From: Nitrospinota bacterium
Lineage (GTDB): Bacteria; Nitrospinota_A; UBA7883; JACRLM01
NCBI GenBank assembly: GCA_016208975.1
Contig: JACQXA010000001.1
Location: 127,834 to 191,833, forward strand
DNA length: 64,000 nucleotides
Direction: 5' to 3'
Made by a program: the position numbers and the translations under genes. Positions 1 through 64,000 of this stretch are shown piece by piece. Within the stretch, counting starts at the first letter, position 1, and each line of letters starts with the position of its first letter. The notes below the pieces were generated by a model. That model was given only the letters and a program-made list of their open reading frames with translations. It had not been told where the DNA came from and did not search any database.

Positions 1-365
1 AGTTGTACAACGACACTTATGGCCACCAGGCCGGCGACGAATGTTTGAAGATGGTGGCGCACACCCTTTCAGGGCTGGTAAAAAGAGCCGGTGAACTTTT
101 GGCCAGGTATGGCGGCGAGGAGTTCGCCATTATCGCCCCGGACAGCGATCAGGATAGTACGCTGGCCTTGTCTGAAAAACTTCGCTACGCAATAGAATCT
201 TTGGATATTGCTCACAAACGGTCGCCTTATGGCAAAGTTACCATAAGTCTTGGTTTTGCGACCCTGGCCGCAAATACAGGTTTCACCGAAAGCGATTTGA
301 TCCGGTTAGCCGACGAGGCCCTATATCGGGCCAAGGGCGGCGGCCGCAACAGGGTTGAGCAATAA
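1..365 (+). CDS. Diguanylate cyclase (GGDEF domain), 3' part only
   Basis: Only the C-terminal 120 residues are in the window; the reading frame is open to the left edge, so the start and any sensor domain lie outside. The piece is the catalytic core of a GGDEF domain, which makes cyclic di-GMP from two GTP. It has the nucleotide and metal region YNDTYGHQAGD, the active-site loop RYGGEEF, and the family ending ADEALYRAKGGGRNRV. The product-inhibition site five residues before GGEEF reads RAGE, not RxxD, so feedback inhibition may be weak. The stop is followed within about 50 bases by a fold-back repeat. Family assignment is certain; the sensory input is unknown. Confidence 0.93.
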   Translation, partial: LYNDTYGHQAGDECLKMVAHTLSGLVKRAGELLARYGGEEFAIIAPDSDQDSTLALSEKLRYAIESLDIAHKRSPYGKVTISLGFATLAANTGFTESDLIRLADEALYRAKGGGRNRVEQ

Positions 366-417
366 TTTCTGCGCATGAGCGCTGGCGAAGGATTGGGAAT
401 CCGAGGTCAGCGACCTC

Positions 418-526
418 GTTTGAAAGTACAGGGGAGATTCTTCACTTACGCTCAGAATGACAATATAAGAGCCGTTGATAACATTGTCATCCTGAGCGAA
501 GCGCAAGCGAAGTGAAGGATCTGTCT
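418..526 (+). repeat. Fold-back element, copy A (partial)
   Basis: This is the first of eight copies of a 149-bp hairpin-forming element. Copy A starts inside the left terminal repeat (TTTGAAAGTACAGG) and breaks off after GGATCTGTCTG, where copy B begins. The distance between matching bases of A and B is exactly 120 bp, so the two are a tandem pair that may have arisen by insertion of one copy into another or by slippage. Confidence 0.85.
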
Positions 527-669
527 GTAGTGTCTCAGTTTGAAAGTACAGGGGAGATTCTTCACTTACGCTCAGAATGACAATATAAAAGCCGTTGATA
601 ACATTGTCATCCTGAGCGAAGCGCAAGCGAAGTGAAGGATCTGTCCATTATTTGAGATGCAAACTGAAG
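527..669 (+). repeat. Fold-back element, copy B
   Basis: The left end GTAGTGTCTCAGTTTGAA is intact; the right end (TTTGAGATGCAAACTGA) is diverged. The internal arms AGATTCTTCACTTACGCTCAG and CTGAGCG...AAGTGAAGGATCT are inverted relative to each other. The right arm runs into the 3' end of the tautomerase gene on the minus strand and supplies its last codons and stop. Confidence 0.88.
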
Positions 670-855
670 TTCGACTTCTGAAAAAGGCACACCACCACGG
701 GCCCAATGTTTTCTGGGCACATCGGTGATTATGCAGGTGAAATGCTCGGCGGGAATTTTTAAAACCTCGGCCGCCGCCGTGGTTACTTTCATCAACAGCT
801 CTTTTTTAATTTCGTCGGGCCGGCCTTCGAACATCTCGATACGGATAATCGGCAT
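607..855 (-). CDS. 4-oxalocrotonate tautomerase family protein with repeat-derived tail
   Basis: The protein is 82 residues and starts MPIIRIEMFEGR. The family uses Pro2, exposed after Met removal, as the general base in keto-enol tautomerisation; Pro2 is present here. The conserved part ends near GGVPFSEVELQ, about residue 65, which is the usual length of these small oligomeric enzymes. The last roughly 17 residues (ASQIMDRSFTSLALRSG) are translated from fold-back repeat copy B, so the original end has been replaced or extended. The gene starts 18 bases after the parE stop and is probably the last gene of a parC-parE operon. The substrate cannot be told from sequence. Confidence 0.85.
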   Translation of the reverse strand: MPIIRIEMFEGRPDEIKKELLMKVTTAAAEVLKIPAEHFTCIITDVPRKHWARGGVPFSEVELQFASQIMDRSFTSLALRSG

Positions 856-873
856 TATCGAAACTTGCCTCCT

Positions 874-2784
874 TTAAATATCCAGCTCACCACCGGCGTT
901 TACAAATGCGGCGGAATTCTCTTTTATAAAATCATATCTGGCCGAAGCGTCTTTCCCCATCAGCCTGGTAACCGTATCCTCGACGGTCTCGGCGTCTTGA
1001 ATAGAAACTTTCAATAACTTGCGGCGGTTTGGATCCATTGTGGTTTCTTTTAGTATTTGCATAGGCATCTCGCCAAGACCCTTATACCGGTGAAGCTCCG
1101 GCTTTACGTTTTTAGGCGCCATGATCAGGATGGTGGCCTTTTCTTCATCGTCCTGGGCGTACTTAACAGTCTTTCCCAGTTCTATCCGGTACAGAGGTGG
1201 TTGAGCGAGATAAACATTACCTTTATCAATAAGTTGCGGCATGTAGCGGTAAAAGAACGTGAGCAGTAGCGCGCTTATGTGAGCCCCGTCCACATCGGCA
1301 TCGGTCATTATGATTATCTTCTCATAACGCAGTTTGGAGTAATCGAACGAGTCGCCTATGCCCGCGCCTATGGTTGTAGTTAACGCTTTGATTTCATTGT
1401 TATTGGCTAATTTTTCCGGGGTGGCGTTCTCCACGTTCAGGATTTTACCCCGCAAGGGTAGCACGGCCTGGATGCGCCGATCCCGCGCCTGTTTGGATGA
1501 GCCACCGGCGGAATCCCCTTCCACCAGGAAAAGCTCGCACATGGCCGGGTCTGTGGACGAGCAGTCCGCCAATTTTCCGGGCAAAGTAAGCCTATGACTT
1601 ATTGGGGTTTTCCGCATAACCGCCTCTTTGGCGGAGCGGGACGCCATCCGCGCCTGGGCGGCCAATATCACCCGGCTTATGATGGATTCCGCCGACGAGG
1701 GGTTTTCCAGCAAGTAACGCTCAAACGCTGTCCGCACCATGGCTTCCACAGCGGCTTGTGCCTCGGGATTGTTCAGCTTCTCCTTGGTTTGCCCTTGGAA
1801 CTGCGGGTTTGAGAGGAATATGGAGATTACAGCTGTTAACCCTTCCCGCACATCATCGGTGGTAATTGCTGGCGCCTTACCTTTGGGGGCAGTCCTTTCG
1901 ATATGGCTCCGGAGTATCTTCGTAAGGGCATTCCGCAACCCCGCCTCATGGGTTCCACCATCGGATGTGAACACGGAATTGGCGTAGGAATAAACTACGT
2001 TCTCCGTGTTCTCAGTCCATTGCAAGGCCACCTCTATCTGCATCCCGTTCTTCTGGTTGTGATAGAAGTAGTTACTGCCAATGGGTTTCCTGCCTTCAAG
2101 CAGTTTCTTTAAAAAGTCCCGTATCCCATTCTCATAATGGAACTTTTCGCTGGTGTTGTCCCGTTCATCCACCACTGTAATAGTGAGGCCGGAATTCAGG
2201 AAAGCCTTCGTTTCGGCTCTATCTGCTATCAGCTTCTTGCTAAACGTAGTTTTACTAAATATTTGCGGGTCTGGTTTAAAAGTAATTTTTGAACCTTTTT
2301 TCCGCGTGTCCCCTACTCTTTTCAGCTTTCCAAGGGGCTTTCCGCGAGAGAATTGCTGGTTCCATTCATACCCATCTTTACAAACAGTTACATCCAGATG
2401 CTCAGAAAGCGCATTAACTACCGAAATGCCCACGCCGTGCAAACCGCCGGAAGCGGAGTAGCTCTTGTTTGAAAACTTCGCGCCAGAGTGGAGGGTGGTC
2501 ATGATTATTTCCAGCGCCGGGCGGTTGAACTTGGGGTGGTTGTCCACCGGGATACCCCGCCCATCGTCCTCCACGGATATGGAGCCATCGGCCTTGACGG
2601 TTACGACGATGTGTTGGCAATAACCGTTGATGGCCTCGTCCACGGCGTTGTCCATGGCTTCCCATACCAGGTGGTGCAGACCCGTAAGGTCCGTACCGCC
2701 TATATACATACCTGGGCGAACCCGGACAGGCTCCAGCCCTTCGAGTACCTCTATGTGTTTCGCTGAATAATCGTTAGCGGTCAT
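874..2784 (-). CDS. parE: DNA topoisomerase IV subunit B
   Basis: This is the ATPase subunit of a type IIA topoisomerase, 636 residues. The N-terminal GHKL ATPase has WEAMDNAVDEA (Glu42, Asn46), DDGRGIP (about 73-79) and the ATP lid GLHGVGISVVNALSE. The TOPRIM domain has LVEGDSAGG (near 420) and TDADVDGAH (near 495), which bind the catalytic magnesium ions; RYKGLGEM follows. It lies 15 bases after a ParC/GyrA-like gene. The pairing, the short length and the motif SSKQARDRRIQAVLPLRG favour ParE over GyrB, but the split between ParE and a short GyrB is not absolute. It acts with ParC to decatenate chromosomes. Confidence 0.9.
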   Translation of the reverse strand: MTANDYSAKHIEVLEGLEPVRVRPGMYIGGTDLTGLHHLVWEAMDNAVDEAINGYCQHIVVTVKADGSISVEDDGRGIPVDNHPKFNRPALEIIMTTLHSGAKFSNKSYSASGGLHGVGISVVNALSEHLDVTVCKDGYEWNQQFSRGKPLGKLKRVGDTRKKGSKITFKPDPQIFSKTTFSKKLIADRAETKAFLNSGLTITVVDERDNTSEKFHYENGIRDFLKKLLEGRKPIGSNYFYHNQKNGMQIEVALQWTENTENVVYSYANSVFTSDGGTHEAGLRNALTKILRSHIERTAPKGKAPAITTDDVREGLTAVISIFLSNPQFQGQTKEKLNNPEAQAAVEAMVRTAFERYLLENPSSAESIISRVILAAQARMASRSAKEAVMRKTPISHRLTLPGKLADCSSTDPAMCELFLVEGDSAGGSSKQARDRRIQAVLPLRGKILNVENATPEKLANNNEIKALTTTIGAGIGDSFDYSKLRYEKIIIMTDADVDGAHISALLLTFFYRYMPQLIDKGNVYLAQPPLYRIELGKTVKYAQDDEEKATILIMAPKNVKPELHRYKGLGEMPMQILKETTMDPNRRKLLKVSIQDAETVEDTVTRLMGKDASARYDFIKENSAAFVNAGGELDI

Positions 2785-2799
2785 GGATTTAGAATAACT

Positions 2800-5190
2800 C
2801 TAGCCAACTTTCCTGATGCCGATAAGTTTCCGTTTAGGGGAGGCCAGTTTCTTGCCAGCGCTTCCCCTTCCACCTTTTTCCAGGGAGGATATTTTGATCA
2901 GGTCATCCTTTCCGGCGATATACACTATGGCTATCTGTTCGGATTTGGATACACTTCTGGCCCCCGCCAGCACCACGCCGGGTTTCATTTTTATCAGCCT
3001 AACCCCTGCCCCGGCTCCGGCCAGCACGGGGATTTCATCGGTGTTCATAAGCAACCCATGGCCATCGCCGGACAGGACGAACAACATCGGTTTTCTTTCA
3101 ACCACCGTGACGCTGAACACCGCATCGTCGTCTTTCAAATTGGCCACTTTCCGGCCGTTCTTGGTGGTTTCCCCCGCGGCCAGCGCGCCACCGAACCTGA
3201 ATCCCATGCCTGCTTCGGTAACAAGCATCAGTTCGGCGTTTTCGTCCACTATTTCCCCGTAAACCTTGCCCACTTCTGTGGATTTGAGCTGATCGAACAG
3301 ATCCCGCTGGCCGACTTTGCGGGCTTTATCCCCTTCTTCGGCTTCCGCGCCCTCCTGGGCTTTTATCATGCCGATGACGGATATCAACCGCTCCCCATCG
3401 CCGAACTTGAAGAACGACTGCACCGGGTCGCCGAATCCGGCCGTTTGGGTAATCTCCAGCGCGCGCGCCGTATAAACTTTTCCGGCGGAGGTGAAGAAAC
3501 ATACGAAGTCCCGGGTGTTCAGCGGCAACCAGGCCAGAAGGCTGTCCCCCTCCTTGAACCGGAGCGACTCCGGGTTGGCCACGTTTTTAAGCCTGCGTAT
3601 CCAGCCGCTACGGGAAACTATTACGTTCGTGTCCTCGTGCTGGATGAAGCTCTCCGCGTCGAATTCCTGCTCTTCCATTCCGCCCAAGACGATTTTAGTG
3701 CGCCGGGCATCGCCATATTTTTCCTTTATCTCCAGCAGTTCCTTGCGGACCACTTTCCACATTTTGCCGGGGCTGGCCAGGACGGAGTCTATAATTTCCC
3801 GTTCCGCCTCTTTTTCCGCCTTCTCTTTTTTGATTTTCGAGATTTCCAGCCCAACCAGGGCCGACAGGCGCAGGTCCAAAATGGCGTTGGCCTGGATTTC
3901 GTCCAGCTTGAAATGGCCCATCAAGCCCTGCCGGGCCTCGTCTTTAACCTTGGCTTTGCGTATGATGGCAATGGCCGTGTCCAAGTCGTTATATACCTTG
4001 GCGTAGGCTTTTAAGATATGGAGCCGCTCGTCAATCAGCTTAAGCTCGTACCTCAACCGTTTTTCGGTGGTGACAAGCCTGAAATCCAGGAATGACCGGA
4101 GCATTTGCCCCAAGGAATGCCGCAACGGGACCGATTCCGCCGTCAGCGCCGTGAGGTTCACCGGGAAGCTGATTTGCAGGTCGGAATGTTTGAACAGGAA
4201 GCCCATGGCCATTTCCGGATCCACATCCGGCGATCTGGGCTCCAGCACTATGCGGATGTCTTCCGTGGATTCGTCGCGGATGTCCACGATGGTGGGCAGT
4301 TTTTTCTCCACGATAAGCTCGGCTATCTTTTCGATAAGCCTGCTTTTATTCACCGTGTAGGGTATGGAGGTTATCACCAACTGCCATTTACCCTTAGGCA
4401 GTTCCTCCTTATTCCACTCTCCCCTAAGCTTTATGGAGCCCCTGCCCGTTTCGTATATTTCCTTTAACTCGGCTTTCGAGGTGATGGATGTGGCGCCGGT
4501 GGGGAAATCCGGCCCCTTTATGTATTTAAGGATGTCTTTGGTTTCCAGCCGTGGTTCATCAATCATCGCCACCAGGGCGTTTACCGTCTCTGAAAGATTG
4601 TGGGGCGGAATGTTGGTGGCCAAGCCCACGGCGATGCCGGAAGAGCCGTTAACTATGAGATTCGGGAACCGGGCCGGCAGAAGCCGGGGCTCTATGTTGG
4701 TTTCGTCATAGGTGGGATTGAACTCAACCGTTTCCTTGTGGAGGTCTTCCAGCAGTTCCCCGGCGATTTTTGTAAGCTTGGCCTCGGTATATCGCATGGC
4801 CGCCGCGGCGTCGCCATCTATGTTGCCGAAGTTTCCTTGCCCCTCCACCAACGGGTAACGCAACGAAAAATCCTGGGCAAGGCGCACCATGGTGTCATAC
4901 ACCGCCTGGTCGCCATGGGGATGGTATTTACCTATAACATCGCCTACCACCGCCGCGGATTTCCTGAACCTGGCGTCGGCGGACAACCGCAACTGGCTCA
5001 TGGCGTACAGAACCCGCCGGTGAACCGGTTTCAACCCGTCCCGCACATCGGGCAAAGCGCGGGACACAATGGTAGATAGGGCGTACGAAAGGAACCGGGA
5101 CTCCAATTCCTCCTTGAAATGGACCTCCTGAACTATCCCGCCACCACCCTCATCGGCTGGCTCTTTACCCTTTTTAGACTTAGTCCCCAT
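2800..5190 (-). CDS. parC: DNA topoisomerase IV subunit A
   Basis: This is the DNA breakage-reunion subunit, 796 residues. After a low-complexity start (GGGG near 15-18) comes the winged-helix core with catalytic tyrosine 134 in [10 protein letters not shown] and the quinolone-determining region [10 protein letters not shown] at 90-99. Where E. coli GyrA has Ser83, this protein has Gln95; the acidic residue matching Asp87 is kept (Asp99). A coiled-coil tower follows (about 370-480), then a C-terminal beta-pinwheel without a clean GyrA box, which fits ParC rather than GyrA. The gene is first in the parC-parE-tautomerase run and has an AT-rich upstream region (5191-5300) where a promoter is likely. 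Confidence 0.9.
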
Positions 5191-5359
5191 TCCCTACAAT
5201 GCCATTAAAACGACAACATATATTAAAATATATACTATGCAATTAACATAGCTTTATATAGAGCATGAGGCATCCAAACGTCAACAAACTTTTTAGTTTA
5301 ATGAATGGAACGTAGTCGCAAACAGGGGTTTGTGGGATAATGTTAAACATTAAGGTATG

Positions 5360-5401
5360 TAGCATTACTGATTGTTCTATCAGGACTTTGCGGCAATGCT
5401 A
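5360..5401 (-). other. Nested stem-loop after the metal-binding protein gene
   Basis: An outer 7-bp stem TAGCATT/AATGCTA (5360-5366 with 5395-5401) encloses a 5-bp stem CTGAT/ATCAG (5368-5372 with 5379-5383). It starts 14 bases after the stop of the minus-strand gene ending at 5415. There is no T tract, so it is not a standard intrinsic terminator; it may protect or process the 3' end. Confidence 0.4.
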
Positions 5402-5414
5402 GCTTTAAATCGTC

Positions 5415-6335
5415 TCACCTTAAAGCTTTTTCGAACATGGCGGCGTTAAACCTCATTAACTCAATGTAACCACCGGTCTTTCGAGATCCACCCTCTGGAT
5501 CAACGGCCACAACTTTAACCCCAGCCTCTTCCGCAAGAACCTCCCCCAGCCTGGTGGGAAATTGAGGCTCCACCATCACGGCTTTCACCCCTTTCTGTTT
5601 TATCTCTTTAACCAGCCGGGTCATGTGTTTTGCGGAGGGTTCCCTGCCGGGGGCCATTTCTATGACTCCCGCCACTTTCAGCCCATAGCGTCTGGCGAAA
5701 TAAGGCCAGGCGTTGTGGAAGGATACGAAACCCCGTGTCAGGTTTTTATCCGACAGTTTTTTTTCTATTTCCTTGTCCAGATTCAAAAGCTCATTGGCCA
5801 CAACTTCCGCCTGGCTGATAAATTCTTTTTTCCGGGATGGCATTTTCTCCGCCAGTTTCACCCCGATATGCCTGGCCACATCGGCCATGATTGAGGGGTC
5901 GAGCCAATAGTGGGGGTTCACCGCGCCATGATGATGATCTTCTTCACCTTCGTGATGCCCTTCCTCTTCCGACGATATGGGGTTTTTCACCACTTTGGAG
6001 CAATCCACATATAGCGTTTGCCTACCGCTGGTTTTTAGGAGTTTTGATAGCCAGGATTCCAGGCCGAACCCAGCCATCACCACAAGATCGGCCTTGCCGA
6101 GGGATTTCAGATCGCCGGGGGTGGGCTCGTAGGTGTGGGGGCTTTGGCCGGGTTTTAGCATGACGGTGACATTTACGGCGTCTCCCCCTACCCTTTTGGC
6201 GATATCGCCGAAGGGAAGGATGGTAGCCGTAACGTTCAAGCTGGTGGCTTGCGCCTCGCAAGGGGGGGGCGATATAAGCGCGATTCCCGCCATCAGCGCG
6301 GTTATCGCCAATAATGCGCCGAGTCTCCCAAACAT
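5415..6335 (-). CDS. znuA: Zinc/manganese ABC transporter periplasmic binding protein
   Basis: This is a cluster A-I metal-binding protein of the ZnuA/TroA type, 306 residues from the chosen start. It has a signal peptide (MFGRLGALLAITALMAGIAL...CEAQA), the first ligand region GQSPHTYEPTPGDL, a histidine- and acid-rich loop (GHHEGEEDHHHGAVNPHYW) typical of zinc-specific members, then VSFHNAWPYFARRYGL and a final Asp region AVDPEGG. The frame is open further upstream, but those 45 codons are translated from a palindromic repeat (6343-6438), so the start at 6335 is preferred. No permease or ATPase gene is adjacent, so the rest of the transporter must be elsewhere. Zinc rather than manganese is inferred from the His-rich loop. 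Confidence 0.88.
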   Translation of the reverse strand: MFGRLGALLAITALMAGIALISPPPCEAQATSLNVTATILPFGDIAKRVGGDAVNVTVMLKPGQSPHTYEPTPGDLKSLGKADLVVMAGFGLESWLSKLLKTSGRQTLYVDCSKVVKNPISSEEEGHHEGEEDHHHGAVNPHYWLDPSIMADVARHIGVKLAEKMPSRKKEFISQAEVVANELLNLDKEIEKKLSDKNLTRGFVSFHNAWPYFARRYGLKVAGVIEMAPGREPSAKHMTRLVKEIKQKGVKAVMVEPQFPTRLGEVLAEEAGVKVVAVDPEGGSRKTGGYIELMRFNAAMFEKALR

Positions 6336-6342
6336 GCGCGTG

Positions 6343-6438
6343 ATGTCATGCCGGACTTGATCCGGCATCCGGGCTTCTTTCCTTTCACATCGAGGCCATG
6401 ATCCCGGATAGGCGCTTTCGCCCCTTCCGGGATGACAT
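6343..6438. repeat. Palindromic intergenic repeat, family 2, copy 1
   Basis: The 96-bp imperfect palindrome has ends ATGTCATGCCGGACTTGATC and GATCCCGGA...CCGGGATGACAT. A second copy is at 16329-16422. It sits directly upstream of the metal-binding protein gene, and reading through it gives the false N-terminal extension of that gene. Confidence 0.8.
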
Positions 6439-6550
6439 TGAGCAAAAAGGGTCCGGCAATTGGCTGTCATATCTTCATTCCTAAAAGCTCATCCGTGGGG
6501 TATTATTACAGCTTTTCCACCAAGCATTTCAACACAAAGAAATACCTGCG

Positions 6551-7288
6551 ATGAGTGAAGCAAAACTACTGGCTGTGGTGGTAATGGCGGGGGGCAAAGG
6601 TGTTCGGATGAAATCCGAATTGCCCAAGGCGCTGGCCATGTTCAAAGGGCGTCCCATGCTTTCAAGCGTGCTGGACACAGCCAGGGCGCTGACGCCGGAT
6701 AAAATTGTGGTGATAGTTGGGCACAAACGCGAAGTTGTGATAGAAGCCGTAAAAGCCACGGACGTGGTTTTCGCCGCACAGGAGCCGCAACTGGGCACCG
6801 CCCATGCCGTGGCCCAGGCGCGGGAGGCGCTGGCCGGGTTTAAAGGAAGCGTGGCGGTCCTTTCGGCGGATGTTCCGGCCATAACCGTTGATACCCTGCG
6901 CAAACTGATTAACCTGCGGGAAACTGAAAACGCCGCCATATCCGTGCTGACCTGTGTTCTGGACAATCCGGCTTCTTACGGCAGGATAATCCGCGAGGGG
7001 AGCAGGGTTGTCGCCAATGTCGAGGCTAAAGACGCCACGCCGGAACAGCTGAAGATAAATGAAATAAACAGCGGCGTTTATGTGTTCGACGCAGGTTTCC
7101 TGTTCGAATCCATAACAAAGGTTGGGAACGAAAACGCCCAGAAAGAATATTACCTGACCGACCTTATCGCCATGGCGGTGAACGCCGGGCTGAAAGTATC
7201 TGCCCTGATAGCGGAAAATCCGGCGGAAACCCTTGGGGTGAACACGCTGGAAGACCTTCAGAAGCTGGAATCGGCCGCTGGAAGGTAG
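6551..7288 (+). CDS. N-acetylglucosamine-1-phosphate uridylyltransferase (GlmU N-terminal domain alone)
   Basis: At 245 residues this is the nucleotidyltransferase half of GlmU, which makes UDP-GlcNAc from GlcNAc-1-phosphate and UTP; no acetyltransferase domain follows. The signature is MAGGKGVRMKSELPKAL with Arg19 and Lys26 in place, followed by AAQEPQLGTAHAVAQA (uracil contact) and LSADVPAI (metal Asp). It also has NEINSGVYVFD and NAQKEYYLTDL, both typical of GlmU. The last codons run to the left end of fold-back element copy C, and the TAG stop is formed by the element's GTAGTG end. It is first in a run with three further hexosamine-pathway genes and a second GlmU-like gene, which suggests amino-sugar nucleotide synthesis for the envelope. 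Confidence 0.88.
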   Translation: MSEAKLLAVVVMAGGKGVRMKSELPKALAMFKGRPMLSSVLDTARALTPDKIVVIVGHKREVVIEAVKATDVVFAAQEPQLGTAHAVAQAREALAGFKGSVAVLSADVPAITVDTLRKLINLRETENAAISVLTCVLDNPASYGRIIREGSRVVANVEAKDATPEQLKINEINSGVYVFDAGFLFESITKVGNENAQKEYYLTDLIAMAVNAGLKVSALIAENPAETLGVNTLEDLQKLESAAGR

Positions 7289-7433
7289 TGTCCCAGTTTG
7301 AAAGTACAGGGGAGATTCTTCACTCACGCTCAGAATGACAATATAAAATCCGTTGATAACATAGTCATCCTGGGCGAAGCGCATGCGAAGTGAAGGATCC
7401 GTCTGTTACTTGAGATTCAAACTGGGACACCAC
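7285..7433 (+). repeat. Fold-back element, copy C, with 10-bp flanking direct repeat
   Basis: This is the full 149-bp element, from GTAGTGTCCCAGTTTGAA to TTCAAACTGGGACACCAC. It is flanked on both sides by CCGCTGGAAG (7275-7284 and 7434-7443), a perfect 10-bp direct repeat that looks like a target-site duplication. It lies between the uridylyltransferase gene and the next gene of the cluster. Confidence 0.9.
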
Positions 7434-7515
7434 CCGCTGGAAGCTTCAATTGAAACAGCTTACTCGTTGGATTATACTGAAACGCTATTATCCAGAACGG
7501 AACAAACTATAAAGC

Positions 7516-8715
7516 ATGAAAGCTCTTGTATTGGCAGGCGGCAGAGGCGGGAACATGGCTCCCTTCTCCGAGACGCGCCCCAACCCCATGATTCCCGTGG
7601 CGGGGCGGTATGTTATCGATCACACTCTGGCGATGTTGAAGAACGCCGGGGTGAGCCATGTTTACATGGTCATCGGCCACAACAAGGAGAAAATAAGGGA
7701 ACACCTCACAAATAACCCGCCGCCTGGGATGTCCATGAACTTTGTGGACCAGGGCAAGCCCAACGGCATCGGCGGCGCTATATTAAAAGCCAAAGACAAA
7801 TTCGCCCCCGGCGACCATTTTCTGCTGGTTTACGCGGACACAATAACCACCAGCAACATATTCTCCGTAACCAACCAGACATACGGGTTGCATAACGAGC
7901 CTACGGCGGCCATCTGCCTTACGAAGTCATCGGAGAAATACGGCAACGTTTATCTTGGGCCCGACGCGAAGATAACAAGGATAATCGAAAAACCCAGCAT
8001 CCGCGAGGGCTTGGCCAACTATGTGCTGGCTGGGGTTTTCGTGCTACCGGCCACATTCTTCGACTATCTGCAAGCGGCCAAAGGCGACATGGAAACGGCG
8101 CTCAAGGCGCTGATAAAAAAACAATCCCTTCGCGCCTCCATCTGGGAGGACGATTGGCTGGATATGGCCTATCCGTGGGACGCGCTTACCGCCAACCGCG
8201 CGATAATGGACACCTGGAAGGACGCGCGGATACACCAAAGCGTTGCCCTTCAGGGCGCAAGCCTGAAAGGGCCTGTTTATGTGTCCGAAGGTGTGGAAAT
8301 CCGCCCCGGAGCGGTGCTGGAAGGCCCGGCCTACATCGGGCCGAACTGTTTTATCGGCCATAACGCCCTTGTCCGCCCATACACCTGTATCGGCGCCAAC
8401 AGCGTTATCGGCCATGGAACGGAGCTTAAGAACTGCATTCTTTTCTCCGGGGTGAAAGTGGGCGGCTTGTGTTTCATTGGCGACTCGGTGATAGGCGAGA
8501 ACGTGGACATCGGCGCGGGAGTGATGACCATAAACCAGCGGATGGAAACCAGGGACATCCGCGTGAAGATAGGAAAGGCCGCCATAAGCGCCGGGCTTGA
8601 AAAGCTGGGCGCGTTCGTTGGGGATGGGGCCGTGATAGGCGCCTCTAACACCATAGCCTCCGGCGTGGTGGTTGAGGCCGGAAAAGTAATCAACCACAAC
8701 TGTTCGGTAAAGTAG
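7516..8715 (+). CDS. GlmU-like two-domain protein with degenerate catalytic residues
   Basis: The protein is 399 residues: an N-terminal sugar nucleotidyltransferase fold (1-230) and a C-terminal left-handed beta-helix (about 240-399, with repeats such as IRPGAVLEGPAYIG and IGENVDIGAG). The layout matches archaeal-type bifunctional sugar-1-phosphate nucleotidylyltransferase/acetyltransferases. The nucleotidyltransferase signature reads LAGGRGGNMAPFSETRPNPM: the usual Arg is Asn13 and the usual Lys of the PK pair is Asn23. In the beta-helix, the catalytic His of GlmU (GHLTYLGD) is replaced by Gly317 (VGGLCFIGD). Neighbours at 6551 and 12597 keep these residues. It may be a regulatory or scaffolding partner, or act on another substrate. 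Fold assignment is firm; activity is doubtful. Confidence 0.8.
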   Translation: MKALVLAGGRGGNMAPFSETRPNPMIPVAGRYVIDHTLAMLKNAGVSHVYMVIGHNKEKIREHLTNNPPPGMSMNFVDQGKPNGIGGAILKAKDKFAPGDHFLLVYADTITTSNIFSVTNQTYGLHNEPTAAICLTKSSEKYGNVYLGPDAKITRIIEKPSIREGLANYVLAGVFVLPATFFDYLQAAKGDMETALKALIKKQSLRASIWEDDWLDMAYPWDALTANRAIMDTWKDARIHQSVALQGASLKGPVYVSEGVEIRPGAVLEGPAYIGPNCFIGHNALVRPYTCIGANSVIGHGTELKNCILFSGVKVGGLCFIGDSVIGENVDIGAGVMTINQRMETRDIRVKIGKAAISAGLEKLGAFVGDGAVIGASNTIASGVVVEAGKVINHNCSVK

Positions 8716-8745
8716 CTGACGGCTCTTCGGGTTCATAAATAAAAG

Positions 8746-10569
8746 ATGTGCGGCATAGCGGGCATTGTTGCCCTTCAAAACGTTTCAGACAAACTGGTCA
8801 GGTCCATCGGAAGGCTTGAATACCGCGGATATGACTCCTGCGGTATCGCGCTTATAAACGGAACGGGCAAACCCGTCACCCGCAAAGACGTGGGGCCGGT
8901 GGACGAGGTCAAGGACAAAGAGAAGTTCTGGGAGTTGCATGGCAACGTGGGCATCGCCCACACGCGCTGGGCCACCCATGGCGGGGTCACCAAGGCAAAC
9001 GCCCATCCCCACAGCTCCTGCGACGGAGCGTTCACCATCACTCACAACGGCATCATATCCAACTACGCCCAGATCCGCGCAAAGCTGGAGAAGAAAGGGC
9101 ACAAGTTCGTCTCCCAGACCGACACGGAGGTGATTGTCCATCTGATCGAAGAGGCTTACACCCGCGCAAAATCGGTGGAAAAAGCTTTCGTGACCGCTTT
9201 GGGCGAACTGGACGGTACATACGCCGTGGCGCTTATAACCGCCCACGAGCCGGACAGGATATATTGCGCCCGCAAGGAAAGCCCGCTCATCATCGGCCTC
9301 GGTTCAGATGAGAACTACATCGGGTCGGACTTCAACGCGTTCATCGAGCATACCAAGTCCGCCGTGATAATGGACGACCATGAGTACGCCATCGTCACCC
9401 ACGACGCCTATGTCGTGAAAAAGTTTCCCACCGGCGAGCCGGTATCCAAAGAGGTGCAGGAGATATTGTGGGACTCGGAAATGGCCCAGAAAGGCGGTTT
9501 CCCCCATTACATGCTCAAGGAGATTTACGAACAGCCGCAGGTGGTGACCAACGCCATGGACATAGACGCGGAGAGCATAAAAAAGCTGGCCCGCGCCATC
9601 AGCGAGAAAAAGAATTTCTATCTTACCGGCGTTGGCACCACGTTCTATGTGGCCCAGTTCGCGCAGTATTATTTCAGCGCCTATGCGGGGGTTACGCCCA
9701 GCCTGGTATCGTCGGACGAGTTCCGGTTCCTGGCCAACGTGGACAAGGACACCATCGCCATAGCCACCTCCCAGTCCGGTGAGACTTACGACACGCTGGC
9801 GGCCCTGCGCCACGCTAAAAACTGCGGCGCCCAAACAGCCGCCGTGGTGAACGTGATGGGCAGTTCGATGGCGAGAATGGTGGACCATCTCATTTTGCAG
9901 GGATCCGGCCCGGAGATATGCGTTATAAGCACTAAGGCCGCGCTGGCCCAGATGGTAGTAATGGCGAGGCTGGCGTTGAGCCTGGGTGTCCAGCGGGGGC
10001 ATATAAAACCGGCGGACCTGGCCAGGCACGAAAAGGAGCTGAGAGACCTGCCCAAGGTGATAGAAAAGATCATCAACGAGAAATCGGGCATAATCCACAA
10101 CATCGCAAAAGAGCAAAGCCACATAAAGCACTGGCTCTACCTGGGCCGGGGCAGGTATTACCCCATCGCCCGGGAGTCGGCGCTGAAAATGAAAGAAGTG
10201 GCCTACGTGCACGCCGAGGGAATGCCCAGCGGCTTCCTGAAACATGGAACCATCGCGCTGATAGACGATGATCTAAACTCGGTGGTCTTTGTGCCGCCCG
10301 AGGAAGACGCGGAGCTTTACGAGCTTACCCTTTCTTCCGCCGAGGAGATAAGGGCGCGCAACGGTTATACGCTGGGCATCGCTTTCGAGTCGAAAAAACC
10401 CAGGAAGCTCCCATTGAGCGACCAGATAATATTGCCCAAAACCCCCATGTTCACGGCTCCGCTTCTGGAGCTGTTGGTGGCCCAGCTTTTCTCCTACTTC
10501 GCGGCCACAACGCTAAAACGGAACGTGGACAGGCCCCGGGCCCTGGCCAAGTCGGTTACTGTCGCATAG
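8746..10569 (+). CDS. glmS: Glutamine-fructose-6-phosphate aminotransferase (isomerising)
   Basis: At 607 residues it has the normal length for GlmS, which makes glucosamine-6-phosphate from fructose-6-phosphate and glutamine in the cytoplasm. Cys2 is the N-terminal nucleophile of the glutaminase (MCGIAGIVA), with HTRWATHGG and HNGIISNY. Two SIS sugar-isomerase domains follow: TSQSGETYDT binds the sugar phosphate and ESALKMKEVAYVHAEG holds the catalytic Lys and Glu. KHG keeps the catalytic His, and DRPRALAKSVTVA is the C-terminal loop with the Schiff-base Lys. The segment before KHG reads GFLKHG where most bacterial enzymes have GELKHG. No glmS ribozyme is visible in the 30-base gap upstream. 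Confidence 0.97.
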   Translation: MCGIAGIVALQNVSDKLVRSIGRLEYRGYDSCGIALINGTGKPVTRKDVGPVDEVKDKEKFWELHGNVGIAHTRWATHGGVTKANAHPHSSCDGAFTITHNGIISNYAQIRAKLEKKGHKFVSQTDTEVIVHLIEEAYTRAKSVEKAFVTALGELDGTYAVALITAHEPDRIYCARKESPLIIGLGSDENYIGSDFNAFIEHTKSAVIMDDHEYAIVTHDAYVVKKFPTGEPVSKEVQEILWDSEMAQKGGFPHYMLKEIYEQPQVVTNAMDIDAESIKKLARAISEKKNFYLTGVGTTFYVAQFAQYYFSAYAGVTPSLVSSDEFRFLANVDKDTIAIATSQSGETYDTLAALRHAKNCGAQTAAVVNVMGSSMARMVDHLILQGSGPEICVISTKAALAQMVVMARLALSLGVQRGHIKPADLARHEKELRDLPKVIEKIINEKSGIIHNIAKEQSHIKHWLYLGRGRYYPIARESALKMKEVAYVHAEGMPSGFLKHGTIALIDDDLNSVVFVPPEEDAELYELTLSSAEEIRARNGYTLGIAFESKKPRKLPLSDQIILPKTPMFTAPLLELLVAQLFSYFAATTLKRNVDRPRALAKSVTVA

Positions 10570-10581
10570 ATTTTATTGGCA

Positions 10582-12600
10582 ATGAGGCTTCAGGGTACAG
10601 ACGGCGTAAGAAGGCAGGCCGTACTGTCGTCAAGCCCGCTGGTGGCCGGTCTTTCGCCGCAAAAAGCTTTCCTGGAAAAAGATGTAATCACCGAACAGTT
10701 CGTGGAACTCTACGCCTATTGCAGGGCCCGCCAGCTTTTGGAGAATGGCGTGGCGGCGGGAGAGTTTATGGTGGTCGGATGGGATCCGCGCGACCCCTCA
10801 GGCGCATTCACGGGCGCGGCGGTATCCGGCGTTTTAAAAGCGGGGTTGAACGTCCACTCCATAGGGGTAATGCCCACTCCGGCCATTGTTATATACATGC
10901 GCTCCGTGAACGCGGCGGGGGCGCTGGTGATAACCGCGTCGCACAACCCGGCCTCTTATAACGGGATCAAGATATTCACCCGCCACGGATTTAAACTTCT
11001 TCCGGGCGATGACGACATATTGAGCGCGAAAGTGTTGTGCGCCAGGTTTTCCGCTATTGCCGAGTTAGAACCTGCCGGCAAACTGGAAGAACGCCGGGCC
11101 GAAGCTGTGGAAGTGTTCACCCGGTTCTCGATAAATCCCGCCAATAGCTGGATAGGGAGTAGCGAAGCTGTCTCCAAAACCATCCTTGTGGTGGATTGCG
11201 CCAATGGAGCATTTTCCGGCATCGCCGCGCCTGTCTTTGAGAAGGCCGGTTTTGGAAAAGTGGTGGAGGCCAACGCCAGTCTGGACGGGAATATCAACCT
11301 GCGGTCGGGCGTGGCGGACATTGAAGGGTTGCATGAAATAACTCCGGAGATGTTGGAACCGAAAGGAAGGCTGAACGGCTATTCCGCCGTAACCGCCGTT
11401 TTAGAACTCGGCAGACAATACGCTGAAGATATAAAGTCCGGCATGAAACATGTGTCCGGCGCTGTTTTCGATGGCGATGGGGACCGCCTGTTCCGGCTGG
11501 ATTATGACCCCTTCACCGATTCCATTATTGTCCTTTCCGGTGACGAGCTGGCCATACTTCAAGCCCGCCATCGCGCTGAAAAGGACCGTGGCAAACAGTT
11601 CGTCAACAGTGTGGAGAGCGATCTTAACGCCGCAGGCGAGGCTGTGCGGCTGGGATTCACCACCGAGCTAACCGCCGTGGGGGACAAATGGATATTGCTT
11701 TCAGCCCAGGTTGCGGCACTGCGCCCCACCGCCCCGGCGGAGGCCATGCGGGCCATAGAAGCAAATATCAGCAGGGATGATTTGAGCGCCGACTTCATAG
11801 AAAAAACCATGTCGGAAAATGGATTGGAGTTCTGCCAGCCATCCGAATGCGGGTTTGCCGTTGGAGCCGAAGAGAGCGGCCATTCGATAATTCCAGGCGT
11901 TGTGGACAGCTCGGGAAAATCAATCACGGTTTTTGCGGGCAACGGGTTGAAAGGGGCGCTCAACGCTTTTGCGGCCACAGCCGGGCTTACCGGGTCAATC
12001 ACCGCCAAAGAGATTTTCAACCTGTTGCGCTCCCCTTTTCCCGCCGGGTTCAAGAAAACCATGTACGTTTATTATGTGGAGAAAACCCGGTGGAAGCGGG
12101 GCGCGGCGCTTTGGGAGGATGTAAAAAAAACCGTGACCGCGCAAATGGCGCCGATCCTGCCGGACATGGGCCTTGAAGAGATGGTCCGCCCCGAAGAGCC
12201 AGACATGCTTTATATGAAAATCACACGCGGCGGCGCGCATGTGGCGTCCCTGTTCATCCGCAACTCCGGCACCGAAGATAAGACCGGCGTGAACCTTCGC
12301 GGCCCACAGGAACTGGCCCAGGCATTGCTGGAGCTAGGTGAAACCGCCGTAAGGCTGATAATTGAAGGCATGAAAGACGGGGATAAACGGTTTGCGATAG
12401 CCGAACGGAAACTTATTCTGGCCGCCGCCGATGGCGGTGTTCCCCAATCGCCTGTCATGGGGCTTGGGGGCGATGAGTACCATCGCCTGCTGAATGAAAC
12501 GGCCAACAAACAATATATGCTGACGGGAGCTTACGCCGGGGCCGGGCTTACCGAGCGCGGGTTGTGGTATCTTGAACTAATTAAACGGGGGATGTCTTGA
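10582..12600 (+). CDS. Long phosphohexomutase (probable phosphoglucosamine/phosphomannomutase)
   Basis: This is an alpha-D-phosphohexomutase of 672 residues from ATG (an in-frame TTG lies six bases earlier). All four family motifs are present: LQGTDGVRR at the N-terminus, the phosphoserine loop VITASHNPASYNG (Ser near 120), the metal loop VFDGDGDRLFRL (near 297), the sugar loop GAEESGH (near 430) and the phosphate-binding IRNSGTEDKTGVNLRGP (near 560). Bacterial GlmM is about 445 residues, so this one carries insertions and about 90 extra C-terminal residues ending in a helix-rich stretch (DEYHRLLNETANKQYMLTGA) that resembles a small winged-helix domain. Its place after glmS makes glucosamine-6-P to glucosamine-1-P the likely reaction. 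The stop overlaps the next start. Confidence 0.85.
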   Translation: MRLQGTDGVRRQAVLSSSPLVAGLSPQKAFLEKDVITEQFVELYAYCRARQLLENGVAAGEFMVVGWDPRDPSGAFTGAAVSGVLKAGLNVHSIGVMPTPAIVIYMRSVNAAGALVITASHNPASYNGIKIFTRHGFKLLPGDDDILSAKVLCARFSAIAELEPAGKLEERRAEAVEVFTRFSINPANSWIGSSEAVSKTILVVDCANGAFSGIAAPVFEKAGFGKVVEANASLDGNINLRSGVADIEGLHEITPEMLEPKGRLNGYSAVTAVLELGRQYAEDIKSGMKHVSGAVFDGDGDRLFRLDYDPFTDSIIVLSGDELAILQARHRAEKDRGKQFVNSVESDLNAAGEAVRLGFTTELTAVGDKWILLSAQVAALRPTAPAEAMRAIEANISRDDLSADFIEKTMSENGLEFCQPSECGFAVGAEESGHSIIPGVVDSSGKSITVFAGNGLKGALNAFAATAGLTGSITAKEIFNLLRSPFPAGFKKTMYVYYVEKTRWKRGAALWEDVKKTVTAQMAPILPDMGLEEMVRPEEPDMLYMKITRGGAHVASLFIRNSGTEDKTGVNLRGPQELAQALLELGETAVRLIIEGMKDGDKRFAIAERKLILAAADGGVPQSPVMGLGGDEYHRLLNETANKQYMLTGAYAGAGLTERGLWYLELIKRGMS

Positions 12601-13415
12601 GATTCGCCGAATATTTCACGGAAAACAACCAGTTCAGGTTTATAGACCATGTGCGGAGCGGGGAGCATCCGTGGTCGGCCCTGGTGGACATCAAGAAACT
12701 TATCACCAGGGAAACCGGTAGCATAGAGGATTCCGGAATTTCCAAACTCAAGGATTCCATCCGGCTAGACAAGGTGACATCACTCCATGGCGAAGTGAAG
12801 GAAACGGCGCTTTCCGTAATAAAATCCATCGTGCTCCCCCACCCTATCCACATAAGCTCCGCTGGAATCCTCATTGAAGAGGGTGTTTATCTTGAATACG
12901 GCGCCATCATAAAAGCCCCGTGCATCATTATGAAGAACACCGAGATCCGCCAAGGCGCTTATCTTCGCGGCGACGTTATTATCGGCGAGGGGTGCGTTGT
13001 TGGCCATGTGTCGGAGGTGAAAAATTCCATATTCATGGATCATTCCCACGCGGGGCATTTCGCTTATGTGGGGGACTCCATTCTTGGAAGCCATGTGAAC
13101 CTTGGGGCCGGAACCAAGCTGGCCAACCTGCAATTCCGCACCCGTGGTGAGATTGAAACCGACGCGTTGGGAGTAATCGTTATCCGGTCTGGCGATGGCT
13201 TAATAAACACGGGTCTTTACAAGCTGGGGGCGGTCATCGGCGATTACACGGAGATTGGATGCAACACTGTAACCTCGCCGGGGGTATGCGCCCAATCGGA
13301 TTGCTGGATATACCCCAACACCACCGTTCCCAAGGGTTTTTATCAGAGGAAGAGCATTATTCGCGCCCGGGGCGCTGGAGTGGTGGATGTATCCTCGCGG
13401 CCAGATATTCCATAA
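12597..13415 (+). CDS. Beta-helix acyltransferase, probable glucosamine-1-phosphate N-acetyltransferase
   Basis: The protein has 272 residues and starts at TTG overlapping the mutase stop (TTGA), implying translational coupling. After about 85 residues of unclear fold comes a left-handed beta-helix of hexapeptide turns (ILIEEGVYLEYGAIIKAPCI, IRQGAYLRGDVIIGEGCVVG). The segment MDHSHAGHFAYVGDSILG matches the active-site turn of the GlmU acetyltransferase domain and keeps the catalytic His (His154); VNLGAGTKLANLQF follows as in GlmU. There is no nucleotidyltransferase domain. With GlmS, the mutase and the separate uridylyltransferase this would complete UDP-GlcNAc synthesis. The exact acceptor is inferred from context. 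Confidence 0.8.
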   Translation: MRFAEYFTENNQFRFIDHVRSGEHPWSALVDIKKLITRETGSIEDSGISKLKDSIRLDKVTSLHGEVKETALSVIKSIVLPHPIHISSAGILIEEGVYLEYGAIIKAPCIIMKNTEIRQGAYLRGDVIIGEGCVVGHVSEVKNSIFMDHSHAGHFAYVGDSILGSHVNLGAGTKLANLQFRTRGEIETDALGVIVIRSGDGLINTGLYKLGAVIGDYTEIGCNTVTSPGVCAQSDCWIYPNTTVPKGFYQRKSIIRARGAGVVDVSSRPDIP

Positions 13416-13429
13416 GGAGGCTGTGAAAA

Positions 13430-14860
13430 TTGAGGCTTAATTCAATATTTATCCGGGCTATCCTCATTACCGCGGGGCTTATGGCCATCCCATGCGCCAA
13501 TTCTTACGCGCAGAGCGTTACTGAAGGCAAGGCGGAATCCGTGGTGTTTCGCGGAAGCGATAAAAAACTGGATATCAAGGTTGTCCGCGATAGCGACGGA
13601 GTGGGGATGAAGCTTGTGGTGAACGGCTCTGTTGCCGCCTCCACCGGCGACGGCTCCATGCGCCGGGCGTATTATCCATTCTTAATGGCCAGCAGGGTTG
13701 AAAAAACATTGCTTGTCGGAATAGGCTCCGGCGCCCCGGTATTCGCGGCGCTAAACGCCAGCTCCGCCTCGGTGAGCGTGGTGGTAGAGAGCCGTGACCT
13801 AATAAAAGCCGCCGAGCAGATGCCTGGTGATAATTTCGGAGTTTTAAAGGATCGGCGCGTCACTTACACAGTGGAGGCCCCTTCAACGTGGATAGCCAAA
13901 GCCAAAGGCCCCTATGACGTGATAATGGCGGGCCACGCCAACCGCGCAACTTTGGCGGACCGGGCATTGCTCACCCAAAAATCGTTTCAATCTTACCGGG
14001 GCCTTTTGAAGGAAACCGGCGTTTTTGCCCAGTGGCTGAACCTTTCGTCGCTGGACACGGAAGACCTGAAAAAGATCATCGCAACGTTCAGCTCAGTGTT
14101 TCCCCATGTGTATATATGGGGCGGCGACATGAACCCGGTGAACTCTTGGATAATGCTGGCCGGTATGAACCAGCCCATGGTGTTAAACCCGGAAATCCTT
14201 AGCGCCAGGCTGAAGACGCTGGACCCTAACCGCGATATTACCGAGGCGGATAATGTTTACTCGTTCCTCTCTTTTTACGTTTGCGACGGGGATGAAATAA
14301 AACCGCTTTTGGAGTCGGCCCCGGTTATTTCAAAACCCGGGGATATCCCTTTTAAAGGTGGTTTTACAGAAGAAGAGTCCATGAGCCGTTCGGCGGATAA
14401 TTTCCTGTTGCTGGGGATTTACAGAAATCCCATCATCAGCAAATTGGTGGCGTCCGAGCCTGTGAAAGAAAAAATGTCGGACTATTTCAAGGCGCGGAGC
14501 TTTATATTGAACGGGCGGAAAGTAGGCATAGCCGGTAGCGCCCAGGAGGAAATAGGGTTGTATGACAAGGCCATGACCCTGGCGCCGGAAGACCCGCACC
14601 TGGCCCTTTCATATCTTGCCATAGGCTTGGCGTATTACCGCTCCGGCATCCTGGACAGGGCGGCGGATCTGCTGGAAAAGGCGAAAAAGATAACGCCGGA
14701 CCGGCCCCAAATACGGTTCTATCTGGGCAAGACTTACGAAAAAATGGGATGGAGCGCCAAGGCCAATATGGAGTTTAACGCCCTGCGGGAACTGACCCCG
14801 GATTACATGGAGCGGGTAAACATTCCCACTGGCCGGGCTCCCTCGGCGCCAGTAAATTAA
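13430..14860 (+). CDS. Exported spermidine-synthase-like protein with TPR repeats
   Basis: The 476-residue protein starts at TTG 13430 behind a strong AAGGAGG (13414-13420), 14 bases after the acyltransferase stop. A signal peptide (ending near ANSYAQS) exports it. The middle has a Rossmann-like methyltransferase/spermidine synthase fold: LLVGIGSGAP is the nucleotide-binding turn and VVVESRDL the end of the second strand. WLNLSSLDTEDLKKIIATFS matches proteins of the PAPT/SpeE family that are often membrane- or TPR-linked. Residues about 370-450 form two or three TPR units (LALSYLAIGLAYYRSGILDRA). A periplasmic SAM-type enzyme is unlikely to have cofactor, so a binding or scaffold role is possible. 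Function unknown. Confidence 0.7.
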   Translation: MRLNSIFIRAILITAGLMAIPCANSYAQSVTEGKAESVVFRGSDKKLDIKVVRDSDGVGMKLVVNGSVAASTGDGSMRRAYYPFLMASRVEKTLLVGIGSGAPVFAALNASSASVSVVVESRDLIKAAEQMPGDNFGVLKDRRVTYTVEAPSTWIAKAKGPYDVIMAGHANRATLADRALLTQKSFQSYRGLLKETGVFAQWLNLSSLDTEDLKKIIATFSSVFPHVYIWGGDMNPVNSWIMLAGMNQPMVLNPEILSARLKTLDPNRDITEADNVYSFLSFYVCDGDEIKPLLESAPVISKPGDIPFKGGFTEEESMSRSADNFLLLGIYRNPIISKLVASEPVKEKMSDYFKARSFILNGRKVGIAGSAQEEIGLYDKAMTLAPEDPHLALSYLAIGLAYYRSGILDRAADLLEKAKKITPDRPQIRFYLGKTYEKMGWSAKANMEFNALRELTPDYMERVNIPTGRAPSAPVN

Positions 14861-14934
14861 TACCGCCCCGGCATCCGCCATGAAAATACTGCATCTAAGG
14901 GATTCGTAAACATCATAGGGAGAATCTTGAAAAC

Positions 14935-15504
14935 ATGAGAAAGCCTTTTGCGGCCATTACCGCCATATTGATGACCGCTTCTTTGGCCATGGCAGAGGTA
15001 TCCAAAGAAGAAGCGGTGGAAAAATCCAAAGAAATGGTTAAAGAACTTGGTGGCTCCCTTAAGGGCAAGTTGCAGGAGACCGTGAAAGAATCAGGCTTCA
15101 CCGCGGCAATAAACGTGTGCAAAGAGATAGGGCTTACCAGGGCAAAGCAAGTTGGGGCCAAATACAACGCTTCCATCCGCCGGGTATCGGTAAAAAACAG
15201 GAACGCCGCAAATGTTCCTGATGATTATGAAGCCGCCGTATTGAATAAAATGGAAAAAGACAAGGCGGAAGGAAAGCTTCAGGAAGCGTATGTGGAAGTT
15301 GTATCCACAGGCGGCAAGAAGAACCTGAGGTTTATGAAACCGATAATCACCGAGGCCCTATGCCTTAACTGCCATGGCACGGCGGACAAGTTGAATCCTG
15401 AAGCGGCCCAGGCCATAAAAGCGAACTACCCGGACGATAAGGCCACCGGATATGGCGCGGATCAACTGCGCGGGGCCTTCTCGGTAGTGTATCCGCTTTA
15501 CTGA
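14935..15504 (+). CDS. Periplasmic heme protein of the Tll0287/DUF3365 type
   Basis: It is 189 residues, with signal peptide MRKPFAAITAILMTASLAMA. The mature part begins with a charged helical region (22-75), then the conserved pattern ASIRRVSVKNRNAANVPDDYEA and a single c-type heme site CLNCH (Cys143, Cys146, His147) before a C-terminal GAFSVVYPLY. This order is that of the DUF3365 (Tll0287-like) domain, thought to be a PAS-like heme sensor or redox protein. Here no signalling domain is attached, so it is a free periplasmic form. The following gene encodes an exported thioredoxin that could help cytochrome maturation, though a fold-back repeat separates the two. Confidence 0.82.
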   Translation: MRKPFAAITAILMTASLAMAEVSKEEAVEKSKEMVKELGGSLKGKLQETVKESGFTAAINVCKEIGLTRAKQVGAKYNASIRRVSVKNRNAANVPDDYEAAVLNKMEKDKAEGKLQEAYVEVVSTGGKKNLRFMKPIITEALCLNCHGTADKLNPEAAQAIKANYPDDKATGYGADQLRGAFSVVYPLY

Positions 15505-15511
15505 AAAAGTG

Positions 15512-15653
15512 GTAGTGTCCCAGTTTGAAAGTACAGGGGAGATTCTTCACTTACGCTCAGAATGACAATATAAAAGCCGTTGATAACATTGTCATCCTGG
15601 GCGAAGCGCAAGCGAAGTGAAGGATCTGTCTATTATTTGAGATTCAAACTGGG
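15512..15653 (+). repeat. Fold-back element, copy D
   Basis: The left end is intact (GTAGTGTCCCAGTTTGAA); the right end is cut short at TTCAAACTGGGA, 10 bases before the next start codon. Reading through the element extends the thioredoxin gene frame falsely upstream to 15580. Confidence 0.88.
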
Positions 15654-15663
15654 AAGATTGCGA

Positions 15664-16164
15664 ATGAAAAGCTGGAGTGTTCTTGTTTTTGTGGTGGTGC
15701 TGATGATGGCCGGATTGGTAGCCAACCCCGCCGGAGCGGAAATTGTGGCCGGCAAACAGGCGCCGAACTTTAACCTGCAAACCCAGAATGGCGCCGCCAT
15801 ATCATTGGATTCGCTCAAAGGTAAAATTACGGTGCTCAATTTCTGGGCCACCTGGTGCCCGCCCTGCACGGCGGAGATGCCCGCGCTGGAACGCTCTTTC
15901 AATAAGCACAAGGACAATGGTGTGGCCTTTGTCGGCGTGAATTACCAGCAAGACAGGCAGACCGTGGCCAAGTTTGCCCAAAACGCCAAAATTACCTTCC
16001 CGCTGGCGCTGGACGAGGATGGCAAAGTGGCCGACGCTTATGGATTGGCTGGCATACCGGTAACGTTCTTCATAGATAAGAACGGGAAGGTTGTGGCCTA
16101 TCACACCGGGCCAATAACCGAAGAACAGCTGGACGGCTGGGTAACGCGGCTGAAAGGGAACTAG
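15664..16164 (+). CDS. TlpA/ResA-like exported thioredoxin
   Basis: The protein is 166 residues from ATG 15664; earlier in-frame codons belong to the fold-back repeat. An N-terminal hydrophobic segment (4-24, ending PAGAE) is a signal peptide or membrane anchor. The thioredoxin fold has the active site FWATWCPPC (Cys65, Cys68), the TlpA-type opening APNFNLQTQNG and the cis-proline turn GIPVTFFID. Members reduce disulfides in the periplasm, often on apocytochrome c or related proteins. The heme protein gene upstream and the cytochromes elsewhere in the window fit that role, but the partner is not shown. Confidence 0.88.
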   Translation: MKSWSVLVFVVVLMMAGLVANPAGAEIVAGKQAPNFNLQTQNGAAISLDSLKGKITVLNFWATWCPPCTAEMPALERSFNKHKDNGVAFVGVNYQQDRQTVAKFAQNAKITFPLALDEDGKVADAYGLAGIPVTFFIDKNGKVVAYHTGPITEEQLDGWVTRLKGN

Positions 16165-16248
16165 GAATTTAGAAGGACCGTGGGCTGGCGACAACGTGGG
16201 GAAATATCCATCTGCTACCCATAGCTTGCCTGGGGGCGCAACTAACGG

Positions 16249-16500
16249 TAATGGTTCGTGGCTCGGCAAGCTCGCCATGACAATGGCAGGGAAGGATTCC
16301 AAGGGATAACACGTAGGATGGCGGGAAGTTGTCATGCCGGGCTTGATCCGGCATCGGGGCTTCTTCCATTCCCCGTTGAGGCCCTGATCCCGGCTCTCGT
16401 TATCACTTGGCCGGGATGACAAATGGCGCTCCGCTAGATGTTTTCCACCTCGGACAGCGGGAATTTCATGGTTCGACGGGCTTGCCATGACAGGCGACAG
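16249..16500. repeat. Repeat-rich gap after the thioredoxin gene
   Basis: This 348-base space between converging genes (16165-16512) holds family 2 copy 2 and two short related pieces, ATGGTTCGTGGCTCGGCAAG at 16251 and ATGGTTCGACGGGCTTGCCA near 16469, which resemble dispersed REP-like segments. No gene or terminator with a T tract is seen. Confidence 0.6.
16329..16422. repeat. Palindromic intergenic repeat, family 2, copy 2
   Basis: This 94-bp imperfect palindrome, TTGTCATGCCGGGCTTGATC to CCGGGATGACAA, is the partner of the copy at 6343-6438; the ends match and the loop region differs. Confidence 0.8.
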
Positions 16501-16512
16501 GAATCCACCTAC

Positions 16513-17118
16513 CTAGAACTTCCTCAACAAGCCCACCACCACGCCCTGCACGGCCACGCGCCCCGAGGATATTACAATTGGCTCCAACGCTGAATTGGCC
16601 GGTTGCAGACGGACGTTTTCGTTTTCCCGGTAATATTTTTTCAGCGTAACGTTTTCGTTATCCACCAGAGCAACCACGGTTTCACCGTTATCGGCGTGGG
16701 TGCGCTCGTCCACAATCACAAAATCGCCATCTTTTATTTGCTCTTCAATCATGGAATCCCCCCGAACCTTCAAAACATAAGTCCGGTTGCGGCCAAGCAT
16801 GTCTTCCGGTATGGCCATGGACTCCGCCATGGGATATGTTTCGATAGGGGAACCTGCGGCTATTAAACCCAACAGGGGCACTTCCACAGAGCGATGAATA
16901 TCCATCTCCCTGGAGGCAGGCTCGATAGCCCTGCTCATGTTCTTCTGCCGCTTTATAAGCCCTTTGGCCTCAAGATTGGTAAGGTGTTTATGGATAGTGG
17001 CGGGGGATGAAAGGCCGAAATGCTGGCCAATCTCCACAATGCTGGGGGCATACCCGTTTTTCTCTATGAAAAACAAGACGTAATCGTAAATCAGCTTCTG
17101 TTTTTTAGTGAGATGCAT
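16513..17118 (-). CDS. lexA: LexA SOS repressor
   Basis: LexA represses the SOS regulon and inactivates itself by self-cleavage when RecA is active. The protein is 201 residues with an N-terminal winged-helix domain (1-65; LTKKQKLIYDYVLFFIEKNG, then SSPATIHKHLTNLEAKGLI). The cleavage site is Ala88-Gly89 in LIAAGSPI, and the catalytic dyad is Ser122 (RGDSMIEE) and Lys160 (VTLKKYY). All cleavage residues are present. The region 30-84 bases upstream has five TTCG-type half-sites spaced 11 bp apart, a likely autoregulatory operator. The gene stands alone; a terminator of the preceding gene lies just beyond the operator. Confidence 0.97.
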   Translation of the reverse strand: MHLTKKQKLIYDYVLFFIEKNGYAPSIVEIGQHFGLSSPATIHKHLTNLEAKGLIKRQKNMSRAIEPASREMDIHRSVEVPLLGLIAAGSPIETYPMAESMAIPEDMLGRNRTYVLKVRGDSMIEEQIKDGDFVIVDERTHADNGETVVALVDNENVTLKKYYRENENVRLQPANSALEPIVISSGRVAVQGVVVGLLRKF

Positions 17119-17147
17119 TCTCGCCTCCCTTATTTATTAAAGGGTAA

Positions 17148-17202
17148 GCGAATACATGGCGAAAGTCAACAATATTTCGCAAAATGTTCGCAACCTATTC
17201 GG
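17148..17202 (-). promoter_or_regulatory. Candidate LexA operator, five half-sites at 11-bp phasing
   Basis: On the plus strand GCGAA occurs at 17148 and 17159, and TTCGC/TTCGC/TTCGG at 17176, 17187 and 17198. Within each group the step is exactly 11 bp, and the two groups are inverted to each other. TTCG-N7-TTCG resembles the direct-repeat GTTC-N7-GTTC LexA site known from alphaproteobacteria. It lies just upstream of lexA. No binding data; this is inference from spacing and position. Confidence 0.6.
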
Positions 17203-17206
17203 GAAT

Positions 17207-17243
17207 AAAAAAACTCCCGGAATCTTGAATCGAATCCGGGAGT
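17207..17243 (-). terminator. Intrinsic terminator of the FlgT-like gene
   Basis: A 9-bp stem, ACTCCCGGA/TCCGGGAGT (17213-17221 with 17235-17243), is followed on the minus strand by a run of T. It lies 28 bases after the stop at 17271 and insulates lexA from that gene. Confidence 0.9.
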
Positions 17244-17270
17244 CGCTCAACTACTTTTAGCGGCTTGAGG

Positions 17271-18200
17271 TTACTTGCTTTTCTCGCGTTTGGTAACTGT
17301 GGCTAATCCAGCCTCCACAAGCGGCGCGAACCGGACAGTTTGCCCCGCCATAACGTAATGCACGCTGGAAATTATCAGACCAGTGGATGTATCGCTCTCC
17401 ACCGATAAAATGCGGATCAACGCGTTTACCTTGGGCGCGGACACCCGTTTATTATCATCCGCTTCCGGCTCGCTAACATCCACCTGGGTTATCGCTTCGA
17501 AGATATCACCAACAGTCACACCGGTTTTGCTACCCGCGTCCAGATAGATCACGTCCCCTTTGGAGTAATTCACCTTGCTGTCTTTGCCATCCAGTATCAA
17601 CGCTGTCAGCTTTTTATCCTGAACAGGCCGGTCTGGATCCACAGTTGGGGTTTTAACATCCTCTAAAGGTTTTATTTTGTACCCGGCCTGCATGAAATCG
17701 TAGGAGCTGATGACCTTGGCCTTGGAAACCTTGTCTTCAACTTCCACAACTTCTATGACACCATCCACAGCCACTTTATTTCCCAAGGAAACCTCTGTGA
17801 CAGGATGGGTAACCTCTCCTGCAGGGTGAAAAACCAGATATTTAGAGCCGGGTTTTACGCCATCCGCCTCACTTCTGTTGATATACACGATGTCAGAATA
17901 GGAAAAAGAGACCTGTTCCTCCCTCTCCCCGGCTAGTATCATTCCATAAGAATCGAACCTGGCGCCTATGAAACCGGCTGTTTCATAAACCCGTTTGGAA
18001 GCAATCGGCGCCTGATTCCCGGCGGTTTCAAAGAAGTCCGCCGGAACGCCAGCTGAAGTGGCGGAATCACCCTCGCCCTGGGACACAACAGCCTCCATAT
18101 CGGCCTGTCCGCTCATTTCGGAGGATGTCTGGGCCATTGCCTGCGCGGCCCCGGTCACCAATATCAGGGCTAACAGCCTTAACGCCTTCATATTGTCCAT
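17271..18200 (-). CDS. Exported protein with two FlgT-C-like domains
   Basis: The protein is 309 residues. A signal peptide (to about residue 24, AMAQ) is followed by a low-complexity Ser/Glu/Gly stretch (25-50). Two similar modules of about 80 residues follow: SYSDIVYINRSEADGVKPGSKYLVF...IEVVEVEDKVSKAKVISSYDFMQAGYKI and, near 205-295, YSKGDVIYLDAGSKTGVTVGDIFEAI...IRILSVESDTSTGLIISSVHYVMAGQTV. The pattern (D-x-V-Y-I/L, G-V-x-x-G, S-x-x-x-I-I-S-S, A-G) is that of the FlgT C-terminal domain seen in flagellar and LysM-linked proteins. No flagellar gene is nearby. It is 10 bases after a YbgF-like gene and probably co-transcribed. Role unknown; an envelope or peptidoglycan-associated function is possible. 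An ATG at 18191 is an alternative start. Confidence 0.7.
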   Translation of the reverse strand: MDNMKALRLLALILVTGAAQAMAQTSSEMSGQADMEAVVSQGEGDSATSAGVPADFFETAGNQAPIASKRVYETAGFIGARFDSYGMILAGEREEQVSFSYSDIVYINRSEADGVKPGSKYLVFHPAGEVTHPVTEVSLGNKVAVDGVIEVVEVEDKVSKAKVISSYDFMQAGYKIKPLEDVKTPTVDPDRPVQDKKLTALILDGKDSKVNYSKGDVIYLDAGSKTGVTVGDIFEAITQVDVSEPEADDNKRVSAPKVNALIRILSVESDTSTGLIISSVHYVMAGQTVRFAPLVEAGLATVTKREKSK

Positions 18201-18210
18201 ACCGTAGTCC

Positions 18211-19029
18211 TTATTTTTGGGTTGCCCCAGTTTTATTCTCTTCGGCGGGCGGTTGCGCCCCCTGCGCTTCTTCCAGTATTTTATTAGCGGTGGCCGCCGC
18301 GGCGCTGTCTGGATATTTTACCGCTACTTCCTTTAAAATTTCCTCCCCTTCGGAATTTAAATCCATCGCCAACTTGCTCATGCCTATTTTCAACATGGCG
18401 TCGGGAATTTTAGGATTGCCGGGAAACCTTGTAATACCCTTACGGTACTCCTCAATGGCTTTGGCGAAACGTTTTTGGGAGTAATAAGACTCCCCAATCC
18501 AGAACTGGGCCAACGGCGCCAGGCTGGATTCCGGAGCGCGTTTAATGAGATAGTTAAAACCCGCCACAGCGCCGGAATAATCACCTTTATTAAAAATGAT
18601 GAGGGATTGTTTGTACATCTCCTCGGCGGAAAGATCCTTAAACCACGTTTCAGGCGGAGCCTCCCCGCTGGTCACCACAGCCTGGGCCATCAGTTCGCCA
18701 TCGCCGGCCGCGCCTTGCGCGGATTCTTTGGGAGAGCCGTTTCGAGGGCGAAGGCTATCCCTGCCACTCCCTTTTTGCGGATGATCCCCCTCCATATTGC
18801 TCACACGCTCGGATAGCTGGGCAACGTCTTCGCTGGTGTAGGAAATTTTAAGCCCCAGTTCGGCGGTCTGTTTTTGAAGGTTCCAAACCTGGGTTTTAAG
18901 CGATTCTATGTCATCGGTGATTTTGGTGGATTCATTGGAGGCGCACCCAGCCCCGCAGGTGAGAATTATAAATCCCGGAACCAGGAACAAATAATTCCGC
19001 CATAGTTTCAGCATGGCGTTAATGTTCAT
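18211..19029 (-). CDS. YbgF/CpoB-like TPR lipoprotein
   Basis: From the start at 19029, which has ACAGGCAAG upstream, it is 272 residues; starts at 19053 and 19014 are also possible. A hydrophobic N-terminus ends in CGAGC, a likely lipoprotein processing site. Next come a coiled coil (about 30-75, ESLKTQVWNLQKQTAELG), a linker rich in Gly and Ser, and a C-terminal TPR block (about 140-255, EEMYKQSLIIFNKGDYSGAV, APLAQFWIGESYYSQKRFAKA). This is the order of YbgF/CpoB, which links PBP1B to the Tol system. The tol-pal genes are absent here. The following gene is an exported FlgT-like protein. Confidence 0.82.
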   Translation of the reverse strand: MNINAMLKLWRNYLFLVPGFIILTCGAGCASNESTKITDDIESLKTQVWNLQKQTAELGLKISYTSEDVAQLSERVSNMEGDHPQKGSGRDSLRPRNGSPKESAQGAAGDGELMAQAVVTSGEAPPETWFKDLSAEEMYKQSLIIFNKGDYSGAVAGFNYLIKRAPESSLAPLAQFWIGESYYSQKRFAKAIEEYRKGITRFPGNPKIPDAMLKIGMSKLAMDLNSEGEEILKEVAVKYPDSAAAATANKILEEAQGAQPPAEENKTGATQK

Positions 19030-19099
19030 TAAACTTGCCTGTAATTTCAACAAATTATAATGAATTGTCCGGTCTCACGTCAAGGTTTTAAGATAGTCG

Positions 19100-19248
19100 G
19101 TGGTGTCTCAGTTTGAATCTCAAATAATAGACAGATCCTTCACTTCGCTGGCGCTTCGCTCAGGATGACAATGTTATCAACGGCTTTTATATTGTCATTC
19201 TGAGCGTAAGTGAAGAATCTCCCCTGTACTTTCAAACTGGGACATTAC
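19100..19248 (-). repeat. Fold-back element, copy E (reverse)
   Basis: It is 149 bp with ends GTGGTGTCTCAGTTTGAA and TTTCAAACTGGGACATTAC. Flanks AAGATAGTCG and CCGATAGCCC share GATAG, perhaps an eroded target duplication. It sits between fbp (downstream end) and the YbgF-like gene start. Confidence 0.88.
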
Positions 19249-19308
19249 CCGATAGCCCGGAAAATCCCGGTTTTCCATTAGAATCAGGCTCCACCCCGCA
19301 GGATTAAA

Positions 19309-20319
19309 TTACATCTCTCCCTTAAGGAATTTCCTGCATATCTCCACATCGTCCTTGCTACCTATGAATAGCGGAACCCTTTGGTGTAGCGTGGTGGGCT
19401 GGATGCCCATTATGTCTTCATGGTCGGCGATGGCCGCGCCACCGGCCTGTTCGCAAATAAAAGCCAGGGGCGCCGCTTCATATAACAAGCGCAATTTTCC
19501 CTGGGGGCTTTTCTTGTCAGGCGGGTACATGAAAATGCCGCCCTTCAGGAGGTTTCTGTGGAAATCCGCCACCAGGGAGCCTATGTACCTTCCGGAATAG
19601 GGGCGTCCGGTTTCTTTGTCCGGAGTCTTAAAATAGTTAACCATCTTAATTGTGCGCTCGTCCCAAAGATGGGTATTGCCTTCGTTGGCGGAGTAAATGG
19701 TCCCTCGCCTGGGGATTGTCATGTTGGGATGGCTTAACAAGAACTCACCCACTGAAGGGTCCAAAGTGAAACCGTGCACACCGGCGCCCACGGTGTAAAC
19801 CAGCATTGTTGAGGGGCCGTAGATTATGTATCCCGCCCCTATCTGGGTGGAGCCTTTTTGCAGGAAATCGCCCACTTCGCCCTTGGGTCCGTTGGTGATT
19901 TTCCGATGAATGGAAAAGATCGTTCCTATCGAGACGTTCACGTCTATGTTGGAAGATCCGTCCAGCGGATCAAACGAAAGCGTATATTTACCCCCCTGCG
20001 GGTGCCGTTCCGGAATCTGGAAAATATCGTCCAGCTCCTCGGACGCCATGGCGCAAAGATAGCCGGTGTGGTCCATCTTGTGGATGATGGTGATATTGGC
20101 GAACTCGTCGAGTTTCTGAACCTCCTCACCCTGGACGTTTGTGTCCCCTGTCTTGCCCAGGATGTCCACCAGCCCGGCTTTGTTCACGGCCCGGTAGATA
20201 ACTTTGGCGGCCACCACAAGCTCGTTCATCAGCCCTGAAAAATCGCCGCTGGCATGGGGAAAGCGGCGTTGTTGTTCGCTTATGTGTTTTGTGATGGTGG
20301 TGCCCAAACGTTCCGGCAT
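19309..20319 (-). CDS. fbp: Fructose-1,6-bisphosphatase, class I
   Basis: This is the gluconeogenic phosphatase that yields fructose-6-phosphate, the substrate of GlmS. It is 336 residues from ATG 20319 (preceded by GGAAGGG ten bases upstream); the frame extends to 20370 without a good ribosome site. Metal and substrate motifs are [33 protein letters not shown] and [20 protein letters not shown], and the C-terminal [17 protein letters not shown] is complete. It stands alone, flanked by a toxin-antitoxin pair and a fold-back repeat. A 6-phosphofructokinase gene at 28217 gives the opposing reaction. Confidence 0.97.
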
Positions 20320-20440
20320 CGGTACAAACCCTTCCAGTATTATAAATAGGTGAAAAAATTGACGGTTCAAACGCGGACGATTCGCCGTAATTTACCACAA
20401 ACTTGAGTCGCCAACAATTTTTCATGAAAGTCATTTTGCG

Positions 20441-20848
20441 TCACAAGCTGGCCGCAAACTCTCTGGGAGTGAGAATTGGATATTCATCTTTCAAATAAAG
20501 AAGGTGGGCATCCCCGGTAACGATGACATCCGCATGCCCGGCCAGCATAGTGGCCAAGACATGGTTATCTTGCGGATCCCTTGGTACACGGGCGTTTATC
20601 CCTGAAATGTCAGCGAGTTGGGCATGGAGCCTCAACAGCTCCAGGAACAGAGAAATCTTGCCGCCATCCCATTTGAGGCGGTTACTTATTTTCGGGTATC
20701 GCAACGCCCGGCCTATCTCTTCCAATAACGGCTCGGACAATACAAGATCGAACTTCGATTTGCGCCACGCATTTATTATCTGGCCGGGAATGCTTTGTGG
20801 AAGGATAAGGCCGGAAAGCAGAACATTTGTGTCTAAAACTACTTTCAC
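20441..20848 (-). CDS. PIN-domain toxin (VapC-like ribonuclease)
   Basis: The 135-residue protein starts at GTG, overlapping the antitoxin stop by four bases (GTGA). It is a PIN fold of the COG1569 kind: Asp6 in VVLDTNVLLSG, an acidic helix SEPLLEEIGRAL, DPQDNHVLATML and VTGDAHLL supply the acidic residues that bind magnesium for RNA cleavage. All appear intact, so it should be active. It pairs with the upstream Phd-type antitoxin. The target RNA is not known. Confidence 0.88.
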   Translation of the reverse strand: MKVVLDTNVLLSGLILPQSIPGQIINAWRKSKFDLVLSEPLLEEIGRALRYPKISNRLKWDGGKISLFLELLRLHAQLADISGINARVPRDPQDNHVLATMLAGHADVIVTGDAHLLYLKDEYPILTPREFAASL

Positions 20849-21126
20849 CGTTTCCTCGCCGCTTTAACGGCTTTGGCAATATCCTCCATAACGGCTTGCT
20901 CATCGGCATCTTGAAAAGCGGACGACAACCCGGAAACCATGCGGTCAAAAGCGGCGCGCATTACGCTTATCTTTTCGAACAGCTCGATATCTATAAGCGC
21001 GGCCACTGGTTTCCCCCCCTTGGTGACAAGAACACTGTCCCCCCTATACCGCACCTCGTTGAGAAGCTCGCCAAGATTCTGGCGGACGATCATAGCCGTA
21101 GCTTTACGAATCATATCAATTACCAT
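20845..21126 (-). CDS. Phd/YefM-type antitoxin
   Basis: The 93-residue product has the Phd/YefM DNA-binding opening: MIVRQNLGELLNEVRYRGDSVLV followed by KGGKPVAALIDIELFEKI. The C-terminal 40 residues (FDRMVSGLSSAF...AKAVKAARKR) are helical and would wrap the toxin. Start 21126 was chosen; ATG 21114 is possible, and an upstream extension to 21177 lacks a ribosome site. The AT-rich palindromic stretch ATTAATATAATTATGGTAAT just upstream could hold the self-regulated promoter. Overlaps the toxin gene. Confidence 0.85.
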   Translation of the reverse strand: MVIDMIRKATAMIVRQNLGELLNEVRYRGDSVLVTKGGKPVAALIDIELFEKISVMRAAFDRMVSGLSSAFQDADEQAVMEDIAKAVKAARKR

Positions 21127-21301
21127 AATTATATTAATTACTATGGTTAGTTTATCAGGCCCCGGGGTTTGGCGCAAACATCATGTGGTTTTTGAAGCTT
21201 CAACAATTTTTCATCCATAACTTTTGCGTGTTAGAATACGCGTAACGAGGCCTCGCAAAGCTTCTCGAATATCCAAATCTTTTGGGGAGAACACCTAAAC
21301 A

Positions 21302-22276
21302 ATGAAGTTTCCCGAATATCGCGCCCGCAGAATGCGCTCTTCCGCCAATATCCGTAGAATGGTTCGCGAGTGCAGGCTGTCGGTGGACATGCTCATATAC
21401 CCCATGTTCGTTATCTGGGGATCGGGAGTAAAGGAAGAGATAAGCTCCATGCCCGGCAACTACCGTCTATCGGTGGACATGCTGGCAAAAGAGGTAAAAG
21501 AGGTTGAAGCGCTGGGCGTCCCCTCGATAATCCTTTTCGGCATACCGGAGAAGAAAGACGAAGCCGGGACCGAGGCTTATAACCCCGATGGCATAGTTCA
21601 ACGCGCCGTGCGCGAAATAAAAAACGCCTGTCCGGACATGGTGGTCATCACCGACGTGTGCATAGACGAATACACCACCCACGGCCATTGCGGGCTGGTG
21701 CGGGGCGAGAAAATATTGAACGACCCAACCCTTGAACTGCTAGGGGCCATGGCGCTGACCCACGCCCAGGCTGGCGGCGATATCGTGGCGCCGTCGGACA
21801 TGATGGACGGCCGCGTGGGCGCCATCCGCAGGGCGCTGGACGACAACGGCTACCAGGATATCGCAATCATGTCCTACGCGGCCAAATACGCCTCCGGGTT
21901 TTACGGTCCGTTTCGGGAAGCTTGCGACTCCGCCCCCCAATTCGGCGACAGAGGCTCGTATCAGATGGATCCGGCCAATTCCATGGAGGCCATCCGCGAA
22001 GTGGCGCTGGACATAGTGGAGAACGCCGACATAATCATGGTCAAACCCGCCCTGCCCTATCTGGACATCATCCGGCGGATAAAATCGCAGTTCAACCTGC
22101 CGCTGGCGGCCTATAACGTGTCGGGCGAGTATTCCATGATAGAAGCGGCGGCCCGCATGGGCTGGCTTGACCGGGACAGGGTGATGATGGAGTCGCTCCT
22201 TTCCATCCACAGGGCCGGGGCGGACATGATCCTAACCTACTTCGCAAAAGACGCGGCGAAAATATTAAACCGCTAA
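21302..22276 (+). CDS. hemB: Porphobilinogen synthase (delta-aminolevulinate dehydratase)
   Basis: The enzyme condenses two 5-aminolevulinates in heme and other tetrapyrrole synthesis; it is 324 residues. Schiff-base lysines lie in [17 protein letters not shown] and [12 protein letters not shown]. The metal site reads [14 protein letters not shown]: Cys120 and Cys130 match two of the three zinc cysteines of classical enzymes, but the middle one is Asp122. The allosteric magnesium region is normal. It is followed six bases later by queH and is likely co-transcribed. Heme demand in the window is shown by several c-type cytochromes. Confidence 0.97.
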
Positions 22277-22281
22277 ATTTT

Positions 22282-22872
22282 ATGGCTGGCGAAAAACCCG
22301 GGCTTCTGCTCCACCTGTGTTGCGCCCCGTGCGTGCCTTATGTGGTGGAGACGTTGCGGGAAGAATATGAAGTAACGCTTTATTTCTACAATCCCAACAT
22401 CCACCCGGAAACGGAATATATGGCGCGTCTTACCGAGGTGCGACACCTGGCCAGGCTGTACAGACTGCCGCTAGTCGAGGATGAATATGTTTCCGCCAAG
22501 TGGTTCAACGCGGTAAAAGGCCTGGAAAACGAGCCGGAACGGGGCGCGCGTTGCTCTGTATGTTTCGAAAAAAGGCTGGAGAAAGCCGCCGAGACCGCCG
22601 CCAGGATGAAGCTGGAATGCTTCGGGACGGTATTAAGCGTTTCGCCCCATAAAGACGCGGCGGTAATAAACAGGATAGGCGCTAAAACCGGCGAAACGCA
22701 CGATGTTAGCTTTCTGGAAGCGGACTGGAAGAAAAAAGAGGGATTCAAGAAAACCGTGGAGATCGGGAAAAACCTGGGCCTTCATCGCCAGGACTATTGC
22801 GGCTGTATCTTCAGCCTTAAATCCGCGATAGAGCGAAAGCAGAATTCCTCCAGCCACCAAAATAACGGGTAG
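22282..22872 (+). CDS. queH: Epoxyqueuosine reductase QueH
   Basis: The 196-residue protein performs the last step of queuosine tRNA modification, reducing epoxyqueuosine, by the QueH (DUF208) route rather than the cobalamin enzyme QueG. It has the conserved cysteine sets: LHLCCAPC (Cys13, Cys14, Cys17), RGARCSVCFEKRLEKA and RQDYCGC, which bind an Fe-S cluster and a second metal. The N-terminal half is a nucleotide-binding HUP-like fold (YFYNPNIHPETEY). The final codons (NNG) and TAG stop are formed at the junction with fold-back element copy F, so the natural C-terminus may be altered. Confidence 0.93.
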   Translation: MAGEKPGLLLHLCCAPCVPYVVETLREEYEVTLYFYNPNIHPETEYMARLTEVRHLARLYRLPLVEDEYVSAKWFNAVKGLENEPERGARCSVCFEKRLEKAAETAARMKLECFGTVLSVSPHKDAAVINRIGAKTGETHDVSFLEADWKKKEGFKKTVEIGKNLGLHRQDYCGCIFSLKSAIERKQNSSSHQNNG

Positions 22873-23017
22873 TGTCTCAGTTTGAAAGTACAGGGGAGAT
22901 TCTTCACTTACGCTCAGAATGACAATATAAAAGCCGTTGATAACATTGTCATCCTGAGCGAAGCGCAAGCGAAGTGAAGGATCTGTCTATTATTTGAGAT
23001 TCAAACTGAGACACCAT
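22869..23017 (+). repeat. Fold-back element, copy F
   Basis: A full-length 149-bp copy, GTAGTGTCTCAGTTTGAA to TTCAAACTGAGACACCAT. Flanks CAAAATAACG (22858-22867) and CAAAACAGCG (23018-23027) agree at 8 of 10 positions, consistent with a diverged target duplication. Confidence 0.9.
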
Positions 23018-23082
23018 CAAAACAGCGTCTCACAGGACTCTGATCCGGAGCCAGCGCTGTACACTGGAAAAAGCCCAACCGG

Positions 23083-23355
23083 TTAAAGCTCCCCGACTTC
23101 TTTCATTTTGCTTCTTATGGACTCCACATATCCCGCAAACTCGTCGTGCCGGCCGTCGGTAGTCCAGTTCAAATCCCTGCCCGCCACATCGGACTGGAGT
23201 ACCAGGAGGAAATTGACGCCGTCCTTCTCGTAAGTGAGCACCTTGGTAACTTGATCCGCCAGAACGGCCTTGGCCGCCCCTCCGGTAACTGTTTTAACCC
23301 CGTTTTTCAAGGCCCGCCGGATCACTTTTTCCGTGGCCGATATGCCTTCTTTCAA
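23083..23355 (-). CDS. Small hypothetical protein
   Basis: This is an open frame of 90 residues starting at TTG with GGAG about ten bases upstream. The product is mixed helix and strand (KVIRRALKNGVKTVTGGAAKAVL, then VNFLLVLQSDVAGRDLNWTTDG, then a charged helix VESIRSKMKEVGEL). I do not recognise the family. It is isolated between a repeat and cheR. Regular amino-acid use and a plausible ribosome site favour a real gene. Confidence 0.55.
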   Translation of the reverse strand: MKEGISATEKVIRRALKNGVKTVTGGAAKAVLADQVTKVLTYEKDGVNFLLVLQSDVAGRDLNWTTDGRHDEFAGYVESIRSKMKEVGEL

Positions 23356-23465
23356 CTTTTCGCCGCTCCATATATAATTAATACATTCAAAACATTATCC
23401 ATGAACCGCCCAGGATATAGTTGTATTTTTTGATGCGTTGACATTCGTAAAGGTTCCATGGAGCG

Positions 23466-24353
23466 ATGTTTCAAACTTCCGTAAATAGAACGATATCTGA
23501 CATGCCAACAGTTTCCTTGAGCAAAAAGGAATATCAGCTTTTCGCCGAGCTGGTGGAGAAAGAGTGCGGCGTGAAGCTTAATGAAGAGCTTGCGCCTCTA
23601 TTGGAAACGCGCATCATGAACCTCATGGCCCACCTGCATTGCCATGATTATGACGTCTTGTACCAGATGTTGAGGGGCGATACTGAGCCAGAGCTGAAAA
23701 CCAGGATCATCGAGGCGGTCATAAACCATGAGACCACATGGTTCCGGGACGAGGGGCTGTTCGACCTGTTAAGCGAAAAACTGTTCCCCCGGTTGATTGA
23801 GGAGATTGCAACTGGCAGGCGCTCATTCATAAGAGTATGGTCCGCCGCTTGCGCCTCCGGCCAGGAGCCGTATTCGGTGGCCATCACCTTTATGGACTGC
23901 GTGAAGAAAAGCGGCCATCCGGTCCGCTCCGGGGCGCTTTCCATACTTGCCACGGACATTTCGCAAACGGCGCTGGAGGAGGCGTCGGGGGGAGAATATT
24001 CCACCCAGCAGATGTCTCGCGGGATGAGGTCTTATTACAGAAAAGGATTTTTCAAGAGCTCCTCCAGCGGGAAATACCAGATCGTAGATGAAGTAAGGCG
24101 GCTTGTGGAATTCCTTAAGCTCAACCTTTTGAAAAACGACATCGCCGCCCTGGGCAAGTTCGACATTGTGCTTTGCCGTAATGTGGGCATTTACTTCACA
24201 AGCGACGCGCGGGAACAGTTATACCAAAGGTTGGCCACGTCATTGAACCGGGATGGGGCGCTTATCCTTGGGGCCTCGGAATTCATGGCGGACAAACCTG
24301 GAACTTACCGGCTGGAGAGCTACAAGGGAACCTATTACTACACCCTGACGTAA
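23466..24353 (+). CDS. CheR-type protein-glutamate methyltransferase
   Basis: The 295-residue protein methylates glutamates on chemoreceptors using SAM. An N-terminal helical CheR domain (about 15-75, YQLFAELVEKECGVKL) is followed by the SAM-binding domain: HETTWFRDE, VWSAACASGQEPYSVAI (motif I), ATDIS, and FDIVLCRNVGIYF (usually CRNVLIYF). ATG 23502 is an alternative start. No other che gene is near, so the receptor partner is elsewhere or the protein works in another signalling system. It converges with the DHH gene, leaving only six bases between stops. Confidence 0.92.
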   Translation: MFQTSVNRTISDMPTVSLSKKEYQLFAELVEKECGVKLNEELAPLLETRIMNLMAHLHCHDYDVLYQMLRGDTEPELKTRIIEAVINHETTWFRDEGLFDLLSEKLFPRLIEEIATGRRSFIRVWSAACASGQEPYSVAITFMDCVKKSGHPVRSGALSILATDISQTALEEASGGEYSTQQMSRGMRSYYRKGFFKSSSSGKYQIVDEVRRLVEFLKLNLLKNDIAALGKFDIVLCRNVGIYFTSDAREQLYQRLATSLNRDGALILGASEFMADKPGTYRLESYKGTYYYTLT

Positions 24354-24359
24354 ATCGTT

Positions 24360-25742
24360 TCAGAGCTTCTTTTCGAGCAACTCCACAATTTTCGCGCTGA
24401 GTTCTTTGGTTGAATCCATCCCGAAAGCGCTTTTAAAGGCCGGAAGGGATATGACGGCCTTGGCCATGGTTGGGTGCCCCCCGGCGTTTCCCCATTTGCC
24501 GAACACCCTTTTTGCCAGCTTGCCAGCGTCCAGTTCCGGATCCTGGCTTCTTATGGAGATGATGATTTCCCTGCCAAACACTCCTGCGGTGGCGGTGAAT
24601 GAAGTTTCGCCGATTTGCAGTGAGAAATCCGCCAGCCTGGGGATGATATCGGCCTTGCGGATGACCCCGAGCCAAAGAAACAGGAACTCCCCCATCAGTT
24701 TCCGGTTCCTGATGGCGCGGACGAAATAGGAAAGCTCTTCGGAGTTCAACCGGGGCTTCCCCATACTGGAGAGCATATCCTTGTCGGCCATTGGCCAAAG
24801 GGCGGTGAACGCGTCGAAGTCGCGCCTTTGGGCTCCCCGTTCCAGCCTCATGGTGTCGGTCATGATTCCGTAAAGCAGGGCTGTGGCCAGCCTTTTGTTT
24901 ATTTTCGAGCCATAAGCGGTGAGATATTCGAACATCAAGGTGGATGTGGCGCCGTAGGCCGTGTTTATTTCTTTAAACCCTGTCTCGAATTCCTGCCTGT
25001 AAGGATGATGGTCTATCACAGCGTCCACCTCTTTATTCAGCATGGGGCCGAAATAAGGGGGCTGGACATCCACCAGCACCACCCGGTCGAATTCCGCAAG
25101 AGTTTCCGGAGTAATGGTACGAACCACGGTTTTCAGCAGTTTAATCATGGTTATGTTCTCGTTCCGGGTAACGCTTCCGAAGGTAACGATGGGGGCGGTA
25201 ATCCGGTTCCTGCCCAACATGGCTTGCAGAGCCAGCCCGCAGGCTATGGCGTCCGGGTCCGGGTCGTTCTGGGTGAGTATGGCTATTTTCCCGGCGCCAT
25301 CGAGCATGTCGTGAAGCTCCCGGGCGCGCCGGGCTATGTCTATCTTCCGCCACTCCCTGTTTATGCGGAACCGGGCCATTTCCTGAATGTCCAGATAAGA
25401 CACGTTTGGCCTTTCGGGAACGGGAGGGACGCTTTCACCGTCTTCTTCCGCTATTACCACAATGGATGGAGCGGGTTTTTGCCCGCAAAGAAATTCCAGG
25501 ACGCGGTTTAGCAATTGTTTTTCCGTCAGGGAGACGAGAATCCTGTCCCCTTCATCCAGGCCGTGCCGCTCTATCTCGGCGGCGCTGAACCGCTCCAGGT
25601 GGAGATAATGGGTTCGTACCAGGGATTTGGGTGGAATGAAAGGCTGGCCCAGGTTGAACACATAAAGCTCTTCGGCCCCTTTTGTGATGGTTTCGATGAG
25701 CTTTATCCACTCGGGCCCGTCTATAAAAGCGATATACCGCAT
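24360..25742 (-). CDS. DHH/DHHA1 phosphoesterase with extra N-terminal domain
   Basis: The protein is 460 residues. The DHH domain starts near 150 with LTQNDPDPDAIACGLAL, then VLVDVQPP and DHHP (metal ligands), and the DHHA1 domain ends with GKWGNAGGHPTMAKAVI. This arrangement is that of NrnA-like enzymes that cleave nanoRNA, pAp or cyclic dinucleotides. About 140 N-terminal residues (VFNLGQPFIPPKSLV..., RILVSLTEKQLLNRVLEFL) are not part of NrnA and look like a small alpha/beta domain of TrkA-N type. Substrate not determinable; with GGDEF proteins encoded nearby, a nucleotide-signal role is possible. Confidence 0.85.
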   Translation of the reverse strand: MRYIAFIDGPEWIKLIETITKGAEELYVFNLGQPFIPPKSLVRTHYLHLERFSAAEIERHGLDEGDRILVSLTEKQLLNRVLEFLCGQKPAPSIVVIAEEDGESVPPVPERPNVSYLDIQEMARFRINREWRKIDIARRARELHDMLDGAGKIAILTQNDPDPDAIACGLALQAMLGRNRITAPIVTFGSVTRNENITMIKLLKTVVRTITPETLAEFDRVVLVDVQPPYFGPMLNKEVDAVIDHHPYRQEFETGFKEINTAYGATSTLMFEYLTAYGSKINKRLATALLYGIMTDTMRLERGAQRRDFDAFTALWPMADKDMLSSMGKPRLNSEELSYFVRAIRNRKLMGEFLFLWLGVIRKADIIPRLADFSLQIGETSFTATAGVFGREIIISIRSQDPELDAGKLAKRVFGKWGNAGGHPTMAKAVISLPAFKSAFGMDSTKELSAKIVELLEKKL

Positions 25743-25885
25743 CTCTTAAGCCAGCAATCCAACCTGTATTTATAATATGCCCTTGAGGATACTATGGCTA
25801 ACGCGGCATTTCATCTTCAATGGAACAAAGGCGTATCATAATGTTGTTTAATATAAGTATACAGAGATAGTGGAATTTCGGGCCC

Positions 25886-28120
25886 ATGATGGAAAAAATT
25901 GAACTGGGCGTCGCGGGGATGACCTGCGCGGCCTGTGTGCGGCGGGTGGAGAACACCATTAAAAAAGGCCCCGGCGTGGGCGAGGTGAGCGTAAATCTGG
26001 CTACCGAGTCGGCCACCATCGAATTTGACGGCTCCTCCATAGGCCTGGACGGGTTGAAAAACCTGGTGAAAACCGCCGGTTACGAGCCTTACGACATAGT
26101 GGATGAAGACACCGGAGCCGACAGGCTCCGCAAAAGCGAGGAATATTCGCGGGCTTTACGCAATTTTGTTTCATCGGCCCTTCTCACGGCTCCGGTGATG
26201 CTACTGTCCATGCGGCACATGACCCCCTGGGGGCACGGCATTCCGGATTCTTCCGCCGACATTATCATGTTCATCTTCACCACACAGGTAATGTTCTGGG
26301 CCGGGTCGCAATTTATCACCGGCGCGGTGAAGGCGGCCAAACGGTTTACGTCGGACATGAACACCCTTATCTTCGTGGGCACGCAATCCGCCTACGCGTA
26401 TTCCACGGTCGCCTCTTTCGCTCCGGATGCTATCTCGGTGGCGGGCGAAACACCGCCGGTCTATTTTGAAACCGCCGCAATGATTATCACCCTGATCCTT
26501 ATGGGCAAATATCTGGAGGCCCGGGCCAAAGGCAGAGCCTCGGAAGCCATTAGAAAGCTTATGGATTTGCGCCCAAAAACCGCCCGGATAATCCGTGACG
26601 GCGTGGAACTTGAAATCCCCGTGGCCCAGGCGCGGGTGGGCGACATGGTCATTATCCGGCCAGGTGAATCGGCCCCGGTGGACGGCGTGGTCACCGAAGG
26701 CTCCACGGCAGTGGATGAGTCCATGATCACCGGCGAATCCATCCCTGCGGAAAAAACCGCGGGGGACAAAATAATCGGTGGTTCCATCAATAAAACCGGA
26801 TCGGTGATTTTCAAGGCCACGTCCATCGGGTCGCGCACGGTCCTGTCGCAGATAATCCGGCTGGTGCGCGAGGCCCAGGGCACGAAAGCCCCGGCGCAAA
26901 AAATGGCGGATACCATATCCTCCTATTTCGTGCCCATCGTGATGATAGTGGCGGCGGCCACGTTCTTCGCCTGGTACTGGTTTGGGCCTGAACCAGCGTT
27001 CACCCGGGCGCTGGTGAGTTTTGTTTCTGTATTGATAATCGCTTGCCCATGCGCCCTGGGACTGGCCACGCCCACGGCCATAATGGTTGGGACCGGCAAA
27101 GGCGCCGAGTTGGGAGTATTGATAAGGAACGGCGAGGCGCTGGAGAAATCGGCCCGGATAAAGGTAATAGCGTTGGATAAAACCGGCACCATAACCAAAG
27201 GCGAGCCGTCGGTTACAGCTTTGGCTACGGCTGATGGCGTTGAAGAACGTGAACTGGTGGCTTTGGCGGCGGCGGTGGAGAAACGTTCCGAGCATCCATT
27301 GGGGATGGCCATCGTGAAACGGGCCGGGGAGATGAAACTTGCGGTGGATGATGTGAAAGATTTCCGCTCTTTCACCGGCGCGGGAGTATCGGGTACGGTG
27401 AACGGAAATAAATTGCTGGTGGGCTCCATGAAGATAATGGAAGAATCCGGGGTGGATGTCTCCCCTCTTTCCAAGGCTTCTTCCGAAATGTCCAGCCGGG
27501 GCGCGTCGCCCCTGTTCGTGGCGAAAAACGGCGAGGCGCTGGGTGTTATTGCGGTTGAGGACACGATAAAACCTGAATCGGTTACCGCCATCCGGGATTT
27601 CCATAACCGTGGCATGACCGTGGTGATGATAACCGGAGACAACGAAAAAACCGCCGGAACCATAGGCGCCCAGGTTGGTATAGACCGGGTGCTGGCCAAC
27701 GTAACCCCCGATAGAAAGGTGGAGGCGGTTGATAGCCTTAAATCGGACGGGTTCGGAGTGGCCATGGCCGGGGATGGAATAAACGATGCGCCAGCCCTGG
27801 CCCGCGCCGATGTGGGATTCGCCATGGGTGGCGGAACGGATATAGCCATGGAGGCTGGTGATATCGTGCTGATGTCTGGCAACCTTCACGGCGTGATAAC
27901 GGCGCTGGAGCTGGGCCGGGCCACTTTAAGGGTTATAAGGCAAAACCTGTTCTGGGCCTTCGCCTATAATGTTATTCTCATCCCCGTTGCCGCCGGAGCC
28001 CTATATCCGCTATGGGGCTTCACGTTGAATCCCATGCTGGCCGCCGCGGCCATGGCTTTCTCATCGGTAAGCGTTGTAAGCAACTCCCTGCGGCTTAAAA
28101 CATTCCGCCTGCCTTCGTAA
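25886..28120 (+). CDS. copA: Copper-exporting P1B-type ATPase
   Basis: It is a 744-residue inner-membrane pump for Cu(I). One heavy-metal-associated domain with GMTCAAC (Cys14, Cys17) is followed by membrane helices, the actuator TGES (MITGESIP), the transport motif IIACPCALGLATP (near 385), the phosphorylation site DKTGT (near 431), SEHPLG and GDGINDAPAL. The last helices carry AFAYNVILIP and MAFSSVSVVSNSL, the Asn-Tyr-type and Met-Ser signature of the Cu(I) subgroup. All catalytic residues are present. ATG 25889 is an equally good start. No copper regulator or chaperone gene is adjacent. Confidence 0.95.
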   Translation: MMEKIELGVAGMTCAACVRRVENTIKKGPGVGEVSVNLATESATIEFDGSSIGLDGLKNLVKTAGYEPYDIVDEDTGADRLRKSEEYSRALRNFVSSALLTAPVMLLSMRHMTPWGHGIPDSSADIIMFIFTTQVMFWAGSQFITGAVKAAKRFTSDMNTLIFVGTQSAYAYSTVASFAPDAISVAGETPPVYFETAAMIITLILMGKYLEARAKGRASEAIRKLMDLRPKTARIIRDGVELEIPVAQARVGDMVIIRPGESAPVDGVVTEGSTAVDESMITGESIPAEKTAGDKIIGGSINKTGSVIFKATSIGSRTVLSQIIRLVREAQGTKAPAQKMADTISSYFVPIVMIVAAATFFAWYWFGPEPAFTRALVSFVSVLIIACPCALGLATPTAIMVGTGKGAELGVLIRNGEALEKSARIKVIALDKTGTITKGEPSVTALATADGVEERELVALAAAVEKRSEHPLGMAIVKRAGEMKLAVDDVKDFRSFTGAGVSGTVNGNKLLVGSMKIMEESGVDVSPLSKASSEMSSRGASPLFVAKNGEALGVIAVEDTIKPESVTAIRDFHNRGMTVVMITGDNEKTAGTIGAQVGIDRVLANVTPDRKVEAVDSLKSDGFGVAMAGDGINDAPALARADVGFAMGGGTDIAMEAGDIVLMSGNLHGVITALELGRATLRVIRQNLFWAFAYNVILIPVAAGALYPLWGFTLNPMLAAAAMAFSSVSVVSNSLRLKTFRLPS

Positions 28121-28172
28121 CGCAATATTCCTGCCCGGCTTCTGAAAAAGTTCTAAAATCAGGCCGATAGGC

Positions 28173-28216
28173 TATAATGCTTCGAATATTTAACAGCACG
28201 CCAAAGGGGGCGCCGA
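28173..28216 (+). promoter_or_regulatory. Probable -10 box and ribosome site for pfk
   Basis: A perfect TATAAT at 28173-28178 has GTTCTA 17 bases upstream as a poor -35. AAAGGGGG at 28203-28210 is a strong ribosome-binding site before ATG 28217. Confidence 0.55.
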
Positions 28217-29296
28217 ATGCGAATAGGAGTGCTTACCGGTGGGGGCGATTGCCCCGGTTTAAACGCCGTTATCCGGGCGGTGGTCAAGACCGCCGAGCAT
28301 GAGTATCACGATGAAGTTTACGGGATCCGCGATGGGTTCTCGGGATTGATAAACAACCGGATCCACCCGCTGGACCTGGCCAGGGTTTCAGGTCTTATCT
28401 CCCGGGGTGGCACCATCCTGGGTTCGTCCAACCGCGACAATCCCTTCAAATACGCCGAATATAACGGCGGATCGTACAAAGAGGTGGACGTTTCCGACCG
28501 GGTTATAGAAAACATAAAGAAGAGCAATCTGGACTGTTTGATAGTTATCGGCGGCGACGGAACCCAGGCCATTGCCCACCAGTTTTTCCAGCGGGGTATA
28601 AACGTAATCGGCATACCCAAGACCATAGACAACGACTTGGGCTCCACCGAAATAACATTCGGTCACGACACCGCAGTGAATACCGTGATGGACGCGCTGG
28701 ACAAGATTCAGACCACCGCCGAGTCGCACCACCGGATAATGGTTGTGGAGGTGATGGGGCGGGACGCAGGATGGATAGCCATGGCCGCGGGCATGGCGGG
28801 CGGGGCGCACATAATACTTATCCCCGAAATAGCTTTCGATATCGAGAAAATCGCCCAGAAGATTTATGAACGCAAAGGGCGCGGCAAACATTTCACCGTG
28901 ATAGTGGTGGCCGAGGGGGCCAAAATGGCCGGCCAGGACAGGGTTGTAAAAAGAATAGTGGAAGGCTCCGCCGAAAAAGTCCGTTTGGGGGGTATTGGCG
29001 AATTCGTGGCCAACGAGCTGGAACGGCTTACCCATGTGGAAACCCGTTGCACGGTGCTGGGGCACATCCAGCGGGGCGGGAGCCCATCGGCTTTCGACAG
29101 GATACTGGCCACCCGTTACGGCTCGGCGGCGGTGGTTTTCGCCCACGAGGGCAAGTTCGGCCACATGGCGGCGTTGCGTACCCCGGAGATCGTGGCGGTG
29201 CCGTTATCCGAAGCCCTGCACAAAATGAAGAACGTTGAGCCGGGGGGAAACCATATTTTGACCGCCCGCCAGGTGGGCATAAGTTTCGGCGACTAA
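28217..29296 (+). CDS. 6-phosphofructokinase
   Basis: The 359-residue enzyme phosphorylates fructose-6-phosphate. Motifs: LTGGGDCPGLNAVIR, the donor loop IGGDGT (112-116), catalytic PKTIDND (134-140), MGRDAGWIA and HIQRGGSPSAFDR. The residue after GGD is Gly, as in ATP enzymes, while the residue before TIDND is Lys135, as in pyrophosphate enzymes; this mixed signature is known in the long-chain group of actinobacterial and other ATP-PFKs. ATP use is more likely, but not certain. RibF begins 31 bases later. Confidence 0.93.
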   Translation: MRIGVLTGGGDCPGLNAVIRAVVKTAEHEYHDEVYGIRDGFSGLINNRIHPLDLARVSGLISRGGTILGSSNRDNPFKYAEYNGGSYKEVDVSDRVIENIKKSNLDCLIVIGGDGTQAIAHQFFQRGINVIGIPKTIDNDLGSTEITFGHDTAVNTVMDALDKIQTTAESHHRIMVVEVMGRDAGWIAMAAGMAGGAHIILIPEIAFDIEKIAQKIYERKGRGKHFTVIVVAEGAKMAGQDRVVKRIVEGSAEKVRLGGIGEFVANELERLTHVETRCTVLGHIQRGGSPSAFDRILATRYGSAAVVFAHEGKFGHMAALRTPEIVAVPLSEALHKMKNVEPGGNHILTARQVGISFGD

Positions 29297-29327
29297 TGCC
29301 GTCAAGGCCTTCCACCGTCACCGTTAT

Positions 29328-30314
29328 ATGCAGGTAATACGAGGAATCCGCAACCTGACCGGGGCGCCGGTAAACCCGGTGGTGACGCTTGGCAATTTCG
29401 ACGGCGTCCACGCCGGGCACCAGAAAATATTCGAAGAGGTAAAAAGCCACGCCCGTAAAATCGGCGGCTCGGCGGTGGTTTACACGTTCGACCCACATCC
29501 GTTGAAAATCCTGGCGCCGGAGCAGAACATCACCCTGCTCACCACTTTCAAGAAGAAGATGGAGCTCATAGCCGCTTACGGCATGGAAATGACCATCTGC
29601 GCCGATTTCACCCGCGCATTCGCCCGCATGCACCCGCGCGATTTCGCCTTAAAGTTGAAAAACGGATTGAACATGGAGTCGGTCTTCGTGGGGCACGACT
29701 ATTCTTTCGGCCAGGCCAAGGCGGGCGGCATAGACTATCTGAAAAAGATGGGGGACGAACTGGGATTCAAGGTTTATGTGGTGGACGAGGTGATGGTGGA
29801 TGGGGAGCGGGTGTCTTCCACTGTCATAAGAAACCTGCTGAACAATGGGGATATCCTTGGAGCCAACCGCAGGCTGAACCGGTGCTACTCCATAGCCGGA
29901 AAAGTGGTTTCCGGCTATCAGCGGGGCCGGGCCATAGGGTTTCCCACCGCAAACCTGGAAACGCCATATGAAGTTATCCCGGCGGTGGGTGTTTACGCCG
30001 TGTTCATCCGTATAGGCGCGGGCCAATGGTTCGAGGGGGTGGTGAACATAGGTTACAACCCCACATTTAACCGGGACGATTTTATAGTGGAAGCCCATCT
30101 GCTGGATCATAGCGACGATATTTACGGCAAAGAGATTGAGGTATATTTTGCGGACCGCTTGAGGGACGAGACACGGTTCACAAACGTTGATGAATTAAAG
30201 CGGCAGATAGCCGAGGACATAGAGAACGCCAGAAAAGCGCTGGAGAGGCAAAAGTTATCCGGAGGTATCATAGACCCCAGGGAAAGCCCGCTTACAAGAC
30301 AACTCCCAGGCTAG
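29328..30314 (+). CDS. ribF: Bifunctional riboflavin kinase/FAD synthetase
   Basis: The protein is 328 residues and makes FMN and FAD. The N-terminal adenylyltransferase has TLGNFDGVHAGHQ (HxGH), YTFDPHP, and VGHDYSFGQAKAG, ending at VSSTVIRNLL. The C-terminal riboflavin kinase begins near 185 with GRAIGFPTANLE (ATP/Mg loop), VYAVFI and NIGYNPTF, and closes with the helix DETRFTNVDELKRQIAEDIENARKAL. Both halves look complete. It probably shares a transcript with pfk and the following cyclase gene. Confidence 0.96.
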   Translation: MQVIRGIRNLTGAPVNPVVTLGNFDGVHAGHQKIFEEVKSHARKIGGSAVVYTFDPHPLKILAPEQNITLLTTFKKKMELIAAYGMEMTICADFTRAFARMHPRDFALKLKNGLNMESVFVGHDYSFGQAKAGGIDYLKKMGDELGFKVYVVDEVMVDGERVSSTVIRNLLNNGDILGANRRLNRCYSIAGKVVSGYQRGRAIGFPTANLETPYEVIPAVGVYAVFIRIGAGQWFEGVVNIGYNPTFNRDDFIVEAHLLDHSDDIYGKEIEVYFADRLRDETRFTNVDELKRQIAEDIENARKALERQKLSGGIIDPRESPLTRQLPG

Positions 30315-30333
30315 GGCAACAAGGTTAAAATCC

Positions 30334-31827
30334 ATGGCGGACATGCGCAAGGGCAGAGAATTGGGGCCGGCGTCAATCATCCCGGTAAAAACTTACGAGA
30401 AACGGCGGCTAATCCTCCTGCTTTGCGTTCTTCTGGCGGGAGGGTTCGTGGCCACAAGCCTGGCCAGTTATTTCGTTTCAAAGTCATTAATGCGGGAGGC
30501 CTTGGTCTCCCGCGAACTGCCGCTTACTTCGGACAACATCTATTCCGAGATCCAGCGGGACCTTTTACGCCCCATTTTCATCTCATCGCTGATGGCGCAG
30601 GACACATTCCTGCGGGACTGGGCGCTGGCCGGAGAAAAAGGCGATGATGCCGTAACCCATTATCTGGATGAGATAATGAAGAAATATGGGATGTTCACCA
30701 CCTTTTTCATATCGGAAAAGACGAGGGTTTATTATCACGCCAGCGGCATTTTGAAAAAAGTGCGGGAGGATGAGCCCAGGGACTTGTGGTATTGGCGGGT
30801 TCGTAAAATGTCCCAGGACTACGAACTGAACGTGGATCCGGACATGGCCCACCGGGACACCATGACCATTTTCATCAACTACCGTGTGCTTGATTACCAG
30901 GGGAATTTTATAGGGATAACCGGCGTTGGGCTGGCGGTGGACTCGGTGCGGGGTATTATCGAAAACTATCAACAGCGCTACCAGCGGAACGTTTTTTTCA
31001 TCAACAAAGATGGTGATGTGGTGATTAAGGCCGCCGGGGTATATGACAATTTCAAGAAGCTGGAGCAAATACCCGGCTACGGCCCGCTGACCCGGGAAAT
31101 CCTCTCTGCTGACCATGGTTCGTTCCACTATCGCAGGGACGGCGATACGGTGCAGGTGAACTCCCGGTATATCCCGGAGTTAAATTGGCGCCTTATCGTG
31201 GAGCAGTCGGAAGACCCATCCCTTGCAACCCTGCGCCAAACGTTGTGGCTTAACCTGGGGGTGTGTCTTGTGGTTTCGATAGTGATATTGGTAGCCGCAA
31301 GCCTGACGGTGAACTATTACCAGGGGCGGCTTGAGATACTGGCAACCACAGACAAACTAAGCGGCTTGTATAACCGGCGCGCTTTCGAAGTTTTATTCGA
31401 ACAGTCCTTGAAAGAAAACGAACGTCTGCCCATGACGCTTTCGGTAATCCTGTTCGACGTTGATTATTTCAAGAGCATAAACGACACATACGGCCACGCC
31501 ACCGGGGACCGCGCCATCGCTGAATTGGCGAAGATACTGCTCGCGAATATACGCGCTTCAGACATAGCCTGCAGATGGGGCGGGGAGGAGTTTCTGGCGC
31601 TGGCGCGGGATTGCGACACGAAACGGGCTTTTGAACTGGCGGAGAAACTGCGTCATGTTGTGGAAACTTCACCCATGGACATAAACGGTGAAACGATCCG
31701 GATGACTGTAAGCCTTGGTGTGGCCGAACACGCCCATGGCGAATCCATGGATCAATTGCTCCACAGGGCCGACCAGGCCATGTACGCGGCGAAGGAAGCC
31801 GGAAGAAACAGGACGATAATCGGGTGA
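30334..31827 (+). CDS. Membrane diguanylate cyclase with periplasmic Cache sensor
   Basis: The 497-residue protein has membrane helices near 28-50 and 305-327. Between them is a roughly 250-residue periplasmic region of dCache type (MTIFINYRVLDYQGNFIGITGVGLAVDSV, FFINKDGDVVIKA, GSFHYRRDG). The cytoplasmic GGDEF domain (330-497) has FDVDYFKSINDTYGHATGD and CRWGGEEF, both active; the product-inhibition site RASD is intact five residues before GGEEF. It makes cyclic di-GMP in response to a periplasmic ligand. It follows ribF by 19 bases. Confidence 0.93.
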   Translation: MADMRKGRELGPASIIPVKTYEKRRLILLLCVLLAGGFVATSLASYFVSKSLMREALVSRELPLTSDNIYSEIQRDLLRPIFISSLMAQDTFLRDWALAGEKGDDAVTHYLDEIMKKYGMFTTFFISEKTRVYYHASGILKKVREDEPRDLWYWRVRKMSQDYELNVDPDMAHRDTMTIFINYRVLDYQGNFIGITGVGLAVDSVRGIIENYQQRYQRNVFFINKDGDVVIKAAGVYDNFKKLEQIPGYGPLTREILSADHGSFHYRRDGDTVQVNSRYIPELNWRLIVEQSEDPSLATLRQTLWLNLGVCLVVSIVILVAASLTVNYYQGRLEILATTDKLSGLYNRRAFEVLFEQSLKENERLPMTLSVILFDVDYFKSINDTYGHATGDRAIAELAKILLANIRASDIACRWGGEEFLALARDCDTKRAFELAEKLRHVVETSPMDINGETIRMTVSLGVAEHAHGESMDQLLHRADQAMYAAKEAGRNRTIIG

Positions 31828-31843
31828 TGGTATGGAAACTCCC

Positions 31844-31867
31844 CCGGGGAACCCTATGGCTCCCCGG
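31844..31867. other. GC-rich stem-loop between converging genes
   Basis: The 7-bp stem CCGGGGA/TCCCCGG (31844-31850 with 31861-31867) lies between the cyclase stop and the asd stop. Neither side has a T run, so termination is uncertain. Confidence 0.4.
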
Positions 31868-31876
31868 CGGGTGATA

Positions 31877-32893
31877 TTACATCTGTAGCAGTTTCTCGGC
31901 TATCTGAACGGCGTTCAGCGCCGCGCCTTTGCGGATGTTGTCGGACACAATCCACATGTTAAGCCCGTGGGGCACGGTGTCGTCTATCCTGATCCGGCCA
32001 ACGTAAACCGGATCTTTCCCCGCCGCTTCCACAGCCAGAGGGTAGATGAGCCTCGAGGGGTCGTCCTTAAGCTCCACACCGGGGGCGTTGGAAAGAAGCT
32101 CCCGCGCCTTCTCCGGGGAGATGGGGCGTTCAAACTCCAGGTTCACGCTTTCGGAATGGCTGTAAAACACCGGAACGCGCACGGCGGTGGCCGAGACTTT
32201 TATGGAGTCGTCCTCCATTATCTTCTTCGTCTCGTTCACCATCTTGATTTCTTCCTTGGTGTAGCCGCTTTCCAGGAAAGTGTCTATCTGCGGCAGACAG
32301 TTGAAGGCTATCTGGTGCGGATACACATGGGCCTCCACATCGCGCATGTTGAATATGTCGCGAGTCTGCTGGTCCAGCTCCTCAATGGCTTTTTTACCCG
32401 TGCCGGACACCGACTGGTAGGTGCTTACCACTATCCTTTTTATCCGGGCATAGTCGTGCAAGGGTTTCAGCGCCACCACCATCTGGATGGTGGAACAGTT
32501 GGGATTGGCGATTATCCCCTTGTGCCGCGCTATGGCCGACGGATTCACCTCCGGAACCACCAGCGGCGTTTCCGGATCCATCCTGAACGCGCTGGAATTG
32601 TCCACCACCACCGCGCCTGCCTTCACCGCGTGGGGGGCGAACTCCAGGCTACGGGACGCGCCCGCCGAAAACAGGGCGATGTCCACATTCTCAAAAGAGC
32701 CCGCCGTGAGTTCCTCCACATCGTACTCGTCTTCGCCAAAAGTCACTTTTTTGCCGACAGACCTGGAGGAAGCCAACGGAATGAAATCCGCCACGGGGAA
32801 CTTCCTTTGTTCCAGAACCTTCATCATCTCTTCGCCCACGGCGCCGGTGGCCCCGACAACCGCGACGTTATATAACCCCTTCTTTCTCATCAT
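31877..32893 (-). CDS. asd: Aspartate-semialdehyde dehydrogenase
   Basis: The 338-residue enzyme reduces aspartyl phosphate in the pathway to lysine/diaminopimelate, threonine and methionine. NADP fold: VVGATGAVGEEMMKVLEQR. The catalytic cysteine is in IIANPNCSTIQMV (near 130). STYQSVSGTGKKAIEEL is the substrate loop, and RVPVFYSHSESVNLEFERP follows with the active-site His. It lies 27 bases after leuB and is likely the second gene of an amino-acid operon. Confidence 0.97.
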   Translation of the reverse strand: MMRKKGLYNVAVVGATGAVGEEMMKVLEQRKFPVADFIPLASSRSVGKKVTFGEDEYDVEELTAGSFENVDIALFSAGASRSLEFAPHAVKAGAVVVDNSSAFRMDPETPLVVPEVNPSAIARHKGIIANPNCSTIQMVVALKPLHDYARIKRIVVSTYQSVSGTGKKAIEELDQQTRDIFNMRDVEAHVYPHQIAFNCLPQIDTFLESGYTKEEIKMVNETKKIMEDDSIKVSATAVRVPVFYSHSESVNLEFERPISPEKARELLSNAPGVELKDDPSRLIYPLAVEAAGKDPVYVGRIRIDDTVPHGLNMWIVSDNIRKGAALNAVQIAEKLLQM

Positions 32894-32920
32894 CGCCTCT
32901 TTTGAGCGTATGCGCCCATT

Positions 32921-33988
32921 TTAACCTATGGCCTGTTCGATAAGGCCGCCCATTTCCCTGGTATTCACCTTCTTCATACCATCGGAGTAGATGTCCGGCG
33001 TGCGGTATCCGCTGTCAAGCACCTTAGCCACCGCCGTCCCGATATCCTTCGCGGCCCCTGCGGCGTCGAAGGTATATTCGAGCATCATGGCCGCCGAGAG
33101 TATCATGGCGATGGGGTTGGCCTTCCCCTGCCCCGCTATGTCCGGCGCGGAGCCGTGGATGGGCTCGTACATCCCCTTCTTCCCGCATAACGACGCCGAG
33201 GGCAACATGCCTATGCTACCGGTGAGCATGGAAGCCTCGTCTGACAGGATGTCGCCAAAAATGTTGTTGGTGACTATCACGTCGAACTGTTTGGGCCAGC
33301 GGATCAACTGCATGGCGCAGTTGTCCACGTACATGTGCGAAAGCTCCACGTCCGGATAATCTTTGTGGATGCGGATCACCGTCTTGCGCCAAAGGCCGGA
33401 GCTTTCCAGCACGTTGGCCTTGTCCACCGAACACAGCTTTTTACCACGCTTCCGGGCCGCTTCAAAGGCGGCGCGGGCGATTCTTTCTATCTCCGGCGTG
33501 GTGTAAACCTCGGTGTTGAAACCGCGCTCGGTTCCATCCGCCAGGGTTTCAACGCCTTTGGGCTTGCCAAAGTAGATGCCGCCCACAAGCTCTCGCACCA
33601 CCATGATGTCCACCCCATCCACCACCTCCCGTTTCAGCGCGGAGGCGTCCACCAGGGCGGGATATACCTTAGCAGGGCGCAGGTTGGCGTATAAATCCAG
33701 TTCGCCGCGAAGGCCTAATAGCGCCCGTTCGGGACGGAGGCTATAATCGAGAGTATCCCATTTGGGGCCGCCCACGGCGCCCAGCAGTACCGCATCGGCC
33801 TCTTTCGCCACTTTAAGTGAATCATCCGGCAAAGGAGTTCCATATTGGTCATAAGCGCAACCGCCCACCAACCGTTTTTCAAGCTGGAGGTCTAATGAAT
33901 ACTTCTTGGCGACTTTATTTAAAACCTTTTCGGCTTCAACCATTACTTCAGGGCCGATACCGTCACCGGGCAAAACAGCAATTTTCAT
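32921..33988 (-). CDS. leuB: 3-isopropylmalate dehydrogenase
   Basis: The 355-residue enzyme of leucine synthesis oxidises and decarboxylates 3-isopropylmalate with NAD. It starts [15 protein letters not shown] at ATG 33988; in-frame TTG and GTG codons lie just upstream. Motifs: [30 protein letters not shown], the metal-site DNCAMQLI and [23 protein letters not shown], and the NAD loop [14 protein letters not shown]. The other leucine genes are not in the window; asd follows. Confidence 0.96.
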
Positions 33989-34337
33989 GGCCACTCGCAA
34001 ACCTTTCTAAAATTCTTCGAGGACGCTCAAATTGAACGAAAGTGTGCATTTTAGCAAAATAGAGGGCCAGGCCGAGAAAATAAATAAAACCAGGGTTAAA
34101 TTAACGTTATGGCCTGAATTATCAGCATGATACAGGCATATGCCCCACCATGTTGTTAACCCGGCAAACAATACCCATGTGAGGTTGATAACTTTTTGAT
34201 ATAATTGACGCTAAATTGGTTGGAATTTTGATAAAGTGCCACCCAAAATGTTCTTTAATTAGCTTGACATTATTCCCGGATTTGCTAACCATATATCTAG
34301 ATACCAGACAAAAGTCTAGAAGTGGAAACTCTGTAAA
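33989..34337. other. AT-rich intergenic region between divergent genes
   Basis: This space between leuB (minus) and the Xre-type gene (plus) has no supported gene. It holds an AT-rich tract with a near-consensus -35 (TTGACA, 34264-34269) and two TCTAGA boxes described separately. Confidence 0.5.
34264..34320 (+). promoter_or_regulatory. Candidate promoter and operator of the Xre-type regulator
   Basis: TTGACA at 34264-34269 is a consensus -35; the -10 is unclear (AT-rich, TAACCATATAT). Two copies of the palindrome TCTAGA lie at 34296-34301 and 34315-34320, 19 bp apart, just before the gene. Their place suggests binding by the encoded repressor itself. Confidence 0.45.
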
Positions 34338-34604
34338 ATGCATGGAAGCCTAACCGAGCAATTTGTGACTGTGAATATCGAACCGAAGATGAAAACGCCT
34401 AACAAGGTGAAAGAGTTCAGGGACAATCTTATGATGTCCAAGGCGGAGCTTGCCAGAAAAGCTGGAATCTCCGTTCAAACTCTCAACCGTATAGAGCGTG
34501 GCGAGCCTTGCCGGGTGGATACCCAGCGAAAGATCCTGGAGGCCTTAAACCTTACAGTGGAAGAGAAGGATAAAGTATTCACTCCCGGATCCGGCATCGG
34601 TTAG
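34338..34604 (+). CDS. Xre-family helix-turn-helix regulator
   Basis: It is 88 residues from ATG 34338, or 71 from ATG 34389; the shorter form covers the whole domain. KVKEFRDNLMMSKAELARKA and GISVQTLNRIERGEPCRVDT are the helix-turn-helix, followed by the closing helix RKILEALNLTVEEKDKVF. There is no ligand domain, so it is a minimal DNA-binding protein. An intrinsic terminator follows at 34638, so the gene is monocistronic. Target unknown; self-regulation through the upstream TCTAGA pair is possible. Confidence 0.85.
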   Translation: MHGSLTEQFVTVNIEPKMKTPNKVKEFRDNLMMSKAELARKAGISVQTLNRIERGEPCRVDTQRKILEALNLTVEEKDKVFTPGSGIG

Positions 34605-34637
34605 CCTGTAACCGCGGTACCCGCAAAATTCCCCAAC

Positions 34638-34661
34638 GGCCACATTAAGTGGCCTTTTTTT
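34638..34661 (+). terminator. Intrinsic terminator of the Xre-type gene
   Basis: Stem GGCCAC/GTGGCC with loop ATTAA, followed by seven T residues, 33 bases after the stop. Confidence 0.9.
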
Positions 34662-34691
34662 ATGCCATCCTTCATCTTTACCCTTGCTGGG

Positions 34692-34839
34692 GTGGTGTCC
34701 CAGTTTGAACATCAAATAATAGACAGATCCTTCACTTCGCTTGCGCTTCGCCCAGGATGACACTGTTATCAACGGCTTTTATATTGTCATTCTGAGCGTA
34801 AGTGAAGAATCTCCCCTGTACTTTCAAACTAGACATTAC
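34692..34839 (-). repeat. Fold-back element, copy G (reverse)
   Basis: It is 148 bp, from GTGGTGTCCCAGTTTGAA to TTTCAAACTAGACATTAC. Flanks CCTTGCTGGG and CCTTGAGGCA share the first five bases. It separates the Xre gene terminator from the LuxR-type gene. Confidence 0.88.
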
Positions 34840-34868
34840 CCTTGAGGCATATTATGATATATTTATAA

Positions 34869-36035
34869 TTGATTTATACTATAGTCACCGGGGGAAACCA
34901 TTTTGTGCGGGTTGTAAGCGAATCCAGCTTGAATATAAAAAGCCATGCCGGCCGGGCGGGAATACTTTCCATGCTTGAACCCATAAAAAAATATGTGGAT
35001 TCCATGACCTCCCCCACCTTCATATTCGGCCCTGATAGCGCCGTAGTGCATTCCAACAGCTCCATGAGGGACCTTATAAGCCACCACCAGCAAAGTAATT
35101 TGAACTGCTTTTTTGCGCGCAACGGAATAGGCGCATCTTGCCGCGAGCTATGCCCCAAGCATAGAGTAACCAGCGGAAAATGCTTTTTACCCAACGAACT
35201 GCCCACGGCCCATCTGGTTATGATGGTGCGGCTGGCTCATGTAAACCACATATCAGTGGGTTTCTATTCGACGGATACGAACCTGCATCCGGAGATCCAC
35301 CGCGCCGCCAGCCGTTTATTGGAGATATCCGGTTCGCGCTCCCTATATGCCGAATCAACAATAGAAATTGGCGTTGGCTCCCAAAACGATTGTGAAGGGA
35401 TGTTTCATGCCCGGGATGTAGTGGTTGCCGCCGCCAGGCAGGCCGGATTTGATATTGGAACCATGGAGAACTCCGCTTCACCTGTGTGGGGTATGGACGT
35501 AGAGTCCGCCCTGGCGGCCAAGCGGGTGATCGCGACGGTTTTTTCGGAACTGGGGCTTTTATATCGTAATTCCCGTGTATCGGTAACGGAATACACCGGG
35601 CCTGTGGCGAACGGCGCCGGAGCCAGGCATCTATCCATCCAGCTTGAATGCGGAAAAGCCTCACCAAAATCCCTGGAAGCCAGGATAGCCACTGTCCAAA
35701 TGCGCGCCGGGTCATTTTGCCATTTGTTGGGGGAGGTTTTGGGGCTATCAATCCATCCGCCAGTGATATTCAGCAACAACTCCAGAATTGAAGCCCGGAT
35801 AGAATTGCCATATAAATACCCCTTGCTGGAAAATGCCCATTCCCTCCCGCAAAACGCAATGCTGACCAGCCGGGAGGGGCAGATAGTGGAAATGCTTTTA
35901 GCCGGATGGGGCAACTCCCAAATAGCCGCCAGCCTTAAAATCACCCAAGCCACTGTAAAACAGCATTTGAAATCCATATATAGGAAATCCGGCGTGAAAA
36001 GCCGGGTGGGCCTTATTTTCAAGTTGCGGAAGTAG
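34869..36035 (+). CDS. LuxR-type transcription factor with cysteine-rich sensor domain
   Basis: The open frame has 388 residues from TTG 34869; the true start is uncertain and ATG 34971 is a good alternative. The N-terminal region (about 45-130) looks PAS-like (SPTFIFGPDSAVVHSNSSM) and contains four cysteines, Cys80, Cys91, Cys95 and Cys105 (GASCRELCPKHRVTSGKC), which could bind a metal or Fe-S cluster. The middle (130-320) is unrecognised. The C-terminus is a LuxR/GerE helix-turn-helix: LTSREGQIVEMLLAGWGNSQ, ITQATVKQHLKSIYRKSGV. No partner kinase is next to it, and no receiver domain is present. A redox- or metal-responsive regulator is inferred. Confidence 0.78.
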   Translation: MIYTIVTGGNHFVRVVSESSLNIKSHAGRAGILSMLEPIKKYVDSMTSPTFIFGPDSAVVHSNSSMRDLISHHQQSNLNCFFARNGIGASCRELCPKHRVTSGKCFLPNELPTAHLVMMVRLAHVNHISVGFYSTDTNLHPEIHRAASRLLEISGSRSLYAESTIEIGVGSQNDCEGMFHARDVVVAAARQAGFDIGTMENSASPVWGMDVESALAAKRVIATVFSELGLLYRNSRVSVTEYTGPVANGAGARHLSIQLECGKASPKSLEARIATVQMRAGSFCHLLGEVLGLSIHPPVIFSNNSRIEARIELPYKYPLLENAHSLPQNAMLTSREGQIVEMLLAGWGNSQIAASLKITQATVKQHLKSIYRKSGVKSRVGLIFKLRK

Positions 36036-36089
36036 CCATCCCCGCCCTCTCCCCTCCGCGCCGAAGCGGTTTCGTAATATAATCTACCG

Positions 36090-38036
36090 ATGATCCAACT
36101 TACCAATATTGAAAAATCTTTCGGCGCCAGAAGCCTTTTTACCGGAATCACCTGGAGAATAAAGCCGGGTGACCGGGTGGGCCTGATTGGCCCCAACGGA
36201 GCCGGAAAAACCACGTTGATGAAGATCGTGGCGGGCCTTGCGGCGCCGGACAGCGGCGAAGTTTCCCGGCTTATCAAAACCTTAAGGGCCGGGTTTTTGA
36301 CCCAGGAAACCGACGAGTCTGCGCTGGACGAGCCTCTTCTGGAAGAGGTTTTAAAAGGGCGGCAAGACATTCTGGCGCTGGAAAAAGAGCTGGAGGACAT
36401 CACAGACCAGTTAAAACATGCCACAGGTGAGACAGCCATAAACCTGACCTCCCGGCTGGACGCCGTCCATGAGCGGTTCAAAGCCGCTGGCGGGTTTGAA
36501 TATGTGGCGCGGGCAAAATCCATCCTGCGGGGCGTAGGGTTTTTAGAAAGCGATTTTCATAAACCCATGCGCTCTTTTTCCGGCGGATGGCGCACCCGGG
36601 CCAGGCTGGCTCAAATCCTGTCCGCCGCGCCGGAAATCCTTCTGCTGGACGAGCCCACGAACCATCTGGACCTGGAGTCCACCGAGTGGCTGGAAAAATT
36701 TCTGTCCACTTATCAGGGCGCGGTGGTGTTGATAAGCCATGACAGGTATTTTTTAAACCGGGCCATAACATCCATCGCGGAGCTTGAGGATGGCCAGCTT
36801 ATGGTTTATCCCTTTGCCTATGACCGTTTCGTGCGGGAAAAAGAGGCCCACCGGGAGCTTTTGGAAAAACAGGCCTCCCTGCAAAAGAGGGAAATTGAAA
36901 AGCAGGAAAAATTCATAGAGCGGTTCAAAGCCAAGGCCAGCAAAGCAACCCAGGCCCAAAGCCGGGTTAAAGCGCTGGAAAAAATCGAGCGCATAGAGAT
37001 CAGGCAAAGCCCAAAACCCGTGGCGTTCAAGTTTCAGGAGACCGGAAGGATAGGCCATACCGCCGTTGAGCTGGCTTCAATCTCCGTATCCTACGGGGAC
37101 AAGCCGGTTTTGCGTGAGCTTGATTTCGCGTTGCGCCGCGGGGAACGGATCGCGCTGGTGGGCCCCAATGGGGCGGGAAAATCCACCCTGTTGAAAACCA
37201 TCGCTGGCGTGATTCCATCCATCGGCGGGAAAATATCTTTCGGCGCCAACGTGGCCCCAAGCTATTTCGCCCAGCATCAGGCGGAAACGCTGGATGTGAA
37301 CAAAACAATTCTGGATGAGGTTACAACTTCCATCCCATTCGAGTTTATTCCCATGGCCCGGACATGCCTGGGGGCGTTCCTGTTCCACGGGGATGACGTT
37401 CACAAGAAAATATCCTCCCTCTCCGGCGGCGAGAAGGCCCGGGTGGCCATGGCCAAGCTGGCCCTTACGCCCACGAACCTGCTTCTTTTGGACGAGCCCA
37501 CGAACCACTTGGACCTGCAAAGCAGGCTGGCCCTTGAAAAAGCCTTGGCGCAATACGGCGGGTGCATTTTGATGATTTCCCACGACCGGGCGTTTATCGA
37601 CGCCATAGCCAACAAGGTTGTGCGGATAGACCGGGGCAGGCTTACGGAATACCACGGCGGTTACGCCTATTACGAGTCCCGCAGGGTTTCGGAAATTTCC
37701 GGGATGCGTGATGAAGAGACCGATGGAATCGTATCTAAAGCATCCAGGAAAGAGATACGTAGGGAGTCTGCCCAACAGAGGCAGGAGCTTAACCGGAAGG
37801 TGGGGCCGTTAAAACAGCGTCTCTCCAAAACCGAGGAAGAGATAAACCGGGTGGAAAACCGCATCGCCGAGCTTGAGGGATCGCTGGCGAATCCGGAAAT
37901 TTATCAGAACCCTGAAGAAGCCCGGAGCCTAGCCAAGGAACTTTCCGACACCAAGAAAAGGAACGATACGCTGTTGGCCGAATGGGAAGCCATGGCCGAA
38001 GAAATGGAATCCATTACGGCGGGTCATCTGGCATGA
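36090..38036 (+). CDS. ABC-F family ATPase (Uup/EttA-like)
   Basis: The 648-residue soluble protein has two ATP-binding cassettes and no membrane part. Cassette 1: GPNGAGKTTLMKIVAGL, SFSGGWRTRARLAQIL, LLLDEPTNHLDLES. The linker is a basic helix pair (FKAKASKATQAQSRVKALEKI). Cassette 2: GPNGAGKSTLLKTI, SLSGGEKARVAMAKLAL, LLLDEPTNHLDLQ. A charged C-terminal coiled coil (about 560-648) resembles the Uup tail. ABC-F proteins bind the ribosomal E site and aid translation or antibiotic protection; the Uup-like tail points to a housekeeping role. Its stop overlaps the selA start (ATGA). Confidence 0.93.
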   Translation: MIQLTNIEKSFGARSLFTGITWRIKPGDRVGLIGPNGAGKTTLMKIVAGLAAPDSGEVSRLIKTLRAGFLTQETDESALDEPLLEEVLKGRQDILALEKELEDITDQLKHATGETAINLTSRLDAVHERFKAAGGFEYVARAKSILRGVGFLESDFHKPMRSFSGGWRTRARLAQILSAAPEILLLDEPTNHLDLESTEWLEKFLSTYQGAVVLISHDRYFLNRAITSIAELEDGQLMVYPFAYDRFVREKEAHRELLEKQASLQKREIEKQEKFIERFKAKASKATQAQSRVKALEKIERIEIRQSPKPVAFKFQETGRIGHTAVELASISVSYGDKPVLRELDFALRRGERIALVGPNGAGKSTLLKTIAGVIPSIGGKISFGANVAPSYFAQHQAETLDVNKTILDEVTTSIPFEFIPMARTCLGAFLFHGDDVHKKISSLSGGEKARVAMAKLALTPTNLLLLDEPTNHLDLQSRLALEKALAQYGGCILMISHDRAFIDAIANKVVRIDRGRLTEYHGGYAYYESRRVSEISGMRDEETDGIVSKASRKEIRRESAQQRQELNRKVGPLKQRLSKTEEEINRVENRIAELEGSLANPEIYQNPEEARSLAKELSDTKKRNDTLLAEWEAMAEEMESITAGHLA

Positions 38037-39400
38037 GCGACGCAAAGCTTCGTCTTCTCCCCTCCATAGACAGGTTGTCGCAATGCCATGACGCCGTGGA
38101 GCTTATCGGCCAGTTCGGGCGGGAATCCGTATTGAACGCTTTAAGGGAAACCCTGAACGAAGCCCGGAAAAATATCCTGTCAGGCTCCGATGGGTATTCC
38201 ATGCCGGAAAACGATCCATCATGGCTTCGGCGCGTAAAAGAAATTCTGGAGGGTATGACGGCCCCCAGGCTCAAGCGGGTAATCAATTGCACCGGCGTGG
38301 TTATCCACACAAACCTGGGCAGGGCTTTATTGGCCGAATCCGCCGCGCAGGCGGCCCGGTTAGCCGGAGAATCCAACGTAAACCTGGAGTTCGACCTGGA
38401 TAAAGGCGCACGGGGAGATAGAGACACTCTGGTGGAAGAACTGATCATCGCCCATACCGGCGCCCAGGCGGCCACAGCGGTGAACAATAATGCCGCGGCG
38501 GTTCTGCTGGCGTTGAACACTTTTGCGCCGGGTAAAGAGGTTATCGTTTCCCGGGGGGAACTTATCGAGATTGGCGGCTCGTTCCGTCTGCCGGAGATAA
38601 TGGCCCGGAGCGGATGCGTCCTTCGGGAAGTGGGAACCACCAACCGCACACACCTGAAAGATTATGAAGAGGCGGTGAACGATAACACCGGAATGATACT
38701 TCGCGCCCACACCAGCAATTACAGAATAATCGGGTTCACCACCCAGCCTTCCACCAAGGAGCTGGCGGAGCTTGCCAACCGGAAAGGAATTCCGTTCATG
38801 GTGGATTTAGGCTCCGGCGCCATACTGGATATGGCCGTTTACGGACTTCCTCACGAACCCACGGTGAAAGAAACGCTGGAGGAGGGGGCGGGAATCGTCA
38901 CCATATCCGGCGACAAACTTTTAGGCGGGCCCCAGGCTGGAATATTAGCCGGGGATAAAAACCTGATAACTGCCATCAACAAGAACCATCTTAAACGGGC
39001 CCTGCGGCTGGACAAGATGATACTAGCCGCGCTGGAAGCCACCTTGCGGCTATACCTCAACCCTGAAGAAGCGTTGCGCCAAATCCCCACCCTGCGTTAT
39101 CTCACAAGAAATCTGGAGGAAGTAAGAAAAACCGCCGGTGAAGCCGCCGCCGTGTTAAAAACCCGGTTGGGCGATGATGCGGATGTGTTTGTGATGGAAG
39201 ACGTGTGCCAGGCGGGAAGCGGTTCCCTGCCGGAGATGGACATACCCTCATATTCTGTGGCGATAAAAAGCAAAACCATGGGACCCAACGAACTGGCGTT
39301 ATGGTTCCGCTCCCAAAACCCGCCTGTGATAGGGCGGGTGGACAAAGACCTTTTCAGGCTGGATATGCGTTGTGTGGACGATGCGGAATGGTTTAAGTGA
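38033..39400 (+). CDS. selA: L-seryl-tRNA(Sec) selenium transferase
   Basis: The 455-residue PLP enzyme converts Ser-tRNA(Sec) to selenocysteinyl-tRNA(Sec). It starts at ATG 38033 in an ATGA overlap with the ABC-F gene. An N-terminal helical domain (RLLPSIDRLSQ, ...) is followed by RVINCTGVVIHTNLGRALL, NNNAAAVLLALNTFA, VREVGTTNRTH-like VLREVGTTNRTHLKDYE, and the PLP lysine in TISGDKLLGGPQAGI (near 294). Catalytic features are intact, so the cell should make selenoproteins, yet selB, selD and the Sec tRNA are not in the window, nor is any evident in-frame UGA gene. Confidence 0.95.
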   Translation: MSDAKLRLLPSIDRLSQCHDAVELIGQFGRESVLNALRETLNEARKNILSGSDGYSMPENDPSWLRRVKEILEGMTAPRLKRVINCTGVVIHTNLGRALLAESAAQAARLAGESNVNLEFDLDKGARGDRDTLVEELIIAHTGAQAATAVNNNAAAVLLALNTFAPGKEVIVSRGELIEIGGSFRLPEIMARSGCVLREVGTTNRTHLKDYEEAVNDNTGMILRAHTSNYRIIGFTTQPSTKELAELANRKGIPFMVDLGSGAILDMAVYGLPHEPTVKETLEEGAGIVTISGDKLLGGPQAGILAGDKNLITAINKNHLKRALRLDKMILAALEATLRLYLNPEEALRQIPTLRYLTRNLEEVRKTAGEAAAVLKTRLGDDADVFVMEDVCQAGSGSLPEMDIPSYSVAIKSKTMGPNELALWFRSQNPPVIGRVDKDLFRLDMRCVDDAEWFK

Positions 39401-39415
39401 ACACGGGAAAGGCGG

Positions 39416-40483
39416 TCAGAAAGATTCCCAAAGCAGGTTCATGAATTTCTTTTCCTCCTCCTGGGTAGCGATGTTCGCCGCTTTCACTTCCCGCAGAAGA
39501 TCAAAGCCCAACTCCTTGTGTATGGCCAGAAACTCGCCGTAAGCCTCGTTGGAAATGGAGATTATCTTCGGATAGTCCACGAAATGTATCCCCTGCTCCA
39601 TGGTGGTCATCACCGCGGACAGGAAACTATCCTTGAAATTCACGGAGTTTAGCGGGACAAGCTGTTGGGTCTGGTACAGGTCTTCCACCAGCGTGCGGAA
39701 AACAATGTAGAACCTGTGCGCCTTGGACAGGCTGAACTTTTTGAAATCCACCGAAACTATTTTCAGCTCCGGCTGGTTGGCGAACAGATAAAGGTCTTGG
39801 AGGGTGTTGTTCAGCTCCCGGATGAAAAGCATTATGTCCCGCACAAGCCTTGTCCACATCTCCACATCGCTGGACTTTTTGGTAAGCGCGGCGCTCATGG
39901 TATTAAGCATATGGTAATAGCTGAGCTTGCTTATGCTGGCGTCTTTAAGGATAAGCTGGAGCGTACCCATGTATAGCACCAGCGTGCGCTCGGCCCTTTG
40001 CAGGTTTTCTGAGGCCATATGCTTCAAGAACCCGACCACGGTTGATTTGTCCAGACTTATGAGGCGCATGAAGTCCTCACGGTTCAGTACTATCCCCGGC
40101 GTCCTCTCGCGGGCGTATATGGCGGCGGACCGGGCCAGGCCGGTGAAGAAAGAGTTCTCGCCGAAAATGGAGGGGCCCATGATCTCCGCCATTTGTTCGT
40201 AAGAGACCGCGCTGTCTTTCTCCACCTTTTTCTGGACATATACCTTGCCAGCCAGCAGGATGAACATTTGATCCTGATTGTTCAACCCCTCGCGGATGAT
40301 AAACTCGTCCGGCCCCCAATAGACCACTTTCTGACGGGCTATCCTGATAAGCTGGGTTTTGGAAAATCCTTTGAATTCCCTGATCCTGCCAAGGATGGAA
40401 ACCAGCGCTTGCCGGTTCAAAACAGTGGATGGCTCAAGTTCGTCGAGGGCTTCGGCTGTTTGACCGGATGATAGAGTCGCCAT
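39416..40483 (-). CDS. Cyclic-nucleotide-binding domain protein with novel C-terminus
   Basis: The protein is 355 residues. Residues about 25-155 form a Crp-type beta-roll (DEFIIREGLNNQDQMFILLAGKVYVQ, GPSIFGENSFFTGLARSAAI, ERTPGIVLNREDFMRLI). The phosphate-binding cassette normally reads GE..L..R.A; here GENSFFTGLARSAA is close to it. The remaining 200 residues are helical and have no helix-turn-helix, so it is not a Crp regulator. The C-terminal part is unrecognised (LSYYHMLNTMSAALTKKSSD, VDFKKFSLSKAHRFYIVFRT). The stop is 15 bases from the converging selA stop. A signalling role through an unknown partner is inferred. Confidence 0.8.
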   Translation of the reverse strand: MATLSSGQTAEALDELEPSTVLNRQALVSILGRIREFKGFSKTQLIRIARQKVVYWGPDEFIIREGLNNQDQMFILLAGKVYVQKKVEKDSAVSYEQMAEIMGPSIFGENSFFTGLARSAAIYARERTPGIVLNREDFMRLISLDKSTVVGFLKHMASENLQRAERTLVLYMGTLQLILKDASISKLSYYHMLNTMSAALTKKSSDVEMWTRLVRDIMLFIRELNNTLQDLYLFANQPELKIVSVDFKKFSLSKAHRFYIVFRTLVEDLYQTQQLVPLNSVNFKDSFLSAVMTTMEQGIHFVDYPKIISISNEAYGEFLAIHKELGFDLLREVKAANIATQEEEKKFMNLLWESF

Positions 40484-40775
40484 TCGGAAAAAACCGTGAC
40501 TAGTTGATTTTCAAGCTAAAATCCCCACCAAAGCTAATTATGCCACGAAATTAGCACCGTGTGTAACATAATTATCGCTTTTCAACAGTTGTCGCTGAAC
40601 AAGGATGGTTATCCTCCCGCAGGCCAGTACGAACAATGAACGATAACATGTATAAAATATGCCTAAACCCATGAAAAATCCCCGCTTTTGCTGAATCTTT
40701 ATTGATTGGCCGCAATCTTAATATCAAACATTTCTTCCAATAATTCTTCTTTAAATATCCGGAGGGGATTCCAAA

Positions 40776-40925
40776 ATGGCACAGGGAGAGGCTGTAAAGC
40801 CCAAGGATAGTGAGTTAAAAAAGCTCACGGATAGCACTCTGTTAATGGTGCTGGTTTTCGGTTTATCTTCTTACGCGGCGGTGATGATGGTGGTGCTGGT
40901 GCTGGGGATGACATTCGCCCGCTAG
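40776..40925 (+). CDS. 49-residue single-pass membrane protein
   Basis: A short gene preceded by a strong ribosome site GGAGGGG (40761-40767). The product begins MAQGEAVKPKDSELKKLTDS, a charged cytoplasmic-type head, then one long hydrophobic helix (TLLMVLVFGLSSYAAVMMVV, to LVLGMTF) and ends FAR. The 292-base region upstream holds no other gene and is AT-rich enough for a promoter. The layout is like a small subunit of a membrane complex, for example an oxidase or transporter accessory peptide, but I do not recognise it. A GC-rich hairpin follows 25 bases after the stop. Confidence 0.72.
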   Translation: MAQGEAVKPKDSELKKLTDSTLLMVLVFGLSSYAAVMMVVLVLGMTFAR

Positions 40926-40937
40926 TGACAGGTTAGC

Positions 40938-40979
40938 AAAAAGCCTAAAGCCGGCGCTGACTGGAAAAACCGCGCCGGC
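40938..40979 (-). terminator. GC-rich hairpin, probable terminator of the DsbA-like gene
   Basis: The 8-bp stem GCCGGCGC/GCGCCGGC (40950-40957 with 40972-40979) is read on the minus strand 12 bases after the DsbA-like stop, then TTTAGGCTTTTT. It could also stop transcription of the small membrane gene arriving from the other side, though without T residues on that strand. Confidence 0.7.
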
Positions 40980-40991
40980 CACGCGAAATGG

Positions 40992-41759
40992 TTATTTCCT
41001 GGGTTGCCCGCCAGGCGTGGCTCCCACGGCGTTCATTACTTTCTCGAAATACTCCAGTTCCCTGGCGCCGGTGATCTTGACGCCGTTCACGAAATAGGCG
41101 GGAGTCCCGTTCACATTCAGTTTTTTGGCCAATTGCATATCCGCGTCTATGCGTTTCTGGAATTCGGGTTTGGCCATGTCTTTTTCAAACCGGTTTACAT
41201 CCATGGCCATTTCCCTGGCGTATTTGAGAAATAGCGCCCTGGCGTTTGGGGCCGGGCCCCATTCAGCCTGGGTGGCCATCAGTTTTTCCCGGTACTCCCA
41301 GAACTTACCCTGTGCGTTGGCCGCCAGCGAAGCTTTCGCCGCGTCTTGAGCCTTGGCGTGCATCGGCAGAGGCAGTTGCTTGAACACAAGCCGTATCTTG
41401 CCCCGGTGCTTGCTGACGAGATCATGGATAATGCCCACGGCCCTGGCGCAGAAGGGGCACTGGAAATCGGAGAACTCCACTATCGTAAACTGGGCCTTGT
41501 CCGGCCCCAGCGACGGCGAACCTTCCAGCGGAACCGAAACCCTGTCTCTCAACGCTTGTTGGAAAGCGGCTTCTTCCTGCCGGGCGCGCTGGGACTCCAT
41601 GTGTTTCTGCAGGGCCTCGGCGATCTCCTCCGGATGTTTCTTTATGTAATCGCGGATGATTGCCTCCACCTCGGCGCGGTCTGCGGCCTGGGCCATGGAG
41701 GCAACGCTGAAAAAGGCCAGCGCCAAAATGGTCAGAATCCTGGAGGGTGTCAAGGGCAT
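40992..41759 (-). CDS. DsbA-family exported thiol oxidoreductase
   Basis: It is 255 residues with a signal peptide (to MAQA, about residue 25) and a helical segment (28-72) typical of Com1/DsbG-like members. The thioredoxin fold has FSDFQCPFC (Cys101, Cys104), the helical insert, and the cis-proline loop NVNGTPAYFVNG. The central dipeptide Pro-Phe differs from E. coli DsbA (Pro-His), suggesting another redox potential. It makes or isomerises disulfides in periplasmic proteins. The hemerythrin gene lies upstream on the same strand, 48 bases away. Confidence 0.92.
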   Translation of the reverse strand: MPLTPSRILTILALAFFSVASMAQAADRAEVEAIIRDYIKKHPEEIAEALQKHMESQRARQEEAAFQQALRDRVSVPLEGSPSLGPDKAQFTIVEFSDFQCPFCARAVGIIHDLVSKHRGKIRLVFKQLPLPMHAKAQDAAKASLAANAQGKFWEYREKLMATQAEWGPAPNARALFLKYAREMAMDVNRFEKDMAKPEFQKRIDADMQLAKKLNVNGTPAYFVNGVKITGARELEYFEKVMNAVGATPGGQPRK

Positions 41760-41807
41760 CTGGGTTCACTCCATCGAATTGGGGATTTTAAGGGTCACGG
41801 AAGAAGG

Positions 41808-42206
41808 TTAAACGACCCGGCTAAAAAACGGGGCGTATTTTTTATCTGTCTTGGCTATATGGAGCTTTAGCCAGTCGGAAAGGAAGTCCATCACGTTTTC
41901 GGAAAGCACCATATTGCCGGAGTAATAGTTATTGTAGAACTCCCGCACCTGAAGCCTCAGCTTGTCATGTTCGGCCTTATGGGTTTCATAATCCGGATAG
42001 CCCTGGGAGAGCATGTCTATCTCCTCCGCCAGAAAGTGTTTGCTGGTGTATTCCTGAAGCTCGTCCAGAATATCGCCCAAAACGGCGCGGCCCTTCCCTT
42101 CCTTGACGCTGTTGTTCAGTTGGTCGCAAAGGCTGAAAAGTTTCTTGTGCTGGTCGTCAAATTTCCGGACGCCGACACTGTAGCTCTCATCCCAATTGAA
42201 TTCCAT
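41808..42206 (-). CDS. Bacteriohemerythrin
   Basis: The 132-residue, single-domain oxygen-binding di-iron protein starts at ATG 42206, preceded by TAGGAGT nine bases upstream; the frame runs on to 42245 without such a site. All seven ligands are seen: His20 (DDQHKKL), His57 and Glu61 (SKHFLAEE), His76 and His80 (ETHKAEHD), His116 (LKLHIAKT) and Asp121. It may store or sense oxygen, or deliver it to enzymes, in an organism that also has an oxygen-sensitive ferredoxin oxidoreductase. Confidence 0.95.
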   Translation of the reverse strand: MEFNWDESYSVGVRKFDDQHKKLFSLCDQLNNSVKEGKGRAVLGDILDELQEYTSKHFLAEEIDMLSQGYPDYETHKAEHDKLRLQVREFYNNYYSGNMVLSENVMDFLSDWLKLHIAKTDKKYAPFFSRVV

Positions 42207-42313
42207 TGGCCAACTCCTATCCATGGAAAACAGCTCCCTCGCCAAGAGCTTTTTCGCTCTAAAGATTTATATTATCGGAAGCCGTTAACCGATGCAATCG
42301 CATACAATCGCAG

Positions 42314-42461
42314 GTAGTGTCTCAATTTGAATCTCAAATAATGGACAGATCCTTCACTTCGCTTGCGCTTCGCTCAGGATGGCAATGTTATCAACGGCTT
42401 TTATATTGTCATTCTGAACATAAGTGAAGAATTTCCCCGTACATTCAAACTGGGACACCAC
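42314..42461 (-). repeat. Fold-back element, copy H (reverse)
   Basis: It is 148 bp, from GTAGTGTCTCAATTTGAA to ATTCAAACTGGGACACCAC. Internal arms have several changes compared with other copies (TGAACATAAGTGAAGAATTT), so this may be the oldest. Flanks share only CAAT. Confidence 0.86.
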
Positions 42462-42678
42462 CCAATTACGCGCCGGTACTTTTAACATCCACCCCTGGGC
42501 GCCGCGCCGCTTTCTCGCGATAAATAAACAGGTTGCATGGCATCCCATCCGCTAAATCATAATATGGACCGGGGATAAACCTGGGCATGGCCCGGGGCCG
42601 TTATTATTCAAAAATTAACTTAATACCACCACTTTTTCATATAAATATGTTAATATTAAAAATTTCGCCGAGAAGAAC

Positions 42679-44550
42679 ATGGTAACCGGCGCAAACAATC
42701 GACGGACGGAAGCGATGGAAGTGACAAGACGGGAAGACATAAGGAACATATGCGTGATCGCCCACGTGGATCACGGTAAGACCACGCTGGTGGACACGCT
42801 TTTCAAACAGGCGGGCCTTTTCCGCGAGAACGAGAAGGTGGGCGAACGCATTATGGACGCCAACGACCTGGAGCGGGAGCGTGGCATAACCATTTTCGCC
42901 AAGAACGCCTCGGTGCGCTGGAAAGGCGTGAAAGTGAACATCGTGGACACCCCGGGCCACTCCGATTTCGGCGGCGAGGTGGAGCGCATCCTGAAAATGG
43001 TGGATGGCGCCCTTCTGCTGGTGGACGCGGTGGACGGCCCCATGCCCCAGACGAAATATGTGCTTCGCAAATCGCTGGAGACCGGCCTTGCCCCGCTGGT
43101 TGTTATAAACAAGATAGACCGGGCCGACGCCCGCCCCGCATGGGTGCTGGACCAGGTTTTCGATCTTTTCGCCTCTTTGGGCGCCAACGACAAACAGCTG
43201 GATTTCCCCGTGGTGTACACCTCGGCGAAAAAGGGCATAGCCTCGCTGGATTTTGAGGTTCCCGGCGAGACAATGGCGCCTCTGCTGGACGCTATCGTGG
43301 AGAAGGTGGACGCCCCACTGGTGAACGCCGATAAGCCTTTCCAGATGCTGGTCACCTCCGTGGAGTACAGCGAGTTTCTTGGCAGGATGGCCGTAGGCAA
43401 GGTTACCCGGGGCAAGGTTTCCGTGGGCGATAACATCGCCAGGATAAACAGGAACGGGGACATTAGCCAGTCGAAAGTCACAAAGATATTCTCCATCGAG
43501 GGTCTTTCAAAAGCTGAAACCCAATCCGCCACCGCCGGAGACATTTTGGTGATGGCCGCGGGATTTAAGGACCTGGACATTGGCGAGACACTGGCGGACA
43601 AGGAGTTCCCGGAGGCTTTGCCGGTTATCGAGATAGACGAGCCCACCATATCCATGACCTTTTCCGTGAACACCTCGCCATTCGCCGGGAGATCCAGCGA
43701 CAAGGTGACCGGAAGGCATCTTCGCGACAGGCTGGAGCAGGAGCAGAGGACAAACCTGGCTTTAAAAGTTGAACGGGCCGAGGAGAACGACTCTTTCAAG
43801 GTTTCGGGCCGGGGCGAACTGCATCTTGCCATACTCATAGAGACCATGCGCCGGGAGGGTTACGAGTTTTCCGTGTCCCGTCCCGAGGTTATTATCCGCG
43901 AGATCGACGGCGAAAAGATGGAGCCGGAAGAGTTCGTGATTGTGGACGTGGAAGAAGGTTACGCCGGTAAGGTAATCGAAAAGTTCGGCGTTAAAAAGGG
44001 TGAGCTTAAAAACATGGCCCCCATGAACGCCGGATGGACCAGGCTGGAGTTCACCATTCCCGCCCGGGGCCTTATCGGCATGCACGGCGAGCTTCTCACC
44101 GAAACCCGCGGTTCGGCCATCATGAACCATAACTTCCACCGGTACATCCCGTGGGCCGGGCCCATCCTGGGCCGCCGGAACGGCGTGCTTATCAGCCAGG
44201 AGTCCGGTTCGAGTACGGCCTATTCACTGGACAAACTTACCGACCGTGGCGAATTCTTTTTAGAGCCCGGCACGGAGGTTTACGAGGGAATGATAGTGGG
44301 CGAGTGTAACAAGAACACGGATCTGGTGGTGAACATAGTAAGGGGCAAGAAGCTTACCAACACCAGGGCTTCCGGTTCCGACGACAACATTAAGCTCACC
44401 CCGCCCAGGAAGCTTTCGCTGGAGCAAACGCTGGAGTATCTGAACGCCGACGAGCTGGCGGAGATAACCCCAGACGCCATCCGCTTGCGCAAGAGATACC
44501 TGAACGAGGAAGACCGGAAGAAATACGCCAGGAAAATGGCCGTGATGTAA
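42679..44550 (+). CDS. typA: Ribosome-associated translational GTPase TypA/BipA
   Basis: The protein is 623 residues, or 611 from ATG 42715. GTPase motifs: [28 protein letters not shown] (switch I), [24 protein letters not shown], and SAKKG. It continues with domain II (beta barrel near 210-300), domain III ([18 protein letters not shown]), domain V ([20 protein letters not shown]) and the TypA-specific C-terminal domain ([20 protein letters not shown]). It binds the 70S ribosome and aids large-subunit assembly and stress growth. A strong intrinsic terminator follows. Confidence 0.97.
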
Positions 44551-44577
44551 CCGGCCTCTGGCTGGCTACGACAATTC

Positions 44578-44612
44578 AAAACGCCGGGTCTTAATAAAGC
44601 CCGGCGTTTTTT
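44578..44612 (+). terminator. Intrinsic terminator of typA
   Basis: Stem AACGCCGGG/CCCGGCGTT with an eight-base loop, followed by six T residues, 28 bases after the stop. The A run on the other side lets it also act for the converging response-regulator gene. Confidence 0.93.
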
Positions 44613-44637
44613 ATTTCTTCGGAACGGTTGCGCCGTC

Positions 44638-45081
44638 TTAATTCGGCGGCAGGCGCACAATCTCCAGCCAGAATGTCTCTATGGATTTTATTATCTTTAT
44701 GAACTGGTCGAAATCCACCGGTTTGGTGATGTAACAGTTGGCGTGCAGATTGTATGTACGGACAATGTCCTCCTCCGCCTGGGAGGTGGTGAGGATCACC
44801 ACGGGGATGCGCATGAGGTCTGGTGTTTTCTTGATGTCCTCCAGCACTTCACGTCCGTCTTTTTTGGGCAGGTTCAGATCCAGCAAAATAATGTCCGGCC
44901 TGGGGGCGGCGGCCCATTTGCCCCTTCTGTAAAGGAAATCCAGCGCCTCAACCCCGTCTTCCACCACGTTGAGGTTGTTTATTATTTTCCCCTCCTTTAG
45001 CGCCTCCATGGTAAGGCGCACGTCGCCGGGGTTGTCCTCCACAAGCAGTATCTCTATCTTTCTGCCGAATATCACGGTCAT
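44638..45081 (-). CDS. Single-domain response regulator (Rcp1-like)
   Basis: The 147-residue protein is a receiver domain only. Acidic pocket [15 protein letters not shown], phosphoacceptor Asp in [21 protein letters not shown] and the Lys of [10 protein letters not shown]. The insertion [24 protein letters not shown] is that of Rcp1-type regulators that pair with phytochrome-like or PAS histidine kinases. It starts 17 bases after the kinase gene and is surely its partner. There is no output domain, so it acts by protein contact or phosphorelay. Confidence 0.94.
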
Positions 45082-45098
45082 TTCTTTCCCCTGTCTTT

Positions 45099-47276
45099 TT
45101 AAACGCCACCCTTGTCATGTTCGGAAGCGGTTACTGTCTCAGCGGTCTTATCCTCCACAGAGGGTAACGTGAAGTAGAACACACTGCCTTTGTCATGCTT
45201 GGATTCCACCCAGATCCTTCCGCCATGGCGGGCCACAATTTTTTGGCAGATGGCCAGCCCTATGCCCGTGCCCTCATATTCAGACCTTGGATGCAGTCTT
45301 GTGAACACCCCGAACACTTTACCCGCGAACTCCGGCGCTATGCCAATGCCATTGTCTTTTACGGCGAACACCCATTCTCCATCCTGCCGGGTAGCGCTGA
45401 TGTCCACTTCCGGTGGAGCGCCTTTTTTATGGAATTTTATTGCGTTGGTCAGCAGGTTCTGAAAAAGCGTTATAAGCTGGTTTTGATCCGCCATCACTCT
45501 GGGCAGTTCACCCGAATGAATAATGGCCACCTGCTCTTTTATTATGATTTCCAGGTTGCGGAGGGCCATCCGCAAACAATCTCCGCTTTGCGCGGGCGCC
45601 AGCGGCCTGGCCCTGGAGCTTACCCTGGAATATTCGAGCATATCATTTATAAGCGCCTGCATCCGTTTGGCGCCGTCCACGGCGAAGTTGATGAACTCGT
45701 CCGCCGTGTCGTCCAAACGGCCCTTATATTTTTTCTCCAGCAGTTGCAGGTAGCTGGACACCATCCGGAGAGGCTCCTGCAAATCGTGGGAGGCCACGTA
45801 GGCCATGGATTCCAGCTCCTGGTTTGAGCGTTCCAGTTCTACGTTCTTTTTTCTCAAAGCGTCTTCGGCTTTCAGCCGGTCAGTGATGTCCTCCGCGCTT
45901 CCTACCACGCCTATCACGGCGCCCCTGTCGAACAGAGGGGAGACATTCATAAGCAGTACCCGCGTTTGCCCATCCTTGCGGGTTATTTCAATTTTGAACC
46001 CCATCATGCTCCGGCCAATCAGGGCCGCGTCCAGGCTTTCCCTGGCCAACTTCTGGCTTTTAATGGAAACCAGCTTCAAGAACTGCTGGCCCGCAAGCTC
46101 GGCGGCGCTGAATCCGCTTAACTGCGCCCCGAAATCGCTTATCAGGCGGAACCGTCCCTCCATGTCCAGCGCGAATAAGGAGTTCGTGGCGTTTTGAAGG
46201 ACTTTCTCCATAAATTCGCTGGCCCGGTGACGCTCCTCTTCAACCTGTTGCAACGTAGAGATATCCTGCACCGTGCCCCACATCTTCACGGGCCTTCCCA
46301 CTTCGTCGAATATCACTTCGGCGCTTTCGTGAACGAACCTTATTTCACCTGTGGGTAGCACAATCCTGTGGACGATGCTGTACGGCTTACGCTCGTTCAG
46401 GGCCTGGTTCACGGCGCTCTTAACCATTTCCCTGTCATCGGGATGGACGGAATTTAGAAACGCCTCGTATGACGCGCCGAACTGTTGGGGTGTAAGACCG
46501 AATATCTTGTATATCTGGTCAGCCCATCGCAGGTCATTCTTAACAATGTCCCAATCCCAATCCCCCAGCTTGGCGGCGGTATGGGCTCTTTGCAGGCGGT
46601 ACTGGCTCTCCTTCAGGTTCTCCTCGGCCAGGTTCCTTTCTGTCACATCCCGGGCGACGAGCATCATTCGTTCATCATCCCGGCCCATAAGACCGGCGTT
46701 TACCTCAACCTGAATGGCGCTCCCATCCCTTTTTCTATAAATGCGCTGTACAGTCATGGCTCTGCCGCTAAGCGAGTCGCCCCAGAGCTCTTCCAGTTTT
46801 TCCCTCGTAAAGTCTTGCTCCACTGCTTGAAGAGACATGGAGAGAAGCTCCTTGCGGGTGTAACCCAAGACTTCGCAGGCGATCCTGTTAGCTTCTGTGA
46901 ACATGCCGTTTCTGTCGTGGATAAACACAGGGTCGGTAACACTATCTATGAGGGTATGGAACCTGGCATCGCTTTCCTTTTTTATTTCTTCGCGGCTTTT
47001 TAACTCCTGGAACATGGGTCCTATAAGGGCAATTCCGGCAAGAAGCATGATTGAGATGAGCAAGGCAAGAAGCTCCGCCGGGAGATCCACTCGAAGAGCG
47101 GTATCGCTGAGAATGGCGGTCAGCAGGGAATTGAACCTGCGGACGGACATGAGGACCAGCGCTGTGGCTAAAAGGCCCCATGCCAGTTTCCAGCCGGTTA
47201 TCCTTATTAGCCGCCAAGCAACGGCGGCGGCTATAAGTTGTAAGGTAAGCGAGAGGCCTATTACCGCATAAGCCAT
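45099..47276 (-). CDS. Membrane multi-PAS sensor histidine kinase
   Basis: The 725-residue protein has three membrane helices in the first 90 residues with almost no periplasmic part. A short coil leads to three PAS domains: [40 protein letters not shown] (PAS fold-3 with PAC), and [20 protein letters not shown]. The kinase has the H-box [19 protein letters not shown]-box [12 protein letters not shown] and G-boxes [11 protein letters not shown] and [10 protein letters not shown]. The H-box is of the phytochrome-like family. Autophosphorylates and passes phosphate to the response regulator that follows. The stimulus is unknown. Confidence 0.94.
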
Positions 47277-47459
47277 TAGCGCGGATTCTCAGGAAGGATG
47301 TTCAACATGGCCATCAGAGCCTAACCGCCCTCCAAAAACTCTTAAAAGGCGAGGGTTACGCTGAAACACCGGGGGGGCTGGATTATTCCATGATTCCCGC
47401 CCCGGATAAAACGCCCCTTGCCGCCAATTATACAACGCCATACCGCCCATCCAGAAATG

Positions 47460-48536
47460 TTATGACGATTCGTATGGCAGATATATCGAGGCCACCACGC
47501 CACCCGCCTCGCCACGGTTGGACACCTCCAAAAGGCCGTCGTGGGCCTGCACCAGATGCAACGTCATGGACAGCCCCAAACCCGATCCGCCCTTCTTTCT
47601 TGAGAAGAACGGGGTGAATAGCCGTGAGAGGGTATCTTCATCCATCCCCTGCCCTTCGTCCGCCACTTCCACAAGGATAAACCTGGCTCTTCTGCCCGAT
47701 GTTGTGGCGCGGGGCGCCCGCCAAGCCAGCGATGTGGTTATGGTTACCTGGCCGCCCGGATTGCACGCCTCCACGGCGTTCTTGAGTATGTTGAAAAATA
47801 TCTGTTTTAACCGGTCTGCGTCCCCCAAGGCCGGGGGAAGGCTTGGATCGAACTGCCTGGCCACCTTTATCCCCTTGGTTTCCATGGCGCTCTTTAAAAG
47901 TCTCACCACGTTGTCCAGTATTGGGTAGATGTTGAGGGGCTCCTTGGCGAACTGGCCCGGCTCGTTCAACTCAATTAAATCCACCACCAGCCTGCTAATG
48001 CGGTCCACCTCGCTGATGATCAGGTTTGTGTATTCGTTCACCGGTTCGCTGGCCAGCTCATCGCCTAATAGCTGGGCCGCGCCCCGGATGCCGCCCAGCG
48101 GGTTTTTTATTTCGTGGGCGATGCCCGCCGCCAGCGTGGCCAGCTCCGACAGACGCTCGTTCATACCCATGAACCGTTCCAGCGCCTTTAGGGTGGTCCT
48201 GTCGCGGATAACCACTGCCACCCCGCCCCCCTCGGCTTCCCGCAATGGATAAACTGAGACCCCTACGGGCGCCGAATCCCCGTGCCGGTTTTTGAAGACC
48301 ACGTCATGATCTGTAACCGACATGCCTGCGCTCATGGCCTGGTGGATAACCGAATGCACCGGCGAGCGTTCGGGGAACAGCGCCGACATGAAATGACCCG
48401 CCACATGCCCCATGGAGGTACCCATTAATTGTTCAGCGGCGGGATTGAGCCATTCGATGGATCCCTGGCTGTCCAGAATCACCACCGCGTCGGCGAAAGC
48501 CGAAAGGATATCCTCGAACCGGCTTACTTTGCCCAT
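47460..48536 (-). CDS. NtrB-type PAS histidine kinase
   Basis: The protein is 358 residues: an N-terminal PAS domain (AFADAVVILDSQGSIEWLNP, DHDVVFKNRHGDSAPVGVSV) and a kinase core with LAAGIAHEIKNPLGGIRGAA (H-box), FFNILKNAVEAC (N-box), VADEGQGMDE and GGSGLGLSMTLH. This order, lack of membrane helices and H-box sequence match NtrB (GlnL), which controls NtrC in nitrogen limitation. The ntrC gene expected next to it is absent, and the gene downstream is an unrelated kinase 183 bases away. It may serve another NtrC-like regulator. Confidence 0.85.
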   Translation of the reverse strand: MGKVSRFEDILSAFADAVVILDSQGSIEWLNPAAEQLMGTSMGHVAGHFMSALFPERSPVHSVIHQAMSAGMSVTDHDVVFKNRHGDSAPVGVSVYPLREAEGGGVAVVIRDRTTLKALERFMGMNERLSELATLAAGIAHEIKNPLGGIRGAAQLLGDELASEPVNEYTNLIISEVDRISRLVVDLIELNEPGQFAKEPLNIYPILDNVVRLLKSAMETKGIKVARQFDPSLPPALGDADRLKQIFFNILKNAVEACNPGGQVTITTSLAWRAPRATTSGRRARFILVEVADEGQGMDEDTLSRLFTPFFSRKKGGSGLGLSMTLHLVQAHDGLLEVSNRGEAGGVVASIYLPYESS

Positions 48537-48565
48537 GCCTCATTCTACTTGTAAAACGCGGACTC

Positions 48566-48604
48566 AAAAAAAAGCCCGCCGGGCTATTTTACCAGCGCGG
48601 CGGG
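48566..48604 (-). terminator. Intrinsic terminator of the ferredoxin oxidoreductase operon
   Basis: On the minus strand, 7-bp stem CCCGCCG/CGGCGGG (48598-48604 with 48575-48581) is followed by eight T residues, 25 bases after the stop at 48630. Confidence 0.9.
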
Positions 48605-48629
48605 TAGCATTAACATCTCGCTTTTCAGG

Positions 48630-50930
48630 TTACAGCAACGGATTCTCGCTCATGGCCTTGATTCTTGCGAACCGCCGGTCCACCTCTTTCTGGAAGCCGT
48701 CCACGATTTCCTTATAGGGAGGCGTAAGCATGTGCTTTGTTTTGCCCATAAGCTTCAGCCAGTCCGTTACAGGGACCTTCTTGCCTTTGGCCTCCGGATC
48801 GTAATTGAGGGTGGTTATGCCATGCTCCACCTCGTAGAGGGGGAAGAAATTGCAATCCACCGCCGCCTGGACCACTTCCTGGCCGGTGTTGTCGGCGTGG
48901 CGCCAGTTCAGCGGGCAGTCGGAGAAGAGCTTGCCGAACACCATACCCTCGTGCTTGGCGTAGTACTGGGCCTTGGCCGCCTTGCGGATAAGGTCTTTGT
49001 ACATGGACTCTGTCGCCGTGAACACATAAGGGATGTGGCACGCGGCGAACAGCTGGGCCGTGTCCTTATGCCCGAAGGTTTTGCCACGGCCCACCGTGCC
49101 GATGTTGGACGTGGAAGTGGAATGGCCGATGGGCGTAGTGAACGAAAGCTGGGCCCCGGTGTTCATGTAACCCTGGTTGTCATACTCCAGGACTATCAGG
49201 TTGTGGTTGCGGAAGGCCGTGCCCAAGGCTGGCCCCAGGCCGATGTCCAGCCCGCCGTCGCCTGTGACCATGATGAAGGTTATGTCCTGCTCCTTGGGTA
49301 TCTCGCCGCGCCTCTGCCGCTCTTTGTACATCTCCACCACGCCGGAAAGCGTGGCCGCGCCGTTCTGGAACAGGTTGTGGATGTATGTTACGGCGAATGA
49401 GGTGTTGGGATAACCCGTGGTGACCACCATGCCGCAACCGGTATGCCACAGCATCACCACAAACCCCTCGATACCCTTCAGGAAGGTGCCGATGTTCGGG
49501 AATATGCCGCAACCCGGACAGGCGCCGTGGCCCGGCACGATGCGGTGGGGCATGGCGGTAAGGTCTCTCTGCTTTACCCCTTTAACTTCCATCAGGCCGG
49601 TTTTCTCATCCTTGTAAACGGAGAGGATACCGGGAGACTGCTGTTCCTTTGTTAAAGCGGGAACGCCAGCGACAGGTTTCCAGTTGGGGTCGCCTGGCTC
49701 CGCGCCGATATAGTCGTAAGGTATGTCCACCCTCCCCTTTTTGGCGGCGTCCTGGGCAACTCTGAACATTTCCCGGGCGTCTTCGGCGAAGAAATCCTTG
49801 CCGCCCAAGCCGTAGATGCGGGAGATTACCAGGGTTTTATTTTCCGGGTCGTCCTTGAGGGCCGCTTTCACCTCGTGAGACATCCTGCCGCCATGGGCGC
49901 CGTATGAATCGGCCCGGTCAGCCACCAGGATAGCCTTTACGTTCTTGCAAGCCTGCCTCAAAAGCTCCGCCGGGAAGGGGCGGATCATTGTGGGGTATAT
50001 GACACCCACTTTCTGTCCCTTTTTCCGCAGGTCGTCCGCCACGTCCATGGCGGTGTCGGCCGCGGAGTTTAGGATGAATATGGCCGTCTCGGCGTCTTCC
50101 ATCCTGTAAGTCTCAAGGACATTGTATTTCCTGCCGGAGATTTTCCCCCACTCGGCGAAAACCTTTGGGATAACGCTTTCCGCGGCGGCCATGGCCATGG
50201 AAAGCTGTTTTTTGTTGTTTATCTGGTCCGGATCGTTCATGTACGGCCCGATGGTTATGGGCTTGGCCGGGTCCACCGAGCAGTTCTGGGGCGTAAACGG
50301 CCCTACGAACTGGCGCACAACGTTTTCGTCCTCGAAATATTCCACCCGCCGTTTCTGGTGGGAGGTGAAGAAACCGTCGTCGGCCACTATCACCGGCAGG
50401 CGCACATCCGCGTGTTCACCTATCCTCACGGCGACGATGGTCATGTCGTACACCGCCTGCGGGTCTTTGGCCAGTAGCACTATCCAGCCCATATCCAGCG
50501 TGGACACCAGGTCTGAATGGTCTCCCCGGATGTCCAGCGGGCCGCTCACCGAGCGGCAAACCAGGTTCAACACCATGGGATAGCGCGTGCCGGACTGCAC
50601 CGGGAGCTGTTCCAAAGAGAACAACAGGCCGTTGGCCGAAGTGGCGTTGAACACCCTTCCCCCGGCCGTGGTGGCTCCGTAGCAGATACCCGCCGCGCCG
50701 TGCTCCCCGTCGCCAGGCACAAGATGCACATGCGCCTCGCCGTTGGCCGCCATCTCGTCCAGATACTCGGCCACCTCGGTGGACGGCGTGATGGGGTAAT
50801 AACCCATCACGTGGAAATTGACCTGGGCCGCCGCCAGCGACGACATTTCGTTGCCGGACTTGAAATCCACAGTCTGGGTTGTATTTTCCACGCCAGGCTG
50901 AATTTCTTTTGTTTCTGTAACGGAACCCAT
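48630..50930 (-). CDS. 2-oxoacid:ferredoxin oxidoreductase, fused alpha-beta subunit
   Basis: The 766-residue protein joins two subunits that are usually separate. Residues to about 430 are the alpha subunit (GYYPITPSTEVAEYLDE, SANGLLFSLEQLPVQSG, PTMIRPFPAELLRQA). The rest is beta: GHGACPGCGIFP and HTGCGMVVT give three Fe-S cysteines and SDCPLNWRHAD a fourth; MVTGDGGLDIGLGP and EYDNQGYMNTGAQLS bind thiamine diphosphate. It makes acyl-CoA and CO2 from a 2-oxoacid (probably pyruvate), or the reverse in carbon fixation. It has AGGAGGT before the start and follows the gamma-delta gene by 53 bases. The enzyme is oxygen-sensitive in most hosts. Confidence 0.93.
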   Translation of the reverse strand: MGSVTETKEIQPGVENTTQTVDFKSGNEMSSLAAAQVNFHVMGYYPITPSTEVAEYLDEMAANGEAHVHLVPGDGEHGAAGICYGATTAGGRVFNATSANGLLFSLEQLPVQSGTRYPMVLNLVCRSVSGPLDIRGDHSDLVSTLDMGWIVLLAKDPQAVYDMTIVAVRIGEHADVRLPVIVADDGFFTSHQKRRVEYFEDENVVRQFVGPFTPQNCSVDPAKPITIGPYMNDPDQINNKKQLSMAMAAAESVIPKVFAEWGKISGRKYNVLETYRMEDAETAIFILNSAADTAMDVADDLRKKGQKVGVIYPTMIRPFPAELLRQACKNVKAILVADRADSYGAHGGRMSHEVKAALKDDPENKTLVISRIYGLGGKDFFAEDAREMFRVAQDAAKKGRVDIPYDYIGAEPGDPNWKPVAGVPALTKEQQSPGILSVYKDEKTGLMEVKGVKQRDLTAMPHRIVPGHGACPGCGIFPNIGTFLKGIEGFVVMLWHTGCGMVVTTGYPNTSFAVTYIHNLFQNGAATLSGVVEMYKERQRRGEIPKEQDITFIMVTGDGGLDIGLGPALGTAFRNHNLIVLEYDNQGYMNTGAQLSFTTPIGHSTSTSNIGTVGRGKTFGHKDTAQLFAACHIPYVFTATESMYKDLIRKAAKAQYYAKHEGMVFGKLFSDCPLNWRHADNTGQEVVQAAVDCNFFPLYEVEHGITTLNYDPEAKGKKVPVTDWLKLMGKTKHMLTPPYKEIVDGFQKEVDRRFARIKAMSENPLL

Positions 50931-50983
50931 TTTATAAAACCTCCTGTGAATCTCCCGCCATTAATAACCGGCGGGAGACGCTG

Positions 50984-51973
50984 TTATTCGGTATATCCAT
51001 CTTTAATGATCTGCGGGTCAACCTCGTACTCCACTTTGGATTCCAGCGCCTCGAACTTGCAAATGTCCACGCAACGCAGGCATCCCTTGCAGTACTGGTA
51101 AATGATCCGCTGTAGTGTCTGGGCGTCTTTACCCTTCTTGTCCGGAATGGCTTTCCATTCGAAACAGTAATCGGGGCAGGTTATGTCGCACTCTCCGCAA
51201 GATGTGCATTTGCTCCTGTGGAGGACCGGCACGAAACCCATCCGGGAAACGGTGAGGTCTTTGTGGATGGAGTTTCCGGGTGTGGTTATGGCCCCGCCTA
51301 TGTGCTGGCTCATGTAGCCGGATTTTTGGCCATCCCGGCGGAAGGGCTGGAGCGGATATTTGCCGTCTTCGTCAAAGACCGCTTTTTTCCATTCCGCAAA
51401 GCCCCGGTCGAACGTTTTTATGTTCGCTGGAACCAGGAAAGAGTACTTCTTGCCAAGGTTGTGCTCTATATATTTCTTCACCACGTCCGGGTCGATAAAG
51501 CCCGAAGCGGCGGAAATGGCGCCAAGAAGGGCTGTGTTCACCCTGGTTTTCTCCTCCACGGCGATACGCATCGCGTCTATGGTGACAAGCGTGCCGCAGG
51601 GAAGTTTCATTTTGTCCCTGGCTTCTTCCGGGGAGAGGGCCGTGTTGAGAATCACAGTGGTGTTCTTGCTTACGCCTGAGAGGATGCCCGGATAAGAGAG
51701 CATGCTTTCAAGGAAGATCACCAGCAAATGAGGCTCTGTGACAGGGCTGTTGACGCGCACATTCACGGACGGGTCGCAGAACCGGACGAAGGATTTAACG
51801 GGGCTTCCCTTTTTCTCCGAGCCGTAGCTGGAGAAATTGGAGCCGTTGAACCCCATTCCAAGCACCCCCGCCTCGCCCAGGATTTTTCCGGCAAGGTTCG
51901 CGCCGAACCCGCCGATTGATTCCATCCTTATCTCGTAAAAGCCGAGATCGTTGACGATCGGCAATTTGGGCAT
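50984..51973 (-). CDS. 2-oxoacid:ferredoxin oxidoreductase, fused gamma-delta subunit
   Basis: The 329-residue product starts at ATG 51973 with TAGGAGT 13 bases upstream; the frame extends to 52066 without a ribosome site. Residues 1-200 are the gamma domain (MESIGGFGANLAGKILGEAG, NGSNFSSYGSEKKGSPV, LEKK-like NTALLGAISAASGFI). The C-terminus is a two-cluster ferredoxin (delta): CTSCGECDITCPDYC and CKGCLRCVDICKFEA, both complete for [4Fe-4S]. It carries electrons from the alpha-beta protein to ferredoxin. Together the two fused genes give a whole enzyme in one operon. Confidence 0.93.
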   Translation of the reverse strand: MPKLPIVNDLGFYEIRMESIGGFGANLAGKILGEAGVLGMGFNGSNFSSYGSEKKGSPVKSFVRFCDPSVNVRVNSPVTEPHLLVIFLESMLSYPGILSGVSKNTTVILNTALSPEEARDKMKLPCGTLVTIDAMRIAVEEKTRVNTALLGAISAASGFIDPDVVKKYIEHNLGKKYSFLVPANIKTFDRGFAEWKKAVFDEDGKYPLQPFRRDGQKSGYMSQHIGGAITTPGNSIHKDLTVSRMGFVPVLHRSKCTSCGECDITCPDYCFEWKAIPDKKGKDAQTLQRIIYQYCKGCLRCVDICKFEALESKVEYEVDPQIIKDGYTE

Positions 51974-52273
51974 AAACAAGCTTACTCCTACAGAAAAAAG
52001 GAAGTTGTAAACACGTACTAAAGCCCGACAGACTGGCGCGGGGAGAAGAACCGGCTCCAGCGGCACTGGCTATACAAAATCTCAATCCCAAGTTATATTT
52101 TACAAAATCAAATGCCTGCGTGGGAATTTTTTCGATGTTTTTTCATTATTTTTCGCGGCGTTAACAACGAAATCAACCGCTACCGCGGCATCCATGGGAA
52201 AAAAACTGGGGATACCAACAGCCATCACCACCGATAGCCGCGGATATCCCCGGAACGATTGACCTAAAAACCC

Positions 52274-52873
52274 TTAGTTAAGGGTGTCTTTCACCCACTT
52301 GAGCTTTATGGTCTTGAGCCCCATGGTACCCTTCCTGCCATCGGAGCCGGGCTCCAAATCCGTGGCTTTACCGCCCACGCCCACCCAAAGCTCGGTCTCG
52401 GTGGGGGCGAAATATTTCGGAAAGCTTATGGAATGCTTGTCGAAAGTGCGGTACGGCTTCTTGTCGGCGGTAAATTGCGGCGGCACCTCGTAATTGAGGC
52501 GCTGGTAGCAATAGTTCACCGAGCCGTGGGCCAGCGAGGCGCCCTGGGGCACGTTCACAAACCAGCCGGCCAGCTTGGCCTTTTTATCCTGATCCTTTAG
52601 GCCCACAACAACCTCCAGCTCGGTGGTTTCACCGGCTTTGAACGGTATCTCGGCCACACCTTCCTTGTTAATGAGGCTGGCGCCCTTGTTGTCACGCACA
52701 TCAACGTAGATGTTCTTCTCAAAATCCCCGTTGCTCTTGTGGCAACCGGCGCAAGGAACCGGGCCGAACTCGTTCCCGGCCTTGGCGTTTGGATAAACGG
52801 AGGAGCCGGGAAGGGCAAAAGCCATCACCGGAGCTATCAACAGGGCCAAAATGGTAAGTATCGTCTTCTTCAT
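52274..52873 (-). CDS. Exported monoheme cytochrome, paralog 1
   Basis: The 199-residue protein has signal peptide MKKTILTILALLIAPVMAFA and a c-type heme site PCAGCHKSNGD (Cys41, Cys44, His45) near the N-terminus. The remaining 150 residues look like beta sandwich with the pattern KLAGWFVNVPQGASL and NYCYQRLNYEVPP; a lone Cys follows. The C-terminal half ETELWVGVGGKATDL...GLKTIKLKWVKD is strand-rich. The upstream gene encodes a diverged paralog with the same order. I do not recognise the family. The pair follows a ferredoxin oxidoreductase operon in the same direction but 300 bases away. A redox partner role is inferred. Confidence 0.75.
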   Translation of the reverse strand: MKKTILTILALLIAPVMAFALPGSSVYPNAKAGNEFGPVPCAGCHKSNGDFEKNIYVDVRDNKGASLINKEGVAEIPFKAGETTELEVVVGLKDQDKKAKLAGWFVNVPQGASLAHGSVNYCYQRLNYEVPPQFTADKKPYRTFDKHSISFPKYFAPTETELWVGVGGKATDLEPGSDGRKGTMGLKTIKLKWVKDTLN

Positions 52874-52879
52874 GGTTTG

Positions 52880-53467
52880 TTACTCCCCTGCCGCAGGAAC
52901 GAAAATGACCTTAATGGTATGCCCGGCCAGCGCCTCGGGGCCCATGCTGTCTTTACCGAGCGCAACGCGAAGCTCGCCGATCATGGGCTGGTCGGAAACA
53001 GCCCCGCTAAAGAAGAACGTCTGTCCGGCAACGGTGTGGAACTTCACATCCTTTTCCTGGCCGTCGGTGTCGGTGTATTTGGTCCACGGCTGGCCCTGCT
53101 CCAGTTTCCGCACGCAGTTGGGCAGTTCGGTCTCCACACCGGCGGGAAGCTTCCACAGCCAGCCCACGGCTTTGGCCTTTCCACCTTCTTTGGCGCCCAG
53201 AACGAATTTGTAACTGACCTTTCCACCCGGATGGACGGGGATGAAGATCGTGTTCGTCATCGGGTTATAATCGTCAACAATCTGTTTGCCGTCCTTCACG
53301 CGAAGCATCTTTACCGAGAGTTTGCCCCTAAACTCCGTGTTCACGTGACAGGCGCGGCACCCTTCCGCTGGCTCTGCGCCACGGGCAGGATAAGCGTCCG
53401 CCCTGGAAGCCATGGCCATACCCATTATGGCGGCCAGCCCCAGCGATAGCAGGCTTTTGGTTCGCAT
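52880..53467 (-). CDS. Exported monoheme cytochrome, paralog 2
   Basis: The 195-residue protein has signal peptide MRTKSLLSLGLAAIMGMAMA, then a heme site GCRACHVNTEF (Cys37, Cys40, His41). The sandwich region shares the paralog's pattern: GKVSYKFVLGAKEGGKAKAV, GWLWKLPAGVETELPNCVRK, then DVKFHTVAGQTFFFSGAVS and ELRVALGKD. It lies six bases upstream of paralog 1 and must be co-transcribed. The shared single Cys before the basic pair (CVRKL / CYQRL) is notable. Paired monoheme proteins could form a heterodimer or pass electrons. Confidence 0.75.
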   Translation of the reverse strand: MRTKSLLSLGLAAIMGMAMASRADAYPARGAEPAEGCRACHVNTEFRGKLSVKMLRVKDGKQIVDDYNPMTNTIFIPVHPGGKVSYKFVLGAKEGGKAKAVGWLWKLPAGVETELPNCVRKLEQGQPWTKYTDTDGQEKDVKFHTVAGQTFFFSGAVSDQPMIGELRVALGKDSMGPEALAGHTIKVIFVPAAGE

Positions 53468-53761
53468 AAAACCCCTCCAACTAAAAAAAAGGAATTAAAA
53501 ATTTCAACGGGCGCCCTATAAAAGCGCCCAATTCACACCGGAACCAAACGAGTTAAATATATAAAGAGAATGGGACGTATGGGGAAAGGTGAAAATCCCC
53601 ATCAAGATTCCTTTTTTATATTTGCGGCGGCAATTTTAGTCAAGGGTTTTTAATTCATATAAACAAGGCTCAATAAGCTTATATATATTTGTAAATCAAT
53701 GATTTCATGATCACCATGGTTGGCGAGCGCCCCTTTCGCGGAGCATTGGTTTTTCCATTCA

Positions 53762-53793
53762 GGCGCGCCATACGATGGAGCGCCATTGTTTTT
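53762..53793 (+). terminator. Hairpin with T run, possible small-RNA or leader terminator
   Basis: Stem GGCGC/GCGCC (53762-53766 with 53780-53784), with inner CCAT/ATGG, is followed by ATTGTTTTT. It lies 58 bases before the zinc-ribbon gene, where no gene ends upstream, so it may close a small RNA or act as an attenuator. Confidence 0.45.
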
Positions 53794-53813
53794 AGCGCGG
53801 GGCTTTATATAAT
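53786..53813 (+). promoter_or_regulatory. Candidate promoter of the zinc-ribbon gene
   Basis: TTGTTT at 53787-53792 and a perfect TATAAT at 53808-53813 are 15 bases apart (16 if the -35 is taken one base left). The start codon follows 38 bases on, with GGGAGA at 53839. Confidence 0.5.
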
Positions 53814-53850
53814 AAGCCGTTGCCAAACCTGTTAACTGGGAGATTCATTA

Positions 53851-54039
53851 ATGGCTGAGCAGGCTCAAAAACAAAGCTCCACAACGGTGGTGTTGTGTCC
53901 TCATTGCAAAACGAACCAGGAGGGGGTTGTGGGGGTGGAGAACACCTGCGTGAACACCCTTTGTGGTAAAACTTTTACTCCCGAGGCGGAAGTTAAAGTG
54001 GTTGTTTATGGCAAACCCGGCGAGGGGGAGGAGGAGTAA
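53851..54039 (+). CDS. Small zinc-ribbon protein
   Basis: The 62-residue protein has four cysteines, Cys16, Cys19 (LCPHCKTNQ), Cys33 and Cys38 (CVNTLCGK), spaced as a zinc ribbon. The rest is short and the tail is acidic (GEGEEE). No enzyme domain is present. It has its own promoter-like sequence and an intrinsic terminator 30 bases after the stop, so it is a single-gene unit. Function not known; such small ribbons often contact RNA polymerase, the ribosome or another protein. Confidence 0.75.
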   Translation: MAEQAQKQSSTTVVLCPHCKTNQEGVVGVENTCVNTLCGKTFTPEAEVKVVVYGKPGEGEEE

Positions 54040-54064
54040 CCCTCCACCCTATAAAGGCGCTATC

Positions 54065-54104
54065 AAAAAAAACCGGCGGTCTTTATGATTCGCCGGTTTT
54101 TTTT
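54065..54104. terminator. Bidirectional intrinsic terminator
   Basis: Stem AACCGGCG/CGCCGGTT (54071-54078 with 54091-54098) with eight A residues on one side and eight T residues on the other. It serves the zinc-ribbon gene and, on the other strand, the BatE-like gene whose stop codon overlaps it. Confidence 0.95.
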
Positions 54105-54849
54105 ATATCACCTCGAGGTTGGCAATCTCCGCCCAGCCGGAGAAACCGCTGTTGAGGGTTATGAACGCGAAACCTTTTTCAACCCTGCCTATCTGGCACA
54201 TGGTTCCGTCGTGGAAGGTGAAAACCTTTTCACTGGAGCCTTGGGGCTCTAAAAATACATCCACGGAATCTGCCACGGCCACGGCCATATCCCCTCGCTC
54301 TATTTCATAAATCCTGGCGCCAGCCACGCCGCCGGACAAGCCCGTCAACATCCACAATGCCGCCGAAGCCGCAATGAGAACTTTCGGAAACCGTTTTCTC
54401 ATGGCTATGGCGCCCAGCATGGCGGCCACCGCCCCGTAATAAAGCGATAAAGCCACAACAAGCCCCCACCCTAAGGGCATTAGCGAGAGCGTGAAGCCAT
54501 AAATCCAGCCCGCGATATTGTCCCCCGCCAGTCGCTCTTTATCCTTCTTGATGGAATTTATGTATTCGATGTTTGCCAATGCGTCGGCGTCTCCTGGTTT
54601 CAAACGAAGCGCCCGGTGGAAATGAACGGCGGCTTTGCCCAGGCGGCCAAGTTTCAAATATACGGCGCCACGGTTATATTCCAAGTCCGGGTTCGCGGCT
54701 GTTATAGAGTTATATAACCCGATTGCCCCCTCATAATCCCCCGCCTGATAAAGGGCGTTTCCGGCGTTGTATATTTCCGCGTTGTCCCTGGCCCATGCGG
54801 CGTTCGCCAAAAGCGCCAGCAGAGCGGCTATGATCGAAAACCATCTCAT
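54103..54849 (-). CDS. BatE-like TPR membrane protein
   Basis: The 248-residue protein has signal sequence MRWFSIIAALLALLANAAWA, then two or three TPR units (25-100: AEIYNAGNALYQAGDYEGAI, NRGAVYLKLGRLGKAAVHFH), two membrane helices (about 113-165: LSLMPLGWGLVVALSLYYGA, VLIAASAALWMLTGL), and a C-terminal SH3-like domain (AVADSVDVFLEPQGSSEK). The order is that of BatE in aerotolerance (Bat) operons. It overlaps batD by four bases (ATGA). Bat proteins sit in or near the inner membrane; their mechanism is not settled. BatA, BatB and BatC genes are not adjacent. Confidence 0.87.
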   Translation of the reverse strand: MRWFSIIAALLALLANAAWARDNAEIYNAGNALYQAGDYEGAIGLYNSITAANPDLEYNRGAVYLKLGRLGKAAVHFHRALRLKPGDADALANIEYINSIKKDKERLAGDNIAGWIYGFTLSLMPLGWGLVVALSLYYGAVAAMLGAIAMRKRFPKVLIAASAALWMLTGLSGGVAGARIYEIERGDMAVAVADSVDVFLEPQGSSEKVFTFHDGTMCQIGRVEKGFAFITLNSGFSGWAEIANLEVI

Positions 54850-56618
54850 TTCATCTTCTCCATGGCGCCGACAAGCCTTCTGGTCTTCGCCATATCGCCG
54901 CCTCGCCGTTCCTCGGGGAACGCCGGAGCGTAACGGGCCATCTCTATGGATTCGAACAACTCCTCAAATTCCGCAAGGGTATCTTCCCCGGCGCCTGTCA
55001 GTTTCTCCCCGAGAAGCTCTTTTGTTATGGATGGGGCCGTAAGGTTCCACCGGTCCGCCAGATAACCCCGTAAAGCCATGTCCAGCGCGGCGTAGAACTC
55101 TTTTTGATCCTTTTTCTTCTCCGCCTCGTCCAGCTTCTTCCGGGCGATTTTCCCGGCGTATGTAAAACGGGTCAACCCCTCGTCGGAAAGGATACGCTCC
55201 CGTCTTTTTATAAGATAAAGGCCCGTGAAGAACGAGGGGATGGGCAATACCAATATCAGCCAGAACCACGCCTGTTTGTAAAATGGCGAGCTATAGTTTT
55301 CCAGCGTGACCATATCCGGCTTGATATACCGCATACCCTGCCTGGCGCGGGCAATGGCTTGCTCTCCGGCCCCAATCTGCGATGGCCCGCCCGTGGACCG
55401 GGTTATGGTGACTTTAATTGGCGCGGTTTCTTTCTCCACATATTTCCCGGCAGACGGGTCGAACCAAGCCAGTTTGATGGCTGGCAACGTTTTTTCACCC
55501 TCATCCCTGGGAACCAAGGGGTATTCGATAATCCTTTTGGACACGATCCGCCCGCCGGTTTTATCCAGACTGTCCATCGTTTTGGGCTCGAAAGCCTCGA
55601 ACCCCGGCGTTTGCGGGAAAGCTGGTGGCGTTACAGGTTTTAGATACCCTTCACCATTTACCATCACCCTGAACACAAGGCTTCCGTTCACAGGGGCCGT
55701 GGCGGGCTCCACCATGGAGTTTATTTCGTACTTCCCCACCATATTCGTAAATCCCGCTGGCTCCCCCTTTTTGGGCAACGGCTTTATGTTGATGGATACC
55801 GGGCTGGTGGTGAGCTTCATCCGGTCGCTCCAGGGGTCCAGCGACAGATAGACTTTCGCGGGCTCGATAACGTGTTTGCCCGTGGTGATTGGAATGAGGG
55901 CATACCGCAGGCGCGTCACGCGGTAGGGCTTTCCATTAAAAACCTCTTTTACGTTCTGCTCTTTCTCACCGGCGGCGAATGGAAGCTCCTCCACCCAGAA
56001 CCCCTTAAAGTCCGGCTTGATGTATTGCGGCTGTTCCCAAAGCTCGGTGGCCCTGTAAAAAGAGAATGTGGCTATCACCTGCTGGTATGGTACGGCCTCT
56101 TTCTTGTCCACCTCCATGGTGATGAAAAGGTCGTCCTTTTCTATATCCTTCTGGCGCCCGGGGAAGATGCTTTTGTTGAAGAGCTTTTGGAAATCCAGCG
56201 GGTCTTTCTGGGACATCGCCCTGTTTTCCGCCGGTGGGGCCTTGGGATCCACAATTACAGCTACGGGATTGGCTGAATATTTTTTGCCGTCGTACTCCAC
56301 GGTGGCCGGGGGTATCTGAAAAGTCCCCTCTTTCGGCGCGCGGATGGTGTAAACCACGGTTCTGGACACTTTCATCTGGAGGTTTACTATCTTCACCTCC
56401 TGGCTTCCGGCCTTGCCCAGGATCTCGAAATCCTTAAGTTGTGGCAGGACAGGCTCGGGCAACGATTTTATCCCGCTCCCCTCCACGGTGACGGTAAGCT
56501 GGAACGTCTCGCCCGGCGGCAGTGTTGAAGGATTCGCCGAGGCCGTAACATCCAAAGTGGCCGCCAGCGCGAACGACGGCCACCACAGGCCCAGTATTAA
56601 AAACGCGATAGGTCTCAT
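54846..56618 (-). CDS. BatD-like oxygen-tolerance protein
   Basis: The 590-residue protein has a signal peptide (to FALAA, about residue 20), several beta-sandwich domains (ANPSTLPPGETFQLTVTVEG, EILGKAGSQEVKIVNLQMKV, RVMVNGEGYLKPVTPPAFPQ) and a C-terminal helix (AWFWLILVLPIPSFFTGLYL) followed by a cytoplasmic tail of about 110 residues. This is the BatD layout, with the periplasmic part anchored. The tail is longer than a plain anchor and holds a helical domain (AKKK-like KIARKKLDEAEKKKDQ). It is the first gene of the Bat pair. Confidence 0.88.
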   Translation of the reverse strand: MRPIAFLILGLWWPSFALAATLDVTASANPSTLPPGETFQLTVTVEGSGIKSLPEPVLPQLKDFEILGKAGSQEVKIVNLQMKVSRTVVYTIRAPKEGTFQIPPATVEYDGKKYSANPVAVIVDPKAPPAENRAMSQKDPLDFQKLFNKSIFPGRQKDIEKDDLFITMEVDKKEAVPYQQVIATFSFYRATELWEQPQYIKPDFKGFWVEELPFAAGEKEQNVKEVFNGKPYRVTRLRYALIPITTGKHVIEPAKVYLSLDPWSDRMKLTTSPVSINIKPLPKKGEPAGFTNMVGKYEINSMVEPATAPVNGSLVFRVMVNGEGYLKPVTPPAFPQTPGFEAFEPKTMDSLDKTGGRIVSKRIIEYPLVPRDEGEKTLPAIKLAWFDPSAGKYVEKETAPIKVTITRSTGGPSQIGAGEQAIARARQGMRYIKPDMVTLENYSSPFYKQAWFWLILVLPIPSFFTGLYLIKRRERILSDEGLTRFTYAGKIARKKLDEAEKKKDQKEFYAALDMALRGYLADRWNLTAPSITKELLGEKLTGAGEDTLAEFEELFESIEMARYAPAFPEERRGGDMAKTRRLVGAMEKMK

Positions 56619-56698
56619 AATGCGGTTAATCGTATATATAAAAGCGGCCGGATTTCAAGCTTGAGAAACTGTTTAAAGGATAGTGGCGGTGAATAAGG

Positions 56699-57265
56699 TT
56701 AGTCAATAAAGTAACGGGCGAAACGGCTCCATACGAAACCGAAAATTATCGTCACCACCCCGGTCCAGCCGGAAGAGGTCCAGTTCACCCACAAAATGGC
56801 CAGCCGAGCGTCGCCCAGGGTTCCTTGCTCCCCCCATTGGTACGGAAGCTCAGGCCTAGGGGCAAATGTGCCCGGATCCACAAGTATCATGGCGGAACCC
56901 AATGCGATACAAATAGCCCCGATCAGCTCTCGATGGTCGTACATCCAGGCTGAAAGGCCTGAACGGTTTTGCTGTTTGAGGATGGGCGCCACCTGGAACA
57001 CACGGGAAGATTGCTGGGCCAGAACCTGCCGGATAACGTCGCGCCGGGCCTGTTCCCATTCCTCATCGGTAACCACCCCGTCTCCGTCCTTGTCGTACTT
57101 GGCCAGCAGGCCGGGATGCGCCTTGAGTTCCCTCAGGCGCTCTATCACCAATTGCTTTTGCCGGGCGTCAAGCTTGATCATGGTTATTATTATTACCACA
57201 ACCATTATTACATTCAAGGCGCAAGCGAGTATTTGCCCGCCGTGCCAATAGGAGCCCATACACAT
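56699..57265 (-). CDS. EF-hand membrane protein of unknown function
   Basis: The 188-residue frame begins MCMGSYWHGG; the start is uncertain, with ATG 57205 and 57181 possible. A hydrophobic stretch (13-30) may be a membrane helix, followed by a charged helix (KQLVIERLRELKAH). An EF-hand calcium loop DKDGDGVVTDEEW (58-70) has all acidic ligands. Then comes a helix (RRDVIRQVLAQQ), a second hydrophobic segment (ELIGAICIALGSAMILV, about 113-130) and a third (GWTGVVTIIFGFVWSRF) at the C-terminus. A calcium-responsive membrane protein is inferred. No known family. Confidence 0.65.
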   Translation of the reverse strand: MCMGSYWHGGQILACALNVIMVVVIIITMIKLDARQKQLVIERLRELKAHPGLLAKYDKDGDGVVTDEEWEQARRDVIRQVLAQQSSRVFQVAPILKQQNRSGLSAWMYDHRELIGAICIALGSAMILVDPGTFAPRPELPYQWGEQGTLGDARLAILWVNWTSSGWTGVVTIIFGFVWSRFARYFID

Positions 57266-57440
57266 TAAGGAACCCGCAGGCGGACTATTTGAAACATAAT
57301 TTAATTGTATAAATACCCAAAATTGGTTAACATCCGCCCATCCTTTCCGTGGGGCTGGTTCTAACAGACATTATTTGATGGGGAATTCTCCGCCTATACC
57401 TGCCATTGGGGATAAGCGGTTTTTCAATTAAATTATACGA

Positions 57441-58991
57441 ATGAAAATACGGACCGGTTTTTCTCATTTTTCTCCCATCGGCTCGTTTAAGCGTTCGGTA
57501 ATCGTCACAACCCATATGCGGCGGTGGCGCAGGCTGACGTTATCAAACCATGGGGCCAAAGTAACGCTGGACAATTTTTCATGCGGCCCCTGTGGAGACA
57601 ACGGATTACCTCTTTTCCCGGCGGGGAGCGTACCGCGAATATTTCCCCCCTCCCCGGTTTATCAAACCGGTTATTTGGGCCAATCTTTCCTGAAGCTGTT
57701 AGAGCTTCCCTTTATGCCGAAAAGAGAGTTGGTGGACACCGCCTTGCTTTTAGAGAAAGGCTCATCCCTATTCCCGCTGGACAATGAAGCCCGGTTTGAC
57801 GCTGGCTGGCCGTTAATGGCTTCCAGCCGCGAAGGTAAACCCAAGGCCCTCATCTTCGCCATTAAAGAGGATGACGCGCTCCAAAAAATTGGAGCGATGA
57901 GAAAAGCTGGCCTTCGGCTGGCGGGCATATTCCCAGCTGTTGCGGCGCTGTGCGCGCTGGTGGCCCGTAGCGGCCCCCTGAACCGCGAAGGCGCGATGCT
58001 CCTTGCTCTGGTGGACGAGGGTTTCGCGGCCATAACCGTTTTCTCCAACGGGGCGTTGATGATGGTTAGGGAATTTTCGTTTCCCCATGGCGCCCAGGAC
58101 ACGGCGGCGGTTATCGCCCGGGAAACCAGCAGGACGCTGGATACGCTCAAACGCACCATGGGTATAAACCAGGTCTCCGGATTTATAACCGGCGAGACGG
58201 CCTTCCCCTCCATAGCCGAAAGTATTTCTGAAACCTGCGGAACGCAATTCGCCATTTATGACCCGCTGGCGGATTTCGTGATCTGCAAATGCTCCGGTCC
58301 GGTTCATGGGCCGTCGCTGGCCTTATCCCTTGGCGCCGCGCTGGATGGCGGTAAAACCGTTAACCTGGCCAGCGGCGCGGCAGGCAGGTTTTATGATCGC
58401 GTTCGACGCATGGGCAATGTGGCAAAAGCCGCGGTAGCATGCTTTGCGCTTGTACTTGTCATGGCTGGCGGCATTTGGGCAGACATGAAACGGCTAGAGT
58501 TTTTATCCGCAAGGCTTGAAAAAGATTTAACTGCGTTAAGACCCGTAAAATCCGAATACGAAAACAATATGGCGGATTTGAATGAACTGGAACTGCGGGA
58601 CAAAATGCTGTCCAGGGAAATGGCGGCATTGAGCCACCCGGCAGTCCGCAAGGCCGACTGGAACGGCATGTTCGGTTTCATGTCCGCAAGAATGCCCCAT
58701 AACATGGCGCTCACCAAATTGCGGATGGATATTAATGGTCTGACGGAAAATAAAAACGCTCCGATAGCGTCACAACCGGTAAAGGCCGTGAAGCTGGAAG
58801 GATTGGCAAAAGGTCCAGATGGCGAACGTATCTCGTCGGTCAGATATCTGGTAGAAGCGCTGAATGATAATCCATACTTCGCCACCGCCACATTGGCGCG
58901 GCTCAAAAAAGAGGGGGCCGCCAGCGGGGGCATGACAGAATTTGAAATTGTGGCGGATTGGACTGCCCAAAACCAGCCGGGGATCCGGTGA
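57441..58991 (+). CDS. PilM-PilN fusion (MshI/GspL-like pilus assembly protein)
   Basis: The 516-residue frame has no ribosome site at its first ATG, so the start is uncertain. Residues about 50-310 form an actin-like PilM/GspL cytoplasmic domain (ALLALVDEGFAAITVFSNGA, IARETSRTLDTLKRTMGINQ, SLALSLGAALDG). One membrane helix follows (VAKAAVACFALVLVMAGGIW, near 330), then a coiled stalk (EFLSARLEKDLTALRPVKSE) and a PilN-type periplasmic domain (MFGFMSARMPHNMALTKLRM, SVRYLVEALNDNPYFATATL). PilM and PilN are usually separate; this fusion matches MshI or GspL. It heads a pilus operon whose next genes overlap it. Confidence 0.8.
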   Translation: MKIRTGFSHFSPIGSFKRSVIVTTHMRRWRRLTLSNHGAKVTLDNFSCGPCGDNGLPLFPAGSVPRIFPPSPVYQTGYLGQSFLKLLELPFMPKRELVDTALLLEKGSSLFPLDNEARFDAGWPLMASSREGKPKALIFAIKEDDALQKIGAMRKAGLRLAGIFPAVAALCALVARSGPLNREGAMLLALVDEGFAAITVFSNGALMMVREFSFPHGAQDTAAVIARETSRTLDTLKRTMGINQVSGFITGETAFPSIAESISETCGTQFAIYDPLADFVICKCSGPVHGPSLALSLGAALDGGKTVNLASGAAGRFYDRVRRMGNVAKAAVACFALVLVMAGGIWADMKRLEFLSARLEKDLTALRPVKSEYENNMADLNELELRDKMLSREMAALSHPAVRKADWNGMFGFMSARMPHNMALTKLRMDINGLTENKNAPIASQPVKAVKLEGLAKGPDGERISSVRYLVEALNDNPYFATATLARLKKEGAASGGMTEFEIVADWTAQNQPGIR

Positions 58992-58993
58992 GC

Positions 58994-59605
58994 ATGACAC
59001 GAAAACCATTCAGCCTGCGGGAGAAGGTTTTGGTGGCTATGGCCATAGCGGTGTCGCTGGCGTTTGTGGCGGAACCGCTACTGGCGCGGCCGGTGATGGC
59101 TTCATGGCGCGCCCGCAAGGATCGTTACGAGACTCTGGTGGCTGAAAAGCGGTTAATGGATAGATATGTTAATGAACTGCCATCCCTGAAAATGCGGTTG
59201 AGCCTGGCTCGAAAGAAAAGCGATAACGTAATGGGCCGCCTTCCCGGGGGAAAAGAAACCTGGGGCCAGGGAAACCTGCTGGAGTTTATAGAAGAGACCG
59301 CCACTGGGGAGAGAATCACTTTAAAAGAGATAGTGGTGACCGCCGAGCCGGTTAAAGCAAACCCGCCGCCCGGCGACGGAAACTCAACGCTATCAGCCTC
59401 GGTTTATGCTTCAAGCGCTTGTGTGCGTAACCGGGTTAGTTTGAGGCTGGAGAGCGGATACCGGGAATTAGTTCATTTCCTAACCAGGCTTGATGAGCAG
59501 GATATGCCCCTTGCTATCCGCAAGGTAATTGTGTCCGCCCAAATAGACGGCATCCCTTCCAACTGGCTATTTTCGGAGATAGAACTTGAGGCCCTTACCT
59601 TATGA
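58994..59605 (+). CDS. PilO/MshJ-like pilus assembly protein
   Basis: The 203-residue protein starts at ATG 58994; GTG 58988 overlaps the previous stop. One N-terminal membrane helix (VLVAMAIAVSLAFVAEPLLA) is followed by a helical stalk (RARKDRYETLVAEKRLMDRY) and a periplasmic ferredoxin-like domain (LLEFIEETATGERITLKEIV, RVSLRLESGYRELVHFLTRL, SEIELEAL). This is the PilO/GspM arrangement; together with the PilN domain it forms the inner-membrane alignment complex. Its stop overlaps the PilP gene start (ATGA). Confidence 0.8.
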   Translation: MTRKPFSLREKVLVAMAIAVSLAFVAEPLLARPVMASWRARKDRYETLVAEKRLMDRYVNELPSLKMRLSLARKKSDNVMGRLPGGKETWGQGNLLEFIEETATGERITLKEIVVTAEPVKANPPPGDGNSTLSASVYASSACVRNRVSLRLESGYRELVHFLTRLDEQDMPLAIRKVIVSAQIDGIPSNWLFSEIELEALTL

Positions 59606-59934
59606 CATTTTTAAGGAAAGCCATTTTTTGTCTGCTTTTAATAATGCCTGTTTGCGGTTCGGCTTTTGGCGATGACGGTTTGAGCCGTAACCCTTTCATC
59701 TTTGGAAATGAAATTGAGATTCACGGGAAAAGCGGCCAGACCGTATCCAGGGCCAATGGCGTAAAGGTGGAGATGACTCTTATCCAGGGCGATAAAAAAC
59801 TGGCGGTGATAAACGGCGAGAAGAAAACCATAGGCGATATGGTAGGTTCCGCGAAAATTTTGGAGATAACAGCGGAGGGCGTGGAGCTTTCCTCGAAAGG
59901 CAGGCGATGGGTATGCAAAGTGGAAAACCGGTGA
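59602..59934 (+). CDS. PilP/MshK-like periplasmic pilus protein
   Basis: The 110-residue protein has signal peptide to about residue 23 (CGSAFGDD). The mature part, DGLSRNPFIFGNEIE, KVEMTLIQGDKKLAVINGEK, KILEITAEGVELSSKGRRW, is the beta HR domain of PilP/GspC type, which contacts the secretin. It is the shortest member of the operon. It overlaps the PilO gene by four bases and the secretin gene by 28 bases, if ATG 59907 is used. Confidence 0.82.
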   Translation: MTFLRKAIFCLLLIMPVCGSAFGDDGLSRNPFIFGNEIEIHGKSGQTVSRANGVKVEMTLIQGDKKLAVINGEKKTIGDMVGSAKILEITAEGVELSSKGRRWVCKVENR

Positions 59935-61745
59935 AAAACGGAATTGCCGCTGGATTCTTCGCCATATTGGTTGCGGCTGGGCTTATGTCCTGCGCCCGGG
60001 GCGGCGGCCCGGAAAAAGTATCGCTACGCCCTGTCTCCGTGCCTGGGCAACCCGTGAGCCCTGTCCAGTTCGGGCCGATTCCCCAGGAGTTCTCCGCTCA
60101 AAGAGAAACCAGCCCGGCGCAGGCTGAACCAGCTCAAAGTGTCAACGCGGTGGATCCGCCGGAGTCGGTAATATCGTTTAAAAACCAGCGAATTCCAAAC
60201 CAAGCGGATCAACGGATAACCCTGAGCCTTGCCGAGCCGGTCCTGGAATCGGCGCTGGCGGTTTTGGCCGAGGTGTCCGGAATTAAATTCGCGCCAGACC
60301 CGGAGTTGAGGAAATTGAGGCTGGCCCCCATAAGCTTGCAGGATGTTTCATGGTTCTCCGCGCTGGAAGTTATTATGCGGGCCAACAACCTTATGGCGGT
60401 GGCGCGGGATGAGGAAATATTTTTTAACGCAGGTGGTTTCGGCCCCCAGCGCGCTTTTGGTAAAGACGACATTATCACCATCACCACCTATGAAAAAAAT
60501 CTCCGGTTGCAGGAAGCCATGCTGAAATCAGCGGACGCCTCCATAGACATCGCCGAACGGCGCCGCAAGGCCGTGGAGGAGCGTATCGCCTCCGCCATGG
60601 CGGCGCAAAGCGGCCAGATGGAAACGAGGAGTTACCGGTTCCGCTACGCCGACCCGGTGGAGGCAGTGGAATATCTTGAACGGCTGTTCATAGAGTACGA
60701 CAAGGAAACATTAAAAAACTCCACAGCCCAAGCTTCCACCGATCTGGCGCTGGAGCAATCAGGTTCCGCGGGGTTGAACCGGACGACGGGGCAAATGGGA
60801 ACGGCTAAAGACACGGCGGCGGTGACAAAACTGCGCCGGAGCGGCGCCGGGGATGTGAAATTCGCCATCTACAAGCCCGAGAACCTGCTGACCATCCAGG
60901 CCCCAGCGAAAAAAATGTTGGAAATAATGGACCGCATCCTTGAAATAGATGTGAATCCAAAGCAGGTTTACATTGAAGCCAGGATAGTGGAGATACAACG
61001 CAACCAGGTGAACGAGCTTGGAATCCAATGGGGCGGCCGGTCCAACTTCTCCACCGATCTCACCTTCCCGAACGCCATTGGCGTGTATGGCGGAGGATCT
61101 TCCATATCTGGCGAATCTTCAATCGTGTCTTTACCGCCCCAATCGGCGGTGGATCCGGCCACGGGGCAATTGGTCTCTAACCCGCAAGGGGGAGTATTGG
61201 GCGTGAGCCTCGGGGGCGTGTCGGGCAGTATTTCGCTTCAGGCGCGGCTGTTCGCTCTTGAACAGGCTGGCATGAGCAGAACGCTGTCTAACCCCAAGGT
61301 GGTGGCTATCAACGGCGCCCGGGCGCTCATAAAGTCTGGCCGGGAAATCCCCTATCAGGCTTCTTCCGCGAATACGGGAACAACTGTGCTGTTTAAAGAG
61401 GCGGTAATATCGCTGGCTGTCACACCGCTTATCATGCAGGACGGGAAGATAAGGCTGAAGATAGACGCTAAAAAGGACGAGGTGGATCCTGGCCTTTCCG
61501 TCCAGGGCACGCCAGCCATCAAGAAAAAGGAGATAACCACCAACGTGGTGGTGCCAAACGGCGGATCGGCGGTGCTGGGCGGCATGCTGGAAGGGGAAGA
61601 CAGCGACTTTGAGGATCGTGTGCCTGGTCTGCACGAGACGCCGCTTCTGGGCTGGCTTTTCAAAAACCGCCGTAAAGTGGATAACGAATTGGAGCTGTTA
61701 GTGTTCATAACGCCAATTGTGATAGAACCGGGGAAAATGAACTGA
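59907..61745 (+). CDS. Secretin of an MSHA/type IV pilus-like system
   Basis: The 612-residue outer-membrane pore is a lipoprotein (AGLMSC). An alternative GTG start at 59931 overlaps the PilP stop (GTGA) and also gives the signal. After a Pro-rich linker come secretin N-domains (LESALAVLAEVSGIKFAPDP; STN-type) and a KH-like N-domain ending KPENLLTIQAPAKKMLEIMD. The secretin core has VYIEARIVEIQRNQVNELGI, SLQARLFALEQAGMSRTLSN, PKVVAINGARALIKSGREIP, and EITTNVVVPNGGSAVLGG, finishing with PLLGWLFKNRRKVDNELELL. Gene order with PilM-N, PilO and PilP matches mshI-J-K-L. Confidence 0.93.
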   Translation: MGMQSGKPVKNGIAAGFFAILVAAGLMSCARGGGPEKVSLRPVSVPGQPVSPVQFGPIPQEFSAQRETSPAQAEPAQSVNAVDPPESVISFKNQRIPNQADQRITLSLAEPVLESALAVLAEVSGIKFAPDPELRKLRLAPISLQDVSWFSALEVIMRANNLMAVARDEEIFFNAGGFGPQRAFGKDDIITITTYEKNLRLQEAMLKSADASIDIAERRRKAVEERIASAMAAQSGQMETRSYRFRYADPVEAVEYLERLFIEYDKETLKNSTAQASTDLALEQSGSAGLNRTTGQMGTAKDTAAVTKLRRSGAGDVKFAIYKPENLLTIQAPAKKMLEIMDRILEIDVNPKQVYIEARIVEIQRNQVNELGIQWGGRSNFSTDLTFPNAIGVYGGGSSISGESSIVSLPPQSAVDPATGQLVSNPQGGVLGVSLGGVSGSISLQARLFALEQAGMSRTLSNPKVVAINGARALIKSGREIPYQASSANTGTTVLFKEAVISLAVTPLIMQDGKIRLKIDAKKDEVDPGLSVQGTPAIKKKEITTNVVVPNGGSAVLGGMLEGEDSDFEDRVPGLHETPLLGWLFKNRRKVDNELELLVFITPIVIEPGKMN

Positions 61746-63010
61746 TGCTAAAGCGGATCATCCCAATCGTTCTCATTATCACAATTACAATGGTAACAGC
61801 CACGTCTGCCTTGGATGAAGCGCCTTTGGCGCCGGTTGGAAAGGTGAAAGCCAATCTTCGCGGCGGCAAGTTCATTTCCCTCGAAGACACCCTGGCGCTG
61901 GAGATAAATACCGGAGCAATAGTTAAGGGTGACAAGTTGTGGCTGTTAACCAGGTCTCCTGAAAACGGTAGCGGCCACGCTTCATATACCAGGGCTGGCG
62001 CTCTGGTGGTTACATCCAACAGCCACGAGCCGCCAATGGGCCGGGTGAAATCCGCCGGGCATGAAATGGATGGCGAGGTGTACCTGGATTTCACGATTCC
62101 CGAGGCTCAACAGCTGAATCCTTTTCTGCCTTTTCTCCAAAGCCTGGCTGACAATTTGGTTGTCAATCATCCGTCCGGGCCGGTGAAGGTGGCGGTGGTG
62201 GATGTGGTGAACCAGTATGGCGAAAGAACGGCGGGAGGCGACCATCTGGCGGAATCGCTCCGTCGTTATGTTTGCGGCAGGCCCCAGTTCTCGTGCGCCA
62301 ATCCAGCCGACATCGCGGTCGGCCTATCGCAAAACAAGGTTTCAACGTCCAGTTGGCTTGGCGACCATGGCGCAATGTTAATGTTGAAAACTCTCAATGC
62401 TACAGCGCTAATCAGCGGCCACGCGAGGATGGAGACTGGGATGATTGACCTTGCTCTGCAGGCGGTTTTCATTTCGGATGGCGAAGCCCCGGGCAGGATG
62501 TGGCGCAGATTCACTTTTACCCCGGCGGAATTGGGCGTGACTCCGGAGGATTTCGAGAAAGTTACCGCTACCAATCATCCTGTCCCGGCTGGCGCGCTGA
62601 AAATATGTGTTAAGGAAACAGCTATACTGGAAGGCGCTAAAGCTGAGTTCATAGAGTACGCTCCGGTGGACCGGTTCAGCGGAAGACGAATCCCTGCAAT
62701 CGCGGATTTTTACGCATCCCTTGATGGAGAACCGTTGCGTATTGATTTCGCCAACGGGTGTTTTTTCGATGGCGTTATCGCATCCGGAGAACATGAAATC
62801 AAATTCGGATTTAGGGCCTCCGGTGACATGGGGGGTTTTGTGGAGAAGGATTTTAAAACAACCATCAGCGCTGGAGAGACTGAACAGATTCACTTGATGG
62901 GCGGCATGCAGAACGGCGTTGCTGTAATCGCCGCGGATATTGACAGACAGCGAACGCCTTTAACCAACCAGCCTGTCAGGCAAGCCCCTAAAGACGCTAA
63001 AGAGAATTAG
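61745..63010 (+). CDS. Exported FlgO-like protein of the pilus operon
   Basis: The 421-residue protein starts at ATG 61745, sharing one base with the secretin stop. A signal peptide (to ATSA, about residue 21) leads to a FlgT-like start (GAIVKGDKLWLLTRS). The middle, VKVAVVDVVNQYGERTAGGD, LAESLRRYVCGRPQFS, LMLKTLNATALISGHARMET, is like the FlgO/CsgG-type alpha/beta domain found in flagellar and lipoprotein operons. The C-terminal 150 residues are beta-rich and unrecognised (EFIEYAPVDRFSGRRIPAIA). No flagellar genes are near. Its position behind a secretin suggests an outer-membrane stabiliser of the pilus. It overlaps the convergent HU gene by four bases. Confidence 0.7.
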   Translation: MLKRIIPIVLIITITMVTATSALDEAPLAPVGKVKANLRGGKFISLEDTLALEINTGAIVKGDKLWLLTRSPENGSGHASYTRAGALVVTSNSHEPPMGRVKSAGHEMDGEVYLDFTIPEAQQLNPFLPFLQSLADNLVVNHPSGPVKVAVVDVVNQYGERTAGGDHLAESLRRYVCGRPQFSCANPADIAVGLSQNKVSTSSWLGDHGAMLMLKTLNATALISGHARMETGMIDLALQAVFISDGEAPGRMWRRFTFTPAELGVTPEDFEKVTATNHPVPAGALKICVKETAILEGAKAEFIEYAPVDRFSGRRIPAIADFYASLDGEPLRIDFANGCFFDGVIASGEHEIKFGFRASGDMGGFVEKDFKTTISAGETEQIHLMGGMQNGVAVIAADIDRQRTPLTNQPVRQAPKDAKEN

Positions 63011-63333
63011 CCAGCGGAAGCCTGACTGCCGGAACCCTGCCCTTGCGCGCCCGGTTCTTCGTGATCCACCACCTCGCGGAAATCCTTGCCCGTCTTGAAA
63101 AACGGCACTTTCTTGGCGGGAACAGAAACCTTCTCGCCGGTCTTAGGGTTCCTCCCCTCTTTCTGCGCCCGATGCCTTACGCGGAAAGAGCCGAACCCAC
63201 GGATCTCAACCTTGTCCCCATTGGCCAGCGCTTCAATGATGCTGTTGGTGAAAATGTTGATGATTTCTTCGGCCTGCTGCTTCTTTACATTGATTTTTTC
63301 AGCCAGCTTCTCGGCCATTTCGGATTTTGTCAT
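63007..63333 (-). CDS. HU/IHF-family DNA-binding protein
   Basis: The 108-residue protein has MTKSEMAEKLAEKINVKKQQ, the dimer helices, GDKVEIRGFGSFRVRHR and the DNA-binding arm GRNPKTGEKVSVPAKKVPFF, closing with FKTGKDFREVV. The extra 15-residue Gly/Gln/Ser tail (GAQGQGSGSQASAG) is not in standard HU. IHF-beta is suggested by sequence around the arm, but HU cannot be excluded. AGGGGA lies eight bases before the start. The stop overlaps the pilus gene on the other strand. Confidence 0.93.
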   Translation of the reverse strand: MTKSEMAEKLAEKINVKKQQAEEIINIFTNSIIEALANGDKVEIRGFGSFRVRHRAQKEGRNPKTGEKVSVPAKKVPFFKTGKDFREVVDHEEPGAQGQGSGSQASAG

Positions 63334-63492
63334 AAAAATCCCCTGCCACCGTAATAGTGATTTCTATTTATGCGCTTCACCAAGAACTACAAGACCCCGA
63401 CTCAACCAACGGGATGAATGTAACAAAACAAAAACTTCCAGTCAACATCATCCCAAAACAATCCTCAAAAAAAAGGGGGGAGGCTACGCGCC

Positions 63493-63723
63493 CTACCCCG
63501 CCTTGTCTTCGAACACGTCCTCAAAATGAGTGTCCACATACCTGTCGAGCATGTCGTTGAGCCTGTCCTGGAAATAGTCGATGTCCGCTATATCCGTAAT
63601 ATTGTCCAGGAAATGCCTTATTAAAGACTGAACCACGGCCTCTACCTCTTCCAGGGTGAAATCGTTTTCCACCAGAAGCTTGTTTATCGAGGCAACTACG
63701 TTGCTTATCTTTTTCTGATCCAT
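63493..63723 (-). CDS. Small acidic helical protein, unknown
   Basis: The 76-residue protein starts at ATG 63723 with GGAG nine bases upstream; an in-frame GTG lies just before it. It is nearly all helix and acidic (EEVEAVVQSLIRHFLDNITD, DYFQDRLNDMLDRYVDTHFE). No cysteine, signal or membrane segment is present. I do not recognise the family. The gene follows no other and may share a transcript with the HU-family gene 160 bases downstream. Confidence 0.6.
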   Translation of the reverse strand: MDQKKISNVVASINKLLVENDFTLEEVEAVVQSLIRHFLDNITDIADIDYFQDRLNDMLDRYVDTHFEDVFEDKAG

Positions 63724-64000
63724 CACGGCTCCAAAACGTATCTACTTTTCCGCTGATTATAACAGAAATTAATCTAGGCAAAGAATTTTATCTTTGATTT
63801 TCAAGACGATGTGAAGATTAACTAGGTCCCAAGACCGAAAACCGCTCTTTCTGTGGGAAACCGCGCCTTCTTAAAACCTGCTTCGCCACTTTAGAAACGG
63901 CGCGAACCGCTTGAAAGCCCCTGCCCGCGACTAAAGTCCTATCAGTATGCGATTTAAAGACCCAACTGTAATTTAGCAATTTGGGTTCAATATTCATTTG
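63724..64000. other. Gene-free right edge
   Basis: About 275 bases of mostly AT-rich sequence with no supported gene, RNA or terminator. Confidence 0.5.

Follow-up and report, generated by a model that had tools for sequence, protein, structure and literature searches.

Why would a bacterium keep a protein with the two-domain plan of GlmU, without the catalytic residues of either domain, among intact enzymes of the same pathway? The question arises from a stretch of 64,000 nucleotides of a Nitrospinota genome (assembly GCA_016208975.1, contig JACQXA010000001.1, positions 127,834 to 191,833), which is referred to below as the window and whose own numbering is used throughout. Almost all bacterial cell walls depend on UDP-GlcNAc, and the control of its synthesis is known in few species only. 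In the amino-sugar pathway to the wall, GlmS catalyses the first step and GlmU the last. Nitrospinota and their allies are poorly known marine and groundwater bacteria.

As read from open reading frames and profile matches, the protein under study, hereafter P, is encoded second in an operon-like run of five genes on the + strand. The first gene (6551..7288) encodes a single-domain uridylyltransferase of the GlmU type (UT), which matches only the N-terminal half of the GlmU equivalog profile TIGR01173 (247 bits) and in which the catalytic Arg19, Lys26 and Asp107 are intact, these being conserved in a 61-row alignment. P itself (7516..8715) is followed by GlmS, the glutamine--fructose-6-phosphate transaminase (8746..10569; TIGR01135, 638 bits), with an intact Cys nucleophile in its MCGI motif, and by a diverged phosphoglucosamine mutase of 674 amino acids recognized by its PGM_PMM domains (GlmM-like; 10576..12600). 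The latter reaches 128 bits against TIGR01455, under the cut-off and mostly over the N-terminal part; it is oversized and very diverged, yet ASHNP, DGDGDR and RNSGTE motifs can be found in it. The last gene (12597..13415) encodes a separate beta-helix acetyltransferase (AT), identified by profile and alignment, with an intact His154. The intergenic gaps are 227 nt (UT-P), 30 nt (P-GlmS) and 6 nt (GlmS-GlmM-like), and the start of AT overlaps the stop of the GlmM-like gene by 4 nt. Neither a glmS ribozyme nor any other known RNA from Rfam was found between 5 and 16 kb of the window, and only one GlmS is present in the genome to which the window belongs.

Several dispersed repeats can be found in and around the operon. 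A 151-nt repeat has five copies in the window, with 80-96% identity to the reference copy (399-669, 7277-7427, 15504-15654 and 22861-23011), one of which takes up the larger part of the UT-P intergenic region. A 140-nt repeat is present in three copies of 87-96% identity (19099-19238, 34691-34830 and 42313-42452), and a 64-nt repeat in two copies of 86% identity (6344-6407 and 16330-16393), one lying just upstream of UT.

The open reading frame of P is genuine: it starts with ATG and encodes 399 amino acids, with a nucleotidyltransferase domain (about residues 1-230) and a left-handed beta-helix (about 240-399). The protein matches TIGR03992, an archaeal-type family named 'bifunctional sugar-1-phosphate nucleotidylyltransferase/acetyltransferase', over residues 1-398, i.e., over the full length of the profile, with 306.2 bits for a cut-off of 292.1. 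It scores 108.4 bits against TIGR01173, below the cut-off of 366.85. The predicted model (pLDDT 92.9) displays the nucleotidyltransferase and left-handed beta-helix folds, and its best match in the PDB is a liganded structure of ST0452 (5z0a, TM about 0.86); ST0452 of Sulfolobus tokodaii (2ggo) is also the nearest solved sequence. Structures of GMPPA/GMPPB and of AGPase are also found among the fold matches. In the preliminary description, the flanking proteins were regarded as intact single-domain copies. They do keep Arg19 and Lys26 (UT) and His154 (AT), as confirmed by direct reading, but they are not copies of P, UT being the N-terminal half of a GlmU, AT a separate beta-helix acetyltransferase and P a member of TIGR03992.

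In GlmU, the catalytic residues are R18, K25 and H363. The preliminary description had placed Asn13, Asn23 and Gly317 at the corresponding positions of P, and these three residues read exactly as claimed (codons 7552..7554, 7582..7584 and 8464..8466, + strand). By alignment with ST0452 (2ggo), they stand for R13, the Arg of the GxGxR loop, K23 and the catalytic H308. The list of losses was correct as far as it went but incomplete, since three further active-site changes had been overlooked, namely Thr80 of ST0452 to Ile85 (7768..7770), Asn157 of the N-A-G motif to Leu171 (8026..8028) and Tyr311 to Phe320. Also identified on the + strand by alignment are the metal-site Asp108 (7837..7839), which is invariant, a second metal-site Asp216 (8161..8163), which is kept save in one lineage, and the conserved acetyltransferase-pocket residues Arg287 (8374..8376) and Lys305 (8428..8430). 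The bifunctional activity in the NCBI model name is contradicted by the residues of P.

Regarding the conservation of these losses, one scan of a genome collection yielded 80 orthologous loci, 78 of them with a readable N-terminus. By the titles of the metagenome-assembled genomes, most belong to Nitrospinota and a few to Nitrospirae, Tectomicrobia, Binatia, Cloacimonetes and Deltaproteobacteria. Arg13 is found in none of the 78 orthologues from other species and His317 in none of the 80 loci, position 317 being mostly Arg across the family, with Gly or Ser in a few members of the window's order. The losses at 13 and 317 thus recur in all orthologues read, the exact residue varying, and the same state of loss in dozens of independent assemblies rules out a sequencing or frame artefact. 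The order to which the window belongs typically has Asn in place of Lys23; elsewhere Lys23 is mostly kept or replaced by Ile. At the same loci, the Arg and Lys of UT are kept in 59/59 cases and the His of AT in 17/17. Among 56 non-redundant P sequences, position 13 ranks at the 75th percentile of variability and Q79, D108, E158, K159, N168, W214, R287, E303 and K305 are invariant. The other changes are family-wide or nearly so (in ST0452 numbering, Thr80 to Ile/Val, Asn157 to Leu/Phe and Tyr311 to Phe). Replacement catalytic residues, which would have pointed to an active enzyme, were sought in the alignment: nothing replaces the His, and Arg10, common in the window's order (8/9), occupies a position that varies elsewhere, so that compensation by Arg10 for the lost Arg13 is unsupported outside that order. 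In one Nitrospinaceae MAG (L086, 2182-3414), P is split into two adjacent open reading frames by a stop or an assembly error, the gene being otherwise conserved.

Low dN/dS values of 0.03-0.11 were obtained for P (simple Nei-Gojobori estimates on ten close pairs, one locus being used twice); they are lower than those of UT in 9/9 comparable pairs and similar to those of GlmS. Random decay into a pseudogene is ruled out by these values and by the invariant pocket residues, and P is almost certainly kept for a real function. In a tree with ST0452-type proteins, P forms a single clade with a support of 100/100. The catalytic His is present in 6/6 outgroup rows and in 0/78 rows of the P family, and, since it is missing from every P and kept in every outgroup row, its loss is placed on the stem of the family. 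Two separated sets retain Arg13, namely the genomes G099/G385 and the families f260/f261, all without UT. In these two families (L255-L300), Arg13 (in a few members Lys or Gln) and Lys23 are mostly present, and the GGxGxR loop has Asn or Ala for its first Gly in many members. The sequences document a stepwise decay, in which the acetyltransferase His was lost first, then Arg13 and then Lys23. Arg or Lys at 13 together with Lys23 is found in 23/28 rows without UT and in 0/37 rows with UT, the presence of UT being taken from the gene neighbourhood for rows known from a contig only. Such a pattern would be expected if a dedicated UT had freed the nucleotidyltransferase site to decay, and it is retained as a lead. 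While the raw table is striking, a paired phylogenetic test of UT presence against Arg13 loss was not significant, with too few independent changes, and a phylogenetically independent link between the two was dropped.

Which enzymes, then, accompany P, and which gene follows it through genomes? A fused GlmU above the cut-off was found in none of the 49 P-bearing genomes tested, and a single-domain UT in 17 of them. A separate AT is present in 21/22 P-bearing genomes, the exception being an incomplete assembly, with its His in 20/20 of those read. It lies in the P operon in the window and in many relatives, and far from P in many other genomes. For the window, P as the sole acetyltransferase or uridylyltransferase is ruled out, the operon containing intact UT and AT. 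In contrast to UT, which is directly upstream of P at 56/88 loci, glmS directly follows P on the same strand at 86/90 loci with enough sequence, and P directly precedes glmS at 19/19 further loci from other families. P and glmS remain paired even when a lineage lacks UT or carries it elsewhere in its genome. Because GlmS is the constant neighbour, it is favoured over UT as the target of P.

Some genomes without UT encode a UDPGP-type enzyme closest to eukaryotic UDP-glucose pyrophosphorylases; such eukaryotic-type enzymes in bacterial lineages without a GlmU-type UT can be found at L219-L224 (genomes G372, G102, G243, G099, G241 and G385). When two of them were compared with solved structures, one was nearest to animal, plant and fungal UDP-glucose enzymes and the other to trypanosomatid ones. 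A role of UDPGP as the UDP-GlcNAc pyrophosphorylase of these genomes was considered and not adopted, its best solved relatives being UDP-glucose pyrophosphorylases. In f260/f261, the tested members yielded no UT and no UDPGP, save for a weak partial match in G429.

Of the two roles put forward in the preliminary description, i.e., a pseudoenzyme that regulates or scaffolds the pathway or an enzyme with a new substrate, the former is well supported as regards the pseudoenzyme, by the conserved losses in both domains, strong purifying selection and the separate intact enzymes of the operon. P is very probably non-catalytic, as judged from its residues. The favoured explanation, which we hold at about even chances, is that P is a dead member of the ST0452 fold kept as a sensor of UDP-GlcNAc synthesis, binding a UDP-sugar and feeding back on GlmS. 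Catalysis would be left to GlmS, the GlmM-like mutase, AT and UT. The nucleotidyltransferase pocket of P, which has kept the metal Asp residues and several contacts to sugar and base, would probably bind a UDP-sugar (UDP-GlcNAc); the beta-helix site, in which the His is replaced and Arg, Lys and Asn are kept, possibly holds an anionic ligand. The state of the ligand would be relayed to GlmS as feedback control, in a manner similar in function to GlmR but by an enzyme-derived protein. Action on GlmS through a UDP-sugar, taken by itself, is put a little below an even chance. Since the changes of Thr80 to Ile and Asn157 to Leu/Phe alter expected uridine and sugar contacts, the ligand may not be UDP-GlcNAc, and the linkage of P and glmS may reflect membership of the same pathway only.

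Inactive nucleotidyltransferases with a regulatory function are already a known kind of protein, and a regulator or scaffold role for P is consistent, by analogy, with the near-universal linkage to glmS and with the precedents of GMPPA, the large subunit of plant AGPase, GalF and GlmR. P shares with ST0452-type proteins (TIGR03992; 2ggo, 5z09 and 5z0a) its full-length fold, domain order, length and most pocket residues. It differs from them by the absence of Arg13, Lys23 and His308, by the changes at Thr80, Asn157 and Tyr311, and by its location in a glmS operon that also encodes separate active enzymes. With bacterial GlmU (TIGR01173), it shares the two-domain plan and the pathway; unlike GlmU, it falls under the cut-off and lacks the catalytic Arg, Lys and His, and the two activities of GlmU are attributed to separate proteins. 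GMPPA (fold match 7d72) is also a dead nucleotidyltransferase with a beta-helix, accompanied by an active enzyme of its pathway; as there, the catalytic residues of P are lost in a gene under selection next to an active enzyme. GMPPA is inactive, binds GDP-mannose and inhibits GMPPB (PMC11228364). It is closely paralogous to GMPPB and its regulatory role is proven, whereas the partner and ligand of P are putative. The catalytic-loop Lys is lost in P as in the large subunit of plant AGPase, where it is Thr in potato (PMC2529307); the latter forms a heterotetramer with a close paralogue and has no acetyltransferase ancestry. In Escherichia coli GalF, the same GxGxR loop is lost, GLGTR being replaced (Met-His) with strongly reduced activity, and GalU given the GalF residues has a Vmax about three orders of magnitude lower (PMC4643126). 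Unlike P, GalF has no beta-helix, is a paralogue of GalU and has a role that is still debated. GlmR is not of the GlmU fold. In Bacillus subtilis, GlmR (YvcK) stimulates GlmS and UDP-GlcNAc blocks this stimulation (PMC7525490); P is proposed likewise, from its genomic linkage to glmS, as a UDP-GlcNAc-responsive protein acting on GlmS, and the two are analogous at most.

Could P instead act on UT, as the modulatory subunit of a mixed complex in which UT is the active member and P the dead one, comparable to plant AGPase, whose small subunit is active and whose large subunit is modulatory, or to GMPPA/GMPPB? The position of UT immediately upstream at 56/88 loci, the absence of Arg/Lys13 with Lys23 from all 37 rows with UT and its presence in 23 of the 28 without, and the GMPPA/GMPPB and AGPase fold matches all speak for it. 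Yet P and glmS stay together without UT or with UT elsewhere in the genome, UT is the N-terminal half of a GlmU, from a different subfamily and without the beta-helix used in subunit mixing, and its association with P is built on few independent changes in a paired test that was not significant; such a complex is considered unlikely. Active sites of beta-helix acetyltransferases form between subunits, a fact that counts for another partnership, in which P and AT build mixed trimers with Arg287, Lys305 and Asn340 given by P and the His by AT. The remaining pocket residues of P are invariant and AT shares its operon in the window and many relatives, but AT has a full set of pocket residues of its own, is only about 34% identical to the beta-helix of P and is encoded at a distance from it in many genomes; this reading is rated very improbable.

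The remaining alternative is that P has stayed enzymatic: its chemistry may be altered, its substrate may be another sugar nucleotide or acceptor, or it may retain a low uridylyltransferase activity like GalF, which has lost the loop and still shows measurable activity (PMC4643126). The two metal Asp residues are conserved along with E158/K159, the new pocket residues Ile85, Leu/Phe171 and Arg317 are themselves fixed, and in two related families most members have Arg13/Lys23 and neither UT nor UDPGP. However, position 13 is unconstrained in the clade of the window, Lys23 is also lost in the window's order and no general base stands in place of the His. A new substrate is less likely for the P of the window because both transfer residues are lost, and an altered enzyme is rated slightly below the UT complex. 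As Arg13 or Lys13 persists together with Lys23 in some relatives, the nucleotidyltransferase domain may be an enzyme there, possibly with a new substrate, and relatives with Arg13 are natural controls for the decay series of P.

With regard to novelty, nothing on GlmU pseudoenzymes or on GlmU of Nitrospinota was found in the open-access literature, subscription journals lying mostly outside the search. What appears new is a bacterial case that is widespread, has lost function in both GlmU domains and is linked to glmS, and for which no counterpart was found in that literature. That a family spread over many phyla is linked to glmS and very strongly selected, yet devoid of catalytic residues, points to an undescribed mode of control. 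P is probably a sensor or regulator mislabelled as an enzyme in databases, and the label 'bifunctional enzyme', which is corrected here, would lead reconstructions of the pathway astray in Nitrospinota and their allies.

In a sister class, a second GlmS paralogue lies directly before P (L051, L054, L065, L078, L165, L307, L308, L313, L319, L326 and L328), with 34-37% identity to the GlmS of the window where compared. Its nucleophile Cys is replaced by Ser (MSG instead of MCG) and the other glutaminase motifs are kept, so that it is a probable pseudo-glutaminase, by its motif. A broader and rather doubtful extension of the favoured explanation would be a regulatory layer made of decayed pathway enzymes, in which dead P would sense UDP-GlcNAc and control GlmS together, in the sister families, with the second GlmS carrying the Ser nucleophile.
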